Below are positions 1 through 64,000 of a stretch of DNA of 64,000 nucleotides, in pieces. The translations under genes were made by a program, and so were the position numbers. The first letter of the stretch is position 1. Every line of letters starts with the position of its first letter. The DNA is taken from assembly GCF_004369205.1 (NCBI RefSeq), contig NZ_QFGA01000002.1:806001-870000 (forward strand). Direction: 5' to 3'. Origin of the DNA: Pelotomaculum schinkii (GTDB lineage: Bacteria; Bacillota; Desulfotomaculia; Desulfotomaculales; Pelotomaculaceae). The notes under the pieces are model-generated. The model saw only the letters and a program-made list of their open reading frames with translations. It was not told where the DNA came from and ran no database searches.

Positions 1-2114
1 GGCCGGCCGGATACCTTAAGCAGTTGCTCCAGGTCCAGTTCAAAGGCTACCACCCGGTCCGGCAGCCCAAATTGCTCCAGGACATCGGGGTGAAGCTCAC
101 CAACAACGCCCAACCTGATACCGCCGGCCTCCAACCAGGCGGACCTGCCCGGGTGGAAACTGGGGTTTTCAAGCTCCGGCTGGAAATTGACCGGCTCAGT
201 GCGCAAATAGTCGAAGAGGTTCTCCAGCACGCCTTTTAGGTGGTAAAAATCGAGTTCTCGCGCAGGCGCGTTCCACCCGGGCACGGTCCGGCCCATGGCG
301 GTGGCGGCCAAAACCTGCCGCTCCTCCGGCAGGGAGCCCTCTTCCCGCGGGTAAAAAACACGCCCGATTTCAAATACGGCCCCGTTTTGCACCCGGCGGC
401 TAAAGTTCCTGGCCAGCGTCTCAAGCAAACCGGGCAGCATCATCGTCCTCATAACAGAATGCTCTTCGCTTAAGGGGTTTTGCAGTTTGACCATTTCTCT
501 AAAAGGACTATCTGCAGGCAAATTCATTTGCTCCAGAACCCTCGGGTGGGTGAAACTATAGGTCATGACCTCATATAACCCGTCGCCGGCCAGGCTGTTG
601 CGGATCCCGGCGGTAAGGGACTGTTCCCTGGTCTGCTTGCCCTGAATGGACTGGCCATAGGGGAGGGTTCCCGGCACCCGGTCGTACCCGTGCATACGGG
701 CAATCTCCTCAATCAGATCGATTTCCAGGTTCACATCAACACGGTGGGTGGGTACCGTAACCAGCAGATCAGCGCCGGATTCCCTGACCTTAAACTGCAG
801 ACCGGTCAGTATTCCGGCAGCTTCCTCCTTTGGCACCTCCACACCAAGGATATAGGTGGCTCTGCCCGGCCTAAGAGATATGATTTTCTCCTGCAGGGGT
901 TCCGGGCAAACGTCGATAATGCCGGATACAACATCGCCCGCCTCCATCTCCGTAATCAGCTGCGCCGCCCGGTTGGCGGCCCTGGCTGAGCCTCCTATAT
1001 CAATGCCCTTCTCGAAACGCTGTGAAGCTTCCGACCGCAGCCCCAGGGCCTTTGAGGTTTTACGTATGCTGATGGGGTTGAAGAAGGCCGACTCCAGCAG
1101 TACGGAGACCGTTTTGGCGGTGACCTCGGTGGCCAGCCCCCCCATCACCCCGGCGATACCCACCGGACCGGACGGGTCCGTGATCGCCAGCATGTCGGGT
1201 GTAAGAACACGTTCGTTGCCGTCTAAGGATAACATTTTCTCCCCGGCTCGGCCCCGGCGCACAATAATGTGCCCGTCCTTCAACAGATTGTAGTCAAAGG
1301 CGTGCATGGGCTGGCCCAGTTCCAGCATGACGTAGTTGGTTACATCCACGATGTTGCTGATGGGCCGGATACCGGCGTTGCGCAAGCGCTGCTGCATCCA
1401 CAGGGGAGAGGGCCCCACCTTGACGTTTTTAACCAGCCGGGCACAGAAGCGGCGGCACAGATCTGTATCTTCAATATCCACCCGCGCCTGCCCTTCAATG
1501 CTTTCCGGCAGTTCCTTAAAAGAAGGCTGCGGTAGGCGCAAGGGACGTCCCAGCAGGGCGGCTACCTCCCTTGCCACACCGATCATCGATAAGCAGTCGC
1601 CCCGGTTGGGGGTGAGGTCCAGTTCCAGGATATGGTCATCCAGCCCCAGTATTTCTTTCGCGTCTTTTCCAAGGGGCGTGCCCGGAGGCAGGATCATGAT
1701 GCCGTTGGCCTGTTCGGCGACCATTGTCTTCGGGTCGATCCCCAGTTCCTGACCGGAGCACATCATCCCCCTGGACTCAACACCCCTGAGTTTAGCTTTT
1801 TTAATAACCAAACCGCTGGCCAGCCTGGCGCCTTCCACCGCTACCGGGATGACGTCCCCTTCCCGCACGTTGGTGGCGGCGGTAATTATCTGCCGTTTCT
1901 CCCCACCGGTGTCGACACTGGTAACAACCAGCTTGTCTGCATTGGGATGGGGGCTGATCGATTCGATACGTCCGGTAATCACATTGCTGATACCGACGCC
2001 AAGTTCCGTGACGCCTTCCACGGTAACCCCGGCCAGGGTCAGGCGGTCCGCCAGTTCCTGCGGGGTAATATCAATTTCTACAAATTCCTGGAGCCATTTA
2101 TAGGATACACGCAC
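1..2114 (-). CDS. pheT: Phenylalanyl-tRNA synthetase beta subunit (3'-truncated by window edge)
   Basis: Beta subunit of the tetrameric PheRS, which charges tRNA-Phe in the cytoplasm and carries the editing site for mischarged Tyr. The minus-strand frame opens with GTG at 2114 and reads VRVSYKWLQEFVEIDI, the usual PheT N-terminus, followed by the tRNA-binding (EMAP-like) domain and the B3/B4 and B5 domains. About 704 codons are inside the window; the family has about 800, so the C-terminus lies beyond base 1. A GGGAGG ribosome binding site sits 11 bases before the GTG. pheS ends 40 bases upstream, and the pair forms one T-box-controlled operon. The start and the family are clear; only the end is missing. 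Confidence 0.95.
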   Translation of the reverse strand, partial: MRVSYKWLQEFVEIDITPQELADRLTLAGVTVEGVTELGVGISNVITGRIESISPHPNADKLVVTSVDTGGEKRQIITAATNVREGDVIPVAVEGARLASGLVIKKAKLRGVESRGMMCSGQELGIDPKTMVAEQANGIMILPPGTPLGKDAKEILGLDDHILELDLTPNRGDCLSMIGVAREVAALLGRPLRLPQPSFKELPESIEGQARVDIEDTDLCRRFCARLVKNVKVGPSPLWMQQRLRNAGIRPISNIVDVTNYVMLELGQPMHAFDYNLLKDGHIIVRRGRAGEKMLSLDGNERVLTPDMLAITDPSGPVGIAGVMGGLATEVTAKTVSVLLESAFFNPISIRKTSKALGLRSEASQRFEKGIDIGGSARAANRAAQLITEMEAGDVVSGIIDVCPEPLQEKIISLRPGRATYILGVEVPKEEAAGILTGLQFKVRESGADLLVTVPTHRVDVNLEIDLIEEIARMHGYDRVPGTLPYGQSIQGKQTREQSLTAGIRNSLAGDGLYEVMTYSFTHPRVLEQMNLPADSPFREMVKLQNPLSEEHSVMRTMMLPGLLETLARNFSRRVQNGAVFEIGRVFYPREEGSLPEERQVLAATAMGRTVPGWNAPARELDFYHLKGVLENLFDYLRTEPVNFQPELENPSFHPGRSAWLEAGGIRLGVVGELHPDVLEQFGLPDRVVAFELDLEQLLKVSGR

Positions 2115-2154
2115 AGTGCTATTAACCTCCCATGTTATCATTAATGACAATCTA

Positions 2155-3177
2155 TTAGAACTGCTGCAAGAATCTCAAATCATTATCAAACAGCAGCCGC
2201 ATATCGTCAATGCCGTACTTCAGCATGGTGATGCGCTCGACCCCCATACCGAAAGCAAACCCGGTAACCTCCTCCGAATTATAACCGGACACTTCCAGCA
2301 CGCGTGGATGCACCATACCCGATCCCAGGATTTCCAGCCATCCGGTATGGGAGCATACCCGGCAGCCATCGCCGCCGCAAATCACGCAGGAGATGTCCAC
2401 CTCGGCGCTCGGCTCGGTAAACGGGAAAAAACTGGGCCGGAAGCGGGTCCTGGTTTTCATGCCGAACATAAGCCTGGCAAAAAGGTCCAGGGTACCCTTC
2501 AAATCACTGAAAGTAATCCTGCGATCAACTGCCAGTCCCTCTACCTGGTTGAACATGGGAGAGTGGGTGGCGTCATCATCACGGCGGTAGACCTTCCCCG
2601 GGACTATGATTTTAACCGGCAGCTCCGGCGCGGTCTTCTCCATCGTCCGCACCTGGACAGGCGAGGTGTGGGTCCTCAAGAGAGTTTCGGGGCTGATAAA
2701 GAAGGTATCCTGCATATCCCGTGCCGGGTGATCTTTGGGCAGGTTAAGGGCTTCAAAGTTGTAGTAGTCGGTCTCAACCTCGGGCCCTTCGGCAATACTG
2801 AAGCCCAGGCCCAAAAATATGTCCTGGATTTCTTCCCGTACAATAGTCAGGGGGTGTTTACGGCCGCGCAGCACCGGTGTGCCGGGAAGGGTAATATCGA
2901 TCCCCTCTTCTCGCAGTTTTTGCTCCTTGAGCAGTTCCTTTAAACCGGCAGTCCTTACCGCCAGCTCGCCTTCGATGGCATCCCTGACCTCGTTGGCCAC
3001 CTGGCCGATACGGGGCCTTTCCTCGGAGCTTAACCCTCCCATGCCGCGCAGAATCTGGGTCAATTCACCCTTCTTGCCCAGTATTCTGACTCTGATTTCA
3101 TTCAACTCATCCATGGTTCGCGCTTCTGCCAGAGACTTGTGCGCCTCTTCATGAAGCCTTTTTAACTTTTCTTCCAA
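2155..3177 (-). CDS. pheS: Phenylalanyl-tRNA synthetase alpha subunit
   Basis: Catalytic subunit of PheRS, 340 aa, the normal length. It has an N-terminal coiled coil (residues 1-90, rich in K/E/L) followed by a class II synthetase core. Motif 2 is visible around [20 protein letters not shown] and motif 3 near the C-terminus at [18 protein letters not shown]. The start is TTG at 3177, chosen because AGGAGG stands 8 bases upstream and the protein begins [12 protein letters not shown] as in relatives. It is the first gene of the pheS-pheT operon and is preceded by a T-box leader, so expression should rise when tRNA-Phe is uncharged. Confidence 0.97.
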
Positions 3178-3239
3178 ATGACAAACCTCCTGGCTGCTAT
3201 ATAAATGTATTACGAATCCTATAAAAATAACAAATTTTG

Positions 3240-3676
3240 CCTAACAATAAAAAAACCGCCCCCTCTACAGGGACGGATTATTTCTTTTCCGCGGTACCAC
3301 CCTCTAGTTTATACCCGCTGAGCATAAACCCTCAATACCGTACGGGGCTTGACGCGCCCGATACTGTCTTCCGATAACGGTAGAAGCTCCGGCGACACCT
3401 ACTGGTAAAACGTTCAGCTGCAGTTCCGGGGTGAACTTCAATGGACCCAATTCTGGGAGGGCTTCCAGTCCATCGACCCTCCTTCCCTGAAGAACGCCGG
3501 CCACCTACTTTTCCCCTTCATCACAATTCGTCTATTTTTATAAAATTAGTGAACGGCTAACCTCCTGTAAAGTATGTAGGCCCTTACCGAACCGGTTGCC
3601 TCAAACAGCCTCCAAAAAAATTCGGCGGTTAAAAGCATTTAACCACAACCTTTCCTCAGTTTTTTGGGGACCTTTT
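3240..3676 (-). promoter_or_regulatory. T-box leader of pheST
   Basis: The leader between the promoter and pheS carries the conserved T-box GGTGGTACCGCGG (complement of 3289-3301), followed by a terminator. Uncharged tRNA pairs with the T-box bulge and stabilises the antiterminator. By context the specifier should be a Phe codon; I did not locate the specifier loop with certainty. Confidence 0.93.
3249..3277 (-). terminator. Attenuator terminator of the pheST T-box
   Basis: GC stem CCGTCCC...GGGGGCGG followed by seven T on the minus strand, directly after the T-box sequence. It is the off-state hairpin that competes with the antiterminator. Confidence 0.88.
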
Positions 3677-3683
3677 GGGTTTG

Positions 3684-3712
3684 ATTATACCATAAGCAAA
3701 AATTGATGACAA
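3684..3712 (-). promoter_or_regulatory. Sigma-A promoter of pheST
   Basis: TTGTCA (complement of 3707-3712), a 17-base spacer, then TATAAT (complement of 3684-3689). It lies just before the T-box leader. Near-consensus. Confidence 0.85.
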
Positions 3713-3776
3713 GGAAGTTTACAGAAAAATCGAACCCCGTCCGGCTCCTTAAAAATGTGGAAAAGTCTCTATTTTA

Positions 3777-4574
3777 CTACGTTTGTCGCTGTCTTACGGC
3801 TTCATAGAGAAGGATCGCGGCGGAAATTGCCACATTCAGGGATTCGGCGCGGCCCGGCATCGGGATGCGAGCCAGCTCGGACACCCTGCCCAGTACGGTC
3901 TCGCCAGCCCCAGCCGCTTCTCCCCCAACAGCCAATGCGCAGGGCACGCTCAGGTCACATTCGTAGACAGCTCTGGCCGCCCTGGGTTCGCCGGCTACAG
4001 TTTTTATCCCTCGATCTTCGAGATAATCCATAACCGCTTCTGCCGCGCAGCCCTGTATCACCGGCAGGTGAAAAATCGACCCCATCGTTGCCCGTAGTGT
4101 CTTGGGGTTGTAGATATCCGCAGTGCCTTTCAGCAAAATGACTCCGTCTGCTCCCGCGGCATCCGCCGACCTGATGATGGCGCCGAGGTTGCCCGGGTCA
4201 CGGACCCCGTCCACCAGCGCCAGCAGGGCGGGTTGACCGGTATCGGCCAGTTCCTCCAGAGAGTTGCTCCGCTGCCGAACCACCGCCAGGATTCCCTGGG
4301 GTGTCTCGGTAAATGCCAACTCCTTAAGCAGTGGCTCCTCCACCTCCAGCAGGGCTATCCTCCGGTTGGAGGCATTGCTGAGGAGTCTCTCGCCCCGCCC
4401 GTCCTCCGTAATTTTTTGGGAGTAAACCAGCATTTCCACAGGCCAGGTGGAATGAAGGGCTTCCTCAACAAAACGAATGCCTTCAACCAGAAACTTGCCC
4501 TCTTGGTCCCTGAAGCGCCGCCCTCCCAGCCGTCGCAGGTATTTGACATGCGGATTGTTTTTACCCGGCGACAT
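3777..4574 (-). CDS. TrmH/SpoU-family RNA 2'-O-ribose methyltransferase
   Basis: A 265-aa SPOUT-class methylase, probably modifying 23S rRNA or tRNA with SAM. The N-terminus (NNPHVKYLRRL, FLVEGIRFVEEAL) is the substrate-binding domain. The C-terminal knotted domain shows the family motifs: VDGVRDPGNLGAIIRSADAAG (motif 1), ILLKGTADIYNPKTLRA with MGSIFHLPV (motif 2), and LAVGGEAAG with AESLNVAISAAILLYE (motif 3). The reading frame is open further upstream, but ATG 4574 is preferred because of the GGAGGAGAAGGTGG purine tract just before it and because homology begins there. It lies upstream of and co-oriented with pheST, as in many Firmicutes. The exact target nucleotide cannot be told from sequence. 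Confidence 0.9.
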   Translation of the reverse strand: MSPGKNNPHVKYLRRLGGRRFRDQEGKFLVEGIRFVEEALHSTWPVEMLVYSQKITEDGRGERLLSNASNRRIALLEVEEPLLKELAFTETPQGILAVVRQRSNSLEELADTGQPALLALVDGVRDPGNLGAIIRSADAAGADGVILLKGTADIYNPKTLRATMGSIFHLPVIQGCAAEAVMDYLEDRGIKTVAGEPRAARAVYECDLSVPCALAVGGEAAGAGETVLGRVSELARIPMPGRAESLNVAISAAILLYEAVRQRQT

Positions 4575-4631
4575 CCCGATCCACCTTCTCCTCCATCTCT
4601 GAAAATACACACAGATCGCTTCCAAAAAATG

Positions 4632-4702
4632 CAGCTGTGAATTTATTCGCACAAAAGTTGCATTAGATGCCCAAGTGCGGCGCTGACGCGCCGTTATGCG
4701 AT
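4632..4702 (-). repeat. Dispersed intergenic repeat, copy A
   Basis: The minus strand reads CAATCGCATAACGGCGCGT, then CAGCGCCGCACTTG and AACTTTTGTGCGAATAAATTC. Near-identical blocks occur at 61333-61402 (+) and, in part, at 57754-57815 (-). The element contains the palindromic core GTGCGAATAAATTCGCAC (here slightly mutated) and a GC-rich inner hairpin. It lies between rplT and the methylase gene. Confidence 0.7.
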
Positions 4703-4741
4703 TGTTGACAGGGTGACAAGAACTCCGTCCCCCTGTCAACC
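4702..4741 (-). terminator. GGGGACGG-family hairpin downstream of rplT
   Basis: TGACAGGGTGACA...CCCCCTGTCA forms an inverted repeat after the rplT operon. The same core recurs at 6250, 6530, 48691 and 57843, so this is also a member of a repeat family. No strong T-tract follows on the minus strand, so its role as terminator is inferred. Confidence 0.5.
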
Positions 4742-4880
4742 CCGGGTAAAGAATAGGCATGGTAATTATACCATGCCGGGACTTGCTGGGAAGGTTGTCT
4801 GCGTAAGAACAGCAACCTTGCACTAAAATACAGTTTATGGGAAAACTTTAGCATGGTAATCTATAATGCCCGTTACCTGC

Positions 4881-5234
4881 TTATAGTTTTGCCTTGGCTA
4901 TATCCACCAATTGCCCGAAAGCCTGGGCGTCATTAGTGGCCATATCAGAAAGCATCTTGCGGTTGATATCGACACCGGCCAGTTTCAGGCCGTTCATAAG
5001 GCGGCTGTAGGAAATGCCGTTCATCCTGGCAGCGGCGTTAATCCTGGCTATCCACAACTTGCGAAAGTCGCGCTTTTTCACCCTGCGATCGCGGTAAGCG
5101 TAAACCAGCGACTTCATCACCTGTTGGTTGGCTACGCGGTAAAGTTTACTTTTGGCGCCCCGGTAACCCTTGGCCAACTTAAGTATTTTTCTATGCCTAT
5201 TACGTGAAACCACACTGCTTTTAGCCCGTGGCAT
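4881..5234 (-). CDS. rplT: 50S ribosomal protein L20
   Basis: Ribosomal protein L20, 117 aa, the family length. Begins [26 protein letters not shown], the conserved basic rRNA-binding tail, and continues with a helical core ([22 protein letters not shown]). Start ATG 5234 with an AGGAGG site. It is the last gene of infC-rpmI-rplT. In Bacillus-type organisms L20 represses the operon by binding the infC leader. Confidence 0.98.
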
Positions 5235-5267
5235 ATTACATTCCTCCTGTTTAACAACGTTATGAAT

Positions 5268-5459
5268 TTAAGGCATCAACTTTTTCAGGCGGTTCATATC
5301 GGCCGCGCTTACAATTGTTGATTTGCGCAGGCCGCGTTTCCTCTTGGAGCTCTTTTTACCGAGAATATGGCTGTGAAAAGAATGAGAACCTTTTAGCAAC
5401 CCGGTGGCTGTCTTTTTAAAACGCTTCGCAGCACCGCGGTGGGTCTTAATTTTAGGCAT
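5268..5459 (-). CDS. rpmI: 50S ribosomal protein L35
   Basis: 63 aa, as expected for L35, starting [20 protein letters not shown]. Very basic and ends [16 protein letters not shown] lies before ATG 5459. It sits between infC and rplT with 15- and 33-base gaps, so one transcript is likely. Confidence 0.98.
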
Positions 5460-5474
5460 TGCTGCATCTCCCTT

Positions 5475-5990
5475 CTAGTTTTCTTGCTTCGGCGCCAGGA
5501 TCATAATCATGTTTTTTCCTTCTAGCTTGGGCACTCTTTCAACATTGCTCAGCTCTTTTAAATCTTCCGCCAGTCTTTTCAGCAGCTGCTGTCCGATTTG
5601 GGTATGGACGATCTCGCGCCCGCGGAAGATAACGGTCGCCTTTACTTTATCGCCATCCTTTAAAAAACGGATCGCGTTTTTGGCCTTGACCTCAAAATCG
5701 TGGTCTTCAATATTGGGACGCATCTTGATTTCCTTGACGCTGATTATTTTTTGTTTCTTCCTGGCCTCTTTCTCACGCTTGCTCTGTTCATACTTATATT
5801 TCCCAAAATCCATAATCCTGCAAACCGGGGGTTTGGCGGCAGGGGCAATTTCAACCAGATCCTGCTGCTTCTCCTCCGCGAGTCGCAAGGCATCCCTGCC
5901 GGACATTATGCCGAGTTGGTTCCCTTCGCTGTCTACAACCCTGACTTCCCTCGCCCTGATCTCCTCGTTGATTCGGAAATCTTTTGTAAT
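5475..5990 (-). CDS. infC: Translation initiation factor IF-3, ATT start
   Basis: IF-3 binds the 30S subunit and checks start-codon pairing. The frame from ATT 5990 gives a 171-aa protein beginning (M)[18 protein letters not shown]. It has the N-terminal domain (to about residue 75), the linker [16 protein letters not shown] and the C-domain with [19 protein letters not shown]. The ATT start is chosen because GGAGGTGA lies 7 bases upstream and because infC typically uses this start, through which IF-3 limits its own synthesis. An upstream ATG in frame (6044) would put the start inside the leader hairpin and is unlikely. First gene of the ribosomal operon. Confidence 0.95.
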
Positions 5991-6145
5991 AGCTGGTTCA
6001 CCTCCATCAAAATTTACCCAAATAAAAAAGCGGGCAAAATCCACCCGCTTAAATATCTAAACTATCAAGAACCTTATGGACTGCTATACAAGCGTCGTAA
6101 GGTGAGAAGCGGATGGCTTCTACTTTGTAAGTGTGCAATTGGACG
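5991..6145 (-). promoter_or_regulatory. L20-type leader of infC-rpmI-rplT with attenuator
   Basis: The transcript start to ATT is about 150 bases. The end of the leader carries the hairpin AAGCGGGTGGATTTTGCCCGC with six T after it (complement of 6023-6050), directly before the infC ribosome binding site. The upstream part (CACCTTACGACGCTTG...AAGGTTCTTGATAG) fits the L20 leader of Firmicutes, which terminates early when L20 is in excess. The RNA family was not verified by covariance search. Confidence 0.75.
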
Positions 6146-6150
6146 AAAGT

Positions 6151-6179
6151 ATTATAGCATACCCCACCTGGCACGTCAA
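6151..6179 (-). promoter_or_regulatory. Sigma-A promoter of infC operon
   Basis: TTGACG (complement of 6174-6179), 17 bases, TATAAT (complement of 6151-6156), followed by the L20-type leader. Confidence 0.88.
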
Positions 6180-6239
6180 GAAATTATCTCCAATACTGCA
6201 AGAGTTAGAAAAGCAGCTCCACATACCGCTTTGGCGGTA

Positions 6240-6556
6240 GACAAGGCTAGACAAGGGGACGGTCCTTCTGTCTGCCGTTCTCGAAAAGCCTTTGGGGTAG
6301 TGGTCAGGTGGTTATCCTCCGCTCACTTTGCAATTCTACATTTCAGTAAGAAGGGCGTCATATCGACCGCATCAACAGACTGCAGCCTGGTAGCTACGCG
6401 CTATTTTAGCTTTTCTGCAAGCAACGCACGCGCTAAGGAACGCATCCAAGTGCTCCGTTCGCTCCGGAAAACCACCTGCCCGCAAGTCAAGCCTTTTCGA
6501 AAACTTCCTCTTGGGGGATAAAAGTTGACAAGAACCCCGTCCCCGTGTCACACCTT
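6240..6556. repeat. MITE-like 310-bp inverted-repeat block
   Basis: The infC-thrS gap holds no gene. Its two ends are inverted copies of each other. The left arm (about 6250-6330) reads GACAAGGGGACGGTCCTTCT, then TCGAAAAGCCTTTGGGG and CAGGTGGTTATCCTCCG. The complement of the right arm (about 6460-6555) reads GACACGGGGACGGGGTTCTT, then TTCGAAAAGGCTTGAC and CAGGTGGTTTTCCGG. Arms are about 80 bases and imperfect. It could be a miniature transposable element or a large transcribed hairpin; no target duplication was identified. Confidence 0.6.
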
Positions 6557-6600
6557 ACTTAGAACATGCGCACGGATAACTATGGTAATTAACCGGAACT

Positions 6601-8535
6601 CTAGGCGTTAACCTTCTCTTTAATTTCACTGAGCAGTTTGTCTTCGAACTCGCTCAGCGGGAGGGCTCCAAGGTCGCCACGGCCGCGGTGGCGGACGGCC
6701 ACCGCTCCCTGTTCGGCCTCCTTGTCACCGACAACCAGCATATAGGGAATTTTTTGCGCCTGGGCTTCGCGAATTTTATAGTTGATTTTCTCGTTGCGGG
6801 CGTCCATCTCCACCCGGATACCCTTTTGCTCAAGGCTGTCCACAACCTTACGGGCGTACGCAAGGTGGCGGTCGGTAATGGGCAGGACACGGGCCTGGAC
6901 AGGGGCCAGCCAGGCCGGAAAAGCTCCGGCGAAGTGTTCGGTGAGAATGCCGATAAACCTTTCAATACTGCCGAATATCGTCCTGTGGATCATCACCGGC
7001 CGGTGCTTCTGGCCGTCCTCACCGACATAGGTAAGGTCGAACACCTCCGGCATCTGGAAATCCAACTGGATCGTCCCGCATTGCCAGGTGCGGCCCAGGG
7101 AATCTTTAAGGTGAAAATCAATCTTCGGCCCGTAGAAGGCGCCGTCCCCCTCGTTTACCTTATAATCGAGGCCCCTGGCCTCCAGGGCGTCCCGCAGCTC
7201 ACCGGTGGCCTTCTCCCAGGTTTCTTCGGAGCCCATGGCTTTTTCCGGCCTGGTGGAAAGCTCCACTTGAAAAGAGAAACCGAACACCTTATAGAAATCT
7301 TCTTCCATGTTGATGACTCCGATGATCTCATCCTTAACCTGGGAGGGAAGCATGAATATGTGGGCGTCGTCCTGGGTAAAGCAACGGACTCTCATCAAAC
7401 CGTGTAATGCGCCGGAAAGCTCGTGCCGGTGCACCAGCCCCAGTTCACCCATGCGAATGGGAAGCTCACGGTAGCTGTGCAGCTTGCTCTTGTAAATCAG
7501 GATGCCGCCAGGGCAGTTCATCGGCTTGACAGCGAAATCACCCTCGTCGATCTTGGTGAAATACATATTATCGCGGTAATGGTCCCAGTGCCCGGACTGC
7601 TCCCAGAGGGCTCTGTTCAAAATAATCGGCGTGCGAATCTCCTGGTAGCCCCTTTTTTTGTGCTCCTGCCGCCAGAAGTCCTCCAGTTCGTTGCGCAGTA
7701 TCATTCCCTTGGGATGGAAAAACGGAAAGCCCGGACCCTCGTCATGAATGCTGAAAAGATCCAGTTCCGCGCCGATTTTTCGGTGGTCACGCCGCTTGGC
7801 TTCCTCGAGCCGGAAAAGGTGCTCGTCAAGCATGGATTTCTTGGGGAAAGAAGTGCCGTAAATCCGCTGGAGCATCTTGTTTTTCTCGCTGCCCCGCCAG
7901 TAAGCGCCTGCCACGCTCATCAGCTTGAAGGATTTCAAGCGCCCGGTCGAGGGCACGTGCGGCCCCATGCAGAGGTCGGTAAAATCACCCTGGCGATAGC
8001 AGGACAGGCCAACATCCACAGGCAGGTCCTCAATCAGTTCCACCTTGTAGTCCTGGCCTGCCTCCCCGAACTTAGCCAGCGCGTCAGCCCTGGTCAGTTC
8101 GGAGCGTTCAAAGGGCTTATCGGCCTTAACAATGGCCTCCATTTCCTTTTCGATCTTGGCCAGATCTTCCGGACTGAAGGGCTCCTTGGTGTCAAAGTCG
8201 TAATAAAAGCCGTCGGCAATAGCCGGGCCGATAGCAAACTTAACGCCGGGGAACAGCTTTTGCACCGCCTCGGCCATGACATGGGCCGTGCTGTGGCGGA
8301 AAACCTGTTTGCCCTCATCGTCTTCAAAGGTCAAAAATGCAACGTTGGCGTCACTGTTCAATGGCGCCCCCAGGTCGACCAGCCGGCCGTCCACCCTGGC
8401 TACCAGCGCTTCCTTGGCCAGACGCTGGCTGATACTCCTGGCAATATCCATAAGCGTTGTGCCCGCCTGGTACTCCCTGGCCGAGCCGTCCGGCAGGGTT
8501 ACTTTAATATTGCCGGCTTCACCCAAAACCAACAC
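6601..8535 (-). CDS. thrS: Threonyl-tRNA synthetase
   Basis: Class II synthetase, 644 aa, full length. TGS domain at residues 7-65 (VTLPDGSAREYQAGTTLMDIA). Editing domain with HSTAHVMAEAVQKLFPG (80-95) and CYRQGDFTDLCMGPHVPSTG. Catalytic core with motif 2 (GLVHRHELSGALHGLMRVR), zinc ligands in VKPMNCPGG, and motif 3 (HRTIFGSIERFIGIL). The anticodon-binding domain ends the protein. The start is GTG 8535 or the adjacent TTG codons; AAAGGA stands close upstream and does not separate them. A T-box leader and strong promoter precede it, so it is induced by uncharged tRNA-Thr. Confidence 0.97.
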   Translation of the reverse strand: MLVLGEAGNIKVTLPDGSAREYQAGTTLMDIARSISQRLAKEALVARVDGRLVDLGAPLNSDANVAFLTFEDDEGKQVFRHSTAHVMAEAVQKLFPGVKFAIGPAIADGFYYDFDTKEPFSPEDLAKIEKEMEAIVKADKPFERSELTRADALAKFGEAGQDYKVELIEDLPVDVGLSCYRQGDFTDLCMGPHVPSTGRLKSFKLMSVAGAYWRGSEKNKMLQRIYGTSFPKKSMLDEHLFRLEEAKRRDHRKIGAELDLFSIHDEGPGFPFFHPKGMILRNELEDFWRQEHKKRGYQEIRTPIILNRALWEQSGHWDHYRDNMYFTKIDEGDFAVKPMNCPGGILIYKSKLHSYRELPIRMGELGLVHRHELSGALHGLMRVRCFTQDDAHIFMLPSQVKDEIIGVINMEEDFYKVFGFSFQVELSTRPEKAMGSEETWEKATGELRDALEARGLDYKVNEGDGAFYGPKIDFHLKDSLGRTWQCGTIQLDFQMPEVFDLTYVGEDGQKHRPVMIHRTIFGSIERFIGILTEHFAGAFPAWLAPVQARVLPITDRHLAYARKVVDSLEQKGIRVEMDARNEKINYKIREAQAQKIPYMLVVGDKEAEQGAVAVRHRGRGDLGALPLSEFEDKLLSEIKEKVNA

Positions 8536-8544
8536 ATCCTTTCA

Positions 8545-8800
8545 TGAAAAACAAAATCGCCCCTGACAAAAAGTCAGGGACGGGATTTCCGCGGTTCCAC
8601 CCTGGTTAGGAAAATACAAATTCCTCGCTCACGCAGATAACGGTTGCCTCCGTCGCGGCCTACTCGTCAGTTCGGCCGGCAGTTCCAAGGTGGTTTTTCA
8701 GTCCACCCGCATCCAAAGGCGCTTTCAGCCTTATGGCGCCTTCTCTCTTTGGCCGGTGTGAAACTTACTCGTCCTTATCATCACTCGTTTATCACTATTC
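8545..8800 (-). promoter_or_regulatory. T-box leader of thrS
   Basis: The minus strand carries GGTGGAACCGCGG (complement of 8589-8601), a canonical T-box, preceded by a structured stem I region and followed by an intrinsic terminator. By gene context it senses tRNA-Thr. Confidence 0.93.
8554..8585 (-). terminator. Attenuator terminator of the thrS T-box
   Basis: Stem CGTCCCTGAC...GTCAGGGGCG followed by ATTTTG on the minus strand, immediately before the thrS ribosome binding site. Confidence 0.85.
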
Positions 8801-8807
8801 TTACAGT

Positions 8808-8836
8808 ATTATATTGGCTAAATCCTTCATTGTCAA
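8808..8836 (-). promoter_or_regulatory. Sigma-A promoter of thrS
   Basis: Perfect TTGACA (complement of 8831-8836), 17-base spacer, perfect TATAAT (complement of 8808-8813). Confidence 0.92.
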
Positions 8837-8898
8837 CAAAAGCAAATCGGTTCAATTCAAGACCAATGGCTTGTGAAAGAAATGCTTCAGACATTTAT

Positions 8899-9792
8899 TC
8901 AAGGCTCTGTACACAGAGCGCAACCAGGACACTCGCTCACCCGGCCGGTAAAAACACTTTTAATCGTTTCCAGCGTCGCGTTATGGTTTTCTTTACTGGC
9001 CCGGTGGATGTTTATTTTCCTGGGAGCGATGGTGATCAGAGCGCTGATCAGGAGGTCTTCGTAGTTTAGTTCATTTTCCAGCATATCCAGAAAAAAACCA
9101 TCCATGTAATCACTCCGGACCGGCTGCATTTTATCGTCAAAAAGCTTGAAGCTGCCGGATTCAGAGATGCACAAATGGACCATTTCCATGCGCGGTTCCT
9201 GAACTTCTACAAAATACTGCAATAGCTGAATAAATTCACGGTACTCCCTCTCCATTAAAAATTCGTCAACCGCTTTTTCGGTGGCGTCCCGCAGCTCGGC
9301 CAGGTATTCCTTCAGCCTGAAACGGATGAATCCGTCGACGATAATGCGGTTATTATAGTTTAAGAAATCTATGATTTTTTGATTAATACGGTTCTTCCGG
9401 CTCAGCCAATAGAGCGTGTTCTGGGCTTCCCTGCCCTCACGGTTGATGTGGCGCAACGAATAGTCAAAAATAAGCTTCTTTTCTTCGTCACCAAAGTAAT
9501 AATAGTTTTCCCGGATAATGTCTTTTAAAAGGGCATCCTCCCAGTGATTGAGAATGACGTCAGAAATTATTTCAGCCAGTTGCTGCCTAAGAAGGGTTTG
9601 GATATGCTCGTCGTTTGACCCGCGCTGAGCCTCTCCAGCAATGCGGCAGGAGAGAAAGGTGAATTTACCAGCCGGAGACTCTTCCAGGTCCACCTTCAGA
9701 CCTTGTCCTTCACACAGCTTCAGCTGACTGCCGAGTTTGGCCTTAAAAAGCTCCATGTGCTGCGTGGCTCCGATGGATATGGTCTGCGCCAC
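8899..9792 (-). CDS. ytxC: YtxC-like putative sporulation protein
   Basis: A 297-aa soluble protein of the YtxC family, found next to thrS in spore-formers; its biochemical role is unknown. The body is helical and charged, with a conserved central block (FDYSLRHINREGREAQNTLYWLSRKNRINQ) and a C-terminal part ending CPGCALCTEP, whose cysteines might bind metal. Start GTG 9792 is chosen because GGGAGTGAT precedes it; the open frame extends further upstream (9906) without a ribosome binding site. It is co-oriented with thrS but thrS has its own promoter. Confidence 0.85.
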   Translation of the reverse strand: MAQTISIGATQHMELFKAKLGSQLKLCEGQGLKVDLEESPAGKFTFLSCRIAGEAQRGSNDEHIQTLLRQQLAEIISDVILNHWEDALLKDIIRENYYYFGDEEKKLIFDYSLRHINREGREAQNTLYWLSRKNRINQKIIDFLNYNNRIIVDGFIRFRLKEYLAELRDATEKAVDEFLMEREYREFIQLLQYFVEVQEPRMEMVHLCISESGSFKLFDDKMQPVRSDYMDGFFLDMLENELNYEDLLISALITIAPRKINIHRASKENHNATLETIKSVFTGRVSECPGCALCTEP

Positions 9793-10007
9793 TATTATCA
9801 CTCCCTGCCTGTTACTACACCAGTTGCCGCGGAAAAACAGGTCAGCCGGCTTTTTAAATCTTCCTGGTTCAGTATAGACAGAAAGAACGGCCCCTATGCC
9901 ATGCAAATTATTTTAAGAAATCCAGAAATTTTGGCTTAATATAAAAGGGGCTTATAAATTCATACAAATTTCAAGATCTGAAAGTGCGGATAAATTTGCC
10001 CTACAAA

Positions 10008-10083
10008 CCTGTAAGGCGTAAGCCGTAGGGCGTAGGGCGTAATGTATACTGCATTTCTATGGGGTTATGTGCGAATGAATTCG
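10008..10083. repeat. GTAGGGC heptamer run and dispersed repeat half-site
   Basis: Five degenerate 7-base units in a row (GTAAGGC, GTAAGCC, GTAGGGC, GTAGGGC, GTAATG) lie at about 10011-10042. They are followed by GGGGTTATGTGCGAATGAATTCG (about 10060-10083), a half of the dispersed palindromic repeat also seen at 12384 and 47470. The 9793-10083 gap has no gene. Confidence 0.5.
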
Positions 10084-10926
10084 TTAGACTCTCAACTCGC
10101 TCAGCCGTTTGACTCTGTCTTCGATGGGCGGGTGGGTGCTGAAGAGCCTGGCCATGGATGCGCCGGAAAGCGGGTTGACGATGAACATGTGCGATGCCGC
10201 CGGGTTTACCTGCATCGGGATCCTGTGAGCCGCGCTTTCCAGCTTCAAAAGGGCGTTGGCAAGGCCTCCGGTATTACCGGCAAAACGGGCTCCGTCCTCG
10301 TCCGCCATGTATTCCCGCGAGCGGGAAATGGCCATCTGGATGATCATAGCCGCGATGGGCGCGATAATGGCCAGCAGGAGCCCTCCGATCATGCTGCCTC
10401 CACCTTCTTCGTCATCGCGGCCCATGCCGAAGATGGCGCCCCACTGGATGATGTTGGCCAGCATGGAGATCGCCCCGGCAAAGGTAGCGGCAATGGTCCC
10501 TACCAGGACATCCCGGTTTTTAACATGGGCCAGTTCGTGAGCCAGTACACCTTCCAGTTCGGTTTTGTTTAGTATTTGCACAAGCCCCTCGGTAACGGCT
10601 ACCGCCGCATGAGCAGGGTTCCTGCCTGTGGCGAAAGCATTGGGCTGCGGTGAAGGAGTGATATAGATGCGGGGCATAGGCAGCCCGGCCCGCTGGGTCA
10701 ACCGGCGCACGATGGCGTAAAGCTCCGGAACCTCTTCCTCAGAAACCGGCTGCGAGCGGGTCATTTTAATAGCCACTTTGTCGCTGTAATAGTAGCTGAA
10801 AAAATTCATACCCAGCGAAATAAGGAAGAACAGCATGGCGCCGTTACTGCCTCCGACTGCATTTCCGATTAGTACAAGGATGACGGAAAGGCCTGCCATC
10901 ATCAACCAGACCTTGAAGTTATTCAT
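10084..10926 (-). CDS. htpX: HtpX-type M48 membrane zinc metalloprotease
   Basis: 280 aa. Two N-terminal membrane helices (residues 5-50, WLMMAGLSVILVLIGNAVGG and MLFFLISLGMNFF). The gluzincin motif HELAHVKNRDV (about 138-148) supplies two zinc histidines and the catalytic Glu. The third ligand Glu follows in SREYMADEDGARF after two further hydrophobic segments. It degrades misfolded membrane proteins at the cytoplasmic face. ATG 10926 has AGGAGG upstream. It stands alone with its own short leader. Confidence 0.93.
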   Translation of the reverse strand: MNNFKVWLMMAGLSVILVLIGNAVGGSNGAMLFFLISLGMNFFSYYYSDKVAIKMTRSQPVSEEEVPELYAIVRRLTQRAGLPMPRIYITPSPQPNAFATGRNPAHAAVAVTEGLVQILNKTELEGVLAHELAHVKNRDVLVGTIAATFAGAISMLANIIQWGAIFGMGRDDEEGGGSMIGGLLLAIIAPIAAMIIQMAISRSREYMADEDGARFAGNTGGLANALLKLESAAHRIPMQVNPAASHMFIVNPLSGASMARLFSTHPPIEDRVKRLSELRV

Positions 10927-11008
10927 TAAGTAAGCCTCCTTATCTCAAGTTTTAACAGTTTCCTAACATTTTAACCAATTAAGTTCCGAAGACGTCCATT
11001 CCCTCCTT

Positions 11009-12007
11009 TTATAATACCACCGTCAGGGCCAAAAGCAAAAATATCCCATAAATCGCTGCCGGGTAAAACATCACTGTGGCTTTCAGCTCTTTTTGCCTTT
11101 TGACAAAAAGGAAAATCGTCAGGCTTGATAACAACGCCAGGCCAGCGCTCAGTGCGGCCAGGGGGGAAATTATCCAGGGGGTAAATAAAATACCGATGAT
11201 GGGGATAATCGTGCTCTGAAAAACCATGGCTCCTGTTATGTTGCCCATAGCCAGGGTATCTTTACCCCCTTTTACCCAGATCACACTGTTGAATTTTTCC
11301 GGCAGTTCGGTAGCTACCGGTGTGATTATCAGAGACAGGATCAAGGCTGGAGCCATCAAGCTGGTCGCCAGGTTGCCCAGAGCTCCCACGAAATAATCAG
11401 CGCCGACGACGATAAGCGCCAGGCTCACCGCGATTTGGGACAGCATCACCCAAAGGGGCGGCTCCCCTTCTCTTTTCCAGAAATACAGCGGATCAATATC
11501 CAGCTCGGACAAAGTGTCCCCGTCCCCGAGGGTGATCTTAACATAAAAAATGTACCCCAGGAGCAGAATAACCGCTACCATAATCTTTAGGGGCTGGATG
11601 GGCAAAAAGGCCGCCGCCACCGCCAGGCTATAGAAGAAGATAAAATATTTCAGGTCCCTCATTAATATGGAACTTTTTACGTCTATACAGCGGCTTCCTC
11701 CGTCCCGGCAGTAGAACATCTTGGAGATCCCCACTACCCCGAAGGCCAGCGTGCTGAGCATGAACGGAGCTCCCAGAATAGCGCCAATACCCACCTCATG
11801 GGCGCTCCCGACCGGGCCGAACAGGATCGCGATGATCGGGACCATGGTTTCCGGCAGCGCCGTGCCGATCGCCGCCAGCACCGACCCTACAGCCCCTTCG
11901 GACAGGTTCAACTTTTTACCCAGCCACTCGATCCCGTTGGTGAAGGTTTTAGCCCCCAACAAGATGGCCAACAGACCTGCAGCCAGCACCATAATATTCA
12001 CAACCAT
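11009..12007 (-). CDS. CaCA-superfamily cation exchanger, probable Mn2+ (or Ca2+) exporter
   Basis: 332 aa, about ten membrane helices in two inverted halves. The two alpha repeats are visible: GSVLAAIGTALPETMVPIIAI (residues 41-61) and the matching ITPVATELPEKFNSVIWVKGG (about 226-248), each with the acidic residue that binds cation. By sequence it is a sodium/calcium-exchanger family member. A yybP-ykoY riboswitch immediately upstream makes manganese efflux the more likely job, because that RNA switches on Mn2+ exporters. ATG 12007 has AGGAGGTG nearby. Confidence 0.85.
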   Translation of the reverse strand: MVVNIMVLAAGLLAILLGAKTFTNGIEWLGKKLNLSEGAVGSVLAAIGTALPETMVPIIAILFGPVGSAHEVGIGAILGAPFMLSTLAFGVVGISKMFYCRDGGSRCIDVKSSILMRDLKYFIFFYSLAVAAAFLPIQPLKIMVAVILLLGYIFYVKITLGDGDTLSELDIDPLYFWKREGEPPLWVMLSQIAVSLALIVVGADYFVGALGNLATSLMAPALILSLIITPVATELPEKFNSVIWVKGGKDTLAMGNITGAMVFQSTIIPIIGILFTPWIISPLAALSAGLALLSSLTIFLFVKRQKELKATVMFYPAAIYGIFLLLALTVVL

Positions 12008-12042
12008 CTATGCTAACACCTCCTTTGCAAAATTTAAAAATA

Positions 12043-12084
12043 AAAAAACCTCCGCATTTCCACTGCTGAAAATTACGAAGGTCT
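12043..12084 (-). terminator. Expression-platform terminator of the Mn riboswitch
   Basis: ACCTTCG...CGGAGGT stem with seven T after it. Its 5' arm overlaps the 3' strand of the aptamer P1 stem (GCAAGACCTT), which fits a ligand-on antitermination switch. Confidence 0.8.
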
Positions 12085-12176
12085 TGCCATACCTTTGCAG
12101 ACGCAAGAGCCGGGTGTTATCCAACACCGTACTGACGACCCCTGCTCCGGGATAAACCCGGTGGCTACTCCCCTTG
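12060..12176 (-). promoter_or_regulatory. yybP-ykoY manganese riboswitch
   Basis: The minus strand begins AAGGGGAGTAGCC and continues with a CCGGG...CCCGG hairpin, GGGGTCGTCAGTACGG, a second hairpin and GGCAAGACCTTCG. These are the signature blocks of the yybP-ykoY aptamer (GGGGAGUAG, CGUCA, GCAAGACCUU). It senses Mn2+ and here precedes a cation exchanger. Confidence 0.92.
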
Positions 12177-12201
12177 TATCTGGTAAGATTGTCTATACAC
12201 T

Positions 12202-12230
12202 ATTATTGCCGCATTTTAAGGACAAGTCAA
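12202..12230 (-). promoter_or_regulatory. Sigma-A promoter of the riboswitch-exchanger unit
   Basis: TTGACT (complement of 12225-12230), 17 bases, AATAAT (complement of 12202-12207). Confidence 0.7.
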
Positions 12231-12284
12231 GAAGTATTTAACGAGACGGTATAAAATAGTTTACAAACAAAAACATTCATTCTG

Positions 12285-12415
12285 AATTGGCTTGATGTGG
12301 GTGCGATTTCAAATCACACTCGCACTGCAAGTAAGGGGTTTCTACTAATCCTTATATATACTATAATACTACTTTTCTCGGGGGTCATGTGCAAATGAAT
12401 TCGCAACCACATTGA
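12285..12415. repeat. Dispersed intergenic repeat, copy near 12.3 kb
   Basis: The 12231-12444 gap has no gene. It contains GATGTGGGTGCGATTTCAAATC, then TATACTATAATACTACTTTTCTCGG and GTCATGTGCAAATGAATTCGCA. The same order of blocks (ATGTGGGTACGATATCAATC..., ATGCGCGAATGAATTAGCACC) occurs at 47399-47495. It looks like a two-part repeat bounded by half-sites of the GTGCGAATNAATTCGCAC palindrome. Confidence 0.55.
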
Positions 12416-12444
12416 CAATACAGCGTATATGCTTTCCCTGTCCG

Positions 12445-13683
12445 CTACCGCCCGGCGCCTGCACTGCTCCCGCTCAAGTAGCCGGTGGAGAAAGCGATTT
12501 GCAGGTTGAAGCCCCCAGTCAAAGCGTCTACATCGATGACCTCGCCGGCAAAATATAGCCCCCTGATTATTTTCGACTCCAGCGTGGAGGGGTTGATTTC
12601 TTTGACGCTAACCCCGCCGCCTGTCACAATAGCCTCGTTAAGCGACCGGGTACCGGTCACTGTCACCGCCAGGTTTTTCAGGGCGCTCACCAGCTCCTCC
12701 CGTTCGCCTCTGGTCACCTGGGCTCCCTGCCTGCCGCCGTCAACACCCGCCAGGACGGGTATAACCGGCGCCAGCCGTTGAGGGAGAATAACGCTCAGGG
12801 TGTTTTTCAGAGACCTGGCCGGGTTTTGCTGTAAATGATCCTGCAGGAGCTTATTGAGCCGTTCACCCGGCCAACCGGGTTTTAAATCAATTATTAAGTC
12901 CAACGGAAAACTGAAATGTTTGGTCAAAAAGCTGCTGAGGTTTAAAACTGCCGGACCGGACAGGCCGAAATGAGTGAAAAGAAGCTCACCGGACTGCTCC
13001 GCTTTGGCCCGGCCGCCAGCGGCCACGCGCAGCATCACATGATCCAGAGCCAGCCCCTGCAACTCCCGCACCCAGCCATCCCGTACTACCAGCGGCACCA
13101 GAGCGGGCCGTGGTCCAACAATGGTGTGCCCCAACCGGCGGGCAAACCGGTAGCCGTCCCCGCTTGAGCCGGTCTGTTGGTAAGAGGCGCCACCGGTAGC
13201 AACCAGCACGCTCCGGCTTTTTACCGTGCTGTTATCAGACAGAAGGGCGCCGGCGGCCTGCCCGTCCCTGGACAGCAACTGCCTCACCCCGGAATTATAC
13301 CGGACTTCCACTCCGCTGTCCTGAAGGTGTTTTTGCAGGGCTTTAAGAACATCGCCGGACTGGCCGGAGGCGGGAAACACCCTGCCGCCCGCCTCTACCC
13401 TGGCTTGAAGGCCCAGAGTCTTGAAGAGCTGCACTAAATGGCGGCCGGCAAAAGCATTTAGAGCGCTGTATAAGAATTTCCCGTTCGTAACTATATTTCC
13501 GCTAAAAGCATCACCGTCGCTGTCGTTCGTAAAATTGCACCTGCCGCCGCCGGTGATTGCCAGCTTTTTGCCTAGCCTGTCATTCTTCTCCAGCAGAACA
13601 ACCTTTAAACCCCTTCTGGCAGCAGTGGCCGCCCCCAACATACCGGCCGGTCCGCCGCCTATAACAACCAGGTCATACTCCAC
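12445..13683 (-). CDS. HI0933/BaiN-family FAD/NAD(P)-dependent flavoprotein
   Basis: 412 aa. N-terminal dinucleotide fold YDLVVIGGGPAGMLGAATAARRG with FAD motif GLKVVLLEKNDRLGKKLAITGGGRCNFTN, then VLVATGGASYQQTGSSGDGYRFA and a C-terminal GGVSVKEINPSTLESKIIRGLYFAGEVIDVDALTGGFNLQIAFSTG, all typical of the family. Members are soluble oxidoreductases; some reduce bile-acid enones but most have no known substrate. Start GTG 13683 is preferred as it directly precedes the fold and follows GGGGGTGAGG. It is transcribed on the minus strand and its upstream region is shared with the divergent gene at 13876. Confidence 0.9.
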   Translation of the reverse strand: MEYDLVVIGGGPAGMLGAATAARRGLKVVLLEKNDRLGKKLAITGGGRCNFTNDSDGDAFSGNIVTNGKFLYSALNAFAGRHLVQLFKTLGLQARVEAGGRVFPASGQSGDVLKALQKHLQDSGVEVRYNSGVRQLLSRDGQAAGALLSDNSTVKSRSVLVATGGASYQQTGSSGDGYRFARRLGHTIVGPRPALVPLVVRDGWVRELQGLALDHVMLRVAAGGRAKAEQSGELLFTHFGLSGPAVLNLSSFLTKHFSFPLDLIIDLKPGWPGERLNKLLQDHLQQNPARSLKNTLSVILPQRLAPVIPVLAGVDGGRQGAQVTRGEREELVSALKNLAVTVTGTRSLNEAIVTGGGVSVKEINPSTLESKIIRGLYFAGEVIDVDALTGGFNLQIAFSTGYLSGSSAGAGR

Positions 13684-13875
13684 CGGCCTCACCCCCGGTA
13701 AGTTCCATTTTTTTCTTTCATTATAAACGCAAAAACGGCAAAAACAAAATATGCCGGAGAAACGCTGCAATACAACCAAAATAAAACCGGAGCATTAGAT
13801 CCCTGGTACGTTGTTAATCCAGTGTCATTTGTTACAATATGTATAGGTATCAAAATAATGAGGGAAGGGTTGGGG

Positions 13876-14208
13876 ATGTACGACCTGATCCAGGGTGTTA
13901 CGGAGACGGAAAAATATTTTGGAGATAAGCTGGCTGTAGTCTACAAGTTTGGCTGGGGTATCAAAATTATAGGTTTCAAGTACGGTAACCATTTGGATCT
14001 TAGAGTACTGACCATAGGCAACAACCACAAACGAAAAGGGCTTGGTGAAGGGGCGCTAAGACAGCTCCGGCCCCGCTTCAAGACCATTACGGTAAACGAG
14101 ATCTATGAGGAGGCGCTGCCCTTCTGGTTGAAAATGAAAGAACGCGGGTTGATTGACCACATAGGGACAGTCAAGCTAACCCGCGTCTACGATCATGTCG
14201 ATGCTTAA
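13876..14208 (+). CDS. GNAT-like N-acetyltransferase
   Basis: 110 aa from ATG 13876, which follows GGGTTGGGG. An earlier in-frame start at 13822 is possible. The stretch GNNHKRKGLGEGALRQL matches the acetyl-CoA-binding motif A (R/QxxGxG/A) of GNAT enzymes, and TVNEIYEEALPFWLKMKERGL fits the later helix-turn region. The protein is short and the motif is the main evidence; substrate unknown. Its stop codon abuts the stop of the convergent thioesterase gene with no gap. Confidence 0.6.
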   Translation: MYDLIQGVTETEKYFGDKLAVVYKFGWGIKIIGFKYGNHLDLRVLTIGNNHKRKGLGEGALRQLRPRFKTITVNEIYEEALPFWLKMKERGLIDHIGTVKLTRVYDHVDA

Positions 14209-14583
14209 TCACTTCCCGGAGCCCGGACGGTAGGCCAGACCCTCCGCCAGCGCTACCAGGTCGCCCTTTTCATCCGTTACCTCCAGGCGGTATAAGCCGG
14301 TTTTCCTGGTCTGGTTTTCCTCGCGGGCAATTCCGGTAAGCAACGCGCCGCTGGTAGTGGCCTTTAGATAGTGTATGTTCACGTTGAGGCCCAGCGCTAC
14401 GGGACCGTGCGAGTTGCTGGCCGCCGCGAATACCAGGTCCGCCAGGCCGAATACGGCGCTGCCGTGCGTAACCCCGGCGCCGTTTAAGAGCTCCGGGGTA
14501 ACTTTCATGGTAGCGCGGGCGTAACCTTCCTTCATCTCAATAAGTTCAATTCCCAGGCGCCGGGCGAAGGCATCCTTGGCCAA
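14209..14583 (-). CDS. PaaI-type hotdog-fold thioesterase
   Basis: 124 aa. The hotdog core shows the PaaI signature LLNGAGVTHGSAVFGLADLVFAAASNSHG, where N, H, G and the Asp of ADLVFA form the active site, followed by NVNIHYLKATTSGALLTGIA. It hydrolyses acyl-CoA (aryl- or phenylacetyl-CoA type by family). The start is TTG 14583; a GGCAGGG tract precedes it weakly, and an in-frame stop 39 bases upstream limits other choices. It is convergent with the GNAT-like gene. Confidence 0.85.
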   Translation of the reverse strand: MAKDAFARRLGIELIEMKEGYARATMKVTPELLNGAGVTHGSAVFGLADLVFAAASNSHGPVALGLNVNIHYLKATTSGALLTGIAREENQTRKTGLYRLEVTDEKGDLVALAEGLAYRPGSGK

Positions 14584-14668
14584 GCGTTCCCTGCCCGTTT
14601 CAAAACTGTCTTTCGTCTTAACTCACACCTTCCAAATACACGCATCATTCTACCAGAAAAAGACCTTC

Positions 14669-14860
14669 TCATGAAGATCTCTTTTTATGGACATATTTAT
14701 AGTAAACAAAGATAAACAACCCATACAGCGGCACCATCAACCACAGCTTGAGCCTTTCGTTAATGGGCAGGGCGAAAACTATGAAACCCAGAGCTATTAC
14801 CGCCCAAACCGGCCAGCTCCATTTGGCAGCTTCTTTTTTTCCAACTTTTTTCAATTTCAT
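14669..14860 (-). CDS. Small two-helix membrane protein, unknown
   Basis: 63 aa. Basic N-terminus MKLKKVGKKEAAKW, then two hydrophobic helices (WPVWAVIALGFIVFALP and LWLMVPLYGLFIFVYYKY) and a basic tail HKKRSS. No family recognised. ATG 14860 (or GTG 14863) has only a weak ribosome binding site. It lies between the thioesterase and iscU genes in the same direction. Confidence 0.55.
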   Translation of the reverse strand: MKLKKVGKKEAAKWSWPVWAVIALGFIVFALPINERLKLWLMVPLYGLFIFVYYKYVHKKRSS

Positions 14861-14914
14861 CACCCGGTTTGAACTTCTACATTATTTGCAAAATTCCTCC
14901 AGGCCGATGGCTCA

Positions 14915-15283
14915 TTAACCCTGTTTTTTCTTGTAATCTTCAATAGCGGTGTGCAGCGCATGGGCAGCCATGTTGGAACAATGCATTTTTTGTTCCGGAA
15001 GCCCGCCGAGCATGTCCGCTACCGCTACATCATCAACCTGCAGGGCTTCCTCGAGAGTCATCCCTATAACCATTTCTGTCAACATGCTGCTGGTGGCAAT
15101 AGCGGCTCCGCAGCCAAAGGTTTTAAACTTGATGTCTTTAATTCTATTGTCTTCAACCTTAATCGTAATCTTCGTGGTATCGCCGCAAACAGCGTTCCCT
15201 ACATCTCCAATACCGTCAGCGTCAGGGATTTCCCCCACATTGCGCGGATTAGTAAAATGGTCGATTACCTTCTCGGTATACAT
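14915..15283 (-). CDS. iscU: IscU/NifU-type Fe-S cluster scaffold
   Basis: 122 aa from ATG 15283, preceded by GAGGGGGCC. Begins MYTEKVIDHFTNPRNVGEIPDADGIGDVGN. The three cluster cysteines are present: VCGDTT (residue about 35), FGCGAAIATSS (about 61) and HCSNMA (about 104), with the conserved Asp in CGD. It assembles clusters with a cysteine desulfurase, which is not in this window. No iscR or iscS neighbour is present, so it is a stand-alone copy. Confidence 0.93.
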   Translation of the reverse strand: MYTEKVIDHFTNPRNVGEIPDADGIGDVGNAVCGDTTKITIKVEDNRIKDIKFKTFGCGAAIATSSMLTEMVIGMTLEEALQVDDVAVADMLGGLPEQKMHCSNMAAHALHTAIEDYKKKQG

Positions 15284-15498
15284 TATAGAGGCCCCCTCAT
15301 TTATGAAGAAATTCAAAAATACCAATTGTACAGCCTTCCGTCTTGGCATATCGTAGCACGGCACTCGGGTATTGTCAATAACTGACTGCCATAGAGTCTA
15401 ATAGCGAAAAATGACGGTCATATTGAAAAGATTAAGTCTATTTTTTCACCCTTTAGAATATATACTTTACAACCTTTGTAGCTAAAGCGGGTGATCCA

Positions 15499-15969
15499 TT
15501 GAAAAAAGGATTTTTCACCTTTCGTGAATATATGAAAAAAGACGACCTGCTGACTGCATCCATGGAAGATTACCTGGAAATGATTTACCGGTTGTCCCAA
15601 TATATTGGTTTCACCAGGATCCATGACCTGGCGGCGGCCCTAAACGTGCAACCTCCTTCCGCTACCAAAATGGTCCAAAAGCTTGCTGACGCAGGGGTTG
15701 TCAATTATGAGAAATACGGCATAGTATTATTAAACGATAAGGGTAAGGAAATAGGCGAAGCCCTACTGGAACGGCATCAGATTATCGAAGACTTTTTAAA
15801 GCTGTTGGGAATAACCGAAAACGTGCTTGAAGAAACCGAAAAAATCGAGCATACCATCAGTACTAAAACCCTGGAGTGTATAGCCGATTTTGTCCAATTC
15901 TTAAAAAACAGACCTGATTTAATCAAAGCATTTGAAACCTACAGAAAGAATAAATGGAAGTCCGAGTAA
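15499..15969 (+). CDS. mntR: MntR/DtxR-family metal-dependent transcriptional regulator
   Basis: 156 aa. Winged helix at residues 20-80 (TASMEDYLEMIYRLSQYIGFTRIHDLAAALNVQPPSATKMVQKLADAGVV), then the dimerisation/metal domain with RHQIIEDFLKLLGI and EKIEHTISTKTLECI, where the His and Glu residues match the Mn2+ ligands of MntR. There is no C-terminal SH3 domain, as in MntR. Start TTG 15499 follows GCGGGTGAT; the next ATG (15532) lacks a ribosome site. It probably represses Mn uptake. The gene ends inside a terminator hairpin. Confidence 0.88.
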   Translation: MKKGFFTFREYMKKDDLLTASMEDYLEMIYRLSQYIGFTRIHDLAAALNVQPPSATKMVQKLADAGVVNYEKYGIVLLNDKGKEIGEALLERHQIIEDFLKLLGITENVLEETEKIEHTISTKTLECIADFVQFLKNRPDLIKAFETYRKNKWKSE

Positions 15970-15993
15970 ACTGGACTTCCATTTATTCTTTTC
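15951..15993 (+). terminator. Strong hairpin at the end of mntR, shared with a convergent remnant
   Basis: AATAAATGGAAGTCC, a 10-base loop, GGACTTCCATTTATT, then CTTTTCCC. The stem includes the mntR stop codon and the stop codon of the Cas4 remnant on the other strand, so it works in both directions. Confidence 0.85.
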
Positions 15994-16207
15994 CCCTGAA
16001 AACATCCCTTTTGCTGTTCCTCACAGCCAGCTCTTTACGTTCCCTGGGATAGGAGTAATCCTGAATGAAACGCCCCAGCGAAACATTGGTGTCATCCTGG
16101 TCGGGAATGATTTGGCACCGATGTAACCACACCTCCCGTGGGCAGATATAGTAGTACCACACCAGGGTGCCACTAACGAGCAGTTCTTGGTTATCATCAA
16201 TAGCTAA
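15983..16207 (-). pseudogene. Cas4 N-terminal remnant
   Basis: This minus-strand frame of about 74 codons has no proper start and stops early. It reads LLVSGTLVWYYYICPREVWL, then CQIIPDQDDTNVSLGRFIQD and SYPRERKELAVRNSKRDVF. It aligns closely with the intact Cas4 at 31744-32259: SGTLVWYYYICPREVW against TGMMYAYFHLCKRKLW, and LGRFIQDYSYPRERKE against IGRFIDEGSYSRKDKH. Both have the first cluster cysteine and GRFI...SY.R..K. The nuclease core (GExK, QxxxY) and C-terminal cysteines are missing, so the protein is dead. It lies between mntR and the old end of the CRISPR array, and may be what is left of a second cas locus. Confidence 0.8.
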
Positions 16208-16229
16208 TCACCACTTTGCAAACAGTTCT

Positions 16230-16370
16230 TTATTCATCTATTGTTACCCAAGTAGTATTACCGGTTGTTTTTGTAACAGTGTCAGCGCATCTGCCATAGT
16301 GAAATCCTTGCACACCGGCAATAAATCCCCGTTGTTTAATAATGAGCATTACTTTAAACAATTCCAGCAT
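16230..16370 (-). CDS. Possible 46-aa peptide upstream of the Cas4 remnant
   Basis: ATG 16370 opens a 46-codon frame (MLELFKVMLIIKQRGFIAGV...) ending just before the Cas4 remnant. A second frame over the same bases is also open (...LLPVCKDFTMADALTLLQKQ), so coding is uncertain and either could be the tail of a decayed gene. The ATG lies 10 bases from the TGTACA operator, placing it divergent to the antitoxin gene. Family not recognised. Confidence 0.3.
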   Translation of the reverse strand: MLELFKVMLIIKQRGFIAGVQGFHYGRCADTVTKTTGNTTWVTIDE

Positions 16371-16379
16371 ATCTTAATT

Positions 16380-16394
16380 TGTACATAATGTACA
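16380..16394. promoter_or_regulatory. TGTACA palindrome operator of the toxin-antitoxin pair
   Basis: TGTACATAATGTACA is a near-perfect palindrome, 36 bases before the antitoxin ATG and within the likely promoter (TATGTT follows). YefM-type antitoxins bind TGTACA-core palindromes, so autoregulation is the natural reading. Confidence 0.7.
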
Positions 16395-16429
16395 TTTTAT
16401 GTTAGGCTGGAGGTGAAAGGAGATTGACT

Positions 16430-16801
16430 ATGCTGACGGAAGTTAGTTTTACTAATGCCCGAAAGACACTTAGTGAAATCTATGACGGTGTCTGGCACAG
16501 ATATCATCCGGTTATTATCAACCGGCGTCAAAATGAAGAAGTCATCGTATTGCGGCGCGAATTGCAGCAGGATATTTTACAAGCCTATCACGTTAAGCCG
16601 GAGATTTTGCCGGAAGAGGACGGCTCTGTCACTGCTGCTTTAAACGAGTTAGACATCGCTGTTAACGCTTCGAATAAGGAAGCTGCGCTTGATGAACTAG
16701 CTAAGGAGCTAAAGCTTTACGCCAGGGATTACCTGGACCGGAGCCAACTCTTCTTAAACGCGCCCAACCGCAAAGGGCATTTCCATATGTCTTGCGGGTA
16801 A
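16430..16801 (+). CDS. Phd/YefM-like antitoxin
   Basis: 123 aa from ATG 16430, which has AAAGGAG 8 bases upstream. The N-terminus LTEVSFTNARKTLSEIYDGVWHRYHPVIINRRQNEEVIVLRREL is the Phd/YefM fold: a DNA-binding dimer that begins with the S/N-x-x-x-x-R-L/K segment and ends with the strand VIVLRR. The tail (residues 60-123) is acidic and probably disordered, and should wrap the partner. It is followed after 50 bases by a HicA-like gene and preceded by a TGTACA palindrome. The pairing with a HicA-like rather than RelE/YoeB toxin is unusual. Confidence 0.75.
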   Translation: MLTEVSFTNARKTLSEIYDGVWHRYHPVIINRRQNEEVIVLRRELQQDILQAYHVKPEILPEEDGSVTAALNELDIAVNASNKEAALDELAKELKLYARDYLDRSQLFLNAPNRKGHFHMSCG

Positions 16802-16851
16802 CGCTTTGTAACGACGACAGTGAGATCAGATCTCTACTGGAGCTAGAGTAA

Positions 16852-17067
16852 ATGCCTCCTAAATTTGCAGATTTAAAACGATATTGCGACAACAACGGCT
16901 GGACTCTGCTCAGGGACACAGACCACTGGTATTATGAAAAGGTGCTGACAAATGGTGATATCCTTCGCACAAGGGTCAGCCATGCACTTAGTAAAGAGCT
17001 CCCGGACAACTTATGGCGGAAAATTTTAAAACAGCAACTAAGGGTTACGGAAGAAGAGTTTTGGTAA
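16852..17067 (+). CDS. HicA-like small toxin
   Basis: 71 aa. FADLKRYCDNNGWTLLRDTDHWYYEKVLTNGDILRTRVSHALSKELPDNLWRKILKQQL follows the HicA layout: GW.L.R, a catalytic His in TDHWYY, a basic RTRVSH strand and a C-terminal ILKQQL helix. HicA proteins are dsRBD-fold ribonucleases that cut mRNA. It forms a unit with the upstream antitoxin. The stop codon lies only 9 bases before the first CRISPR repeat. The assignment rests on motif layout, not on a search. Confidence 0.6.
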   Translation: MPPKFADLKRYCDNNGWTLLRDTDHWYYEKVLTNGDILRTRVSHALSKELPDNLWRKILKQQLRVTEEEFW

Positions 17068-17076
17068 CAATTAGGT

Positions 17077-17431
17077 ATTTACATTCCACTATGGTTCAAT
17101 CTCAACCATGACCAGGGTGGTCGGTTACTTCACCGAGCCGATTTACATTCCACTATGGTTCAATCTCAACTTTGTCATAAATATCACTCGCTTTCATATC
17201 ATAGATATTTACATTCCACTATGGTTCAATCTCAACTGAACACTACGACGTATATAATGTAACTTATCACAGATTTACATTCCACTATGGTTCAATCTCA
17301 ACAGTAGTTCTGCATAGTTGGAGATTAGTTTTAATCCTATTTACATTCCACTATGGTTCAATCTCAACCCGGTGCAATGCGAGAGTAACCCGGAGATACA
17401 GATTTACATTCCACTATGGTTCAATCTCAAC
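17077..17431 (-). CRISPR. CRISPR array, oldest segment (6 repeats)
   Basis: Six identical 30-bp repeats start at 17077, 17141, 17207, 17273, 17339 and 17402, separated by 33-36-bp spacers. On the plus strand the unit begins ATTTACATTCCACTATGG and ends TTCAATCTCAAC. Read on the minus strand it is GTTGAGATTGAACC...GGAATGTAAAT, like clostridial type I-B repeats that end ATGTAAAT, so transcription runs leftwards and this is the trailer end. The sixth spacer is cut after about 24 bases by an IS3-family end. No repeat decay is seen at the trailer. Confidence 0.97.
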
Positions 17432-17676
17432 CGCAGACATGCAAGACATACGAAATGAGCTTGCCCCGTTAAAATAGACACGGGAAATGGCGGGTTTTCT
17501 CCTGTTTTCATAGGATTTCGAAAAAAGAGCCGTGGCCGCCCTTGACATGGAGCCTCGCACCCGTGTTGCCAAGGGCCAAGGGGCCAGTATCGCTTTGCTT
17601 ATGGCCCTTGCCAATCAAGGCTAACACGGGCATTCTCCATGTAAAGGGTCTTCGCTTCGCTACGATGAACGGCCAC

Positions 17677-17951
17677 TTACGCTGCTGTTTTAAAGGATTG
17701 TTCGTATTCGACTGGCGACATATATCCAAGGGCTGAATGCAGCCGAACCCGGTTGTAAAAGACTTCAATATATTCAAAGATGGCTTGACGGGCTTCAGCT
17801 CTTGTTTTAAATCGGGTACCATAAATCAGTTCCCTCTTCAGGGTTCCAAAGAACGATTCCATACAGGCGTTGTCATAACAATTACCTTTGCGGCTCATAC
17901 TGGCGTTCATTTCGTAGTCCTTTAAAGCTTGCTGGTATTCATGGCTGGCAT
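17677..17951 (-). pseudogene. IS3-family transposase C-terminal exon (after intron)
   Basis: Encodes [20 protein letters not shown]...[20 protein letters not shown]...[20 protein letters not shown]. It is almost identical to the last 91 residues of the intact copy at 26740-27014 and includes the catalytic Glu of the DDE triad (MESFFGTLK). The part upstream is displaced by the group II intron, so no active product is expected. Confidence 0.9.
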
Positions 17952-17989
17952 AATCGACTAAAGAAAAGGAATTGCTCCCTTTCCCTCGT

Positions 17990-18564
17990 CTAAGAACCGT
18001 ACGTGAGAGTTTCCCGCTCATACGGCTCAAGCATTTCTTCACCATTTCTGGCGGCAACCAGTGATTTCAGTTTCATTTTCCTTTTCACGAAATACTCTTC
18101 GTGTATAAAGGGATTTTTAGAAATCTGCAATTTAGGGTGGCGGATGATCTTTATTCTTCTCAGGTTGATAAGACTGTACTCATCTGTCATAAACAACCAT
18201 CTTTTCCCATTCTTTTCATGCCAATATTTGTTCAATCTCCACCATTTACTTTTGTTTGGGTGTCGGTGTTTTGCCCATTGTTGTAATAAAAGATATAGTG
18301 TGTTATTGACGCAAGAAAAGGCTTGACTTGCCACAACATGTCTGTGATAGTTTGTCCATCCTCTAATCACTTGATTTAACCTTCGGATGAGTTCGGATTG
18401 ACATCTGCCTTTCCTTCTTTCAGGATGATAGAAGCACATTTCTTTGTCAGGGTTTTGATGGAATTCTTTGATGGTTTGACAATTAATTTTCCCTTGAACT
18501 TTCGAAATGTCCAACCAAGAAAGTCGAATCCATCGTCTATATGCGTAATCCTTGTTTTCTCTTC
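17990..18564 (-). pseudogene. Group II intron RT/maturase, C-terminal part, frameshifted
   Basis: From the left target duplication the frame reads EEKTRITHIDDGFDFLGWTF, the RT thumb entry, to KTLTKKCASIILKEGKAD. It must then change frame near 18415 to continue as SELIRRLNQVIRGWTNYHRHVVASQAF, the maturase X domain, and on to KWWRLNKYW. The frame change means the protein would be inactive even without the insertions. No HNH endonuclease motif is visible. Confidence 0.8.
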
Positions 18565-18754
18565 GGATAATGTAATTTTGCAGAATCTTTGTCCTAGCGA
18601 TTTGCACAATAATTAGGCTTAAAATTTCTATTCAAACTGCAAAATTTGCACAATTTTTGTTTGGAAAAACTTAAAAATTGCACAATATATGTTTTGCAAA
18701 ATGTATGAGTTAAGGAAAAGGCCGGCCAACGACCGACCCGAAATAGGATAATGG

Positions 18755-19558
18755 TTACATGCCTAATTCAACAGCAGCCTGCCTCACAGCCTCCTCATCA
18801 ATATATTTAAGCAACTTCTGACAGCCAAAGATTAAGCTGGTAGTAGCAAGGTTGTTAATTAAGCGGGGCCAGCCCCGGCTCACTGTAGCAATAGCTTCTA
18901 CGGCAGTGTCTGAAAAGATCGGGTAGTTGGAGCCGGCTAGGCGCATATGGTTCTCCAAGTAATTTTTTGTTTCCTCTTTTGTCAAGGGAGCCATCTTGTA
19001 GCGCATAATTAACCTTTGATTTAAAGGTTGGTTATGGGTCAACGACATTTTAATTGCCAGAGCAGGCATTCCACAGAGTACCAATACAAATGGGTTTTCA
19101 GAGTCCATCGAAAAATTGAACAACAAATGGAGGTCACTGAAAAACTTCGTACTGGCCAACTGCAGTTCGTCCAGAATAATAACAGGAACAACTTTCTTGC
19201 CGGAATAGTTGTTTTGGATAGCCTCCTGAATTTGATTGAACAAATCCACTTTGCGGAAAGCAGGTTCAAGACCCAGGCTAAAAGCCAGCCCCCTGTAGAA
19301 ATCCGTAACAGTAACCGTAGAAAGCGGGAAGTAGGCCACCCGGTAGAGAGAGGGATTGAGGGAAACCACAAAAGTACGCAGACCGGAAGTTTTGCCGGAA
19401 CCGGGTTCGCCCACCACCATGCCGATACCACGGCTGTGTTTTAGATAATTTAGCCGGGCCAGAAGTTCCTGGTGGGAAGATGACAGGTACATCTCCTCTG
19501 CTTTGATATCTTTCGCAAAAGGTCTGGCAGCAAGGGAGTAGAAGGCGGTAAACATCAT
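18755..19558 (-). CDS. ExeA/TniB-like AAA ATPase of the transposon
   Basis: 267 aa. Walker A GEPGSGKTSGL (residues 50-60) and Walker B VPVIILDELQLAS (about 125-137), then the arginine-bearing NQRLIMRYKMAPL, a layout shared by ExeA, TniB and IS21 IstB-like partners. Such ATPases select target DNA and activate a DDE transposase. The GTG/ATG start at 19558 overlaps the stop of the transposase gene by 4 bases, so the two are translationally coupled. Confidence 0.85.
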   Translation of the reverse strand: MMFTAFYSLAARPFAKDIKAEEMYLSSSHQELLARLNYLKHSRGIGMVVGEPGSGKTSGLRTFVVSLNPSLYRVAYFPLSTVTVTDFYRGLAFSLGLEPAFRKVDLFNQIQEAIQNNYSGKKVVPVIILDELQLASTKFFSDLHLLFNFSMDSENPFVLVLCGMPALAIKMSLTHNQPLNQRLIMRYKMAPLTKEETKNYLENHMRLAGSNYPIFSDTAVEAIATVSRGWPRLINNLATTSLIFGCQKLLKYIDEEAVRQAAVELGM

Positions 19559-20850
19559 TTACCACTCTCCTTTTTTAAAAGGGCTTCATGAAAAGATAAT
19601 ACCTGGGGAGAAATATCATTTTCACTGCGGTTGCGCTTCATTCTGGCGTTATCCGCCAATTGAACCGGTAAACCCTTACCTACAAACTTGTCATTAGCAT
19701 AAATCAATATCTTGCTTAAGTCGTTTGGTTCAAACCGCACCTCCACCTTCTGGCCGATTAGAGCGGGCGGCACTTCGAAGAGCCTACCCCCGATAGAGAC
19801 GGTGGCATCATTGTGAACCCGGCGGGACTCCCTTTTTAAGAATAACTCCCGGACCAAATCCGGCTCCCGGGCGAACTTAACCTGGTTTACCAAGCTCAAG
19901 TACTTGTCGAGGGGAGACATACCCAGGGATGAGTGAACACGTCGATGGTAGTCTTCCTCCAGCCATTTTCCAAAAGCACGGTTCAATTCATCCAGGGATG
20001 TCACCGGATAAGACAGAAGTGGCAGGAAACGTTCTCTTACCGTACGAAAAATCCGTTCGATTTTCCCCTTGCTGGGTGCATCGAAAGGCTCGGTATGGGA
20101 AACCGTGGTACCCATTTGGGCACAGGCCCAGTGAAATAATTGAGAGCGGTAAACCTTACCGTTGTCCAGGTAAACAATCTTGGGTATACCCCGGCGAATA
20201 ACCGCTTCGATATAGACTTTTTTCATGGCGTCGAAATTTTGTTCAAAAGAAAACTGGGCGAAAGTAACCAAACGGGAACAGTCATCAATAAAGGCAAAAA
20301 GATAAGTAGGCTTCTTCTTACCATTGACTATGACATAAGGGCCTGTCATCATATCGCCCTGCCACATCCGGTTTACCTCATCGTAGGCAAAGCGCTTGCG
20401 GTCCTTAACCACGACTTTATCCGCCAGGGGTTTGGCCAGATTTTTCTTCTTGAGAAAGCGGTAGACCGAATGGTAAGAAACCTCGGAGCGCAAGATTAGC
20501 CCTTCTTTGGCCATTTGGTCGTAAAGAAGCATAACGCTCAAGCCTGGGTTTTCATGCCTAAAAGCTATAATTTTCTCAGCAAGGTCCTCGCTGATTACTC
20601 TTGACTGTCCCTTGTCTTTACGGTTTTGAGGCTTAAGCCCTTCCAGATTGTCTTTGCGGTAGTCCAAAAGCCAACGGCGAAAGGTTTTGTCACAGAACTC
20701 TTTTCTTCCGTAGTAGGGGACGTCATAGACTAGGGCGGAAACCTTCTCCAGGTAGACTTTCGGATTATCAACTTGATTGTTTAGCAAGGGAGCGATCAAG
20801 CCGAAACGGAAAAGGGCCACCTCCATTTTCTGCTCTTCGGTCAAAGCCAT
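19555..20850 (-). CDS. DDE (rve-type) transposase of the transposon
   Basis: 431 aa from ATG 20850, which has GGAGGTG 7 bases upstream. The N-terminal part (residues 1-150) is helix-turn-helix (CDKTFRRWLLDYRKDNLEGLKP). The integrase core shows the catalytic triad: D in MWQGDMMTGPY, D in IVYLDNGKVY, and E in SKGKIERIFRTVRERFLPLL. A Mu-type C-terminal domain follows (VSIGGRLFEVPPALIGQKVEV). It cuts and joins the element ends with its ATPase partner. The frame is intact, so this transposon may still be active. Confidence 0.9.
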   Translation of the reverse strand: MALTEEQKMEVALFRFGLIAPLLNNQVDNPKVYLEKVSALVYDVPYYGRKEFCDKTFRRWLLDYRKDNLEGLKPQNRKDKGQSRVISEDLAEKIIAFRHENPGLSVMLLYDQMAKEGLILRSEVSYHSVYRFLKKKNLAKPLADKVVVKDRKRFAYDEVNRMWQGDMMTGPYVIVNGKKKPTYLFAFIDDCSRLVTFAQFSFEQNFDAMKKVYIEAVIRRGIPKIVYLDNGKVYRSQLFHWACAQMGTTVSHTEPFDAPSKGKIERIFRTVRERFLPLLSYPVTSLDELNRAFGKWLEEDYHRRVHSSLGMSPLDKYLSLVNQVKFAREPDLVRELFLKRESRRVHNDATVSIGGRLFEVPPALIGQKVEVRFEPNDLSKILIYANDKFVGKGLPVQLADNARMKRNRSENDISPQVLSFHEALLKKESGK

Positions 20851-20988
20851 TTTTAAAGCACCTCCAACAGATGTATTGGAGGATAACCGGTTAACCTCAC
20901 GGTGAAAATTATATGGTAAAAAGGCCATATACCGCCATGCAAAAGTTGTGTGGATAAAATATACTTGCCGCATACCCCAGGGGAGATG

Positions 20989-21531
20989 TTAAAATGATCT
21001 TGCCATAAAGTTAGCCAAGATCCGGTTGGATAAACTATTGACCTCTGCCAAGGTCGTTTCACTTGCCCGAGTGAAGTTTAACCGGCGGACTATCTTTATG
21101 GCCCCTTTGTTTTTATCCGCAGGAAGTCGCTCTCGCCAGTGCTGTTCTCTTAAAGCACTGACAATGGCGGGGGTATTGGCTAAGAAGCGCTTATGGTAAA
21201 AAGCGGCTAGTTGGCGGCCAACGGCAGCAGTTGTTTTTCTAAAACTCTCCCGCAGGCTTTTTAATATGGTATTACGGTTATGTTGGAAGTAAGGCAGAAG
21301 AAACCAGGGCAAAAGAGATACCGTCTTTAAGCAGGCAGGACACAGGTACCGGCAGATGCTGATACGGTAACATCGTTTGTTGGCTAGTGCATTGCGTTCA
21401 TAGAAGCCGTGCCGTTTCAGCTTGACTGCAGAATTGCAGCAAGGGCACTTGATAAGTACGGGAAAGACCACTGAGTATCTGTCCTTGGCATAGATTGATA
21501 GCTTAACAGGTAGATTCCAAGGAATTTGCAA
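20989..21531 (-). CDS. DUF6431-like zinc-finger protein of the transposon
   Basis: 180 aa. Two CxxC pairs (CPCCNSAVKLKRHGFYER and YLCPACLKTVSLLPWFLLPY) form a zinc-ribbon-like N-terminus, and the rest is basic and helical (FRKTTAAVGRQLAAFYHKRF). It always seems to travel with this type of DDE/ATPase pair; its role, perhaps end binding or target choice, is unknown. The start is TTG 21531 with GGGGAGG upstream. It is the first gene of the three-gene unit. Confidence 0.7.
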   Translation of the reverse strand: MQIPWNLPVKLSIYAKDRYSVVFPVLIKCPCCNSAVKLKRHGFYERNALANKRCYRISICRYLCPACLKTVSLLPWFLLPYFQHNRNTILKSLRESFRKTTAAVGRQLAAFYHKRFLANTPAIVSALREQHWRERLPADKNKGAIKIVRRLNFTRASETTLAEVNSLSNRILANFMARSF

Positions 21532-21657
21532 AATAATAACCTCCCCAAAGAAACTGCAAATATTTTAGCAGATTGGGGAGGGTTCTGAATCATCTTTTAG
21601 ATAATCAATGTGCAAAAAAATCCTGCCTGCCAGGACTACTTTACGAGCAAGATTACA

Positions 21658-22317
21658 GGATAAAGTTAATCCTCGATTTTCAAGGAACTGACCGACTATC
21701 TCTTTGAGTTCTTCCGCTATTTCTCTTGTATTCGCAGTAATGATGAAGTCATCCGCATATCGCACCAAATTTACTTTGGTTTTTGCTCGATAATGGTTTT
21801 CTACTTTACCTTTTGAGTTCCGATGGTATTTATCCTGAATTAGTTTTTCAAGACCATCTAGTGTCATATTTGCATAAAGACTGGAAATGGCTCCTCCTTG
21901 CGGCGAACCTGAGACCGTAGGAAAGAGATTTCCTTGGTATATGAATCCTGACTTCGAGAACTGCTTCATAATTCTTTTATCCATTGGTATATTATCTTGT
22001 AGCCAATCATGGTTGATGTTGTCAAAGCAGCCTTTAATATCCCCTTCTAATATCCAGGCAGGGGAACACTTTCTTGCTAATACACAAAATATCTGTTCAC
22101 AGGCATCTTTAGCACTTCTTCCCTTACGAAAACCAAAAGAAACATGGTCTCCTGTAGTTTCGGCTACTGGTTCGAGCGCTAGTGCATACAATGTCTGCAT
22201 GGCTCTGTCGTACATGGTGGGAATTCCCAGCGGTCGTTTCTTATTTTTCCCTTTCTTTTCAATGTAGACTCTTCTAAGGGGTTTGGCCTTGTAGCTATTA
22301 AGCCCCTTAATTGAGTT
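21658..22317 (-). pseudogene. Group II intron RT, central catalytic part
   Basis: The frame reads SYKAKPLRRVYIEKKGKNKK, then RPLGIPTMYDRAMQTLYALALEP, DIKGCFDNINHDWL, SGSPQGGAISSLYANMTLD and NLVRYADDFIITA. These are RT blocks 1-5, including the catalytic YADD. It stops being RT-like exactly at the target duplication of the three-gene transposon (21658). The upstream edge meets the second IS3-type element near 22320. Confidence 0.85.
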
Positions 22318-22367
22318 TGAGCCATACCCCCTTATTAATATAAACTAATATTAACGGAGGGGTATGG

Positions 22368-22694
22368 ATGAAACGTAAAAGATATCCTCAGGATTTCAAA
22401 GAGCAGCTTGTTAAAGAAGCCCAGGAAGTCGGTAATGCTCTTTCAGTTGCCAAGCGGCACGGAATTAGTGAAAAATCATTATACCGCTGGATTCAAGAAT
22501 CTAAATACAAAGCTTGGAAGGAAACGGATGGAAATGCTAAAAAGGTAGCGGCATACATTCCATCACCCCAGGAATTCAAGCAAATAGAAAAGGAAAATAA
22601 CACTCTTAAGAAGTTGCTTGGTGAAAAAGATTTAGAGATTTCCATACTTAGGGACCTGGTAAAAAAGACTCGCCCGGGCTATCCGACAGAATAG
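22368..22694 (+). CDS. IS3-family OrfA (helix-turn-helix)
   Basis: 108 aa. MKRKRYPQDFKEQLVKEAQEVGNALSVAKRHGISEKSLYRWIQESK is the HTH_Tnp_1 domain, followed by a leucine-zipper-like coil (FKQIEKENNTLKKLLGEKDLEISILRDLVKK). The ATG lies just after GGAGGGG, inside the inverted repeat CCATACCCCC...GGAGGGGTATGG, which could mask the site when transcribed from outside. The A AAA AAG heptamer at 22661-22667 allows a -1 shift into orfB. Confidence 0.88.
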   Translation: MKRKRYPQDFKEQLVKEAQEVGNALSVAKRHGISEKSLYRWIQESKYKAWKETDGNAKKVAAYIPSPQEFKQIEKENNTLKKLLGEKDLEISILRDLVKKTRPGYPTE

Positions 22695-22735
22695 AAATAG
22701 CCAACAAGTGGATTGCTCGGGGACATGCATGCAAA

Positions 22736-23626
22736 ATGGTATTGAAAATTGTTGGTGTTCTTGAAGCAACTTACTACCATCGAAAAAAATCAGAGAGTCA
22801 GACTTCCAAAAAACATAGCCCAAGAAGCGGAAGGCCCAACACCATATATTCTTGGACAAAGGACCGGCAGCTGGTAAGTGATGAACAAATCAAGGAATGG
22901 TTGATGGAACTGGTTGCCGGGGAAGAAAGTACTTACGGATACCGGAAATTAGCTATTTGCCTGCGCCGGCAGCACAACCTGATAATTAACCATAAAAAAG
23001 TTTACAGGCTTTGCAAAGAGCTAGATATACTGGCGCCACAGCGGCGGATTAAGGTTAATCACCCCAGACGCTTGGCAGCCAATCGCCAGATTACAGTCTC
23101 TGATCAACTATGGGAAGTAGACTTAAAGTATTGCTACGTTGCTAAAGAAGACCGTTTTTTCTACCTGATGAGCTTCATTGATGTTTATGACCGAATGATT
23201 GTAGATTACCACCTGGGACTATCTTGTGAAGGGAAACATGCCGCCCAGATCCTGCAACGGGCTTTGTGGAAACGGCAGCTCTTTGAAACTGATATCCGAC
23301 CAGTCATCCGAAGCGATAACGGTCCCCAATTTATAAGCCATGTGTTCGAAGAGGCCTGTGTGAAATTTACTGTCGAACATGAGCGGATTCCACCTAAAAC
23401 ACCGAATAAAAATGCCCATATAGAGTCTTTTCACGCCTTACTTGAGTTAGAATGTTTGAGTCGGTACGAATTTTCATCATATCAAGAAGCCTATCAGATA
23501 GTTAGTGAATACATTCAGTTTTATAATGAACGGCGTATACATGGTAGCTTGTATGACTTTTCGCCTTACGAATTCCGGCAGAGACTGCGTGCAGGTGAAC
23601 TCAAACCCTTTATCATTAGAGTTTAG
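22736..23626 (+). CDS. IS3-family OrfB transposase (DDE)
   Basis: 296 aa from ATG 22736; the frame is open upstream to the slip site, so the natural product is an OrfA-OrfB fusion. rve core: D in QLWEVDLKYCYV, D in PVIRSDNGPQFIS, E in KNAHIESFHALLELE, with the K/R of the IS3 group following. HTH_21 block (ESTYGYRKLAICLRRQHNLIINHKKVYRL) precedes the core. The reading frame is intact. Confidence 0.9.
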   Translation: MVLKIVGVLEATYYHRKKSESQTSKKHSPRSGRPNTIYSWTKDRQLVSDEQIKEWLMELVAGEESTYGYRKLAICLRRQHNLIINHKKVYRLCKELDILAPQRRIKVNHPRRLAANRQITVSDQLWEVDLKYCYVAKEDRFFYLMSFIDVYDRMIVDYHLGLSCEGKHAAQILQRALWKRQLFETDIRPVIRSDNGPQFISHVFEEACVKFTVEHERIPPKTPNKNAHIESFHALLELECLSRYEFSSYQEAYQIVSEYIQFYNERRIHGSLYDFSPYEFRQRLRAGELKPFIIRV

Positions 23627-23984
23627 CTAATTGCCTCTTAAGATACCGGATGCCGGGACCAGAGCTTGTTCCCCTTTAATTAAGAGGTTTCGCCTTGACC
23701 ATTTGGCCCAGACATGGCTGGCAACCGCATAGCGGCTTGGCCTTGACCGCCGTGGCAGAATACTAGACCGGGGGCGGGCGAGATAATCAATGATACCGTC
23801 TACCGTACCCTCGCCCGCCCCTGATTCGACAACCTCACGGCGAGTCAAGGCTTGCCAGTCATGTCGCCTTAGCTGTTCACAATAAATGAATTGAGGCTTA
23901 TTGGTTTTCCTGTTCCGTGAGCAATATTTATTAATTCTATGTAAACAAGAGAATAAGGGGAGTAGACTCTAAAATTAGGGGTTT

Positions 23985-24344
23985 AAACCGGTAGTGCTTA
24001 TCTGAAAGTGTTAACACCGCTTTCATTTTTGAAGATGATGTTGACCATAACTTTTTGTCTATGCCAGAAGTGTTTTTCCCCTTGTTCGAAGTTACTTTCT
24101 TTACCGCATAGGATTTTGCACAAAATGAATGGGTTAGTAAGTATTGTAACCTTTTGACTTTGTTCTTGTCGCCCTTCACTGTTGCCTTGGCAATTCTGGT
24201 CTGTAGCCTATTCACATCTTTTTGCACCCGCGTCCAGTCAATGGATTCCCATTGAGCAGCCAGTGTCTTTTTGTCTTTTAGCCTCTCGGTTTTATCCGTC
24301 GTTGAGTTACTAAAATTCATAAGCTTACTGTCCTTTCCTGCCAA
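23985..24344 (-). pseudogene. Group II intron RT, N-terminal part
   Basis: Begins MAGKDSKLMNFSNSTTDKTE and shows the RVT_N domain typical of chloroplast-like intron proteins: QWESIDWTRVQKDVNRLQTR, RLQYLLTHSFCAKSYAVKKVTSN, GIDKKLWSTSSSKMKAVLTLSD. It ends at HYRFKPL, where the second IS3-type element follows. The central part begins with a different version of the same segment (SYKAKPL), so the junction is not a clean insertion and may involve two intron copies. Confidence 0.8.
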
Positions 24345-24891
24345 GAAATACCATAGGATAAGTCAGCACCCTTTCAGGTTAGGGCAAAGCTTGAACCCCT
24401 ATCTTCTTTCATTACAAAAGTAGCGTTTGCTTTTTATCCTTTTCTTCTGCCCTCTATGCCGTTTCTTTTCCTTACGGTTAGATACCTCATTTCATTATCC
24501 GTTTCAGTTTCTCGTGAGGAGCATATAGGGGTTACCAAGTTCCGCATGATACATAATTGTGAAAGCCTTAGGAGCCACCTTTAAACCGGGAGTTCTTCAT
24601 CCATTCGCATTGGTTTGCCAGTTAGCCGTTGCTCGACTCCTTACCATTTTGGTCGAAGCGTTTCAGCCTATTTCGCTTCCTCCAGCGTAACGATTCCTAC
24701 AGTGGTTCACTTTACGTTCTCCATAGCTCTCTTACTCTAGCAGTTATCCCAGTTTTAGGCTACTCGGATTTCCACATTGTCTTGCGAGCTTTCTAACCCA
24801 GACGTTACCATCTGCGCTAGTCGCAATAGAGTTACCCCGAATGGATAGGGTAGCCTTTCGGCAATATATCAAGCGACTTCTTGTCGCGCAT
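24345..24891 (-). ncRNA. Group II intron ribozyme 5' domains
   Basis: About 550 non-coding bases between the intron 5' end and the RT start, the normal place for domains I-IV. The end reads TGCGCGACAAGAAGTCGCTT then GATATATTGCCGAAAGGCTA, the typical opening of this intron class. The 5' splice site has lost part of GUGYG, so splicing is doubtful. Confidence 0.7.
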
Positions 24892-25014
24892 GGCTCCCAC
24901 GGTCAGAGTGGTGAACCAATCCTGCTGACGGTTTATACCGCCAAACTGCCTGTCTGAGGGCATCCAGGACCAACTTGCGGGTCATGGTGCTATCCATAGC
25001 CCAGCCAACAATCT
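24892..25014 (-). pseudogene. IS3-family transposase fragment, 5' exon side
   Basis: The complement reads GTTGGCTGGGCTATGGATAG...GTCCTGGATGCCCTCAGACA...GGTATAAACCGTCAGCAGG, matching 26617-26730 of the intact copy at about 90%. It is cut at its 5' side where it joins a partial CRISPR repeat, and at its 3' side by the group II intron. Confidence 0.88.
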
Positions 25015-25800
25015 TATGGTTCAATCTCAACATCCAGGGCGACACCGGTTGAAGCTATCTCACCAACATTTACATTCCACTATGGTTCAATCTCAACTAG
25101 GATAGCCTCTGAGAGAGCGACCGGTTCGACGGATTTACATTCCACTATGGTTCAATCTCAACTCCATGGATTAACAACTGAACCTCATTCCATTTGTATT
25201 TACATTCCACTATGGTTCAATCTCAACTGCTACAAAAAGTTTCAAAAAGGGCTTGACATGATAATTTACATTCCACTATGGTTCAATCTCAACTTCCAGT
25301 TAGCCATGGATAGCGCCAGGAGTTCGCATTTACATTCCACTATGGTTCAATCTCAACTAACTCAGGTTTTCGTCGTGGTAGCTACAGTACCCATTTACAT
25401 TCCACTATGGTTCAATCTCAACCAAAACAGGAAAGGTGCCCAAATTAATTCTACTAGATTTACATTCCACTATGGTTCAATCTCAACTCAAGGGCAGTAT
25501 CTTATCCAAAAGGTGAATATATATTTACATTCCACTATGGTTCAATCTCAACGTAGTGCAGCGGCTATTTATGTTTCTGATGATTAATTTACATTCCACT
25601 ATGGTTCAATCTCAACTGATGGAGGTAGATGATGCCATCTAAGTGGAACTAATTTACATTCCACTATGGTTCAATCTCAACGGAGGTAACAGTAGCCCCA
25701 TTCACCTTGACCTCAATGTATTTACATTCCACTATGGTTCAATCTCAACTAATCCTTCAAGTGTATACTCGTCACTGTGAATATATTTACATTCCACTAT
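25015..25800 (-). CRISPR. CRISPR array, middle segment (11 full repeats, two partial)
   Basis: The segment starts with the last 17 bases of a repeat (TATGGTTCAATCTCAAC, 25015-25031) fused to IS copy 1. Full repeats begin at 25068, 25133, 25198, 25264, 25328, 25393, 25458, 25523, 25587, 25652 and 25720. Spacers are 34-38 bp. The last repeat (25785-25800) is cut after ATTTACATTCCACTAT by IS copy 2. The repeat sequence is the same as in the other two segments, so all belong to one array. Confidence 0.97.
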
Positions 25801-25866
25801 AAACCTGACCCGATTTGATGGACACGGTAAATGGCTGGTACAATAAAACCAGTGGAGGTGTCCATC

Positions 25867-26151
25867 ATGAAACGTTACGATAAGCATTTTAAAGAAGAAG
25901 CGGTCCGCCTGGTAGTAGAGTTGGGGCGATCCGTGGCAACGGTGGCCAAAGAACTCGGTATCCATGAGAACACCCTGCACAAATGGGTTAGTCAGTATAA
26001 AGAACATAAGGAAAACGCTTTTCCAGGCAGCGGCAATCTACTGCCAGAGGACGCAGAAACCAGGCGTTTAAAAAAAATGATAGCTGATTTACAAGAGGAA
26101 AACGCCATTCTAAAAAAGGCCACGGCCATCTTCGCAAGACACCAGAAATAG
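25867..26151 (+). CDS. IS3-family OrfA, copy 2
   Basis: 94 aa from ATG 25867 with GGAGGTG upstream. MKRYDKHFKEEAVRLVVELGRSVATVAKELGIHENTLHKWVSQYK is the HTH domain, followed by a coiled coil ending LQEENAILKKATAIFARHQK. The A AAA AAG at 26112-26118 (ATTCTAAAAAAGGCC) is the -1 frameshift site leading into orfB. Confidence 0.9.
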   Translation: MKRYDKHFKEEAVRLVVELGRSVATVAKELGIHENTLHKWVSQYKEHKENAFPGSGNLLPEDAETRRLKKMIADLQEENAILKKATAIFARHQK

Positions 26152-26189
26152 CTTATAAGTTTATTAATCAGCACCGCTTCAAATTTCGG

Positions 26190-27014
26190 GTGGAGAAGAT
26201 GTGCCAGGTTTTTGGAGTCTCTCGAAGCGGTTACTATGCTTGGCTGAAAAGGCCGGAAAGCCGGCGAAAAATCCGGAATAAAGAACTAATTAAAAAGATC
26301 CGTAAGGTTCATCAGATTTCCCGGGGTACTTATGGTAGTCCGAGAATAACCAGGACCTTGAAGAAACAAGGCATTACTTGCAGCCGGAACCGGGTGGCCC
26401 GCCTGATGCGGGAGAACGATATAGCCGCCAAGACAAGGAGAAAATTTAAGGCTACCACTAACTCAAAGCACCATTATCCGGTTGCTGAAAACATTGTTAA
26501 TCAGAACTTTACTGCCAGCCATCCTAATCAGGTCTGGGTTGCTGATATTACATATGTCGCAACGGATGAAGGGTGGTTATACCTTGCAGCTATTGAAGAC
26601 CTGTTCCAAAGAAAGATTGTGGGCTGGGCTATGGACAGTACAATGACTCGCCAGTTGGTCCTGGATGCTCTCAGACAGGCAGTTTGGCGGTATCGGCCAT
26701 CAGCAGGACTTATTCATCACTCAGACCGCGGGAGTCAATATGCCAGTCATGAATACCAGCAAGCTTTAAAGGACTACGAAATGAACGCCAGTATGAGCCG
26801 CAAAGGTAATTGTTATGACAACGCCTGTATGGAATCGTTTTTTGGAACCCTGAAGAGGGAACTGATTTATGGTACCCGATTTAAAACAAGAGCTGAAGCC
26901 CGTCAAGCCATCTTTGAATATATTGAAGTCTTTTACAACCGGGTTCGGCTGCATTCAGCCCTTGGATATATGTCGCCAGTCGAATACGAACAATCCTTTA
27001 AAACAGCAGCGTAA
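26190..27014 (+). CDS. IS3-family OrfB transposase, copy 2 (intact)
   Basis: 274 aa from 26190; the same frame continues upstream (RKTPEIAYKFINQHRFKFRVEK) to the slip site, so it is normally made as a fusion with OrfA. HTH_21 region VHQISRGTYGSPRITRTLKK. DDE core: D in QVWVADITYVATDEGW, D in LIHHSDRGSQYAS, E in [15 protein letters not shown]. Intact, so this copy could mobilise copy 1. Confidence 0.92.
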   Translation: MEKMCQVFGVSRSGYYAWLKRPESRRKIRNKELIKKIRKVHQISRGTYGSPRITRTLKKQGITCSRNRVARLMRENDIAAKTRRKFKATTNSKHHYPVAENIVNQNFTASHPNQVWVADITYVATDEGWLYLAAIEDLFQRKIVGWAMDSTMTRQLVLDALRQAVWRYRPSAGLIHHSDRGSQYASHEYQQALKDYEMNASMSRKGNCYDNACMESFFGTLKRELIYGTRFKTRAEARQAIFEYIEVFYNRVRLHSALGYMSPVEYEQSFKTAA

Positions 27015-27288
27015 GTGGCCGTTCATCGTAGCGAAGCGAAGACCCTTTACATGGAGAATGCCCGTGTTAGCCTTGATTGGCAAGGGCCATAAGCAAAGCG
27101 ATACTGGCCCCTTGGTCCTTGGCAACACGGGTGCGAGGCTCCATGTCAAGGGCGGCCACGGCTCTTATTCGATACTTGGTCGAACATGAGAAAGAATTTG
27201 CTAAGCCTCATTCCCAGCCTAAAATTGAAAATCTGTGAAAACAGAAGATAATCCGCCATTTTCTATGTCTATTTTAATGGGGCAAGCT

Positions 27289-30200
27289 CACTATGGTTCA
27301 ATCTCAACACAATATGACCTTGCTGGAAGAATCTATTTTGTCGAAATTTACATTCCACTATGGTTCAATCTCAACTCAAAGTAGGTGGATAAGTTTAGCC
27401 TATAATTTAATTTACATTCCACTATGGTTCAATCTCAACCACCAACGCGATGCCGTCATGTGGGCGATAAAAGGATTTACATTCCACTATGGTTCAATCT
27501 CAACCAAACAAATATACCACATACTCATACGAATATTAAGATTTACATTCCACTATGGTTCAATCTCAACTTTAGTTTCCTCGGCTGCTGCTCCTTTTGC
27601 GGCCAATTTACATTCCACTATGGTTCAATCTCAACTATGTGAAAGGGGCGCCATGCTCTCCCCTGTGGCGAATTTACATTCCACTATGGTTCAATCTCAA
27701 CTTAATGTCGCCTCCTCTCTGTCAATCATAAGGACAGATTTACATTCCACTATGGTTCAATCTCAACCGGCCGCTGTATCTGGAGTTGAGCGAGCTCAAG
27801 CATATTTACATTCCACTATGGTTCAATCTCAACTGAACGCCAGCTCAAGGAAAAACCCATCGAAACCAATTTACATTCCACTATGGTTCAATCTCAACGA
27901 AACCTTAATGAACGCGAAAATCATTAACGGCGAATTTACATTCCACTATGGTTCAATCTCAACATGTTCCGGTTAAATCTATCCTGTTCATAGACAACAA
28001 TTTACATTCCACTATGGTTCAATCTCAACGGGTGCCGATAGGCTCTGAAAGAATAAGCAAGGAATTTACATTCCACTATGGTTCAATCTCAACCCTGGCA
28101 GGCTCCGGTCAGGGGCTTTCTTATGAGGATTTACATTCCACTATGGTTCAATCTCAACTTACTAATAATATACTGTCAATTATTATTTTTATTTATTTAC
28201 ATTCCACTATGGTTCAATCTCAACGACGCTGACAGGGTAGATAGGGGTAGAACAGTTCAATTTACATTCCACTATGGTTCAATCTCAACTTAATTAAGGA
28301 GGTGCTAAATAATGGGTTTATTCAAATTTACATTCCACTATGGTTCAATCTCAACAAACCAGGGAGGTTTTTAATTATTTCACTAAATTCATTTACATTC
28401 CACTATGGTTCAATCTCAACCTAAATTCGTCTACGCCTTGGGTCTAGGTATGGGCATTTACATTCCACTATGGTTCAATCTCAACGCTTTTCAGTGGGAG
28501 GTTATTGACGGGCTTAGAGGATTTACATTCCACTATGGTTCAATCTCAACGGATTGCGACCAGCCTCAATCACAATACGATAAAGGATTTACATTCCACT
28601 ATGGTTCAATCTCAACGTGGGCACGAGGAAGTTGTCAACCTTATAGGTCCATTTACATTCCACTATGGTTCAATCTCAACTCAGTTTGCCATCATTGTAC
28701 AATCTTTCAAGTGTATTTACATTCCACTATGGTTCAATCTCAACCAGAGAGGCCGCACCTGCGGCTGGTGGTTGACAAATTTACATTCCACTATGGTTCA
28801 ATCTCAACAGATACCGGGGCGGCCGGAGATAACCGAGATCAGCAAATTTACATTCCACTATGGTTCAATCTCAACTCAAACAACTGCTGCTTCTTTTTCT
28901 CGTATTTCTCCATTTACATTCCACTATGGTTCAATCTCAACTGAAGGCGCTGCCTGGGTTGAAGACTGAGCAGGAAGATTTACATTCCACTATGGTTCAA
29001 TCTCAACTTCGCTGAGATGCCTTAATCTTACGCTGACATGTATTTACATTCCACTATGGTTCAATCTCAACAAAAGATTCAATTTAACCAGCAGCGCAGT
29101 GAAATCATTTACATTCCACTATGGTTCAATCTCAACGCATTCCTTCGCAAGTTAATCAACGGAGATATTTTCATTTACATTCCACTATGGTTCAATCTCA
29201 ACTGCCACTGACGGAGACGGCAAACTTCACAAGCTAATTTACATTCCACTATGGTTCAATCTCAACTCAGTTACGTTACAAACATGTACATGCGTTCTGT
29301 ATTTACATTCCACTATGGTTCAATCTCAACTTAAGCCCGGCAGCAGCACCGGTTGCCATGCTAAATTTACATTCCACTATGGTTCAATCTCAACTCGCCT
29401 CCAGGAACGTCCAGGCTGCCATTAGCGAATTTACATTCCACTATGGTTCAATCTCAACGTTATAAGCCTATCTGTTACCTTTAATATTTCTTCATTTACA
29501 TTCCACTATGGTTCAATCTCAACCTAATTATCCAATCAGCCAGCCTCCACTTGCTGCCATTTACATTCCACTATGGTTCAATCTCAACTACCGGCGACAC
29601 AAACGCTCAGCCTGGTTTGTATTAATTTACATTCCACTATGGTTCAATCTCAACGGTATGCGTACCCCATCATGTCTTCAATTTTCTGCATTTACATTCC
29701 ACTATGGTTCAATCTCAACGAGCTCCGGGTGGAAATCATCAAGGCACTAATCGAATTTACATTCCACTATGGTTCAATCTCAACTTAAGCGCCCCGACCG
29801 CCTCAGTCCAAATACCTTCATTTACATTCCACTATGGTTCAATCTCAACGTTAAAAAATGGATGCAGCAACAGCAGCAATCTAATTTACATTCCACTATG
29901 GTTCAATCTCAACTAGCTATCTCATAGCGGGCTCCCTCATCAGCTGGCATTTACATTCCACTATGGTTCAATCTCAACGGAGAATACCAGGCTGACAATC
30001 CAGCAGCTTACGGATTTACATTCCACTATGGTTCAATCTCAACGGTATCATGAGGTTGAAGGTGACGGGGAAATCGACAATTTACATTCCACTATGGTTC
30101 AATCTCAACGGAACCATCGTTCTTTTGTCCGATACGGCAGACCAAATTTACATTCCACTATGGTTCAATCTCAACTTTGGTGATGGTGCTAAATGTATGA

Positions 30201-30305
30201 GTACCCCTGGATTTACATTCCACTATGGTTCAATCTCAACGAACATCTTTAAAACTACCGTCCCAAACCATCTGCATTTACATTCCACTATGGTTCAATC
30301 TCAAC
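27289..30305 (-). CRISPR. CRISPR array, leader-proximal segment (46 full repeats, one partial)
   Basis: Starts with the 20-base rest of the split repeat (27289-27308), then 46 repeats from 27346 to the one at 30276-30305. Period 64-67 bp; spacers 34-37 bp. All repeats are identical as far as read. The high-coordinate end adjoins the leader and cas2, so new spacers enter at about 30306 and the newest lies between 30240 and 30276. Short open frames across this segment are only translated repeats. Confidence 0.98.
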
Positions 30306-30470
30306 CCGAAAAGAATGTATATTATACAGGATATGCATTAAATCTTGTATATCTTACACTTAATATGCATTACAGCTAAAGATATATCATTTTTTTCAAA
30401 TATTTATATGTCGAACCACCAGAATTTTTACACTATATAGGTTCGACATAAGACAATCATGCATATATGT
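30306..30470 (-). promoter_or_regulatory. CRISPR leader with promoter and inverted repeat
   Basis: AT-rich 165 bases between cas2 and the first repeat. The minus strand has TATAAT (complement of 30321-30326) about 16 bases before the first repeat, so transcription would start at the repeat edge. A perfect 11-bp inverted repeat TATGTCGAACC (30407-30417) / GGTTCGACATA (30440-30450) lies nearer cas2. It could end the cas transcript or be an integration-factor site. Confidence 0.7.
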
Positions 30471-30749
30471 TTATAGAAAATTACTAGTCGCATTGTCCTC
30501 CCTTCCCCAAAACTCTTTATCCAGCCATTTTTCATTCCTGCTCTTAAAAATAATGCATGAATCTAAATCAGTGCGTAAATGTTTTTTTAACTCGCCTTTT
30601 AGCTTAAATATTTGGGACTCGCTAAGCTCTCCTTCAAATACTGAGTCCTGAATATGGGTCAAATATTTCTTGCAAATTTTAAAAACCCTGCGCCATGTCT
30701 TCGGCCCGTTTTCTTCATTACTTATATCATAGACCAGTATGACATACAA
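30471..30749 (-). CDS. cas2: CRISPR endoribonuclease-fold Cas2
   Basis: 92 aa from TTG 30749 ((M)YVILVYDISNEENGPKTWRRVFKICKKYLTHIQDSVFEGEL), the usual start of Cas2. An earlier ATG (30764) would overlap cas1 by 10 bases; GGTGGTGAT precedes the TTG. The D of VYDIS and the ferredoxin-like fold are typical. It bridges two Cas1 dimers in the integrase. Last gene of the operon, adjacent to the leader. Confidence 0.95.
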   Translation of the reverse strand: MYVILVYDISNEENGPKTWRRVFKICKKYLTHIQDSVFEGELSESQIFKLKGELKKHLRTDLDSCIIFKSRNEKWLDKEFWGREDNATSNFL

Positions 30750-30754
30750 ACCAA

Positions 30755-31747
30755 TCACCACCAAATCTTAAAACCCTGATAAGGTTTTTCCCCAATGATA
30801 TGCTTGATAAGCTTGTACAACTCCAGCCGGATTAAGTATTGATAAGAAACATCCCGCCCTAAATCCCTGTGTTTTATAGTTGTCTTTAGTTTCTGATCCA
30901 GCTCATTCGTAATTAATTTTAATGCTTGTGGCTTTAACCTCAGATAATATTGATCCACATCAAAGGATTTTTCATTAATCATATTCTTATTCAACAAAGT
31001 AAAAATCAGCCTGTCCGCTATTAATGGTTTAAAAACTTCAGCAATATCAAGGCTCAGTGAAAATCTTTTTGTACTTGGTTCATGCAAGAAGCTGACGGTG
31101 GGATTTAATTGCGTTTTATAAATTTCACTTAGAACTTTGGTATACACCAGGGAATTTATGAAAGATATCAAGGAATTGATCATATTATCCGGGGGATGCT
31201 TAACCCTTTTTCTAAAATCAATTTGCTGATTGATAATAGTTTCCCATGTATCATAATATATTTTACGGATGTTTCCTTCCACACCCATTAATTCCTCTAT
31301 GTTTTCACAATAATTAATGCTGTCACGAAGATTTTCAATTCTTGCCATGTGGCTTTCAAGGTCTTTACCCCGTTTATTGTAGTATCTGATATTTCTATAT
31401 ATATTGTAGGAAGCTGCTTGAATAACCGCTTTAGCCAATGCCATCCTTTTTCCATGATCTTGATTGTGCTGAACCTGACAGATCAAAACCTTCCCTGACA
31501 CCAAGCTTTCTCTCGGTGTAAAACTGCCAACATAATACTCGTAATAATTATAAAAATGAATACAAATATTGTTTTTAGCCAAAAAATCCAAGAGCTTGGT
31601 ATTGACAGACGTTTCACCTAAAATGTAGAGTTCGTCAACCCGTTCAATAGGGATATCCTTTTTCTGACCATCTTCGTAAACGAGTTGCAAAGTGTTATCA
31701 TTGCGTTTAAGGATTCCATTTGAGAAAATGTAATAGGCTTGCTTCAT
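30755..31747 (-). CDS. cas1: CRISPR integrase Cas1 (type I-B)
   Basis: 330 aa. N-terminal beta domain (residues 1-80), then the helical catalytic domain. Metal ligands: E157 in MGVEGNIRKIYYDTW, H222 in FLHEPSTKRFS, and D234/E237 in LDIAEVFKPLIADR. It inserts new spacers at the leader end with Cas2, and with Cas4 it helps choose PAM-bearing prespacers. It overlaps cas4 by 4 bases. Confidence 0.97.
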   Translation of the reverse strand: MKQAYYIFSNGILKRNDNTLQLVYEDGQKKDIPIERVDELYILGETSVNTKLLDFLAKNNICIHFYNYYEYYVGSFTPRESLVSGKVLICQVQHNQDHGKRMALAKAVIQAASYNIYRNIRYYNKRGKDLESHMARIENLRDSINYCENIEELMGVEGNIRKIYYDTWETIINQQIDFRKRVKHPPDNMINSLISFINSLVYTKVLSEIYKTQLNPTVSFLHEPSTKRFSLSLDIAEVFKPLIADRLIFTLLNKNMINEKSFDVDQYYLRLKPQALKLITNELDQKLKTTIKHRDLGRDVSYQYLIRLELYKLIKHIIGEKPYQGFKIWW

Positions 31748-32259
31748 AAGTCACCCCCAATATAGCAAATATCAAAAAAAGCGCATTTCCGACATACTGA
31801 CTTTTTTTGATAATCGTTAGGCGGAAATTCTCTCCCCAGAATAACCTCTATTTCCAATAGATTCCGTTCAATCTCCAGTGCGTCGGCATCACTCCATAAA
31901 ACTTTTTGCTTTTCCTTCAACAGGGGATAATCAATAACTGCTTCGGTGACATCAATGTTCATTTTCTTTAAATAATAAATATAATACTTGGCCTGGGCTA
32001 TCGCCATTTGATCCATCTTTTTTGTTTTTTTAATCTCATGGATAATGCCTTTATCAATATAATCAATATTAATGACGCCATCCACCAATAGATGTTTGTC
32101 CTTTCTGGAATAGCTGCCCTCATCAATAAAACGGCCAATGAGTACGTTTTCATTGTCCTGTTCCATGTCGATGTTGTAGCTTGAATACCATAGCTTGCGT
32201 TTACATAAGTGAAAATAAGCATACATCATCCCGGTGATCTTTCGTTTCATACTATGCAC
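31744..32259 (-). CDS. cas4: Cas4 nuclease (RecB-like, Fe-S)
   Basis: 171 aa. First cluster cysteine in HLCKRKLWY (residue 19), last three in SVCRKCAFFDICYIGG (about 155-166). RecB motifs: D in DGVINIDYID, E-x-K in IIHEIKKTKK, Q-x-x-x-Y in AQAKYYIYYLK. It trims prespacers before integration. ATG 32259 abuts the cas3 stop at 32260. A degraded relative lies at 15983-16207. Confidence 0.95.
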   Translation of the reverse strand: MHSMKRKITGMMYAYFHLCKRKLWYSSYNIDMEQDNENVLIGRFIDEGSYSRKDKHLLVDGVINIDYIDKGIIHEIKKTKKMDQMAIAQAKYYIYYLKKMNIDVTEAVIDYPLLKEKQKVLWSDADALEIERNLLEIEVILGREFPPNDYQKKSVCRKCAFFDICYIGGDL

Positions 32260-34530
32260 CTACAAACTATTATCAGGCTTAAATTTTCCCTTGACAAAGC
32301 CCACACCCAACAAACTCTCTTCATCAAACTCATACTCATTCATACTTCTAAAAATACCGCTATTTTGATAAATAATTTCAACGGCACCCTTGTCAACTCT
32401 TCTGTCGTTGCGGTAACTCAGACTTACGCTAACAGTATAGTCCTGTATATCACTTTTCAATTTAATTTTATCATGATTTGCAAGTCCGCTGTCTTTTTTT
32501 AGTCTCGCCTGCCACTCATCCAATTTATCAGCCACACCAAGCTGTTCATAGACTGCATCCGGCATCAGTGTAACGCTTAAAATTTCTCTGAACTCGTTTT
32601 GCACTCTTTCTTTTGACTTATCAAAGGGCTTGATGTTTTTAAGCACCTCCAGCTTTCTTACAATATCCTTATAATACCCGCTGTCAATAAGTTGCTTATT
32701 TTTATTCTCATCATAGATACTATCTACATATGCAAACTTTTCTTTTTCCTCAAATAATCTGTCCGCATAGGGCTTAAGCATCTCCCACGACACATCATAT
32801 AAAACCCGGTCATAGATGCCTTTATTACTACCCGTTTGCCTCCCGTTCTTTGTATTGAACACAAAAACATTCGGCTTTTCCGGTACTGTCCTGCCCCGCC
32901 TGTTACACCTGCCAAGACGCTGAAGCAAACTGTCGCCGGTACACATCTCCGTGTATAGCACATCAAAATCAATATCCAGACTGGCTTCAACAAGCTGAGT
33001 CGTAATCCAGATACCCTTTTCATCATATTTGGAAAAGTTCATAATCGCCTCTTCCAGCATCTTACGATGACGCTTAATAAAAAGACTATGCAAGAGTCTT
33101 GCATTTTCGCCTTTTAACTGTCTATACAACTCCTGCGCTTTACCAACAGTATTGACTATCACCAGCACTTTTTTATCCTTGCCATCTCTTTTGATAGCCT
33201 CAAGATCAATCTCTCCATCGTAAAGCCTCATAAAATGCCTGGCCGGACTTTCAGGGAAGAAGGACTCCGACAAGGTAAAGTCAATCCCTTCATTCTTCAT
33301 TAAATTTGTTATAATTGCGGGCATGGTGGCAGTTATAACAGCAAATCTACCGCCTGCGTCCTGTATTAGTTTCAAGCCGCATACCAACGCTGCAACAATA
33401 TCACTGGAATACATTTGTATTTCATCAATAACGACCCTGGAGTATGCCAGCGTAGCAATCAATTGTTCGCCGCCATTATGTTTAAAAACAAAGGGAAATA
33501 ACTGGTCTACTGTACACACGGTGAGGGGACTGGAGAAAAGACGGGATTGGCTGTATAAAACCATCGGGTCCGTATCCCCATCTTTGTCTGATTGGTCAAT
33601 ATACCTGGTTAAAGCATCCGAATGGAGCAGCCTTACATTTTTATAATTATAGTCTGAAGCTATCCGGTCATAGATCGCATTGATAGACACCTTAAGGGGA
33701 AGGGTATAAAAACCTTTGTCCTCACCAATCCATAAGAGGGCGCCTTCTGTTTTGCCTATCCCAGTAGAAGCCCTGACGACCAGGTTTTTATCACGATTAT
33801 TCAGCATATATCTTTGGACTTGATTTAAATCTGCCTTAAATTCTTGAGCAAATCTAGCACGTATTTGCTTAGGCAGGTTTGTCCCGCCATCATTGTGTTT
33901 AATTTCAAAAGTATTTTCCTCCAGACCGCTGCTGGCGGCATAATCCAGCCTGTTCAGCATGCCTTTGATAATAGCATAAATCAGCCACTGCTCAGCCGAT
34001 ATGCGCTCCGGCTCCGGCATCCTGAGAATACCACTTTTTACGGGCACCAGATATTCCAGCAGCGTGAAATCCAGTTCTTTAACATTTCTTGTCAGGTCTT
34101 TTTCAATGACTTCATATATCAAAGTCTTATAGTTTTTAAATTCGTATACTAACTTTCTATCATGATGATAACAGACCGCCAGCCTGATAGCTTTGGTTAT
34201 TGCCTCTCCAAACATCCTGTTCAGTTCCTGTATATCCATAAAGGCCAGGCTCAACACACCATGCGGTATCTGCTCTAGCTGATTTTCTTTATAGGCAGCT
34301 TTCAAAAGATCCGGCAGCAACGCTGTTTTATACATGGAGTTCTGAAATCTTGTATTGATTTTACCTAGATCGTGGTATAGGGCAGCCACTTTTATGGCAG
34401 CAGCTATCCTGCTGTCTATATTTACAAAGGCAGCAGGATAACAGCTTAAAAATCTACTGAGATGGTTAAGCAAATCCCTGGTATGCATTTCAATGGTAGT
34501 TTTGCCATCCGATTTAGCATAAAAGACCAT
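32260..34530 (-). CDS. cas3: Cas3 nuclease-helicase
   Basis: 756 aa with both modules. HD nuclease: H16 and LYHDLGK (H53, D54), further His in YHH (121-123). Helicase: Walker A RASTGIGKTEGALLW (253-267), DEIQ (369-372), SAT-like ITATMPA (399-405), VEASLDIDFDVLYTE, and motif VI RLGRCNRRGR. It is recruited to the R-loop formed by Cascade and degrades the non-target strand 3' to 5'. It sits between cas5 and cas4 with an 11-base gap to cas5. No frame damage seen. Confidence 0.97.
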   Translation of the reverse strand: MVFYAKSDGKTTIEMHTRDLLNHLSRFLSCYPAAFVNIDSRIAAAIKVAALYHDLGKINTRFQNSMYKTALLPDLLKAAYKENQLEQIPHGVLSLAFMDIQELNRMFGEAITKAIRLAVCYHHDRKLVYEFKNYKTLIYEVIEKDLTRNVKELDFTLLEYLVPVKSGILRMPEPERISAEQWLIYAIIKGMLNRLDYAASSGLEENTFEIKHNDGGTNLPKQIRARFAQEFKADLNQVQRYMLNNRDKNLVVRASTGIGKTEGALLWIGEDKGFYTLPLKVSINAIYDRIASDYNYKNVRLLHSDALTRYIDQSDKDGDTDPMVLYSQSRLFSSPLTVCTVDQLFPFVFKHNGGEQLIATLAYSRVVIDEIQMYSSDIVAALVCGLKLIQDAGGRFAVITATMPAIITNLMKNEGIDFTLSESFFPESPARHFMRLYDGEIDLEAIKRDGKDKKVLVIVNTVGKAQELYRQLKGENARLLHSLFIKRHRKMLEEAIMNFSKYDEKGIWITTQLVEASLDIDFDVLYTEMCTGDSLLQRLGRCNRRGRTVPEKPNVFVFNTKNGRQTGSNKGIYDRVLYDVSWEMLKPYADRLFEEKEKFAYVDSIYDENKNKQLIDSGYYKDIVRKLEVLKNIKPFDKSKERVQNEFREILSVTLMPDAVYEQLGVADKLDEWQARLKKDSGLANHDKIKLKSDIQDYTVSVSLSYRNDRRVDKGAVEIIYQNSGIFRSMNEYEFDEESLLGVGFVKGKFKPDNSL

Positions 34531-34541
34531 CTAAAGACCCC

Positions 34542-35318
34542 CTAAATAATCAAAGCAACATCTCCTTCGCTGTCGACGGGAAGCAGGTTTTCAAGAGAGC
34601 TCCCCTGTGCCGCGTAGCAAGCTCTGATTGGCTTGTCCCACCTTCTCACACCAGTTTTGCTGTCAATTGCAAACACCTTATTCAGCTTAAAAAAAGTACC
34701 TTTTGGTCTTAAATCGTAATCCCATCTATCTAAATAAAGTTCCGGTATATATAAATCATGTTCCAATATAACATCATGATCCTGTTCCGTTATCTCAACA
34801 ATTGCAATATCTTCTATACACAGCAAATCTTCATGCCTGCCCAGGGCAAGAAAGGTTTGCGGATACTTGATACCATTATATATCTCATCGATCCTGGCTT
34901 GTTCGTCAGGGCATATGTGCAAAATCAGCTTTAAACCTATTAGTGTCTCAACATAGCCCGTGCCTCTGTTGACACCGTATTTTTTCCAATCCTTTTTTCC
35001 CTTTGATACGATGGTTTTATTTACAGAATACAACCCGAAGGTTTGCCCGTTGTCTTCTATAACCAGGTTGTGCCGGCTGAGATCATTTTTATCAAAAGCC
35101 AGAAACTCATACCGGGTATACAAATCATTCACAACAGATTCATAGCTTCCCTGCACAGCAACCCGCATGGGTACATATTGCCGGTAACCGCACGCTGTAT
35201 GCACCATGCCGATAACTGTTGAATAAGGCGGTAGCGGAAAGGATTCTTTAATCTGAAAGCTGGAAGGCTTGCGAAAATTTGCTGAACTTGCGTAAGCCTT
35301 AATTTTTACCGCTTTCAT
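34542..35318 (-). CDS. cas5: Cas5 (Cas5t/I-B type)
   Basis: 258 aa from ATG 35318, which has GAGG 9 bases upstream. The N-terminus MKAVKIKAYASSANFRKP...ESFPLPPYSTVIGMVHTACGY is the Cas5 RAMP fold with the PPYSTVIG(M) glycine loop. It caps the 5' handle of crRNA in the Cascade complex. It overlaps cas7 by 20 bases, so translation is coupled. Confidence 0.94.
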   Translation of the reverse strand: MKAVKIKAYASSANFRKPSSFQIKESFPLPPYSTVIGMVHTACGYRQYVPMRVAVQGSYESVVNDLYTRYEFLAFDKNDLSRHNLVIEDNGQTFGLYSVNKTIVSKGKKDWKKYGVNRGTGYVETLIGLKLILHICPDEQARIDEIYNGIKYPQTFLALGRHEDLLCIEDIAIVEITEQDHDVILEHDLYIPELYLDRWDYDLRPKGTFFKLNKVFAIDSKTGVRRWDKPIRACYAAQGSSLENLLPVDSEGDVALII

Positions 35319-36198
35319 TGTAATACGCCTCAACTTTCTTGATCAGTGCATTGAACAGGCTGTTTATGTCAACCGGCGCAAGATCAGCTTTTATCTTAAC
35401 GGAATTGTCCAGGATACCGTCTAATAACCCAATTAATGTATTTTCTTTGACATCCTCATCCTTTAACATTTCTTTGATGATATCAGTATCCAGACTGCAT
35501 TTATTGAGCTTAAGTCTGCCCTCAAAATAAGGATTTTTCCTGTTGTAAACGCCCCCTATAGCAAATACCGGCGCCAGATTTTCCCTGCGGCCTTTAATAT
35601 CCCGGTAAAGAAATTGGACGGTTTTTAGCAAGTCCACGACTCTTGCAGCTTTTATTTCATCCGGTATCTCTTCAGTCACTCCTCCTGCCTGGTCGGTATC
35701 TTTTCCCACACGGTCTAAATCAATTGTAATTGTATAGGCATAAAAGGATTTGTGTATCTCACTCTGAGAAATGCTGTTAACAAGGTTTTTTCCTCTTAAA
35801 GCAAGGCCCATATTTGTCAGATAATCCATTTCTGCATGATAAGTTTCAAGGGCTATTGCGTGACTTAGGCGTACTACTGCTGGACGGTTAATACCGTATT
35901 CGCCTTCCTCCGTTTTCATATAGCCAAATAAATCAATCTCTGGATAATCGGATATTCTAGTACTTGGAGCAAACTGAACAACCTTTTTGTCACCGCTTCC
36001 GGATCCTTCAACCGGCGTGTTATCCCAACCTAATTGGTTGATGATGTTATAACGCAATGCTTGTCTGGAGATATAGCTATAGACCCCACCGTCACCCCGG
36101 GAAATTTTTTTTAGCACCTGGATATTGCCAAAACCTTCGCCATAGTTTCCGCTTTGCGCCTCAAATATCATTGATAATGTTAATCCCTTTGACTTCAT
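35299..36198 (-). CDS. cas7: Cas7 (Cst2/DevR family, type I-B)
   Basis: 299 aa backbone subunit that coats the crRNA guide. The N-terminus GLTLSMIFEAQSGNYGEGFGNIQVLKK and SYISRQALRYNIINQLGW are characteristic of the Cst2/DevR group. Y and N residues in the RRM-like fold follow in RPAVVRLSHAIALETYHAE. It lies 2 bases after the cas8b1 stop. Confidence 0.95.
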   Translation of the reverse strand: MKSKGLTLSMIFEAQSGNYGEGFGNIQVLKKISRGDGGVYSYISRQALRYNIINQLGWDNTPVEGSGSGDKKVVQFAPSTRISDYPEIDLFGYMKTEEGEYGINRPAVVRLSHAIALETYHAEMDYLTNMGLALRGKNLVNSISQSEIHKSFYAYTITIDLDRVGKDTDQAGGVTEEIPDEIKAARVVDLLKTVQFLYRDIKGRRENLAPVFAIGGVYNRKNPYFEGRLKLNKCSLDTDIIKEMLKDEDVKENTLIGLLDGILDNSVKIKADLAPVDINSLFNALIKKVEAYYNESGKN

Positions 36199-36200
36199 GT

Positions 36201-37943
36201 TTATTTAACCTCCTTACTATTTTCATCTGAATAACTATTTTTCTGTTTATCCGCGCTATACTCTTCTGCTGTACCTTTCAAGCCTAAAACATAGGCATAT
36301 CCCAGACTTTTAAAAGCTTCTTCATTATTAAGCATTTTCATAAACAAATTGGGGATCGGCTCACCCATACCTATATATATACGGCTTACGATATTTAAGA
36401 AGCCATTACAATCTCCCACTTGTAACGCATTTAGCAACTGATAGGCAAATCCTCTAAGTTTATTGTCTGCACTATCCTTTTTGGTGTCACTTTTGTCTTT
36501 ATTTTCAAATTTTTTCCTTAAGCGTATTCCATCCTGTGAAACTGCAAAGAGCATCCCATCAGAAACCATAGCGCTTCCCCCTTTTATATATTTTTTTGAA
36601 ACTAATTGAACTTTAAGTAGTTGCCGGACATATCCTACGTTTTCCCCATCGGAAAATCCCTTGCGTAATGCCATATTAATAATGCCATACTGGTAATATC
36701 CATTAATCAAATTTCGAATACATTCCTGAAAAACGTACAATCGATCTTTACTTGAGTCCTTTTTTGAATTTTTGTTTGAATTTCTCTTTGATTTTTTTTT
36801 GTTGGAAATGGTTAAATAGGCTTTCGTTAACCTCTCCAACTCCTTTCCACATTCTTTTATTACCTTAAGGTGTGTCCTAGACAGCAAGTTAATGTCATAG
36901 TGACCATCCCGTCGTTTAATAATGACCTGTATATTGCTCAATTCATATTTTTGCTTCTGTCGTAATTGCTCATTTATAATCCTGTTAATCAACCGGTATG
37001 TCAGCCTGCCGATGTTTTCCTTCTCAGCCTCATGATCAATGTCACTCTTTGCACTAATATTGTCTCTTTGAAGCGCTTCAATACTTTCACTATTGTTAAT
37101 AAATACACACTCATCATTATAATCTGAATAGGAAAAACCTAGAGGCGTACAGGAATAAATAAAGGCACAGAGAGGACATAAATAGGAATCAGGTTTAAAG
37201 TTCCAGAAATATGAGTATTTCCTCTTATGATCCACCCCCATATCATTTAACCATGACAAACCTTTTGAGAGAGAGGTGGGAAGGGATATTCCGCATTCAA
37301 TGCAGTAATCTTTTGCTTTATACGACTTACTAATCCAGTTTTTCAGCGGCTTGATAAATACATTACGATGGGTGTCAATCATATCTTTTATTTTGTAATG
37401 AGGTAACAGAAAAGAAATATTGTTCCATATCTTAGATACTTTGATTTCTGCAATATCTTTAAAACAAAATATCTCCGGGAATTTTAAAATGTAATCTGTA
37501 ATTTCAATAGCCATTTTTATTTTTTCATCATCATTTTCCATCTCATTGATTGCTTTTAAACCTTCCAACGGGTTATATTGAACACCTTTTTGTTTAGCAA
37601 TCTCAAAGCCGGACTTATATCTTTTGTTTTGCAGATATGTTTTAAGCTCCTGCATTAACTTTTCCAGAGAATCGTCATCTATTGAGCTGTTTTTCAGCTG
37701 GTCATTCATATTAACAATACGCTGGTAAACAGTTCCATCCTGAAATCTTTCCCGTAAAGCCTCATAATACATAACGGCCAAATCAATATTATCATCTAAA
37801 AACAATGCTTTACCGATATACAAATCGGAGCCCTTTATCTCATAGTAATGGCTGCATTTCCCCTTATCTAAAACCGCGATAAAGCCCAAAATGCCCGCAT
37901 TATACAGAAAATTTTGCAGACCTACCCTGAGAAAGTCATTCAT
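36201..37943 (-). CDS. cas8b1: Cas8b1/Cst1 large Cascade subunit
   Basis: 580 aa. Central zinc finger with two cysteine pairs, YCIECG (C214, C217) and LCPLC (C256, C259), the mark of the Cst1 (Tneap) group. A lysine- and serine-rich insert lies near residues 385-400. The C-terminal helical part (FAYQLLNALQVGDCNGFLNIVSRIY) resembles small-subunit helices, as type I-B lacks a separate Cas11 gene. It recognises the PAM in Cascade. It lies between cas6 and cas7. Confidence 0.93.
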   Translation of the reverse strand: MNDFLRVGLQNFLYNAGILGFIAVLDKGKCSHYYEIKGSDLYIGKALFLDDNIDLAVMYYEALRERFQDGTVYQRIVNMNDQLKNSSIDDDSLEKLMQELKTYLQNKRYKSGFEIAKQKGVQYNPLEGLKAINEMENDDEKIKMAIEITDYILKFPEIFCFKDIAEIKVSKIWNNISFLLPHYKIKDMIDTHRNVFIKPLKNWISKSYKAKDYCIECGISLPTSLSKGLSWLNDMGVDHKRKYSYFWNFKPDSYLCPLCAFIYSCTPLGFSYSDYNDECVFINNSESIEALQRDNISAKSDIDHEAEKENIGRLTYRLINRIINEQLRQKQKYELSNIQVIIKRRDGHYDINLLSRTHLKVIKECGKELERLTKAYLTISNKKKSKRNSNKNSKKDSSKDRLYVFQECIRNLINGYYQYGIINMALRKGFSDGENVGYVRQLLKVQLVSKKYIKGGSAMVSDGMLFAVSQDGIRLRKKFENKDKSDTKKDSADNKLRGFAYQLLNALQVGDCNGFLNIVSRIYIGMGEPIPNLFMKMLNNEEAFKSLGYAYVLGLKGTAEEYSADKQKNSYSDENSKEVK

Positions 37944-37955
37944 CCTTCCACCTCC

Positions 37956-38678
37956 TTACATTAAACTGAACATCCCAAACCCTTCTCCCCGCCGTGACCC
38001 CATTCCACAGTCATAAAGATATTTCAAGAGCCGCTTGTCCCCTTTGAGCCTAAACTTGCCCAGGCTTGCCGGAATTCTTGAGCCGAAAGCCTTAACCAGC
38101 ACAAATTTGCAGGCAACAGACTCAACCTCCAGTTCATCAACCATGGTTTCTGTTAAAAGTTCGTGCCCTTCTAGATCATTTTTAATAATAGCTTTCAGGC
38201 AGGAAAGAAATTTTTCATCAGAATGGATATAATAGTTGTCCTTATTGGTTTCCCTAATATGTTCCCTGACGACCAGAGGACTAGCCAATGAAATTAACAT
38301 CTCTTCTAAAGTAATAGTAATTTCATTTTCTAAGAAAATCTTTGAGAGCTTCATCACATTCTCGTGTTTTACTGGAAATGATATGTTTTTCTGCCTTAGA
38401 AAAGCATTATAAAACCTCAGGAAAATTCCGTAATCAGCAGTTGAAAGAAGAACATCAAATTTTGGCTCCTCCAATAAGACGGAATTCTCCATATACTTAG
38501 CCCGGTATAGCTGGACAGAAAAAGTAAAGCGTTTTGTTTTTAAGCTACTTACATACATTTCCTGGTAAAATTTATTATCACTTTCTTCTAATGACTTCTT
38601 TATAAAGCTTAAAAACATTCTCCGGTAATCCAAATCAAGGGTACAATTCTGCAATTCGTATTGCAGCTTCATTCTCAT
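37956..38678 (-). CDS. cas6: Cas6 crRNA-processing endoribonuclease
   Basis: 240 aa from ATG 38678; GGAGGAGGG stands 7-8 bases upstream, which favours this over ATG 38684. Tandem RAMP folds; the glycine-rich loop GMGSRRGEGFGMF ends the protein. It cuts the repeat to give crRNAs with an 8-base 5' handle. First gene of the cas operon. Confidence 0.94.
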   Translation of the reverse strand: MRMKLQYELQNCTLDLDYRRMFLSFIKKSLEESDNKFYQEMYVSSLKTKRFTFSVQLYRAKYMENSVLLEEPKFDVLLSTADYGIFLRFYNAFLRQKNISFPVKHENVMKLSKIFLENEITITLEEMLISLASPLVVREHIRETNKDNYYIHSDEKFLSCLKAIIKNDLEGHELLTETMVDELEVESVACKFVLVKAFGSRIPASLGKFRLKGDKRLLKYLYDCGMGSRRGEGFGMFSLM

Positions 38679-38714
38679 ACTCATCCCTCCTCCGCTTAGC
38701 CAAAATGGTTCAAT

Positions 38715-38742
38715 AATATATTTCTCTTTTAGACGCTAACAA
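38715..38742 (-). promoter_or_regulatory. Probable promoter of the cas operon
   Basis: TTGTTA (complement of 38737-38742), 16 bases, TATATT (complement of 38715-38720), about 30 bases before the cas6 ribosome binding site. Moderate match. Confidence 0.55.
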
Positions 38743-39098
38743 TGATTATTTGCTATACAAACACCTCTTTTACTAATTAATAAAAATGATGACTCTTTAT
38801 TATGATAGGAAATTATCTTGTCACAGTTAGCAGAGCCTGGGCCATGCTGCCGTATCGACCATATGTCGCTCCAGCGGATGATAAGTTTAGATTTATCCCA
38901 GAGTTGAGAAGACAAATTATAATCCAGGTATGTTTCCCAATTATCTACCAATAAACCTATTATATCACAGCAATTATCGCATTTTGCCTTTGCTGCCACA
39001 ATATTACCAGAATTGCAGGACAGCCTTCTGTCAGTAATCGAGGAGAATGAGAAAAATATTTTAACCACGTTTCCTAATAGCACACTTGTACCTTTCAA
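38736..39098 (-). CDS. Unrecognised 120-aa open frame upstream of cas6
   Basis: The frame holds several Cys (KCDNCC) and Trp residues (DNWETYLDYNLSSQLWDKSK, IIRWSDIWSIRQHG). I do not recognise a family. There is no good ribosome binding site at the ATG, and the end overlaps the likely cas promoter. It may be a decayed gene, for example an old regulator, or chance. Confidence 0.3.
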   Translation of the reverse strand: MKGTSVLLGNVVKIFFSFSSITDRRLSCNSGNIVAAKAKCDNCCDIIGLLVDNWETYLDYNLSSQLWDKSKLIIRWSDIWSIRQHGPGSANCDKIISYHNKESSFLLISKRGVCIANNHC

Positions 39099-39135
39099 AA
39101 ACTATATGTTATTCAACTAATCACTCCCTCTATAG

Positions 39136-39164
39136 TTGTGGTCATTCCGCAAACCTGATATACT
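39136..39164 (+). promoter_or_regulatory. Sigma-A promoter of typA
   Basis: TTGTGG (39136-39141), 17 bases, TATACT (39159-39164), followed by GGAAGGAGG and the typA ATG. Confidence 0.7.
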
Positions 39165-39194
39165 TATAGGGTTTGGAAGGAGGATTTAACTTAA

Positions 39195-41021
39195 ATGTCT
39201 GGCAACAATATGTTCAGAAATATCGCCATTATAGCCCACGTCGATCACGGCAAGACCACCCTGGTGGACGCCCTGCTCAAACAGAGCGGTATCTTCAGGG
39301 AAAACCAGCACGTGGCCGAGAGGGTCATGGATTCCAACGACCTGGAAAAGGAACGCGGCATCACTATCCTGGCCAAAAACACCTCGGTGCGTTACGGCGA
39401 TATCAAGATTAATATAGTGGATACCCCGGGTCACTCCGACTTCGGAGGAGAGGTTGAGCGGGTTCTAAAAATGGTTGACGGCGTTCTGCTGCTGGTAGAC
39501 GCCTTTGACGGCGCCATGCCCCAGACCCGGTTTGTTTTACGCAAAGCTATGCAGCTAAACTTAAAGCCCATTGTGGTCATCAACAAGATCGACCGGGAAG
39601 GCGCCCGCATATCAGAGGTGGTGGATGAGGTGCTGGACCTGTTCATCGACCTGGGAGCAGGCGACGAACATTTGGACTTTCCCCTTTTTTACACTTCGGC
39701 CAAGGAAGGAACGGCCACCACTGACCCTGCCGTACCGGGGCAAAACATGCAGCCGCTGTTCGAGGGGATCATCAAATACATTCCCGCTCCGGCCGGAGAT
39801 GACGATGGACCGTTGCAGCTTTTAATAAACAACACCGAGTATGACAACTTCGTGGGACGGATGGGCATCGGCTGCGTCAAACGCGGTAAAATCGCAACCG
39901 GCCAGCAGGTAAATATTTTTGACCACGACGGCAACATGCGCCAGGGCCGTATCGGTACGCTCTACGCTTATGAAGGGTTGGAAAGAGTAACGGTTTCAGA
40001 GGCTGTCTGCGGTGAGATTGTGGCTTTTTCCGGCCTGGAAGATATCAAGATCGGCGAAACAGTGGCCGATAAGGACCAGCCGGAACAGTTGGAGCCCATC
40101 ACCGTGGATGAACCGACCCTGAAGATGAGCTTCATGGTCAACGACAGTCCTTTCGCCGGCAAGGAAGGCAAATATTTAACCTCACGCCATCTGAGAGCCC
40201 GGCTCTTTAAAGAGATGGAGAAGAACGTAAGCCTCCGGGTGGAGGAAACCGGAAGCACGGACGTCTTCGAGGTGTGCGGACGAGGTGAACTGCACCTGTC
40301 GATCCTGATTGAGACGATGCGGCGGGAAGGTTTTGAACTGCAGGTGTCGAAACCGGAGGTCATCTTCAGGTGGGAAGCGGGCCAGAAGATGGAACCCATG
40401 GAGCTCCTGATGGTGGATATCCCTGAGGAAAAAATGGGCCCGGTTATGGAAATCGCCGGGGCCAGGAAAGGGGAAATGCTTAACATGACCTCCCTTGGCC
40501 CGGACCAGCTCCGGCTGGAATTCAAGATACCGGCGCGGGGCTTAATCGGCTTCCGCTCGCAGCTGCTGACCGAGACCAGGGGCCACGGGGTGATGAGCCA
40601 TATCTTCATGGGTTATGAGCCCTACAAAGGGGACATCCGGGGGCGCTACCAGGGCGTGCTGATCGCCTTTGAATCCGGTGAGGCCAACACTTACGGCCTG
40701 CACAACGTACAGGACCGCGGCATACTGTTTATTACGCCCGGCACCAAGGTTTACGAGGGCATGGTTGTAGGGGAGCATTCCCGCGAACAGGACTTGGAGG
40801 TCAACGTCTGCAAGAAAAAGCACCTGACCAACATGCGCTCCAGCACCGCCGAGACCGCCCTGCGCCTGGAGGAGTCCCTGAATTTCAGCCTGGAAGAAGC
40901 TCTGGAATACATCGGCACGGACGAACTGTTGGAAGTAACCCCGCAAAGCCTGCGCATGCGCAAGCGGATACTGAGCAAGCACGACCGCAAACGAAACCAG
41001 GCAAACTTCCAGTCCGCGTAA
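39195..41021 (+). CDS. typA: Ribosome-associated GTPase TypA/BipA
   Basis: 608 aa, full length. G1 AHVDHGKTTLVDALL (residues 14-28), G2 with RGITI, G3 DTPGHSDFGGEV, G4 NKIDR, then beta-barrel, EF-G-like domains and the C-terminal domain special to BipA (TNMRSSTAETALRLEESLNFSLEEALEYI). A translational GTPase that helps 50S assembly and stress responses. GGAAGGAGG lies upstream of ATG 39195. It stands alone, the first host gene right of the CRISPR island. Confidence 0.97.
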   Translation: MSGNNMFRNIAIIAHVDHGKTTLVDALLKQSGIFRENQHVAERVMDSNDLEKERGITILAKNTSVRYGDIKINIVDTPGHSDFGGEVERVLKMVDGVLLLVDAFDGAMPQTRFVLRKAMQLNLKPIVVINKIDREGARISEVVDEVLDLFIDLGAGDEHLDFPLFYTSAKEGTATTDPAVPGQNMQPLFEGIIKYIPAPAGDDDGPLQLLINNTEYDNFVGRMGIGCVKRGKIATGQQVNIFDHDGNMRQGRIGTLYAYEGLERVTVSEAVCGEIVAFSGLEDIKIGETVADKDQPEQLEPITVDEPTLKMSFMVNDSPFAGKEGKYLTSRHLRARLFKEMEKNVSLRVEETGSTDVFEVCGRGELHLSILIETMRREGFELQVSKPEVIFRWEAGQKMEPMELLMVDIPEEKMGPVMEIAGARKGEMLNMTSLGPDQLRLEFKIPARGLIGFRSQLLTETRGHGVMSHIFMGYEPYKGDIRGRYQGVLIAFESGEANTYGLHNVQDRGILFITPGTKVYEGMVVGEHSREQDLEVNVCKKKHLTNMRSSTAETALRLEESLNFSLEEALEYIGTDELLEVTPQSLRMRKRILSKHDRKRNQANFQSA

Positions 41022-41055
41022 AGCGGCGCTACTATAAAACAGGGATATAAATGAG

Positions 41056-41087
41056 AACCCTTCATCCAACCGGAAGAAGGGTTTTTC
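41056..41087 (+). terminator. typA terminator
   Basis: AACCCTTC, an 11-base loop, GAAGGGTT, then TTTC, about 35 bases after the typA stop. Confidence 0.8.
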
Positions 41088-41161
41088 ATGCCCACGCTAG
41101 TACATATCTAATAGTGCTGCAATTCTATGAAGTCATAAGACAAGTCCGCTTGTTGGCCAAA

Positions 41162-41199
41162 AGGAAGCGCCGGTGGCATGTTGCCGCCGGCGCTTCCCT
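41162..41199 (-). terminator. L25 gene terminator
   Basis: GGAAGCGCCGGCGGC...GCCACCGGCGCTTCC, a 15-bp stem with TTTT following on the minus strand, 35 bases after the L25 stop. Confidence 0.85.
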
Positions 41200-41233
41200 G
41201 TAAAATACTTTATTTTTAAAAGGCAGCCTGTGC

Positions 41234-41857
41234 CTATTCATCCTTCTCCTTGGATTCTTCTCCTTCTTCCTTGGCCTCCTCTTCAACGTCGGCGGCACGT
41301 GTTGTATAGATTGCAACTACATGGGCGTGCCCTTCTCCGGTTGCCTTCACACCGTTCGGCAAAACCAGGTCCGCCAGGGTAATTTCTTGTCCGATATCCA
41401 GGTTGGAGATATCGACCGTGATCGCGTCGGGAATGTTTGAGGCGAGGCATTCCACCTCGACCCCCCGCATCGGTTGGGCCAGGATGCCGCCTTTAGAAAC
41501 CCCCGGCGCGGAGCCGGCCAGGTGAACGGGAACGGTGGCGGTCACCATGTCTTTTAATGAAACCTGGTGGAAATCGGCGTGGATCAAGGTACCGCGCAGC
41601 GCATCGCGCTGTACCGATTTAACCAGTACCTGATGGTCTTCAGTTGCCCCGTCCCGCTTTACGTTCATGTGGATCAGGGCGTTTGAACCGGCCTGGCCCA
41701 GGATTTTCTGCAGCTCATTGGTATTGACCGCTATAGCCATGCTCTTCATGCTTTTCCCATAGATTACCGCCGGGATAAAACCGTTTTTACGCAAGTTGTG
41801 TTTATGAAACTTATTTTTTTCCAATCTAACCTGTGCGTCCAATTTAATTGCTTCCAT
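41234..41857 (-). CDS. rplY: 50S ribosomal protein L25/general stress protein Ctc
   Basis: 207 aa from ATG 41857 (GGGAG upstream); an in-frame ATG at 41902 lacks one. N-terminal 5S rRNA-binding domain (LDAQVRLEKNKFHKHNLRKNGFIPAVIYG...IHMNV) and a TL5/Ctc C-terminal beta domain (LVKSVQRDALRGTLIHADFHQVS...ITLADLVLPNGVKA). The tail after residue 185 is almost all Glu/Lys (EEEAKEEGEESKEKDE), common in this family. Monocistronic. Confidence 0.94.
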   Translation of the reverse strand: MEAIKLDAQVRLEKNKFHKHNLRKNGFIPAVIYGKSMKSMAIAVNTNELQKILGQAGSNALIHMNVKRDGATEDHQVLVKSVQRDALRGTLIHADFHQVSLKDMVTATVPVHLAGSAPGVSKGGILAQPMRGVEVECLASNIPDAITVDISNLDIGQEITLADLVLPNGVKATGEGHAHVVAIYTTRAADVEEEAKEEGEESKEKDE

Positions 41858-42029
41858 TTTTCTCACGACTCCCTTCTGTCCATTATCCCCTCTTTCCGAC
41901 ATGTTTTGTCAAGGCGTACCATTTCCCATAACTTGCGTTATACTGCTGTAATATGCCGTCTGGCTACTTATACACCGGCATAATCTATTTTTAAAGCCCT
42001 CCGGGCTCTGGAGGGCTTAAGCAGCTTGA

Positions 42030-43202
42030 TCATACTTTGAAAATTTTCCTTTTTAACAATTCCTGCATTAAGACACCCGCGAGAAACCCGGCGCCCATGT
42101 TCCAAATTGCAAAACCTGCCGTGACCAGCAAAATGTAATAGTCTTCTCTTTCCCGCCCTACATCACGGGCAGAGACCGCTAACTCCAGTCCGGCAAAAAA
42201 TAAAATTACACCAAGTACACTTAAGGGAAAGAACTTTAGAATCACGAGAAAAGAACTGCTGAAAAATACTCCGGCAACAAGCAGCAATGTTCCCAGAATT
42301 ACCAGGGCGCCTCCGGTATGAGCGCCAAAACGCACGTGACCGGCCATTCCCCCGGCGCCGTGACACATGGGAATACCACCGAATAAGGGAGAAATAAGGT
42401 TCATAATCCCCGTTGAAATAGCCATTTTTCTTTCTGTGATAGGGCGTTGGGGAAACAGCCTGTTATTCTCGGCGGTAATGGCAATGACAGCATTACCTAA
42501 AGTTAAAGGGATCTGGGGGATGCCAAGTATAAGTGTGCCTTTTATAAAGTCCTGCCAGGAAACTTGTGTCAACGCCAGGTGGGGCAACGAAAAATTAACG
42601 TGCATAGCAGCCAGCTCATTGATAATGCCGGGCGTTTTAATTATAGCCGCCGCCACTCCAAAAACTATTAAGGCAAACATGGCAGGTATACGTCTACTGG
42701 TTAACAATAAAAAAGTCATAAATAAAGCTATTAAAGCAATGAAGAAATCCGATTGCATCATCCGGATTCCTTCCATGATAAAGGACAGGCCCAAACCCAG
42801 AACTATACCCCTAACCAATGGTTTTGTTGTTATTCTGGATATAACATCAAGAACACCTGTAAGACCCATGGTCAGCCAGAAGAAACCGGTAAACAGGCCT
42901 GCCCCCCATAGCATACCCGGCGTTATCGAAGCAGCCTGGGTTATCACTGCGCCGCCAATGGCTTTCATTGGTTGAATAGGGATTGGTGTTCGATAATAAA
43001 AGCCTGATAGAATTAAAAGCATTCCAAACGTAAATAGAACACCAAGCGGGTCAAGTTTCATAACCGTTATATAGCCGACCACAAAGGGGATTAATGTGCC
43101 CAGGTCACCAAAGGCGCCGGCCCATTCTGAACGGTCAAAGCGGTTGCGCAGCGGTTGGGCTAAGCTTGATACTGTTTCTGAACTGACGTTATTGGCCAAC
43201 AT
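42030..43202 (-). CDS. MOT1/SulP-like molybdate (or sulfate) transporter
   Basis: 390 aa, 10-11 membrane helices. MOT1 signatures are visible: EWAGAFGDLGTLIPFVVGY, IPIQPMKAIGGAVI (the P-x-Q-P-M-K motif) and GIPQIPLTLGNAVIAITAE. ATG 43202 is preferred because AGAGGAG lies 8 bases upstream; ATG 43229 has none. A TATAAT lies about 45 bases upstream. The substrate, molybdate or sulfate, is not settled by sequence. Confidence 0.85.
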   Translation of the reverse strand: MLANNVSSETVSSLAQPLRNRFDRSEWAGAFGDLGTLIPFVVGYITVMKLDPLGVLFTFGMLLILSGFYYRTPIPIQPMKAIGGAVITQAASITPGMLWGAGLFTGFFWLTMGLTGVLDVISRITTKPLVRGIVLGLGLSFIMEGIRMMQSDFFIALIALFMTFLLLTSRRIPAMFALIVFGVAAAIIKTPGIINELAAMHVNFSLPHLALTQVSWQDFIKGTLILGIPQIPLTLGNAVIAITAENNRLFPQRPITERKMAISTGIMNLISPLFGGIPMCHGAGGMAGHVRFGAHTGGALVILGTLLLVAGVFFSSSFLVILKFFPLSVLGVILFFAGLELAVSARDVGREREDYYILLVTAGFAIWNMGAGFLAGVLMQELLKRKIFKV

Positions 43203-43274
43203 TCCGATAGCTCCTCTAGTTGCAGCCATGTGTTATGATACTTTTTAATTATATCAGAATTTGATTAAAATTAC

Positions 43275-43457
43275 CTATAATAGCATTGTTTTATTATCCA
43301 CATCAACATATCCAGTCACAACTTCACAATTAAACAACTCTTTCAGCGAACGGGCTAATTCATCGCGCGCTGAGATGACTTCTTCATAATTACCGTCGGT
43401 AAAACCATCTATTGGAAAGAAAATGTTCGTACTTTTTTCCGTCTTATCAATAATAAA
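43275..43457 (-). pseudogene. C-terminal fragment of an unrecognised protein
   Basis: An open frame of 60 codons without a start reads KSTNIFFPIDGFTDGNYEEV, then ISARDELARSLKELFNCEVV and TGYVDVDNKTMLL, protein-like throughout. A stop closes it upstream at 43458-43460. No family recognised. It lies between the MOT1 gene and the operator-controlled pair. The rest of 43461-43580 shows only a short protein-like tail on the plus strand (RASLQRANQKTYDLY). Confidence 0.4.
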
Positions 43458-43581
43458 TTAACAACCACTGCTTTTCAAGCTAAAAGAGCTAGTCTCCAAA
43501 GAGCTAATCAAAAGACATATGATTTATATTGATTATTAGGCAATGGTGCAGTTGAAAATTTTATTACAGTTAAGAAAGGCG

Positions 43582-43632
43582 TTGACGCCCGAAAACGGGT
43601 ATGATACTATAGCTGAGTAGCCCGAATACGGG
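43582..43632 (+). promoter_or_regulatory. Promoter with two CCCGAANACGGG operators
   Basis: TTGACG (43582-43587), 17 bases, TACTAT (43605-43610). The spacer contains CCCGAAAACGGG (43588-43599); a second CCCGAATACGGG (43621-43632) starts exactly 33 bases later, three helical turns. A dimeric repressor binding both would block RNA polymerase. AAAGGAG and the ATG follow. Confidence 0.8.
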
Positions 43633-43650
43633 TAAAAAGGAGCATGTCAA

Positions 43651-44172
43651 ATGGAAAAAATTAACTGGCTGGAGATTATTGAAGAAGAAAGTGACAACAT
43701 TCTTGACGCCCTAACCGCAGTTTATGATGAAGCCTGTTGTTTGAATGCAAACAGCGAAATCTGTCAGGTGCTTAAAATGAACAGCGATGGCACCCTTATT
43801 CATCACACCAGCACTGCAGACAACACCTCCAGCGCTGTTTGGAACGGCAATGCGATTGAGCTCGCCAGGATGGCCTGGTTCAATCCTTTGGACTTCACAG
43901 ACGAAGCGGAAGTAATCTCATCATACCTGACAAAAGAGGAACTGCAAGACTTCACACGGTATCTGGATGGTGAAAACCTTACCCTCCATAAATTACGGCA
44001 GTGGAATTTTTACATTGCCGACAGGCTTGAGAAGAAATACACGGAAAAATATGCTGCCGACAACGCGCCTGCCTGGGCTGACAAAGTTATGCAGGAATTA
44101 CTAAAACATGCCAGCGAATATGGCCGTGCAGAAACACAGAAAGTAGAATTGGCCGACTTGGGAAAGTCCTGA
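43651..44172 (+). CDS. Unknown protein, first gene of an operator-controlled pair
   Basis: 173 aa, acidic, soluble, no signal or membrane helix: MEKINWLEIIEEESDNILDA...SAVWNGNAIELARMAWFNPL...TLHKLRQWNFYIADRLEKKY. I do not recognise a family. ATG 43651 has AAAGGAG upstream. The stop TGA overlaps the start region of a small HTH frame, and GGGAAAG (44160-44166) lies just before the stop in the right phase for a -1 slip that would join them. The dual palindromes upstream suggest autoregulation, as in toxin-antitoxin modules. Confidence 0.65.
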   Translation: MEKINWLEIIEEESDNILDALTAVYDEACCLNANSEICQVLKMNSDGTLIHHTSTADNTSSAVWNGNAIELARMAWFNPLDFTDEAEVISSYLTKEELQDFTRYLDGENLTLHKLRQWNFYIADRLEKKYTEKYAADNAPAWADKVMQELLKHASEYGRAETQKVELADLGKS

Positions 44173-44348
44173 CCTCCCCTGAAGCGGCCCGGCTATGGAG
44201 ACTGCACCCGGACAGCCTGAAAAAGGCCTGCCAGCAAGGAAGAATTACCGCCCGTAAAAGCGGCGGTACCTGGCTTGTGTCCAGAACTGCTATGGAAAGA
44301 ATATATGGGACATGGCCTACTGAAAAGGCAGAAGAAATTGAAGAATAA
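44169..44348 (+). CDS. Small helix-turn-helix (excisionase/MerR-like) domain, -1 frame to previous gene
   Basis: The frame LTSPEAARLWRLHPDSLKKACQQGRITARKSGGTWLVSRTAMERIYGTW is a compact winged-helix/HTH_17 domain of about 60 aa. It has no ATG/GTG/TTG start. The options are CTG 44169, which overlaps the previous stop as CTGA, or a -1 frameshift at GGGAAAG, giving ...ELADLGKVLTSPEAARLW. It probably binds the CCCGAANACGGG operators. A plain frameshift mutation in a once-fused gene is the main alternative. Confidence 0.6.
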   Translation: MTSPEAARLWRLHPDSLKKACQQGRITARKSGGTWLVSRTAMERIYGTWPTEKAEEIEE

Positions 44349-44536
44349 TAATAGAAAAAACCTTCAGTGTCCATGCGCTGTGGTGGCTTATGGTATATAT
44401 CAAGAATATATACCATTTTATTTTAAGGGTAATGAGATTGCCCCTGGGGCTTTATTTTAGCAGTGCCCGGGATTATAGTTAGATATATAAGCTTTGTCCT
44501 GACGGCTTGTTAAGAAAAGTATTTTGGAGGAAAGTT

Positions 44537-45451
44537 ATGTCAGCTATAAAAGAACGTTATATAAAAGCAATGAGAAAAATGGACCCTTCAATAAATACGG
44601 TTGAACAGATCCGCCATGAACTATCTTTAAAACAACAGGCGGAACTCCCCCCCGGCACTATCGTTGAGCAAGTTATGGTGGCGAATTTACCCGGCGAGTG
44701 GATTAAGGCGGCGAATGTTCCTGAAGGCGGCAAACAGGTGATTCTATATTTCCACGGCGGTGGTTTATATTGTGGCGACTGTGCTACTTATCGTAATTTA
44801 GCAGCTTTTATTTCAAGAGCCAGTGGTGTTAGAGTTTTATTAGTTGAATACCGTCTGGCGCCGGAGCACAAGTATCCTGCCGCTAATGACGATTGTCTGG
44901 CAGCCTACCGGTGGCTGCTCGAAAACGGCATCCCGGCTAAGGATATTATCATAGGCGGGGATTCTGCAGGCGGCGCCCTAACAGTTATGACCTTGCTTTC
45001 GTTACGCGATGCAGGCGCTCCACTGCCGGCAGCCGCATTTATGTTTTCTCCGTGGACAGACCTGGTCAACTTTGATGGTGAATCCTATACCAGTCGCGCA
45101 GAATTAGATCCGGTAACCCACCTTAAAGGCTCACAAATGGCGGCAAGCTTCTATATCGATCACTTAACTGTTAAACCACCTATTTTATCACCAATAAACC
45201 AGGACCTGTCCGGATTGCCCGCGTTATTTATTCAGGTTGGCGACCATGAGGCATTATTGAGCGATTCCACCAGATTGGCCGAGCGCGCAAAAAAAGACGG
45301 TGTTGATGTTACATTGGAAATATGGGACAATATGTGGCACGTATTTCAAAGCCTTGCTGCAGTTTTGTCCGAGGCTAAACAGGCTATTGATAATGTTGGC
45401 AGGTGGGTGCAAAAACGTTTCGATACCCATACCGGCAGCGTAATAGGATAA
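44537..45451 (+). CDS. Alpha/beta-hydrolase esterase (HSL/acetyl-esterase family)
   Basis: 304 aa from ATG 44537 with TTGGAGG upstream. Oxyanion motif YFHGGGLYCGD (residues about 77-87), nucleophile GGDSAGGALTV (about 146), catalytic Asp near DHEALLSDSTR and His in NMWHVFQSL. It hydrolyses short-chain carboxyl esters; physiological substrate unknown. The next gene encodes a sigma-54 activator 110 bases downstream. Confidence 0.88.
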   Translation: MSAIKERYIKAMRKMDPSINTVEQIRHELSLKQQAELPPGTIVEQVMVANLPGEWIKAANVPEGGKQVILYFHGGGLYCGDCATYRNLAAFISRASGVRVLLVEYRLAPEHKYPAANDDCLAAYRWLLENGIPAKDIIIGGDSAGGALTVMTLLSLRDAGAPLPAAAFMFSPWTDLVNFDGESYTSRAELDPVTHLKGSQMAASFYIDHLTVKPPILSPINQDLSGLPALFIQVGDHEALLSDSTRLAERAKKDGVDVTLEIWDNMWHVFQSLAAVLSEAKQAIDNVGRWVQKRFDTHTGSVIG

Positions 45452-45560
45452 CTGGAACATATTCCCTGTTGGTTTTGCAATGTGTACGGTTTCAGTTGAA
45501 GGTCAAACTGTTGAGAGTATAGAATTTTTTCTTAACGTCCTGTGGTGAGGTGGGAAAACA

Positions 45561-47150
45561 ATGGATAACCCCCGGCTGTGGATCAGCTTTGAAGACAGGG
45601 TAGGCTTTGTATTCGACATATCCAGGGTTATCTTTGCCTGGCGCTTGAATATTGTGTCCATTGAAATCACCCGTTCAGGCAGTCTTTATGTTCATATTGA
45701 GAAGATCGAAACCAGCGAACTGGCAGGATTAATGAATGAATTAAACGGAATTCCGGGGGTTTTAGAGATATACCGGGTACCCATGATGCCTTCGGAGGAA
45801 AGAGAAAAAAAGCTCCAGGCGATCCTGGACACGGTAAGCGAAGGGATCCTGTCGGTGGATGCAGATGGGATAATCACCAGTATCAATCCGGTGGCAGAAG
45901 AAATCTTCCGGTATACTGCCGCTGAACTTCTTGGGAGAAACATCGCCGGGGTTTTGTCTTCTGAAGTACCAATTTTGCGCTGCCTCAAGGACGGTAAACC
46001 ATATAATCACCTGGAAATCAGCATCAACACCCCAAAAGGTCGCCTGAACTTTCTCAGCACGGCCAGGCCTTTAAAGGACGACGGTGAAAATATTATCGGC
46101 GCGGTAGCCTGTATTAAAGACATGTCCGATGTCAAGCAGTTAGTCTATTCCATGACTAAGCCTGCTATGACCACCTTTGATGACATTCTCGGAGTAAGTT
46201 TACCTCTCAAGGAAGCCTTAACTCTATCCCGGAAGGTAGCGCAAGGTAATTCCACAGTTTTGATTCGGGGTGAAAGCGGCACCGGGAAAGAATTATTTGC
46301 CCGCGCTATTCACATGGCCAGCAGCCGGCGGAATAAACCCTTCGTGCCGGTAAATTGCGCCGCCCTGCCTGATAGCCTGCTGGAAAGCGAACTGTTTGGT
46401 TATGTTGAGGGGGCCTTTACCGGGGCACAAAAGCAAGGTAAATTAGGACTATTTGAATTCGCCAACAACGGTACCATCTTGTTGGATGAAATCGGGGAAA
46501 TGTCAACCCACCTGCAGGCTAAATTACTCCGGGTCTTACAGGAAGGACGGGTACGGCGGATCGGCGACAGGGTGGAGAACACCGTCAACGTCCGGGTGAT
46601 TGCAGCAACCAACCGTAATCTGGAGAATATGATCACAAACGGGGATTTCCGGGAGGACCTGTACTACCGCCTTAATGTAGTGCCTGTTCATATTCCCCCA
46701 TTACGCCGGCGCAAAGAAGATATACCAATTTTAACCGACAACCTGATCCAAAAATTCAACCACCGTTTAGGTAAAAACATAAAAAAAATTTCCAGCGCTG
46801 CTATGGATAAACTGAATAAATATAATTGGCCTGGAAACGTGAGGGAATTGGAGAATATCCTGGAGCGGGCGATGATTTTGGCGCAGGATATGGAAATCAA
46901 ACCTGAACAAATCATTTTAGACCGCACTTATGCTGGTGAGAAAGAGGACGTTTCTCCGGCCCACTTCCCGGGGAATGATGAGAACAGTGACACCCTTAAC
47001 ACCGCTGTGGATGGCTTTGAAAAGCAATTTATTGAACAAGCTCTTCTGAAATATGGGAGTATCCGGCATACAGCTAAAGTCCTGGGGGTTTCCCATACAA
47101 CTATAATGAATAAAATAAAAAAGTATGGACTTAAGGTAACTCCTATATAA
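45561..47150 (+). CDS. TyrR-like sigma-54-dependent activator (ACT-PAS-AAA-HTH)
   Basis: 529 aa. ACT-like ligand domain (1-75), PAS domain (about 85-190, [20 protein letters not shown]), AAA+ with Walker A GESGTGKE (237-244) and the sigma-54 contact loop GAFTGA (284-289), and a Fis-type HTH ([19 protein letters not shown]) at the end. It probably senses an amino acid and opens sigma-54 promoters. Alanine dehydrogenase follows 386 bases downstream in the same direction and is a plausible target, although no good -24/-12 element was found upstream of it. Confidence 0.9.
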
Positions 47151-47160
47151 AAATCCCTCT

Positions 47161-47194
47161 GGCAACTTTATTTGCCATGGCAAATAAAGTTGCC
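47161..47194. repeat. Perfect 34-bp palindrome
   Basis: GGCAACTTTATTTGCCA followed by its exact complement TGGCAAATAAAGTTGCC, starting 10 bases after the activator stop, then one more half-unit (ATGGCAAATAAA). It lacks a T-tract, so it is either a Rho-independent-like hairpin or a protein site. The rest of 47207-47536 has no gene; it ends with a copy of the dispersed repeat (47399-47495). Confidence 0.75.
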
Positions 47195-47398
47195 ATGGCA
47201 AATAAACAGGAAAAAAGAACGTTCTCCTGAGAGTGTCACGATATGTTGCCACATAGGAGTTCGGCAAGCATATGCTGCAACAACCTCAAGCAATATAGTT
47301 TGGGGTTTTTTGTTGTCTCTATGTAACTGGTACCGTTTTTGCAAAATAAAATGTAACTGAGCATATATATCGAAGCACGAATGCAAGATGAATTATCA

Positions 47399-47495
47399 AT
47401 GTGGGTACGATATCAATCACTAAAAACTGATTAGTAGTTAAAGGGCTTATGATATCCTACATTCCTGTAGGGTTATGCGCGAATGAATTAGCACC
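47399..47495. repeat. Dispersed intergenic repeat, copy near 47.4 kb
   Basis: ATGTGGGTACGATATCAATC, then GGGTTATGCGCGAATGAATT and AGCACC. Same block order as at 12285-12415. Confidence 0.5.
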
Positions 47496-47536
47496 CATTA
47501 TAAGGATAGTACTGGAGAACAAAGGAGGTTGGCAAC

Positions 47537-48664
47537 ATGATTATCGGAGTACCCAAGGAAATTAAAAACAATGAAAACAGGGTAGCCATTACCCCTGCCG
47601 GTGTAGCAGCTTTTGTAAAGGCCGGCCACCAGGTGTTGATTCAGGATCAGGCGGGAACCGGCAGCGGAATCAGCAATGAGGAGTATATTAAAGCCGGTGC
47701 AGAAATTGTTGCAACTGCCAAAGAGGTTTTTGCCGGGGCTGACATGATTATGAAGGTTAAAGAGCCGCAACCCCCGGAATACAATCTTTTTAAGGAAGGG
47801 CAAGTACTCTTCACCTACCTGCACCTGGCTCCCGAACCTGAGGTAGCCAGGGCTCTGTTGGACAGAAAAGTAGTAGGTATCGCTTATGAAACCATCCAAC
47901 TGGACAACGGCTCTTTACCGTTGCTTACTCCCATGAGTGAAGTCGCCGGACGGATGGCGATACAGATTGGCGCTCATTATTTAGAGAAGCATTCGGAAGG
48001 GAAAGGAATTCTGTTAGGCGGGGTTCCCGGAGTGCCTGCCGCCGATGTAGTTATCATCGGCGGCGGCGTGGTAGGTATCAATGCAATCAAAATAGCTGTT
48101 GGTATGGGCGCTCAGGTTACCGTCATAGATAAATCCGCTGAACGGCTAAGCTACCTGGACGATATTTTCGGCGGAAGGATTACGACCCTGATTTCCAATA
48201 GCTACAATATTGAGAGAGCTGTCAGATATGCCGATCTCCTGGTAGCGGCTGTTTTGGTCCCTGGGGCCAGGGCGCCACATATAGTGACTGAAGAAATGGT
48301 TAAGCAAATGAAGCCCGGTTCGGTGATCGTGGACATAGCAATTGACCAGGGCGGCTCTGTTGAAACGATTGACAGGGAAACAACACATGACGACCCCGTC
48401 TTTATCAAGCACGGAGTTATCCATTATGCCGTCGCCAACATGCCGGGCGCTGTAGCGCGGACCTCCACTTACGCGTTGACCAACGCCACCCTGAGCTATG
48501 CTTTAGAAATAGCCGGCAAGGGCTACCTGAGAGCGATTAAAGAAAATCAGGCCTTGGCCCTCGGTGTCAATGTCATCCACGGGATGTTAACTTGTAAAGC
48601 AGTTGCAGAGGCTTTGCATCTGGAGTATACACCTTTGGCACAGATTATAGATTCAGCCCGTTGA
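47537..48664 (+). CDS. ald: Alanine dehydrogenase
   Basis: 375 aa, full length. It converts L-alanine to pyruvate and ammonia with NAD+. N-terminal substrate domain begins [20 protein letters not shown]; the pyruvate-binding Lys is in [13 protein letters not shown] and the His in [11 protein letters not shown]. The Rossmann fold has [36 protein letters not shown] lies before ATG 47537. In spore-formers it serves sporulation and germination metabolism. A strong terminator follows. Confidence 0.96.
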
Positions 48665-48690
48665 ATAATCGAATAGAGAGTCAGTGCAAA

Positions 48691-48724
48691 CGAGTCAGGG
48701 GACGGTCCCCTGACTCGTTTTTTG
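48691..48724 (+). terminator. ald terminator, GGGGACGG-family hairpin
   Basis: CGAGTCAGGGGAC directly followed by GGTCCCCTGACTCG and TTTTTT. Perfect stem; the core matches the hairpins at 4702, 6250, 6530 and 57843. Confidence 0.92.
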
Positions 48725-48748
48725 GCCGTTTGGCTCCCGGCCCATTAC

Positions 48749-50512
48749 TTAGATTATTATGGTGGTCCCGTCAAACTTGGTGAATGAAAATCCGATAAAA
48801 TCCTCATTGTAGGTATCCCTGTAATCCTGCAGAATCCTGATCGCCACTGTTTCACCCAGCTTGAGGCCCTCGCTCCCGTCGGTACGCCAGTGTATGCCTG
48901 CGAAGTCACGGCCCATGGCAATATTGACGGCCAGCTTGTTCAATTCCCCGCCTACTGTTAAAGGCGGTCCCTCGTAAGGAAGCAGGGAGAGGCCGTCCGG
49001 GCCGGCTACAACCGGATTGGGCAGTACAAAGGACTCCTTGAAGAATGCCTTTAGCATCGTCACCCCGGCCCCGATATAAGTGGCGTGGCCGGAAGGATAA
49101 GCCGGATGAGTTGGACAGCCTTCCGGATAGGCCTGTGGCAGCAGGTAGACGCCATACTTGTTGAAAACCTCGGAAACCGCCTGGGAATTGAGCAGTTCCG
49201 GGTTAATCGGATAGCAGGCGGCGCCTGTCAGTCGGTTTTGCACACTGCCCCCGAATTCTTCGGGCCGGAGCCGGCGGTGCACCAGGAATTTCTGGAACCA
49301 GGCGGCCTCCAGCGCTACCCGCGACACCCGGATCACAAAATCCAGAATATGCGGGGCGCCGAAAGTGCTGAATCCAACCTGGGTATCAGAATGCAGATAA
49401 GGGTTGGTTGGGGCCAGGGCATTCACTCCTAATCCGAGCAGGATTAAGCAAGCAGAAAGTGTAGCCTCACAGGAGAAATCCTTGTGCAGATATTCTCCCA
49501 TATCGCGGCCATTGCGGATATAACGGGGCGTGCCCTCATATTGAATCGCTGCAGCCGGCGGCAGACCGTTCTGGATGTTCAACCATTCCGCATACGTGGT
49601 CATGTAGTCCACACCGGCCACAGGAACTTGATAGCGCTGGGTGATGCTCGTAGCCCCGTAGGGAATGTTTTTCCACAGAAACTGAGAAACATAAGGCCCC
49701 ACCAGGTCTCCGGGGATATCCATGCGAAACAGGGTTCCCGGAGTTACCAAACCACCTGCTTTTGGTCCCCTAAAATCTGAAAATCCCGATAAATCAGAAG
49801 CAGCCGCCAGTGTCAGCGGATTGGTGTCGTAGTCTGTAAAAGGCACATCACGGGTTAAGGCCTGCCAGTAAACTTCAGCCATCTCACCGGCTTCCCAGGC
49901 GCTGCTGAAAGCCGGCGGTGGAACCGTTCCCAAGTGATGGGAATCAGGTCCCGCCATCTCATAAGCATAAGCGGCCTGAGGATTGGTAAGCTTGACCACG
50001 CCTCCCAAGGGTATGGTTGCAAAATCCGCCGGGTCTCCGGTGGTTAATGTCTCAATATAGGCTTGATAGGCATTGAGGTTAACCTCACCCAGATGATTGT
50101 GCGGTAAGGCCTTAGAATAGTTGCCAATCTTATTTACATATAGCAATTCATCACCATTACACGGATGGCCTGGAAGTGGAAGATCCCTTTCAAATCCAGC
50201 TGCATTGAGACGAACTTGGTAGGCAGATTGACGGCGCTGCCGGGTATTTTCCGGCCCAATATCACACGAATCCCCCAGGTTTAAGTTCAAGTCTGCTGTA
50301 TCTCCCTGACAAGCCTTTTTTTTATTGGAAAATACATGTGGAAGATTTTTTTCAAATTCAGCTGCATTCAGATGAACTTGACACTCCTTTTGACAACGTT
50401 TCCGCACACTAACCGGCTCAAGCTCACACGGTTCCTCCATGTTTAACTGCAAATCTGCCGCGGCCCCCTGATTAACCTCTTTTTTCTCAGGCAACAAAAT
50501 ATCACCGCTCAT
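48749..50512 (-). CDS. Vanadium-dependent haloperoxidase-like (PAP2-fold) protein
   Basis: 587 aa, no signal peptide. Vanadate/phosphate-site residues are present in order: K408...R415-P416 (KFLVHRRLRPEEF), S474-G475-H476 (YPSGHAT), and R535...H541 (GRDFAGIHWRTDG). The family N-terminal segment RRQSAYQVRLNAAGFERDLP...NGDELLYVNKIGNYSKALPHN (residues 92-138) is preceded by an extra, diverged copy of about 54 residues (16-69). Family members halogenate or act as acid phosphatases; the substrate is unknown. ATG 50512. Monocistronic, convergent with ald. Confidence 0.88.
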   Translation of the reverse strand: MSGDILLPEKKEVNQGAAADLQLNMEEPCELEPVSVRKRCQKECQVHLNAAEFEKNLPHVFSNKKKACQGDTADLNLNLGDSCDIGPENTRQRRQSAYQVRLNAAGFERDLPLPGHPCNGDELLYVNKIGNYSKALPHNHLGEVNLNAYQAYIETLTTGDPADFATIPLGGVVKLTNPQAAYAYEMAGPDSHHLGTVPPPAFSSAWEAGEMAEVYWQALTRDVPFTDYDTNPLTLAAASDLSGFSDFRGPKAGGLVTPGTLFRMDIPGDLVGPYVSQFLWKNIPYGATSITQRYQVPVAGVDYMTTYAEWLNIQNGLPPAAAIQYEGTPRYIRNGRDMGEYLHKDFSCEATLSACLILLGLGVNALAPTNPYLHSDTQVGFSTFGAPHILDFVIRVSRVALEAAWFQKFLVHRRLRPEEFGGSVQNRLTGAACYPINPELLNSQAVSEVFNKYGVYLLPQAYPEGCPTHPAYPSGHATYIGAGVTMLKAFFKESFVLPNPVVAGPDGLSLLPYEGPPLTVGGELNKLAVNIAMGRDFAGIHWRTDGSEGLKLGETVAIRILQDYRDTYNEDFIGFSFTKFDGTTIII

Positions 50513-50726
50513 TTTGGCCTCACTCCAGATTCCATATTATTTTAATTTAGCCATAATTTATATTGAACGAAACCGCTCCGCGGTGGATAGAAACCCAAGA
50601 TAGTATCAAAGCGAAATGATCCGATCTGCTCATAGTAGATACAAAAGTCATGGCTAACACAAAACAACCCCTTTAAAATGAGAATGCGGCCTGTCCGCAA
50701 TATCAAACAAAGGGGTTGTTTATTTA

Positions 50727-51599
50727 ATGATGACTAACCGTCAGGCGCTGCAACGCCTGAAAGCTGACATCCAGCTTAGGGGGCTATCCAGAAACACACT
50801 CGATTCCTATACGACTCATGTTGGGATCTTCCTTAATCACTTCAAAAAACCTATCGAGAAGCTCAATGAAATGGACGTTCGAAGTTTCCTGGGACACTTG
50901 ATTGTCGAAAAGAAATTATCGCCAGGCACGGTCAATGTTTACAGTGCTTCCATTCGCTTCTTCTTCGCAGTTACGCTGAACCGGACGATGAACTATCTAC
51001 AAATTCCACGCCTTAAGCGGCCTAAGAAGCTACCGGAGATTTTAACGCGGAATGAAGTTGCAGAACTAATTTCCCAGACAACGAATGCCAAACACAAAGC
51101 CCTGCTCTTAATGGCGTACGGTTCCGGCTTACGAGTCAGCGAACTTGCCAGTCTCAAAACGACGGATATTGATTCGGCATCCATGCGGGTTTTGGTGCGC
51201 GGCGGCAAAGGCCAAAAGGATCGCTATACTCTTCTGCCCGAAAGCGCTTTATTCGCGTTGCGTGACTATTGGCGCAAGTACCGCCCGAAAAGCTCAGATG
51301 GATACATTTTTCCCGGAATCAAAAATGTTGGGCATATCACAACAAGCGCAGTAGCACGAGCGATTAAAGAAGCGCTTGCCAAGACAGCTATCCAAAAGAG
51401 TGTGTCGCCGCATACCCTTCGGCACTGTTTCGCCACTCACTTATTAGAGGACGGGCTAAGTCTACTCCAAATAAAGGCTTTGCTCGGACACGCCAGCATT
51501 TCCTCAACCACGATCTATCTTCATCTGGCAAACACCACGAACGGAATAACCAGTCCGGCGGACAACATGCCTCAGAAGTTTGTGGACTGCCCATTATGA
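50727..51599 (+). CDS. Tyrosine recombinase/integrase of the IS91-type element
   Basis: 290 aa. N-terminal SAM-like core-binding domain (LSRNTLDSYTTHVGIFLNHF). Catalytic residues in order: R in YGSGLRVSELASLKTTD, K in VRGGKGQKDRYTLLP, HxxR in SPHTLRHCFATHLLEDG, H/W in LLGHASISST, and Tyr in TTIYLHLA. The ATG follows AAAGGGG, which lies inside the hairpin arm. The stop overlaps the transposase start by 4 bases (ATGA). Confidence 0.9.
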   Translation: MMTNRQALQRLKADIQLRGLSRNTLDSYTTHVGIFLNHFKKPIEKLNEMDVRSFLGHLIVEKKLSPGTVNVYSASIRFFFAVTLNRTMNYLQIPRLKRPKKLPEILTRNEVAELISQTTNAKHKALLLMAYGSGLRVSELASLKTTDIDSASMRVLVRGGKGQKDRYTLLPESALFALRDYWRKYRPKSSDGYIFPGIKNVGHITTSAVARAIKEALAKTAIQKSVSPHTLRHCFATHLLEDGLSLLQIKALLGHASISSTTIYLHLANTTNGITSPADNMPQKFVDCPL

Positions 51600-52717
51600 T
51601 TGAAGTGCAGGACATCTTTCGGGAACATGGCGATGAATACTTGCGCCAGCATCCGCTTAATACCGTTCAAATAAAGGCATATCGCGCTATCTTGAACTGC
51701 CGGACTCATGCTTTGGGCGGGCATATAGATACATGTGACCAATGTGGCCATCAACGTATCTCTTATAATTCCTGCCGAAACAGACATTGCCCCAAATGCC
51801 AAATGCTTGCCAAAGAACAATGGATCGAAAGCCAGGAACGTTGCCTGCTTAACATTGGCTATTTCCATGTCGTGTTTACGGTGCCGAACGAATTGTATAT
51901 GGTATTCCGGCAGAACCAGGAAACGATGTACACTTTATTCTTCAAAGCTGTCTCGGAAACCTTGTTAGAGTTAGGCCAAAATCCAAAATATCTCGGCGCC
52001 AAACTCGGAGTAACCGCAATTCTCCACACATGGGGGCAGAACCTTCTGTATCATCCCCACATCCATTGTGTTGTACCGGGCGGCGGGTTGACCAGCGCCG
52101 GTCATTGGAAAAACTCGCGCAAGAAGTTCTTCATTCCGGTTAAGGTATTGTCCAAGAAATTCCGGGGGAAATTTCTCGCTCTCATGCGTGCGGCTCAATT
52201 ACGCTTCGATGAATCTACGAACAAACTCAATAGTTCGAGAGAATATGCCCTCTTTCTGCAGGATTTGTATAACAAGGACTGGGTAACCTATTGCAAACCG
52301 CCCTTCGGCAATACCGGCAAGGTGATTCAATATTTAAGCCGCTACACACATCGCGTGGCTATTTCCAACAATCGGATTCTGGCGCTTCAAGATGATAAAG
52401 TCACATTTAGTTGGCGGGACTATGCCGACCATAACAAGGTCAAGCAGATGACTATTACAGCCGAAGAATTTATCCGCCGCTTTATGCTCCATGTACTGCC
52501 TCGAGGATTCCGGAAGATACGACACTACGGACTTTTGGCTTCCGGAGGGAAAACCAAACGGATACAGTTATGCCGGCAACTTACGAATACACCTTTTAGC
52601 ATATTCTCTAAGCCGCGTTCATTATTCGAAATCCTCATTGACAAGTTCAATGATACATTTCGTAAATGTCCCTGCTGCAGAATAGGAATGATGATACGCG
52701 CATCTCCTCTTCCGTAA
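51596..52717 (+). CDS. IS91-family transposase (HUH, Y2)
   Basis: 373 aa. N-terminal zinc-binding domain (CRTHALGGHIDTCDQCGHQRISYNSCRNRHCPKCQ) and the HUH motif in LLYHPHIHCVVPGGGL. Tyrosines follow in VIQYLSRYTHRVAISNNRI. It ends KCPCCRIGMM. Such enzymes move one strand by rolling-circle-like transfer from ori to ter. The frame looks intact. Confidence 0.92.
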   Translation: MIEVQDIFREHGDEYLRQHPLNTVQIKAYRAILNCRTHALGGHIDTCDQCGHQRISYNSCRNRHCPKCQMLAKEQWIESQERCLLNIGYFHVVFTVPNELYMVFRQNQETMYTLFFKAVSETLLELGQNPKYLGAKLGVTAILHTWGQNLLYHPHIHCVVPGGGLTSAGHWKNSRKKFFIPVKVLSKKFRGKFLALMRAAQLRFDESTNKLNSSREYALFLQDLYNKDWVTYCKPPFGNTGKVIQYLSRYTHRVAISNNRILALQDDKVTFSWRDYADHNKVKQMTITAEEFIRRFMLHVLPRGFRKIRHYGLLASGGKTKRIQLCRQLTNTPFSIFSKPRSLFEILIDKFNDTFRKCPCCRIGMMIRASPLP

Positions 52718-53032
52718 AAACAAATTCCTTATACAAAAAAGCCCCTTCTATGGGGGAGGGGGAAACTATGCCCATCGACAGGCGAATTTCCCAATAATGA
52801 CCCTGTTCTTTGACTGAGATTTCGCCCCATAACATCGGAACCCTTTTAGCGCCAGAAATTCTGCAACTTATACAGTTCCTTTTTCCCCATAGCACCTACC
52901 GACATCGGCGGTTCCGTTCAATCAAATTATCTGAAGCCCTACGTAGCCTCTGCTTACATGGGGTTTCTTTTTTGGGCTTCAGATAATTTGCTATTCATTA
53001 TGATAACAAATGAAACCTGTTCGTTTAACCGT

Positions 53033-53072
53033 AAAAAAACCGGGTAAATCCGTCATTGCGGACCTACCCGGC
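53033..53072 (-). terminator. TRAP operon terminator
   Basis: CCGGGTAGGTCCG, six-base loop, CGGATTTACCCGG, then TTTTTTT on the minus strand, 25 bases after the dctM stop. Confidence 0.9.
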
Positions 53073-53096
53073 AGTATTTACAACATATTTTTTTCA

Positions 53097-54404
53097 CTAT
53101 GAAACCATATTGGGTAAAAAAGTAACAATCTGCGGGAAGACCAGTAATATAGCCAAACATATGATGATCGCCCACAGATAAGGCCATATACCCTTAAAAA
53201 TTACTTCCAGGGGTATCTCGGGAACGATCCCTTTGAGAATATAAACGTTCATGCCCACCGGCGGTGTAATGACGCCCATGGCCACCACCAAAACAATGAT
53301 CACTCCGAACCAGATAGGGTCGTAGCCAAGTGTATTGATCGCAATAGGATAAAAGATGGGTATGGTCAGCAGAATCATGGCCAGCGCGTCGATAAAACAT
53401 CCCAGAATCAAATAGATCAGCAAGATAATTGCCATCACGGCAAAAGGCGGCAGGGGGAGGGCGCCGGCCCATTGCGCCACCTCAAAGGGAAGCCTGCTGA
53501 TCGCCATGAGGCGGCCGAAAATCATGGCCCCGGCTATCAGCAGCATAATCATGGCGGTGGTCCGCGTAGCGTCCATCAAAGACTTTTGAAAACCTTCCCG
53601 GGTGATGCTCCTTTTCAGGAGAGCCACACCCAAGACGCCTGCCGCGCCTACAGCGCCCGCTTCCGTAGGAGTGAACCAGCCGGCAAACAGACCGCCCATG
53701 GAGACAGCAAAGATCACCAGGACCTCGCCCAGTCCCCCGCGCAGCGCCTCTAACTTTTCTTTCCAATCCGCTTTGGGGCCGGGAGGCGCCAGAGCCGGGT
53801 TGCGGCCTGCCACTAGATAGATGACACCCATGTATAGCAGCATTAGGAGGATGCCGGGCACTATACCGGCGATAAAAAGCCTGCCGATGGATTGTTCCGT
53901 CGCCATGCCGTAAACGATAAAAATGACACTTGGCGGAATCAGGACCCCCAGGACTCCGCCGGCGGCGACACTGGCCGTAGCCAGCGATGGATCATATTTG
54001 TACTTTTTCATCTCCGGCAAGGCAATGGCGCCGATGGTCGCCGCCGTAGCTGTGTTTGAACCGCAGATGGCGCCAAAAACAGCACAGGCTGCCTGAGTGG
54101 CTATGGCCAGACCGCCTGGATAGTGCCCGATCAATTTATAAGCAAAAACAAACAACCTGGAGCCGATACCTGAATAATAGGCCAAAAACCCCATCCAGAC
54201 GAACATGGCGATAACGCCCAGCGAATACGAAGAAAATGTGGAGTAGACTTCCTTGGTTACCATGCTGAAGGCCGCAGCCGGTGAGGCCAGGTAACCAAAC
54301 CCGGCAAACCCCACCAGGGCCATGGCATAGGCTATAGGTACACGTAAAATCAAAAGCCCAAAAAAACCGATGATGCTGAGTAAACCAATGCTGAGTGGAC
54401 TCAT
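53097..54404 (-). CDS. dctM: TRAP transporter large permease DctM
   Basis: 435 aa, about 12 membrane helices. Family blocks: RVPIAYAMALVGFAGFGYL, AVFGAICGSNTATAATIGAIALPEMKKYKYDPSLATASVAAGGVLGVLIPPSVIFIVYG, and FTPTEAGAVGAAG. It uses the Na+ gradient to move the ligand delivered by DctP. It lies 3 bases after the DctQ stop. Likely substrate is an organic acid. Confidence 0.95.
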   Translation of the reverse strand: MSPLSIGLLSIIGFFGLLILRVPIAYAMALVGFAGFGYLASPAAAFSMVTKEVYSTFSSYSLGVIAMFVWMGFLAYYSGIGSRLFVFAYKLIGHYPGGLAIATQAACAVFGAICGSNTATAATIGAIALPEMKKYKYDPSLATASVAAGGVLGVLIPPSVIFIVYGMATEQSIGRLFIAGIVPGILLMLLYMGVIYLVAGRNPALAPPGPKADWKEKLEALRGGLGEVLVIFAVSMGGLFAGWFTPTEAGAVGAAGVLGVALLKRSITREGFQKSLMDATRTTAMIMLLIAGAMIFGRLMAISRLPFEVAQWAGALPLPPFAVMAIILLIYLILGCFIDALAMILLTIPIFYPIAINTLGYDPIWFGVIIVLVVAMGVITPPVGMNVYILKGIVPEIPLEVIFKGIWPYLWAIIICLAILLVFPQIVTFLPNMVS

Positions 54405-54407
54405 TTA

Positions 54408-54959
54408 TCAACTTGCCGCCTTCTGTATAGTTTCAATCGCCCTGACCTTAGGCGTACCAAATGACACAGCAGAAGGCGAAAATAGCTTCCGGCAAGCCCC
54501 CACTGTCCTGACCAGCAATACCAGGGAAAGCGCCAGCAGGCCAAAGTCGACGAGATAGATGAAAGGATAGACCGGCGTCTGGGTCGTAGGGGAAGCTACG
54601 CCGGTAACCGCCATCCTGTTGGCGTAAATACCGGTTTGCCAGACACAAAGGCCCCAGAAAGACAAGGACAGCAAACCCGTCACCATATCTACCGCCGCCT
54701 GCATTTTTAACGGCAGGCGGTCGACCACAAAATCCACCGCGATGTGGCCGCTCTGGACCGCGCAGTAGGCTAAAGACAGCCCAATCATCACTGCAGTTAA
54801 AAAGGTCACATAATCAATAGTTCCCACAATGGGACTTTTGAAGATAGCGCGCAGCAGGATATTGCCCACAATCAGCGCCATGATCGCTACCAGGCACAAC
54901 CCGGCTATTTGGTCCAGCAACCGGCTCAGTCCCGTTACCAAACCTGTAAACTTGTTCAT
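54408..54959 (-). CDS. dctQ: TRAP transporter small permease DctQ
   Basis: 183 aa with four membrane helices (LCLVAIMALIVGNILLRAIF, VTFLTAVMIGLSLAYCAV, MVTGLLSLSFWGLCVW, FIYLVDFGLLALSLVLLV). The H-x-x-x-D block QSGHIAVDFVVDRLP is typical. ATG 54959, AGG upstream. It pairs with DctM in the membrane. Confidence 0.93.
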   Translation of the reverse strand: MNKFTGLVTGLSRLLDQIAGLCLVAIMALIVGNILLRAIFKSPIVGTIDYVTFLTAVMIGLSLAYCAVQSGHIAVDFVVDRLPLKMQAAVDMVTGLLSLSFWGLCVWQTGIYANRMAVTGVASPTTQTPVYPFIYLVDFGLLALSLVLLVRTVGACRKLFSPSAVSFGTPKVRAIETIQKAAS

Positions 54960-54979
54960 TTGAAGTACCTCCGGTAGCC

Positions 54980-56071
54980 TTATTTATATTCCTTATTGTA
55001 CTTTTCGGCCAGCGCTTTCACTGTATCCAAAGCCTGCTGGCCCGGCAATCCCTTTTGATTCATACCGGCGACAAACTCGTCCTGGATCGGTTTAACGGCT
55101 GCTATCCACTTGTTTGCTTCTTCTTCCGAAAGCTTGATTTCTTTCATGCCCTTTTCTTGCACGGCATATTTCAAGGCAGCTTCGTTTTGTTTGTCCCATA
55201 AACCGACGGCCACCTCTTCAAAGTACTTTTTATTGACCTCTTCAATCGCCTCCTGGTTCTCCGGGGACAGGGAGTTCCACTTATCAAGGTTCATGGTGAT
55301 AAAGAACAGGGTGTTATACAAAAACGGCGTCCTGGTCAAGTATTCGGTGACCTCGGCATTCTTCCAGCCCTGCAGTACCTCAACGGGACCAAGGTTGCCC
55401 TTGACGACCCCTTTTGATAGGGCTTCATAGGCTTCGGACTGGGGCATGGCCACGGGATTTGCTCCTAATGCTTTGAGAGTTTTAGCGCTCAACCCGGTAG
55501 CTCTCACATCCAGTCCCTGCAGGTCTTGCAGGCTACGAACCGGCACTTTTGTAAACAAGTCGCCAGGTCCGGTGGTAAAGACCATCATGAGCTTGGTATC
55601 CTGGATTTCTTTGGGGTTGATTTGCTTAACCCCTTCCCAGGCGACCAAACTTGCTACCTTGGAGTTGTTATATATAACACCAGGCAATTCGAAAGCCTCA
55701 AGCACCGGGAAACGGCCGCGGGTATAAGAGAAACAGGACAGACCCAGGTCAGCGACACTACTGACCACCCCGTCATAGATCCCATCCGCCTTGAGCAGGG
55801 TTTCACCGGGGTAACTGGTTACTATCACCTGGCCGCCGGTAGCTTCCTCAATGGCTTTTGCCCAGGGTTGGATTAACTGTGTTTCAGCCGGGTGGGTGCT
55901 GGGAAAGAAATGGGCCAGTTTAAGTTCTACAGTCCCTTGTTTTTTAACCTGCTCCGTGGACGAACAAGCAGTCACAGCAACAACCATCAACAATAACAGC
56001 GATATGAATAATAGCTTTTTCTTCGTCCTTACCACTTCCCTGCAATGATGCCAACTACAAAATCCTTTCAA
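54980..56071 (-). CDS. dctP: TRAP transporter solute-binding lipoprotein DctP
   Basis: 363 aa. Lipoprotein signal with basic region RTKKK, hydrophobic core and lipobox VVAVTAC; mature protein starts at that Cys. DctP fold: VELKLAHFFPSTHPAETQLIQPWAKAIEEATGG, the ligand Arg in LQDLQGLDVRATG, and VVKGNLGPVEVLQGWK. Start TTG 56071 is taken because AAGGAGGT precedes it; GTG 56035 would give a shorter signal peptide. First gene of dctPQM. A structured leader with a terminator lies upstream. The ligand cannot be told from sequence. Confidence 0.92.
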   Translation of the reverse strand: MKGFCSWHHCREVVRTKKKLLFISLLLLMVVAVTACSSTEQVKKQGTVELKLAHFFPSTHPAETQLIQPWAKAIEEATGGQVIVTSYPGETLLKADGIYDGVVSSVADLGLSCFSYTRGRFPVLEAFELPGVIYNNSKVASLVAWEGVKQINPKEIQDTKLMMVFTTGPGDLFTKVPVRSLQDLQGLDVRATGLSAKTLKALGANPVAMPQSEAYEALSKGVVKGNLGPVEVLQGWKNAEVTEYLTRTPFLYNTLFFITMNLDKWNSLSPENQEAIEEVNKKYFEEVAVGLWDKQNEAALKYAVQEKGMKEIKLSEEEANKWIAAVKPIQDEFVAGMNQKGLPGQQALDTVKALAEKYNKEYK

Positions 56072-56095
56072 TTCTTAAATTACCTCCTTTTCTTA

Positions 56096-56345
56096 TTTGA
56101 AAAACAAAAAAACTCCCGTAGGAGTTTAGTTCAAAGATCGATAAAGCCCCTCTTCAACCATAGGAGCAATACCTGAGAGCGAAAATACTGCAGACACATC
56201 CACAAGGAAATGCCCGGTAAACCCGCGCCCACGTTTACCTACCGTCCTACTGTTCTACTTCTTAACTGTCTTGCCGTTCCTAACCATTCTGCCATACTAG
56301 CTGTTCTACATAAATATTGATATTCGGCAGCTTTAAAATATTTCC
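56096..56345 (-). promoter_or_regulatory. Unidentified structured leader of dctPQM with attenuator
   Basis: Right before the dctP ribosome site lies AAACTCCTACGGGAGTTT plus TTTT (terminator). The 150 bases before it hold GGTAAACGTGGGCGCGGGTTTACC and other pairing blocks. The same bases also encode VGKRGRGFTGHFLVDVSAVF then SLSGIAPMVEEGLYRSLN and a stop that touches the terminator stem. Either a leader peptide or a riboswitch could control the operon. I recognise no known RNA class. Confidence 0.45.
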
Positions 56346-56425
56346 TTCCGGCAACAAAATCTTTTTTGTTATTAATTTCTTTCTTTTATCTTCAGCCACT
56401 AAAATTTAACCATAATCAATTATTT

Positions 56426-56454
56426 TTGCAAGAACCTTTTTTTTGATTTATACT
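56426..56454 (+). promoter_or_regulatory. Sigma-A promoter of the M24 peptidase gene
   Basis: TTGCAA (56426-56431), 17 bases, TATACT (56449-56454). Confidence 0.75.
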
Positions 56455-56490
56455 TTCTTACAGGACAACTTTTTACCAGGAGGGCACAAC

Positions 56491-57681
56491 ATGACTGAGC
56501 AAAAACAAACTTCCTGCACACCCAGGGAGGAACTTTACGAAAGGATTGGGAAATTCCAGGAACGCCTGCGTAAAGCCGGTATTCAGGCAGCCCTGGTCGT
56601 GCAAAAAGCCGACTTGTTTTATTTCAGCGGCACCTGCCAGGATGCCCATCTCTTGATTCCAACCCAGGGAGAACCTCTTTTGATGGTCAGAAAAAGCTAT
56701 GAAAGAGCGCTTGAGGATAGCGCCCTGGAAAAGATTATTGCCGTGCGGAGCTTCAAAGATATTGGCAGCAACATAGCCGGCATGCTCACCGGCAATGGCA
56801 AAATAGGGATGGAGTTGGATGTTTTGCCGGTCAATCTTTTTTCCAGGTATAAAAAGATGCTTGAGCCGCTGGAAATTGTTGATGTGTCGGGGGTAATCCG
56901 AGAGATCAGGATGATTAAGACCCCGTATGAGATAGACTGTCTAAGAGACGCCGCCAGTCTGACCGCTGAAATGTTCGCAGAGATTCCTAATTTTATAGAA
57001 GAAGGCATGACCGAAATAGAGCTGTCGGGAAAAATTGAACTGTTCCTGAGAGTCAGGGGAAACCAGTACCCCCGCATAAGGGCCTTTAACCAGGAGCTCT
57101 CCATCCACATTTTGTCGGGGTGGAACGCGGCCTATCCCAGTTATTTTGACGGGCCGACCGGCGGCAGTGGAGTCAATTCTTCTTCACCTATTGGCTCCGG
57201 CTATAAAAAAATCGGCCGCAACGAACCCATCCTGATTGATTACGGTCCTGTTCTCAATGGGTATATGGTGGACCATACCAGGATTTATTCTTTCGGGCCA
57301 TTATCTGACAAATTGATGGAAGCCCATAACACCGCCCTCGAAATCAAACGCAGGATTGCCAGAGAAGCAAAGCCCGGCCTTGACGGCAAAGACCTGTATG
57401 ATATTGCCATTGGCATGGCGGAGCAGTCAGGTTTTGCCCAACATTTCATGGGCTATGGTGTTAGTTTCATCGGACACGGGGTCGGGTTGGAACTGGACGA
57501 ACTGCCGGTCATAGCCAGAAATTATTCGATCAAGATGCAGCCGGGCATGACTATAGCGCTGGAACCAAAGTTCATCTTCCCGGATGAAGGAACGGTAGGC
57601 ATTGAAGACACCTTTTTGGTGACGGAAAACGGCCTGGAGCCGTTCATCCCCGCGCTTGACGACGCAATTCAGATACTGTAA
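56491..57681 (+). CDS. M24-family aminopeptidase (Xaa-Pro dipeptidase-like)
   Basis: 396 aa from ATG 56491, with CCAGGAGGG upstream. N-terminal creatinase-like domain (1-150), then the pita-bread fold. Metal ligands: D in ILIDYGPV and MVDHTRIYS, H in FIGHGVGLELDE, E in IALEPKFIFPDEG, E in VGIEDTFLV. It splits Xaa-Pro or related bonds; some relatives act on creatine-like amidines. It is divergent from the TRAP operon, which could import its substrate. Confidence 0.9.
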   Translation: MTEQKQTSCTPREELYERIGKFQERLRKAGIQAALVVQKADLFYFSGTCQDAHLLIPTQGEPLLMVRKSYERALEDSALEKIIAVRSFKDIGSNIAGMLTGNGKIGMELDVLPVNLFSRYKKMLEPLEIVDVSGVIREIRMIKTPYEIDCLRDAASLTAEMFAEIPNFIEEGMTEIELSGKIELFLRVRGNQYPRIRAFNQELSIHILSGWNAAYPSYFDGPTGGSGVNSSSPIGSGYKKIGRNEPILIDYGPVLNGYMVDHTRIYSFGPLSDKLMEAHNTALEIKRRIAREAKPGLDGKDLYDIAIGMAEQSGFAQHFMGYGVSFIGHGVGLELDELPVIARNYSIKMQPGMTIALEPKFIFPDEGTVGIEDTFLVTENGLEPFIPALDDAIQIL

Positions 57682-57749
57682 GGATACGACAGGAGACGTT
57701 TCTCTGTCGCAAATTTAATTGGGATTTCTGAATCCTAAAAAAATGCAGG

Positions 57750-57880
57750 TGGTTACATCAGATACCCAAGTGCGGCGTTGCGCGCCGTGTGCGATTGAAA
57801 TCGCACCTTGTATTGCTGAGTTTCCAGCATAAATTTTTATGCAAAATGAGACAGAGGACGCCCCCTGTCTCATTTGTGTC
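57750..57880. repeat. Dispersed repeat copy and GGGGACGG-family hairpin
   Basis: 57754-57815 is a partial copy (complement CAATCGCACACGGCGCG, CAACGCCGCACTTGGG) of the repeat at 4632 and 61333. 57843-57875 is the hairpin AAATGAGACAG...CTGTCTCATTT with T-rich flanks on both sides, serving the acyl-CoA synthetase and perhaps the peptidase gene as terminator. Confidence 0.65.
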
Positions 57881-59511
57881 TACGATTGTTTTCGCTTTGC
57901 TTCATCTAGGACCCTTAAAGCCTTGCGGTCGGGCTTGCCCAGGGGTGTCCTCGGCAGCTGGCCGATAAATTCCAGTATTTTCGGCGCCTTGTAAGGAGCC
58001 AACCGCTCCCGGCAGTAAGTAATCAGTTCCTGCTCAGTCGCGCTTTCGCCGGGCTTTAAGATCACATATGACTTGACCGTCTCACCCCGTTTTTCGTCCG
58101 GAACGCCTATTGTGCAAGCCTCCAGGACCTTGGGATTGGTGTACAGAACTTCATCAATCTCCCTGGGGTATACGTTGAAGCCGCTGCAAAGTAGTACATC
58201 TTTTTTCCTGTCGACAATAAAGATATAACCATCCTCGTCCATATAACCAATATCTCCCGTGTACAGCCAGCCATCCCGCAGGACACAGGCGGTCTCTTCC
58301 GGGTTATTCCAATAACCGGACACTGCTTGCGGTGTCTTAAAAATCATTTCTCCAGGCTCACCGGCCGGCATATCTTTTGTCCCTGTCTCCACATCTACGA
58401 TACGGACATCTACATTGGGCATGGGCACACCCACACTGCCAGGCTTGTGGACCCCATTGACAGGGTTGTATGCAATCCCATACGGGACTTCGGACAGGCC
58501 GAACCCCTCAATAATAGGAGCCCCGGACAGTTCCTCAAACTTCCTCAAAATCTCTAAGGCCAGGGGCGACCCTCCGCTTAGTACTTCTTTTACAGACCTG
58601 ATTTTTGACTTGCCGGTATCGGGGTGGTTAATAATACCGTGGATCATCGCGGGGACCGCCGCCCAGATGTTTGGCTGATGCTGATTGATTGCCGCCAGAA
58701 TATTATCCGTTGTGGGCTGAGTCACCAGGACTATGGTCCCGGCTGAAAAAAGGGACAAATCTATATTGCAAGCCCTGCCGTAAGAGTGATACAGGGGGAT
58801 GGTGGCCAGGGTCCGGATTTGGCCGGAGGGGATCCCGGCGCCATACCAGATGCCGACTTGTTTCGCGGCGACGGCCATATTGGCATGGGTGATCATGCAG
58901 CCTTTGGGAATCCCGGTAGTCCCGCCCGTATACTGCAGCACCGCGAGGTCCTCCGGCTCGACAACGATATCCGGTTCCAGGTCTGCGCTTTCCGCTAACA
59001 GCGTATCAAATCCGTATGTCTCAGGCATACTCTCCAAATTGCTGCCGGCTCCGGGGTCAGGCACGATGATTATTCTCTTAACCCGGGTGCTTCCCGCATT
59101 CCGGATTTTAATCACCTTATCGGCAAAAGAAGCCCTTACCGCCACGGTCTCAGTACCACTGTCCTTGAACTGGCCGGTAAGCTCGTGAACGGTAAACTGG
59201 GGGTTGGTCGGTACGGCGATCGCTCCTATTTTGTAGCAGGCCAGTAGTATAAGCGGGTATTGGGGGATGTTGGGCATCATCAGGGTCACCCGGTCACCCT
59301 TTTTTACCCCCAGCCGCAGCAGTCCGTTGGCCAACCTGCGGGCCAAAGAGTTGCACTCCTGGTAGGAGAGTTTTTCGTCTTGATATATCAGAAATGGTTT
59401 GTCCGGATGGCTCTTGGCATTACGGTTGAATAGTTCATTTGGTAATGGTATTGGATAAATTAATGTTTTGGGTACCTCTTTGTCATAAAAGGCATACCAG
59501 GGTCTCTCCAC
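57880..59511 (-). CDS. AMP-forming acyl-CoA synthetase
   Basis: 543 aa from GTG 59511, chosen because AAGGAG lies 9 bases upstream and the protein then begins (M)ERPWYAFYDKEVPKTL. ANL-superfamily motifs: P-loop AVLQYTGGTTGIPKGC (A3), GFGLSEVP (A5), GWLYTGDIGYMDEDGYIFIVDRKKD (A7-A8) and the catalytic Lys in PRTPLGKPDRKAL (A10). It activates a fatty or aromatic acid to its CoA ester. Monocistronic. Confidence 0.93.
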   Translation of the reverse strand: MERPWYAFYDKEVPKTLIYPIPLPNELFNRNAKSHPDKPFLIYQDEKLSYQECNSLARRLANGLLRLGVKKGDRVTLMMPNIPQYPLILLACYKIGAIAVPTNPQFTVHELTGQFKDSGTETVAVRASFADKVIKIRNAGSTRVKRIIIVPDPGAGSNLESMPETYGFDTLLAESADLEPDIVVEPEDLAVLQYTGGTTGIPKGCMITHANMAVAAKQVGIWYGAGIPSGQIRTLATIPLYHSYGRACNIDLSLFSAGTIVLVTQPTTDNILAAINQHQPNIWAAVPAMIHGIINHPDTGKSKIRSVKEVLSGGSPLALEILRKFEELSGAPIIEGFGLSEVPYGIAYNPVNGVHKPGSVGVPMPNVDVRIVDVETGTKDMPAGEPGEMIFKTPQAVSGYWNNPEETACVLRDGWLYTGDIGYMDEDGYIFIVDRKKDVLLCSGFNVYPREIDEVLYTNPKVLEACTIGVPDEKRGETVKSYVILKPGESATEQELITYCRERLAPYKAPKILEFIGQLPRTPLGKPDRKALRVLDEAKRKQS

Positions 59512-59616
59512 TTCTGTCATCTCCTTATGGGTCAAGTTTAAAATTATGGCGCGCTTTGCCGAATACAGCACGCCATAATTATACAACTTTTCATTTGCCC
59601 GTTCACTACCAAATTA

Positions 59617-59838
59617 CTACACAAAATTACTATGCGGTAGTTCCGTATGACACGAGCTGCACCAACAGAAGCTGAAAGATTTTAAGGCACCCCGTGATAT
59701 CATTTTCCCCATTAATGGATCAGACGCTGAACGCCAGACCTGTTGACTGCCTAAATGTTGCTGAGAATTAATGACCGCCTTGCTTATTTCTGGCGGCGAT
59801 TTCAGCATTGAAGAAGTATTTTTGAGAGTTTCCTCCAT
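59617..59838 (-). CDS. Possible small protein of unknown function
   Basis: 73 aa from ATG 59838 (GGGGAG upstream), or 83 aa from ATG 59868. Sequence METLKNTSS-like, KSPPEISKAVINSQQHLGSQQ, ending FCWCSSCHTELPHSNFV with four close Cys/His. No family recognised. The ribosome site is the only support beyond the open frame. Confidence 0.35.
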   Translation of the reverse strand: MEETLKNTSSMLKSPPEISKAVINSQQHLGSQQVWRSASDPLMGKMISRGALKSFSFCWCSSCHTELPHSNFV

Positions 59839-59923
59839 AGTTGTTTGCTCCCCTTTGAATTCCAACATTTATTTTTCCCCTAAATTCTTATTCTGATTTT
59901 TCTTAATTGTGGCAGTGGATCGC

Positions 59924-59966
59924 AAAAAGTCCACAACCACTTGCTATACCTGGGTTGCGGACTTTT
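59924..59966. terminator. Bidirectional terminator
   Basis: AAAAAGTCCACAACC...GGGTTGCGGACTTTT, 14-bp stem with A/T runs on both sides. Follows the DUF2087 gene on the minus strand. Confidence 0.75.
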
Positions 59967-60007
59967 AAGAATCTGTCCCAAGCGCATTAGGCAATTTAAT
60001 GCCTGGC

Positions 60008-61147
60008 TTATTTTCTTTTATCTGGTTGGTTATAGCCGCGCTCGCCAAATGGCTGCAGCTTTTCAATCCACTTTGTCTTCAGCTTTTTCAACTCATCCGC
60101 TTTATCGAAGAAGCCGTCCGACTTTTCTTCCAACACCTCAAGCACTTCAAACACAAAGGCATCTTCTCCAAATTGATTCCAATCCTCTTGAAGCTGTCTG
60201 TTTTTATATCCTCCACTACGCAGCAACATGAGCTTTCCAGTCTTCATTTTCAGGTTGGGTATGGAATCCACAAACACCTTCTGATTCTTTAGGTTTCTGA
60301 TCTGAAAAACCCCGCCCTGGGTTTTCATTTCCTTATATTGTTGCTTCAATTCTTTTTTACGATCCATATTCTCTTCCTCCATCTCAGGTAAACCCTCTTT
60401 TAACCAATACCGGCTCCCGTCCGGTTTTCTGTCGATAAATCCATACTCGATTAAATACCTGCGTAAAGTTACAAAATCCTCATGGGCAGTTTTGAGTATT
60501 TCGTTAACCTCTTTCTCATTGTAAAATTTTTCATCTTCGAATCTCTTGGTCATTTCCCTGAGGACAATCAGTTTGTTTTTTTCTTTCATGTCCAAAGTCT
60601 TCAATAGACCATCCGTACCTTCCGGAAAGTACGTCTTAAGGACTTTCTCGCGTTCTTCCTGCGTAATATTGTAACGGTCATCGATCATCCCGGCCGTTTT
60701 ATGTGGAGGTAAATAGCCCGGTGAACGCTTATTCTTATCCTTCAAGAGTTCCATCAAAGCCAGAAATACTTTTGCCTGGCGTTCTTTCTCCTTTAATACA
60801 AAACGGTGATTGCGGATGGTGGAAGCGCTGCCGATGCCCATTTCCTTTTGAACTTCTCCATCGCTTTTCCCTTGATAAAAAAGCTGCAGAAGGCTTTTCT
60901 GGTGATCGGTAAGACCGGTGATTCGTTTGTCCAGCTGAACCAGATACTCAAACACCGAGCCATGGGCCTCCTCTATATGAACACGGATGTACCTCCCTGC
61001 TTCATACAGTATGCCTTCCCCGGGGTAGATCATCCCCTTCTCAATCTTTTTACCACAGATAAGGCATATATATTGAGCCTCTTCTTCTATATATCCCTTT
61101 TTGAGCTCCTCCGGTGAAGCACTCCAAAACCGATCTGATATTTTCAT
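60008..61147 (-). CDS. LuxR-HTH/DUF2087 regulator with GIY-YIG-like C-terminus
   Basis: 379 aa in four parts. Residues 25-60: zinc-finger-like CLICGKKIEKG...HIEEAH. Residues 75-135: LuxR-type HTH (LTDHQKSLLQLFYQGKSDGEVQKEMGIGSASTIRNHRFVL). Residues 160-250: DUF2087 (ILREM-type TKRFEDEKFYNEKEVNEILK...LRRYLIEYGFIDRKPDGSRYWL). Residues 270-379: a GIY-YIG-like fold, GVFQIRNLKNQKVFVDS, with W/F-rich WNQFGEDAFVFEVLEVLEE. The GIY and YIG tyrosines are not both kept, so nuclease activity is doubtful. Probably a DNA-binding stress or metabolite regulator. It has its own AT-rich promoter region. Confidence 0.75.
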   Translation of the reverse strand: MKISDRFWSASPEELKKGYIEEEAQYICLICGKKIEKGMIYPGEGILYEAGRYIRVHIEEAHGSVFEYLVQLDKRITGLTDHQKSLLQLFYQGKSDGEVQKEMGIGSASTIRNHRFVLKEKERQAKVFLALMELLKDKNKRSPGYLPPHKTAGMIDDRYNITQEEREKVLKTYFPEGTDGLLKTLDMKEKNKLIVLREMTKRFEDEKFYNEKEVNEILKTAHEDFVTLRRYLIEYGFIDRKPDGSRYWLKEGLPEMEEENMDRKKELKQQYKEMKTQGGVFQIRNLKNQKVFVDSIPNLKMKTGKLMLLRSGGYKNRQLQEDWNQFGEDAFVFEVLEVLEEKSDGFFDKADELKKLKTKWIEKLQPFGERGYNQPDKRK

Positions 61148-61242
61148 TTACAAACACAACCTTATTATGATTGTTTAATTGCAAACATTTTAATGTATTG
61201 TTTGTTGTTTGTCAACTACTGCAAGAGGTATCTGTAAAATAA

Positions 61243-61278
61243 AAAAATCCAGATTCCGATTAGTGGAGTGCTGGATTT
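61243..61278 (-). terminator. Terminator of the ABC importer operon
   Basis: AAAATCCAG...CTGGATTTTTTT on the minus strand, about 160 bases after the last gene. The repeat at 61333-61402 lies between. Confidence 0.65.
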
Positions 61279-61332
61279 TAGTACCGCTATCGCGGCGCCA
61301 CGTATCATGAAAATACCGGCCGATGCAGGCGC

Positions 61333-61412
61333 CGTTTCAATCGCACAACGGCGCGCCAGCGCCACACTTGTAGGCACTAATGTAACTTTTGTGCGAATAA
61401 ATTCGCACCATT
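61333..61412 (+). repeat. Dispersed intergenic repeat, copy C
   Basis: CAATCGCACAACGGCGCGC, CAGCGCCACACTTG, then TAACTTTTGTGCGAATAAATTCGCAC. About 85% identical to copy A (4632-4702), in the opposite genome orientation. It contains the intact palindrome GTGCGAATAAATTCGCAC. Confidence 0.75.
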
Positions 61413-61431
61413 TTAAAGAAAGCCCGGAACG

Positions 61432-62691
61432 TTACTTTAACAAGGAAAGCGTTTCAAGAATAGCCGTCGCATCCTGGTTAACAACCGCGCCTTTGTTCTT
61501 CAGCTCGTTGTAGAGCAGCACGGCCTGGCCTCCGGTGTAATCCCGCTCCTCAATTTTTTGTTCCTCCATCAAAAGCACCGGTTTACCCCAGTCAAGGGCA
61601 AGTATAACCGCTTCCAGGTTCTTGATATTGCCACGGCCAAAGGGAATGCTGGCCATGACACAGACATCTGCATTTTTAATAAGCTCCAGGTTCTCTTTAT
61701 GGCTTCGTTCTGTGATCGAACTGAAAGGAGCTTCTTCCACCGTCTTCAGCTCTAAAGACCTGGCCGTTTCCCAATCAATATCGCCGGTGTTGAGCACGCC
61801 GGCTGTCACATCGTAACCACAGTTTGCCAACTGCTCAAGCAGAGACGCGCCAGCCCCGCCGCCGCAAACCACGTGAACCCGCTTACCCTCCGCTGCGGCG
61901 CCCTGCAGGCCCCGGGCCAGAAGCATAACGGCAGGCCGGCCGGTGACAGGGTGCTTTCTGATTATAACGCTTGTCCCGTAGACTTCTTTGATGTGATCAA
62001 CTGTTAATACTTTTTCCGGTTTCCCCATAATATAAATCCGGCCTTTTTGCATCAGGAGCAAGCTGTCGCAGTACTGGCCGGCCAGGTTTAAGTCGTGGAA
62101 GACCACCACAACGGTTGCATGTTCCTCCCGGTTCAACCGCTTTAGCAGATTCAAGATTTCGACCTGGTGGTTGATGTCCAGGTGGGAAGTGGGTTCGTCC
62201 AGCAAAATTATTTCCGGTTCCTGGGCCAAAGCCTTGGCTACAATTACCCTTTGCCGCTCGCCGCCGCTGATGGCGGTGATCGGCCGGCGGGCCAGGTGAC
62301 GCGTGTTGGTCAGTTCCATCACACGGTTGACCAGCGCAAAATCTTTTTCACTTTCCCCCTGAAAGCGGCCCAGGTGAGGTGACCGGCCCATCATGATTAT
62401 TTCTTCGACGGTAAAAGAAAAATTAACTGCCGTTTCCTGGGGCACCACGGCCATTTTTTTGGCCACTTCACGGGCATGAAGCTCGTAAAGGTCCCGATCA
62501 TCCAGCAACACGGCGCCACCGGTAGGTTTAAGCACACGGCTGATGGAGCGTAAAAGGGTCGACTTGCCGGAGCCGTTGGGACCAATGATCCCGGTAAAAC
62601 TTCCTCTGGCAAATGAAAAGGTCAAACCGTCCAGAACCCTGGTTGCGCCGTAGGAACATGCGAGATCGATTATTCTTAGGGTTACCGCCAC
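61432..62691 (-). CDS. ABC importer ATPase with extra C-terminal domain (BtuD/FecE type)
   Basis: 419 aa from GTG 62691 (GGAGGTAAG upstream). Residues 1-255 are the ATPase: Walker A IIGPNGSGKSTLLRS, Q-loop VVPQETAVNFSF, signature ISGGERQRVIVAKALA, Walker B EIILLDEPTSHLD, H-loop VVVVFHDLNLA. The last 160 residues form a separate Rossmann-like domain (VHVVCGGGAGASLLEQLANCGYDVTAGVLNTGD...AVILALDWGKPVLLMEE), which the usual 250-aa family members lack. It powers uptake of a corrinoid or siderophore with the permease upstream. Confidence 0.9.
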   Translation of the reverse strand: MAVTLRIIDLACSYGATRVLDGLTFSFARGSFTGIIGPNGSGKSTLLRSISRVLKPTGGAVLLDDRDLYELHAREVAKKMAVVPQETAVNFSFTVEEIIMMGRSPHLGRFQGESEKDFALVNRVMELTNTRHLARRPITAISGGERQRVIVAKALAQEPEIILLDEPTSHLDINHQVEILNLLKRLNREEHATVVVVFHDLNLAGQYCDSLLLMQKGRIYIMGKPEKVLTVDHIKEVYGTSVIIRKHPVTGRPAVMLLARGLQGAAAEGKRVHVVCGGGAGASLLEQLANCGYDVTAGVLNTGDIDWETARSLELKTVEEAPFSSITERSHKENLELIKNADVCVMASIPFGRGNIKNLEAVILALDWGKPVLLMEEQKIEERDYTGGQAVLLYNELKNKGAVVNQDATAILETLSLLK

Positions 62692-62732
62692 TTTCTTACC
62701 TCCAGTGTCATGCGCCGCCTGGCCACCCGCTG

Positions 62733-63785
62733 TCAAAACCCGGCAGATCCTTTTTTACGCAACAGGTAAATAAAAAAGGGCCCCCCGCACAATGCCGTAA
62801 TAACGCCTACCGGTATTTCTTCAGGAGCCGCAGCCACGCGGGCCAGAGCGTCTGCGGCGACCAAAAATATAGCGCCGGTGAGAATAGACGCGGGGAGGAG
62901 TACACGGTGGTCGGGTCCTACCAGAAGACGAACGGCATGGGGGATGATCAGGCCCACAAAACCGATCACGCCGCTGACGGCCACAGCGGACGCCGCCGCC
63001 AAAGTCGCGGCTCCCAGCATGATTTGTTTCAGGCGCTCCACATCTATCCCCAGGTGTTGCGCGGGTTCCTCTCCCAGGAGCATCACGTTCAAGTGCCGGG
63101 CAAAGACGTACATCAGGGTAAAACTGACCACAGAGTAGGGCAACAAAACCAGAACGTAGTCCCAGCCGCGGCCGGCAAGGCCCCCCATCAGCCAAAAGAT
63201 GACCTGGTGAATATTCTCGCCGCTCGTGATCATTGCGTATGAGGTCAAAGCCGAAAGAAACGAGCCCACCGCGATGCCGGCCAGGAGCAGGGTTGACATC
63301 GGCGCCCGGTTCCCCACCCTGGCCAATCCGTATACTAATATAGCTGTCACCGCCGCTCCCAGAAAAGCGAAAACAGGAATTGTATAGATCCCCAGGGCAC
63401 TGGCTCCCAGGCCAAAAAGCATCGCTGCCGTGGCGCCCAGGGCGGCGCCGGAGGAAATGCCGAGGATATAAGGGTCTCCCATGGGGTTTTGCAGGAGTCC
63501 CTGGAGCACCACCCCGGAAGCGGCAAGCCCGGCGCCAACCAGCACTGCAAGACACACCCGCGCCAGTCTCATCTGAAGGACAATCGTTTCAAAGCTATCC
63601 GGCCAATCCCCACGGGGAATGCAGCTGCCCAACACGGGGGCCTTGCGCAGAAGCATCAACAAAACATCACCGGGGCTGATCGGCGCCGGGCCGATGGTCG
63701 TGCACAGGATGACGGTTACGCCCAATACCAGCAGCAAGGCGCTGTTGATAGCCCTCCAACGCCAAACCCGACCCTGAGGATCCAA
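62733..63785 (-). CDS. FecCD/BtuC-family ABC importer permease
   Basis: 350 aa from TTG 63785, chosen because AAGGGGG lies 8 bases upstream and the upstream frame overlaps the binding-protein gene. About ten membrane helices. Family blocks: LARVCLAVLVGAGLAASGVVLQGLLQNPMGDPYILGISSGAALGA, the coupling segment near LGIDVERLKQIMLGAATLAA, and GVIGFVGLIIPHAVRLLVGPDHRVLLP. It passes the ligand through the membrane. A 41-base gap separates it from the ATPase gene. Confidence 0.93.
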   Translation of the reverse strand: MDPQGRVWRWRAINSALLLVLGVTVILCTTIGPAPISPGDVLLMLLRKAPVLGSCIPRGDWPDSFETIVLQMRLARVCLAVLVGAGLAASGVVLQGLLQNPMGDPYILGISSGAALGATAAMLFGLGASALGIYTIPVFAFLGAAVTAILVYGLARVGNRAPMSTLLLAGIAVGSFLSALTSYAMITSGENIHQVIFWLMGGLAGRGWDYVLVLLPYSVVSFTLMYVFARHLNVMLLGEEPAQHLGIDVERLKQIMLGAATLAAASAVAVSGVIGFVGLIIPHAVRLLVGPDHRVLLPASILTGAIFLVAADALARVAAAPEEIPVGVITALCGGPFFIYLLRKKGSAGF

Positions 63786-63798
63786 GAGCAAAGCCCCC

Positions 63799-64000
63799 TT
63801 ATAACTGTTTGTCAAAAAGCTCCGGATGAATGGACTTGGCCACAAGTTCAAGGCTTTCCACCACGCGCGGTCCAGTGCGCGTAACAATGTCTTGATCTGG
63901 CAGGAATTCCACCCGGTTATTTTTGATCGCTTCGACCTTTTCCCAGCCAATCCGTCCTTTTATTTGCTCTGCCGTCAGTAGTGAGGCGCCGTGGTAACAA
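63799..64000 (-). CDS. Substrate-binding protein C-terminus (BtuF/FecB type), partial
   Basis: The minus-strand frame from the window edge reads CYHGASLLTAEQIKGRIGWE, then KVEAIKNNRVEFLPDQDIVT and RTGPRVVESLELVAKSIHPELF, ending at TAA 63799. GW..+.A++..+V..+..D...R.GPR..+ is the typical end of class III periplasmic binding proteins for B12, heme or siderophores. Only 66 codons are in the window. Its stop lies 13 bases before the permease start. Confidence 0.85.
   Translation of the reverse strand, partial: CYHGASLLTAEQIKGRIGWEKVEAIKNNRVEFLPDQDIVTRTGPRVVESLELVAKSIHPELFDKQL

Follow-up and report, generated by a model that had tools for sequence, protein, structure and literature searches.

A three-gene transposon of Pelotomaculum schinkii and its widespread, apparently distinct family with a DUF6431 zinc-ribbon protein

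A complete transposon of 3087 bp lies at positions 18571-21657 of the stretch of Pelotomaculum schinkii DNA analysed here (contig NZ_QFGA01000002.1; all 64,000 nucleotides of it are called the window). It is a real, intact member of what is apparently a widespread, distinct and unnamed family of transposons, in which the genes for a DUF6431 protein, a transposase and an ATPase travel together. To judge from gene content, DUF6431 almost certainly belongs to the transposition machinery. On balance, we favor the view that these elements are autonomous transposons of the Mu/Tn7/Tn552 class, forming a family of their own in which DUF6431 is an obligate, DNA-binding partner of the ATPase with low specificity, perhaps acting on the target side.

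The transposon and the site that it occupies

The following features make up the element and its borders.

18565-18570: left copy of the target-site duplication, GGATAA (direct reading)
18571-18700: ATPase-side transposon end, with the TGTAAT terminus (18571-18576) and subterminal TTTGCA/TGCAAA repeats
18755-19558, minus strand: AAA+ ATPase of the ExeA/TniB/MuB type, 267 aa (AAA_22, E 8.6e-23)
19555-20856, minus strand: DDE transposase, 433 aa from 20856 (rve, 7.7e-14; Mu-transpos_C, 8.7e-12)
20989-21531, minus strand: DUF6431 protein, 180 aa, TTG start (PF20020, 3.8e-9), with a zinc ribbon and a helical C-terminal half
21525-21657: DUF6431-side transposon end, with subterminal TTTGCA repeats and the ATTACA terminus (21652-21657)
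21658-21663: right copy of the target-site duplication, GGATAA (direct reading)

The three frames, all on the minus strand, are open and follow the order DUF6431-transposase-ATPase (D-T-A); a longer transposase frame is open up to 20973. A preliminary description had reported an intact element with TGTAAT..ATTACA ends, a 6-bp duplication and three open genes, and its coordinates proved exact. The catalytic residues of the transposase (D168, D231 and E267, with a 35-residue spacing) were invariant when seven relatives were compared. TTTGCA/TGCAAA hexamers occur 10 times in the 360 bp of both ends, versus once in the 2727 bp of the interior and about once expected in shuffled ends. Tn7-type ends are known to have their transposase sites arrayed in this way. 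On the DUF6431 side, the repeats extend into the beginning of the DUF6431 gene. The open reading frames between the ends encode no TniQ, TnsA or resolvase, and 3087 bp leave no room for a further gene.

The same genome contains a second copy (G000:C4) of 99.6% identity, flanked by its own 6-bp duplication, AGCTGG. Given this copy with its own duplication, and the same anatomy in independent copies from many genomes, the element of the window is not a chance arrangement. It has probably been active recently. The second copy is broken by later insertions, and that of the window is the only intact one found in this genome. An element of 2438 bp, which by reading encodes a tyrosine recombinase and an IS91-like zinc transposase, is present in three identical copies (window 50562-53001; locus L054, 4956-7393 and 14172-16611); the second DUF6431 transposon is broken by two of them.

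The target of the window transposon is the reverse transcriptase (RT) gene of a group II intron, as the preliminary description had stated: when the flanks are joined minus one copy of the duplication, the RT frame is restored. The remains of this host are as follows.

17953-18030, minus strand: 3' catalytic domain of the host group II intron (Rfam RF00029)
17990-18570, minus strand: maturase (GIIM) part of the same RT, on the other side of the insertion (PF08388, 4e-19)
21664-22215, minus strand: RT domain of the interrupted intron protein (PF00078, 1.2e-27; joined frame)
23937-24344, minus strand: RVT_N, N-terminal part of the RT, separated by an IS3-type insertion (PF13655, 1.8e-32)
24716-24852, minus strand: 5' region of the host group II intron (Rfam RF02012)

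The transposon is not the only interruption of the host RT gene, which an IS3-type element (open reading frames at 22368-23626) splits as well. From its flanks, the intron itself appears to sit in an IS3 fragment. The surroundings are a CRISPR array with 63 copies of the repeat ATTTACATTCCACTATGGTTCAAT (17077-17426 and 25068-30284), broken by a 7.6-kb nest that consists of the IS3 fragment, the group II intron, the DUF6431 transposon and another IS3. The array is broken a second time near 25750-27345, where an IS3-type orfA is found.

Gene content and affiliation of the family

We collected 80 loci, spread over many phyla, by searching with a transposase alignment only. DUF6431 was found upstream of the transposase in all but four of these; three of the four are cut by a contig end (L144, L193, L199) and the transposase of the other is truncated (L170). 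A census of all fetched loci gave 110 with DUF6431, 4 that were cut and 3 that were flagged. Two of those flagged (L179 and L188) do contain DUF6431, overlapping an extended transposase frame. At L203, a second transposase-ATPase pair without a DUF6431 of its own (3393-5694) lies beside a DUF6431-transposase pair without an ATPase of its own, and the two are possibly nested or fused elements. DUF6431 comes first in the gene order of all the intact elements that we examined, down to streamlined ones of 3.0 kb, which bears out its earlier designation as third subunit. Within the order, PF20020 scored above the cut-off in 39 of 101 genomes, and within the phylum in 114 of 398 sampled genomes. Plasmid records from Geobacillus and Streptomyces show the same D-T-A order, annotated there only as "DUF6431", "IS481 family" or "DDE-type", and "AAA family ATPase". 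We found DUF6431 named in a single paper, an unrelated one; Faure 2023 (PMC10293859) mentions neither "DUF" nor "ExeA".

The elements are compact, with a median length of 3249 bp, and the shortest, which measure 2986 bp and have 95 bp left after the ATPase, are free of cargo. A small fourth open reading frame behind the ATPase was considered as a core gene and rejected, being absent from the window and from most compact elements. Such a frame does occur in some lineages (82 aa in G010; loci L058, L059 and L060, with relatives in L066, L130 and L133), and other elements have unrelated small frames in this position. Two family copies in G437 (L268 and L272) contain inserts of their own, about 1.65 and 1.9 kb long.

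The transposase profile matched TnsB in the PDB at 3.7e-29, followed by IstA of IS5376 at 9.7e-16, and Pfam assigns the protein its own HTH domains (HTH_32, HTH_29). The ATPase matched the phage DNA transposition protein phrog_296 (1.7e-17) and, weakly, the MuB-type chain 8xvb (E 0.0075). It matches neither PF11426 nor PF05621, the TnsC models used in a survey of Tn7-like elements (PMC8649781). With an rve core plus Mu_C and a D-D-35-E triad, an adjoining AAA+ protein of the MuB/TnsC/IstB kind, and TGT..ACA ends with subterminal repeats, the element has the features of the Mu/Tn7/Tn552 superfamily, and at this level the earlier label Tn7/Mu-like is sound.

Within the superfamily, the D-T-A elements differ from each of the known groups that we compared. 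They share with Tn7 and Tn7-like elements a TnsB-like transposase, TGT..ACA ends and subterminal repeats, but lack TnsA, TnsD/TniQ, TnsE, cargo and a fixed site, and their duplications are mostly of 6 bp rather than 5; in the strict sense they are not Tn7-like. Tn552 and Tn552-like elements likewise have a MuA/TnsB-type transposase followed by a MuB-type ATPase, with no TniQ in the records seen, but they have no DUF6431, and in the comparison records they carry, beside the transposase, a serine resolvase that the window element lacks. The Tn402/Tn5053 group (TniA-TniB-TniQ) also combines a DDE transposase and an AAA+ ATPase with a third protein that has a zinc motif; there, however, this protein is TniQ, as in L376, to which DUF6431 shows no relation, and the DUF6431-first order differs. 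IS21 (IstA-IstB) resembles the D-T-A elements in its helper ATPase of MuB type and its compact, cargo-free build, but has no third gene, and its IstA sequences are distant in the tree. In this tree of transposases, a quick version, the DUF6431-linked sequences form one group (SH-aLRT 92) apart from the Tn552-type, TniA/TniQ and IS21 sequences included. In one long-branched member of the group, from Cupriavidus (L369), the third protein is another one, rich in cysteine, and does not match DUF6431 significantly.

Insertion sites

We delimited 75 insertions by their target duplications, assigning the targets partly with Pfam and partly by reading translations; the ends called automatically at L183, L192, L285 and L286 were discarded as false. 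The duplications measured 6 bp in 58 cases, 7 bp in 13, 5 bp in three and 8 bp in one, with a weak bias N-Y-W-W-R-N (T/C at position 2 and A/G at position 5; chi-square 21 and 22). No target site is common to the 75 insertions, and the copies within one genome (G046) occupy unrelated loci. The preliminary description had suggested that the zinc protein might be a target selector like TnsD/TniQ. Its position as third subunit and its zinc binding would suit a TnsD-like selector of a fixed attachment site, but these dispersed sites, together with the failure to detect homology between DUF6431 and a TniQ, make such a role very improbable, and we reject it. That description had also named random insertion sites and active copies lacking the third gene as observations that would count against it. 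The sites are indeed dispersed, yet no active-looking copy without the third gene was found.

Of the 75 insertions, 7 hit a group II intron RT gene (the window, L054, L163, L166, L264, L267 and L272), 4 a CRISPR array (L058, L066, L137 and L250), 14 an IS gene, one cas7 and two phage-like genes; the other 47 are in ordinary genes or intergenic. Since most relatives are inserted elsewhere, the group II intron RT is weakened as a specific target. Intron RT genes are hit more often than the roughly 0.28 times expected from uniform insertion in the genomes with counted RTs (P 6e-7 for the six hits other than the window copy). In T. wiegelii, five of seven D-T-A insertions are in intron, IS or array genes, versus none of eight for the control ISLre2 (Fisher P 0.007, a post hoc comparison with an element that has its own site bias). 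DUF6431 might accordingly steer insertion not to a sequence but to selfish DNA and non-translated arrays, that is, to group II introns, IS genes and CRISPR arrays. We consider this unlikely. These are also places where insertions survive, and the P value for the introns becomes 0.003 if one fifth of the genome is permissive and 0.03 if one eighth is. Moreover, unrelated elements have inserted there too (the IS3 that shares the window intron, an insert of 1.66 kb in one of the G437 introns, several in the window array), and 47 of the 75 sites are ordinary genes or intergenic. The excess in introns, IS genes and arrays may mostly reflect survival in harmless DNA. There is a similarly slim chance that the element senses, by means of DUF6431, some physical feature that all three kinds of target share, such as R-loops or transcripts that are structured or untranslated. 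If steering of this kind were true, the transposon would make its home in immunity arrays and selfish DNA, and the copying of a host intron could then multiply it too.

Two group II introns of T. wiegelii (L228 and L229) have the transposon at the identical position in the RT gene. They share a block of 5.13 kb at 99.8% that ends at the intron ends, and a different hairpin lies ahead of each copy. This suggests either that the transposon was already inside when the intron was copied or that gene conversion carried the insertion from one intron copy to another. A pair of near-identical blocks, likewise bounded by the intron ends, is found in G437 (L358 and L359), but with the other, 1.66-kb insert.

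The DUF6431 protein and its proposed role

The DUF6431 protein scores 36.7 bits against PF20020 (Pfam gathering cut-off 26.6). In its AlphaFold model (pLDDT 86.6), residues 25-78 or so form a zinc ribbon, and the second half of the chain is helical. The protein had been described as having two zinc ribbons; a zinc protein it is, but the model has a single ribbon built of two CxxC knuckles. A structure search with the whole protein gave nothing significant, only weak zinc-ribbon matches, the best being NrdR (Z about 4), and the C-terminal half had no structural match even when modelled alone. TniQ was tried as a homologue and rejected: hhalign gave a probability of 0.3% against one TniQ (that of L376), and no Pfam TniQ model matched the window proteins. 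The N-terminus of ISL3 transposases (Zn_ribbon_ISL3 + HTH_Tnp_ISL3) scores weakly with PF20020 in Pfam and can be aligned with DUF6431 over about 100 residues (hhalign E 4e-5, with a probability of only 70%). In ISL3, this zinc ribbon and HTH are fused to a different DDE transposase, whereas in DUF6431 they stand alone.

Pairwise distances of DUF6431 correlate with those of the ATPase (partial Spearman 0.47, 95% 0.34-0.59) more than with those of the transposase (0.17, 95% 0.02-0.34), and the former correlation was the higher in 99.7% of bootstraps; the correlation with the ATPase may reflect rate differences. Mainly because its distances track the ATPase more closely, an indirect argument, we place DUF6431 with the ATPase, on the target side. 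The minimal machinery would then comprise the three proteins. Through its own HTH domains, the transposase would bind the subterminal TTTGCA-type repeats, and it would join the TGT..ACA ends to a target cut with a 6-bp stagger, a catalytic step presumed from the anatomy seen at the ends and duplications. The ATPase, by analogy with its MuB/IstB/TnsC-like relatives, would load on target DNA and activate the transposase. DUF6431, obligate by co-occurrence, would be a zinc-ribbon subunit and a putative DNA-binding protein. We tentatively propose that it works on the target side, coupled to the ATPase, as an adaptor or nucleator of low specificity in the place that TniQ holds in Tn5053 and Tn7. 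Because neither TnsA nor a resolvase is present, transposition is probably replicative.

A different function deserves serious consideration, although we think it somewhat doubtful: DUF6431 could bind the ends, assist in transpososome assembly or repress the operon, and have nothing to do with target choice. The nearest detectable homology, to the DNA-binding N-terminus of ISL3 transposases, agrees with this. So does the position of the gene, first in the operon with the end repeats over its start, which is a natural spot for autoregulation, and target sites are alike whichever lineage of DUF6431 the element carries. On the other hand, a transposase with HTH domains of its own does not need DUF6431 for end binding, the divergence of DUF6431 follows the ATPase more than the transposase, and if DUF6431 did no more than repress the operon, some elements should have lost it.

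The D-T-A elements thus represent a large transposon family, defined by its anatomy, whose third subunit is neither TniQ nor a resolvase. DUF6431 gains a functional context, and elements of 3.0-3.6 kb offer a compact, self-contained system for studying how a MuB-like ATPase may be regulated by a protein of a new kind.
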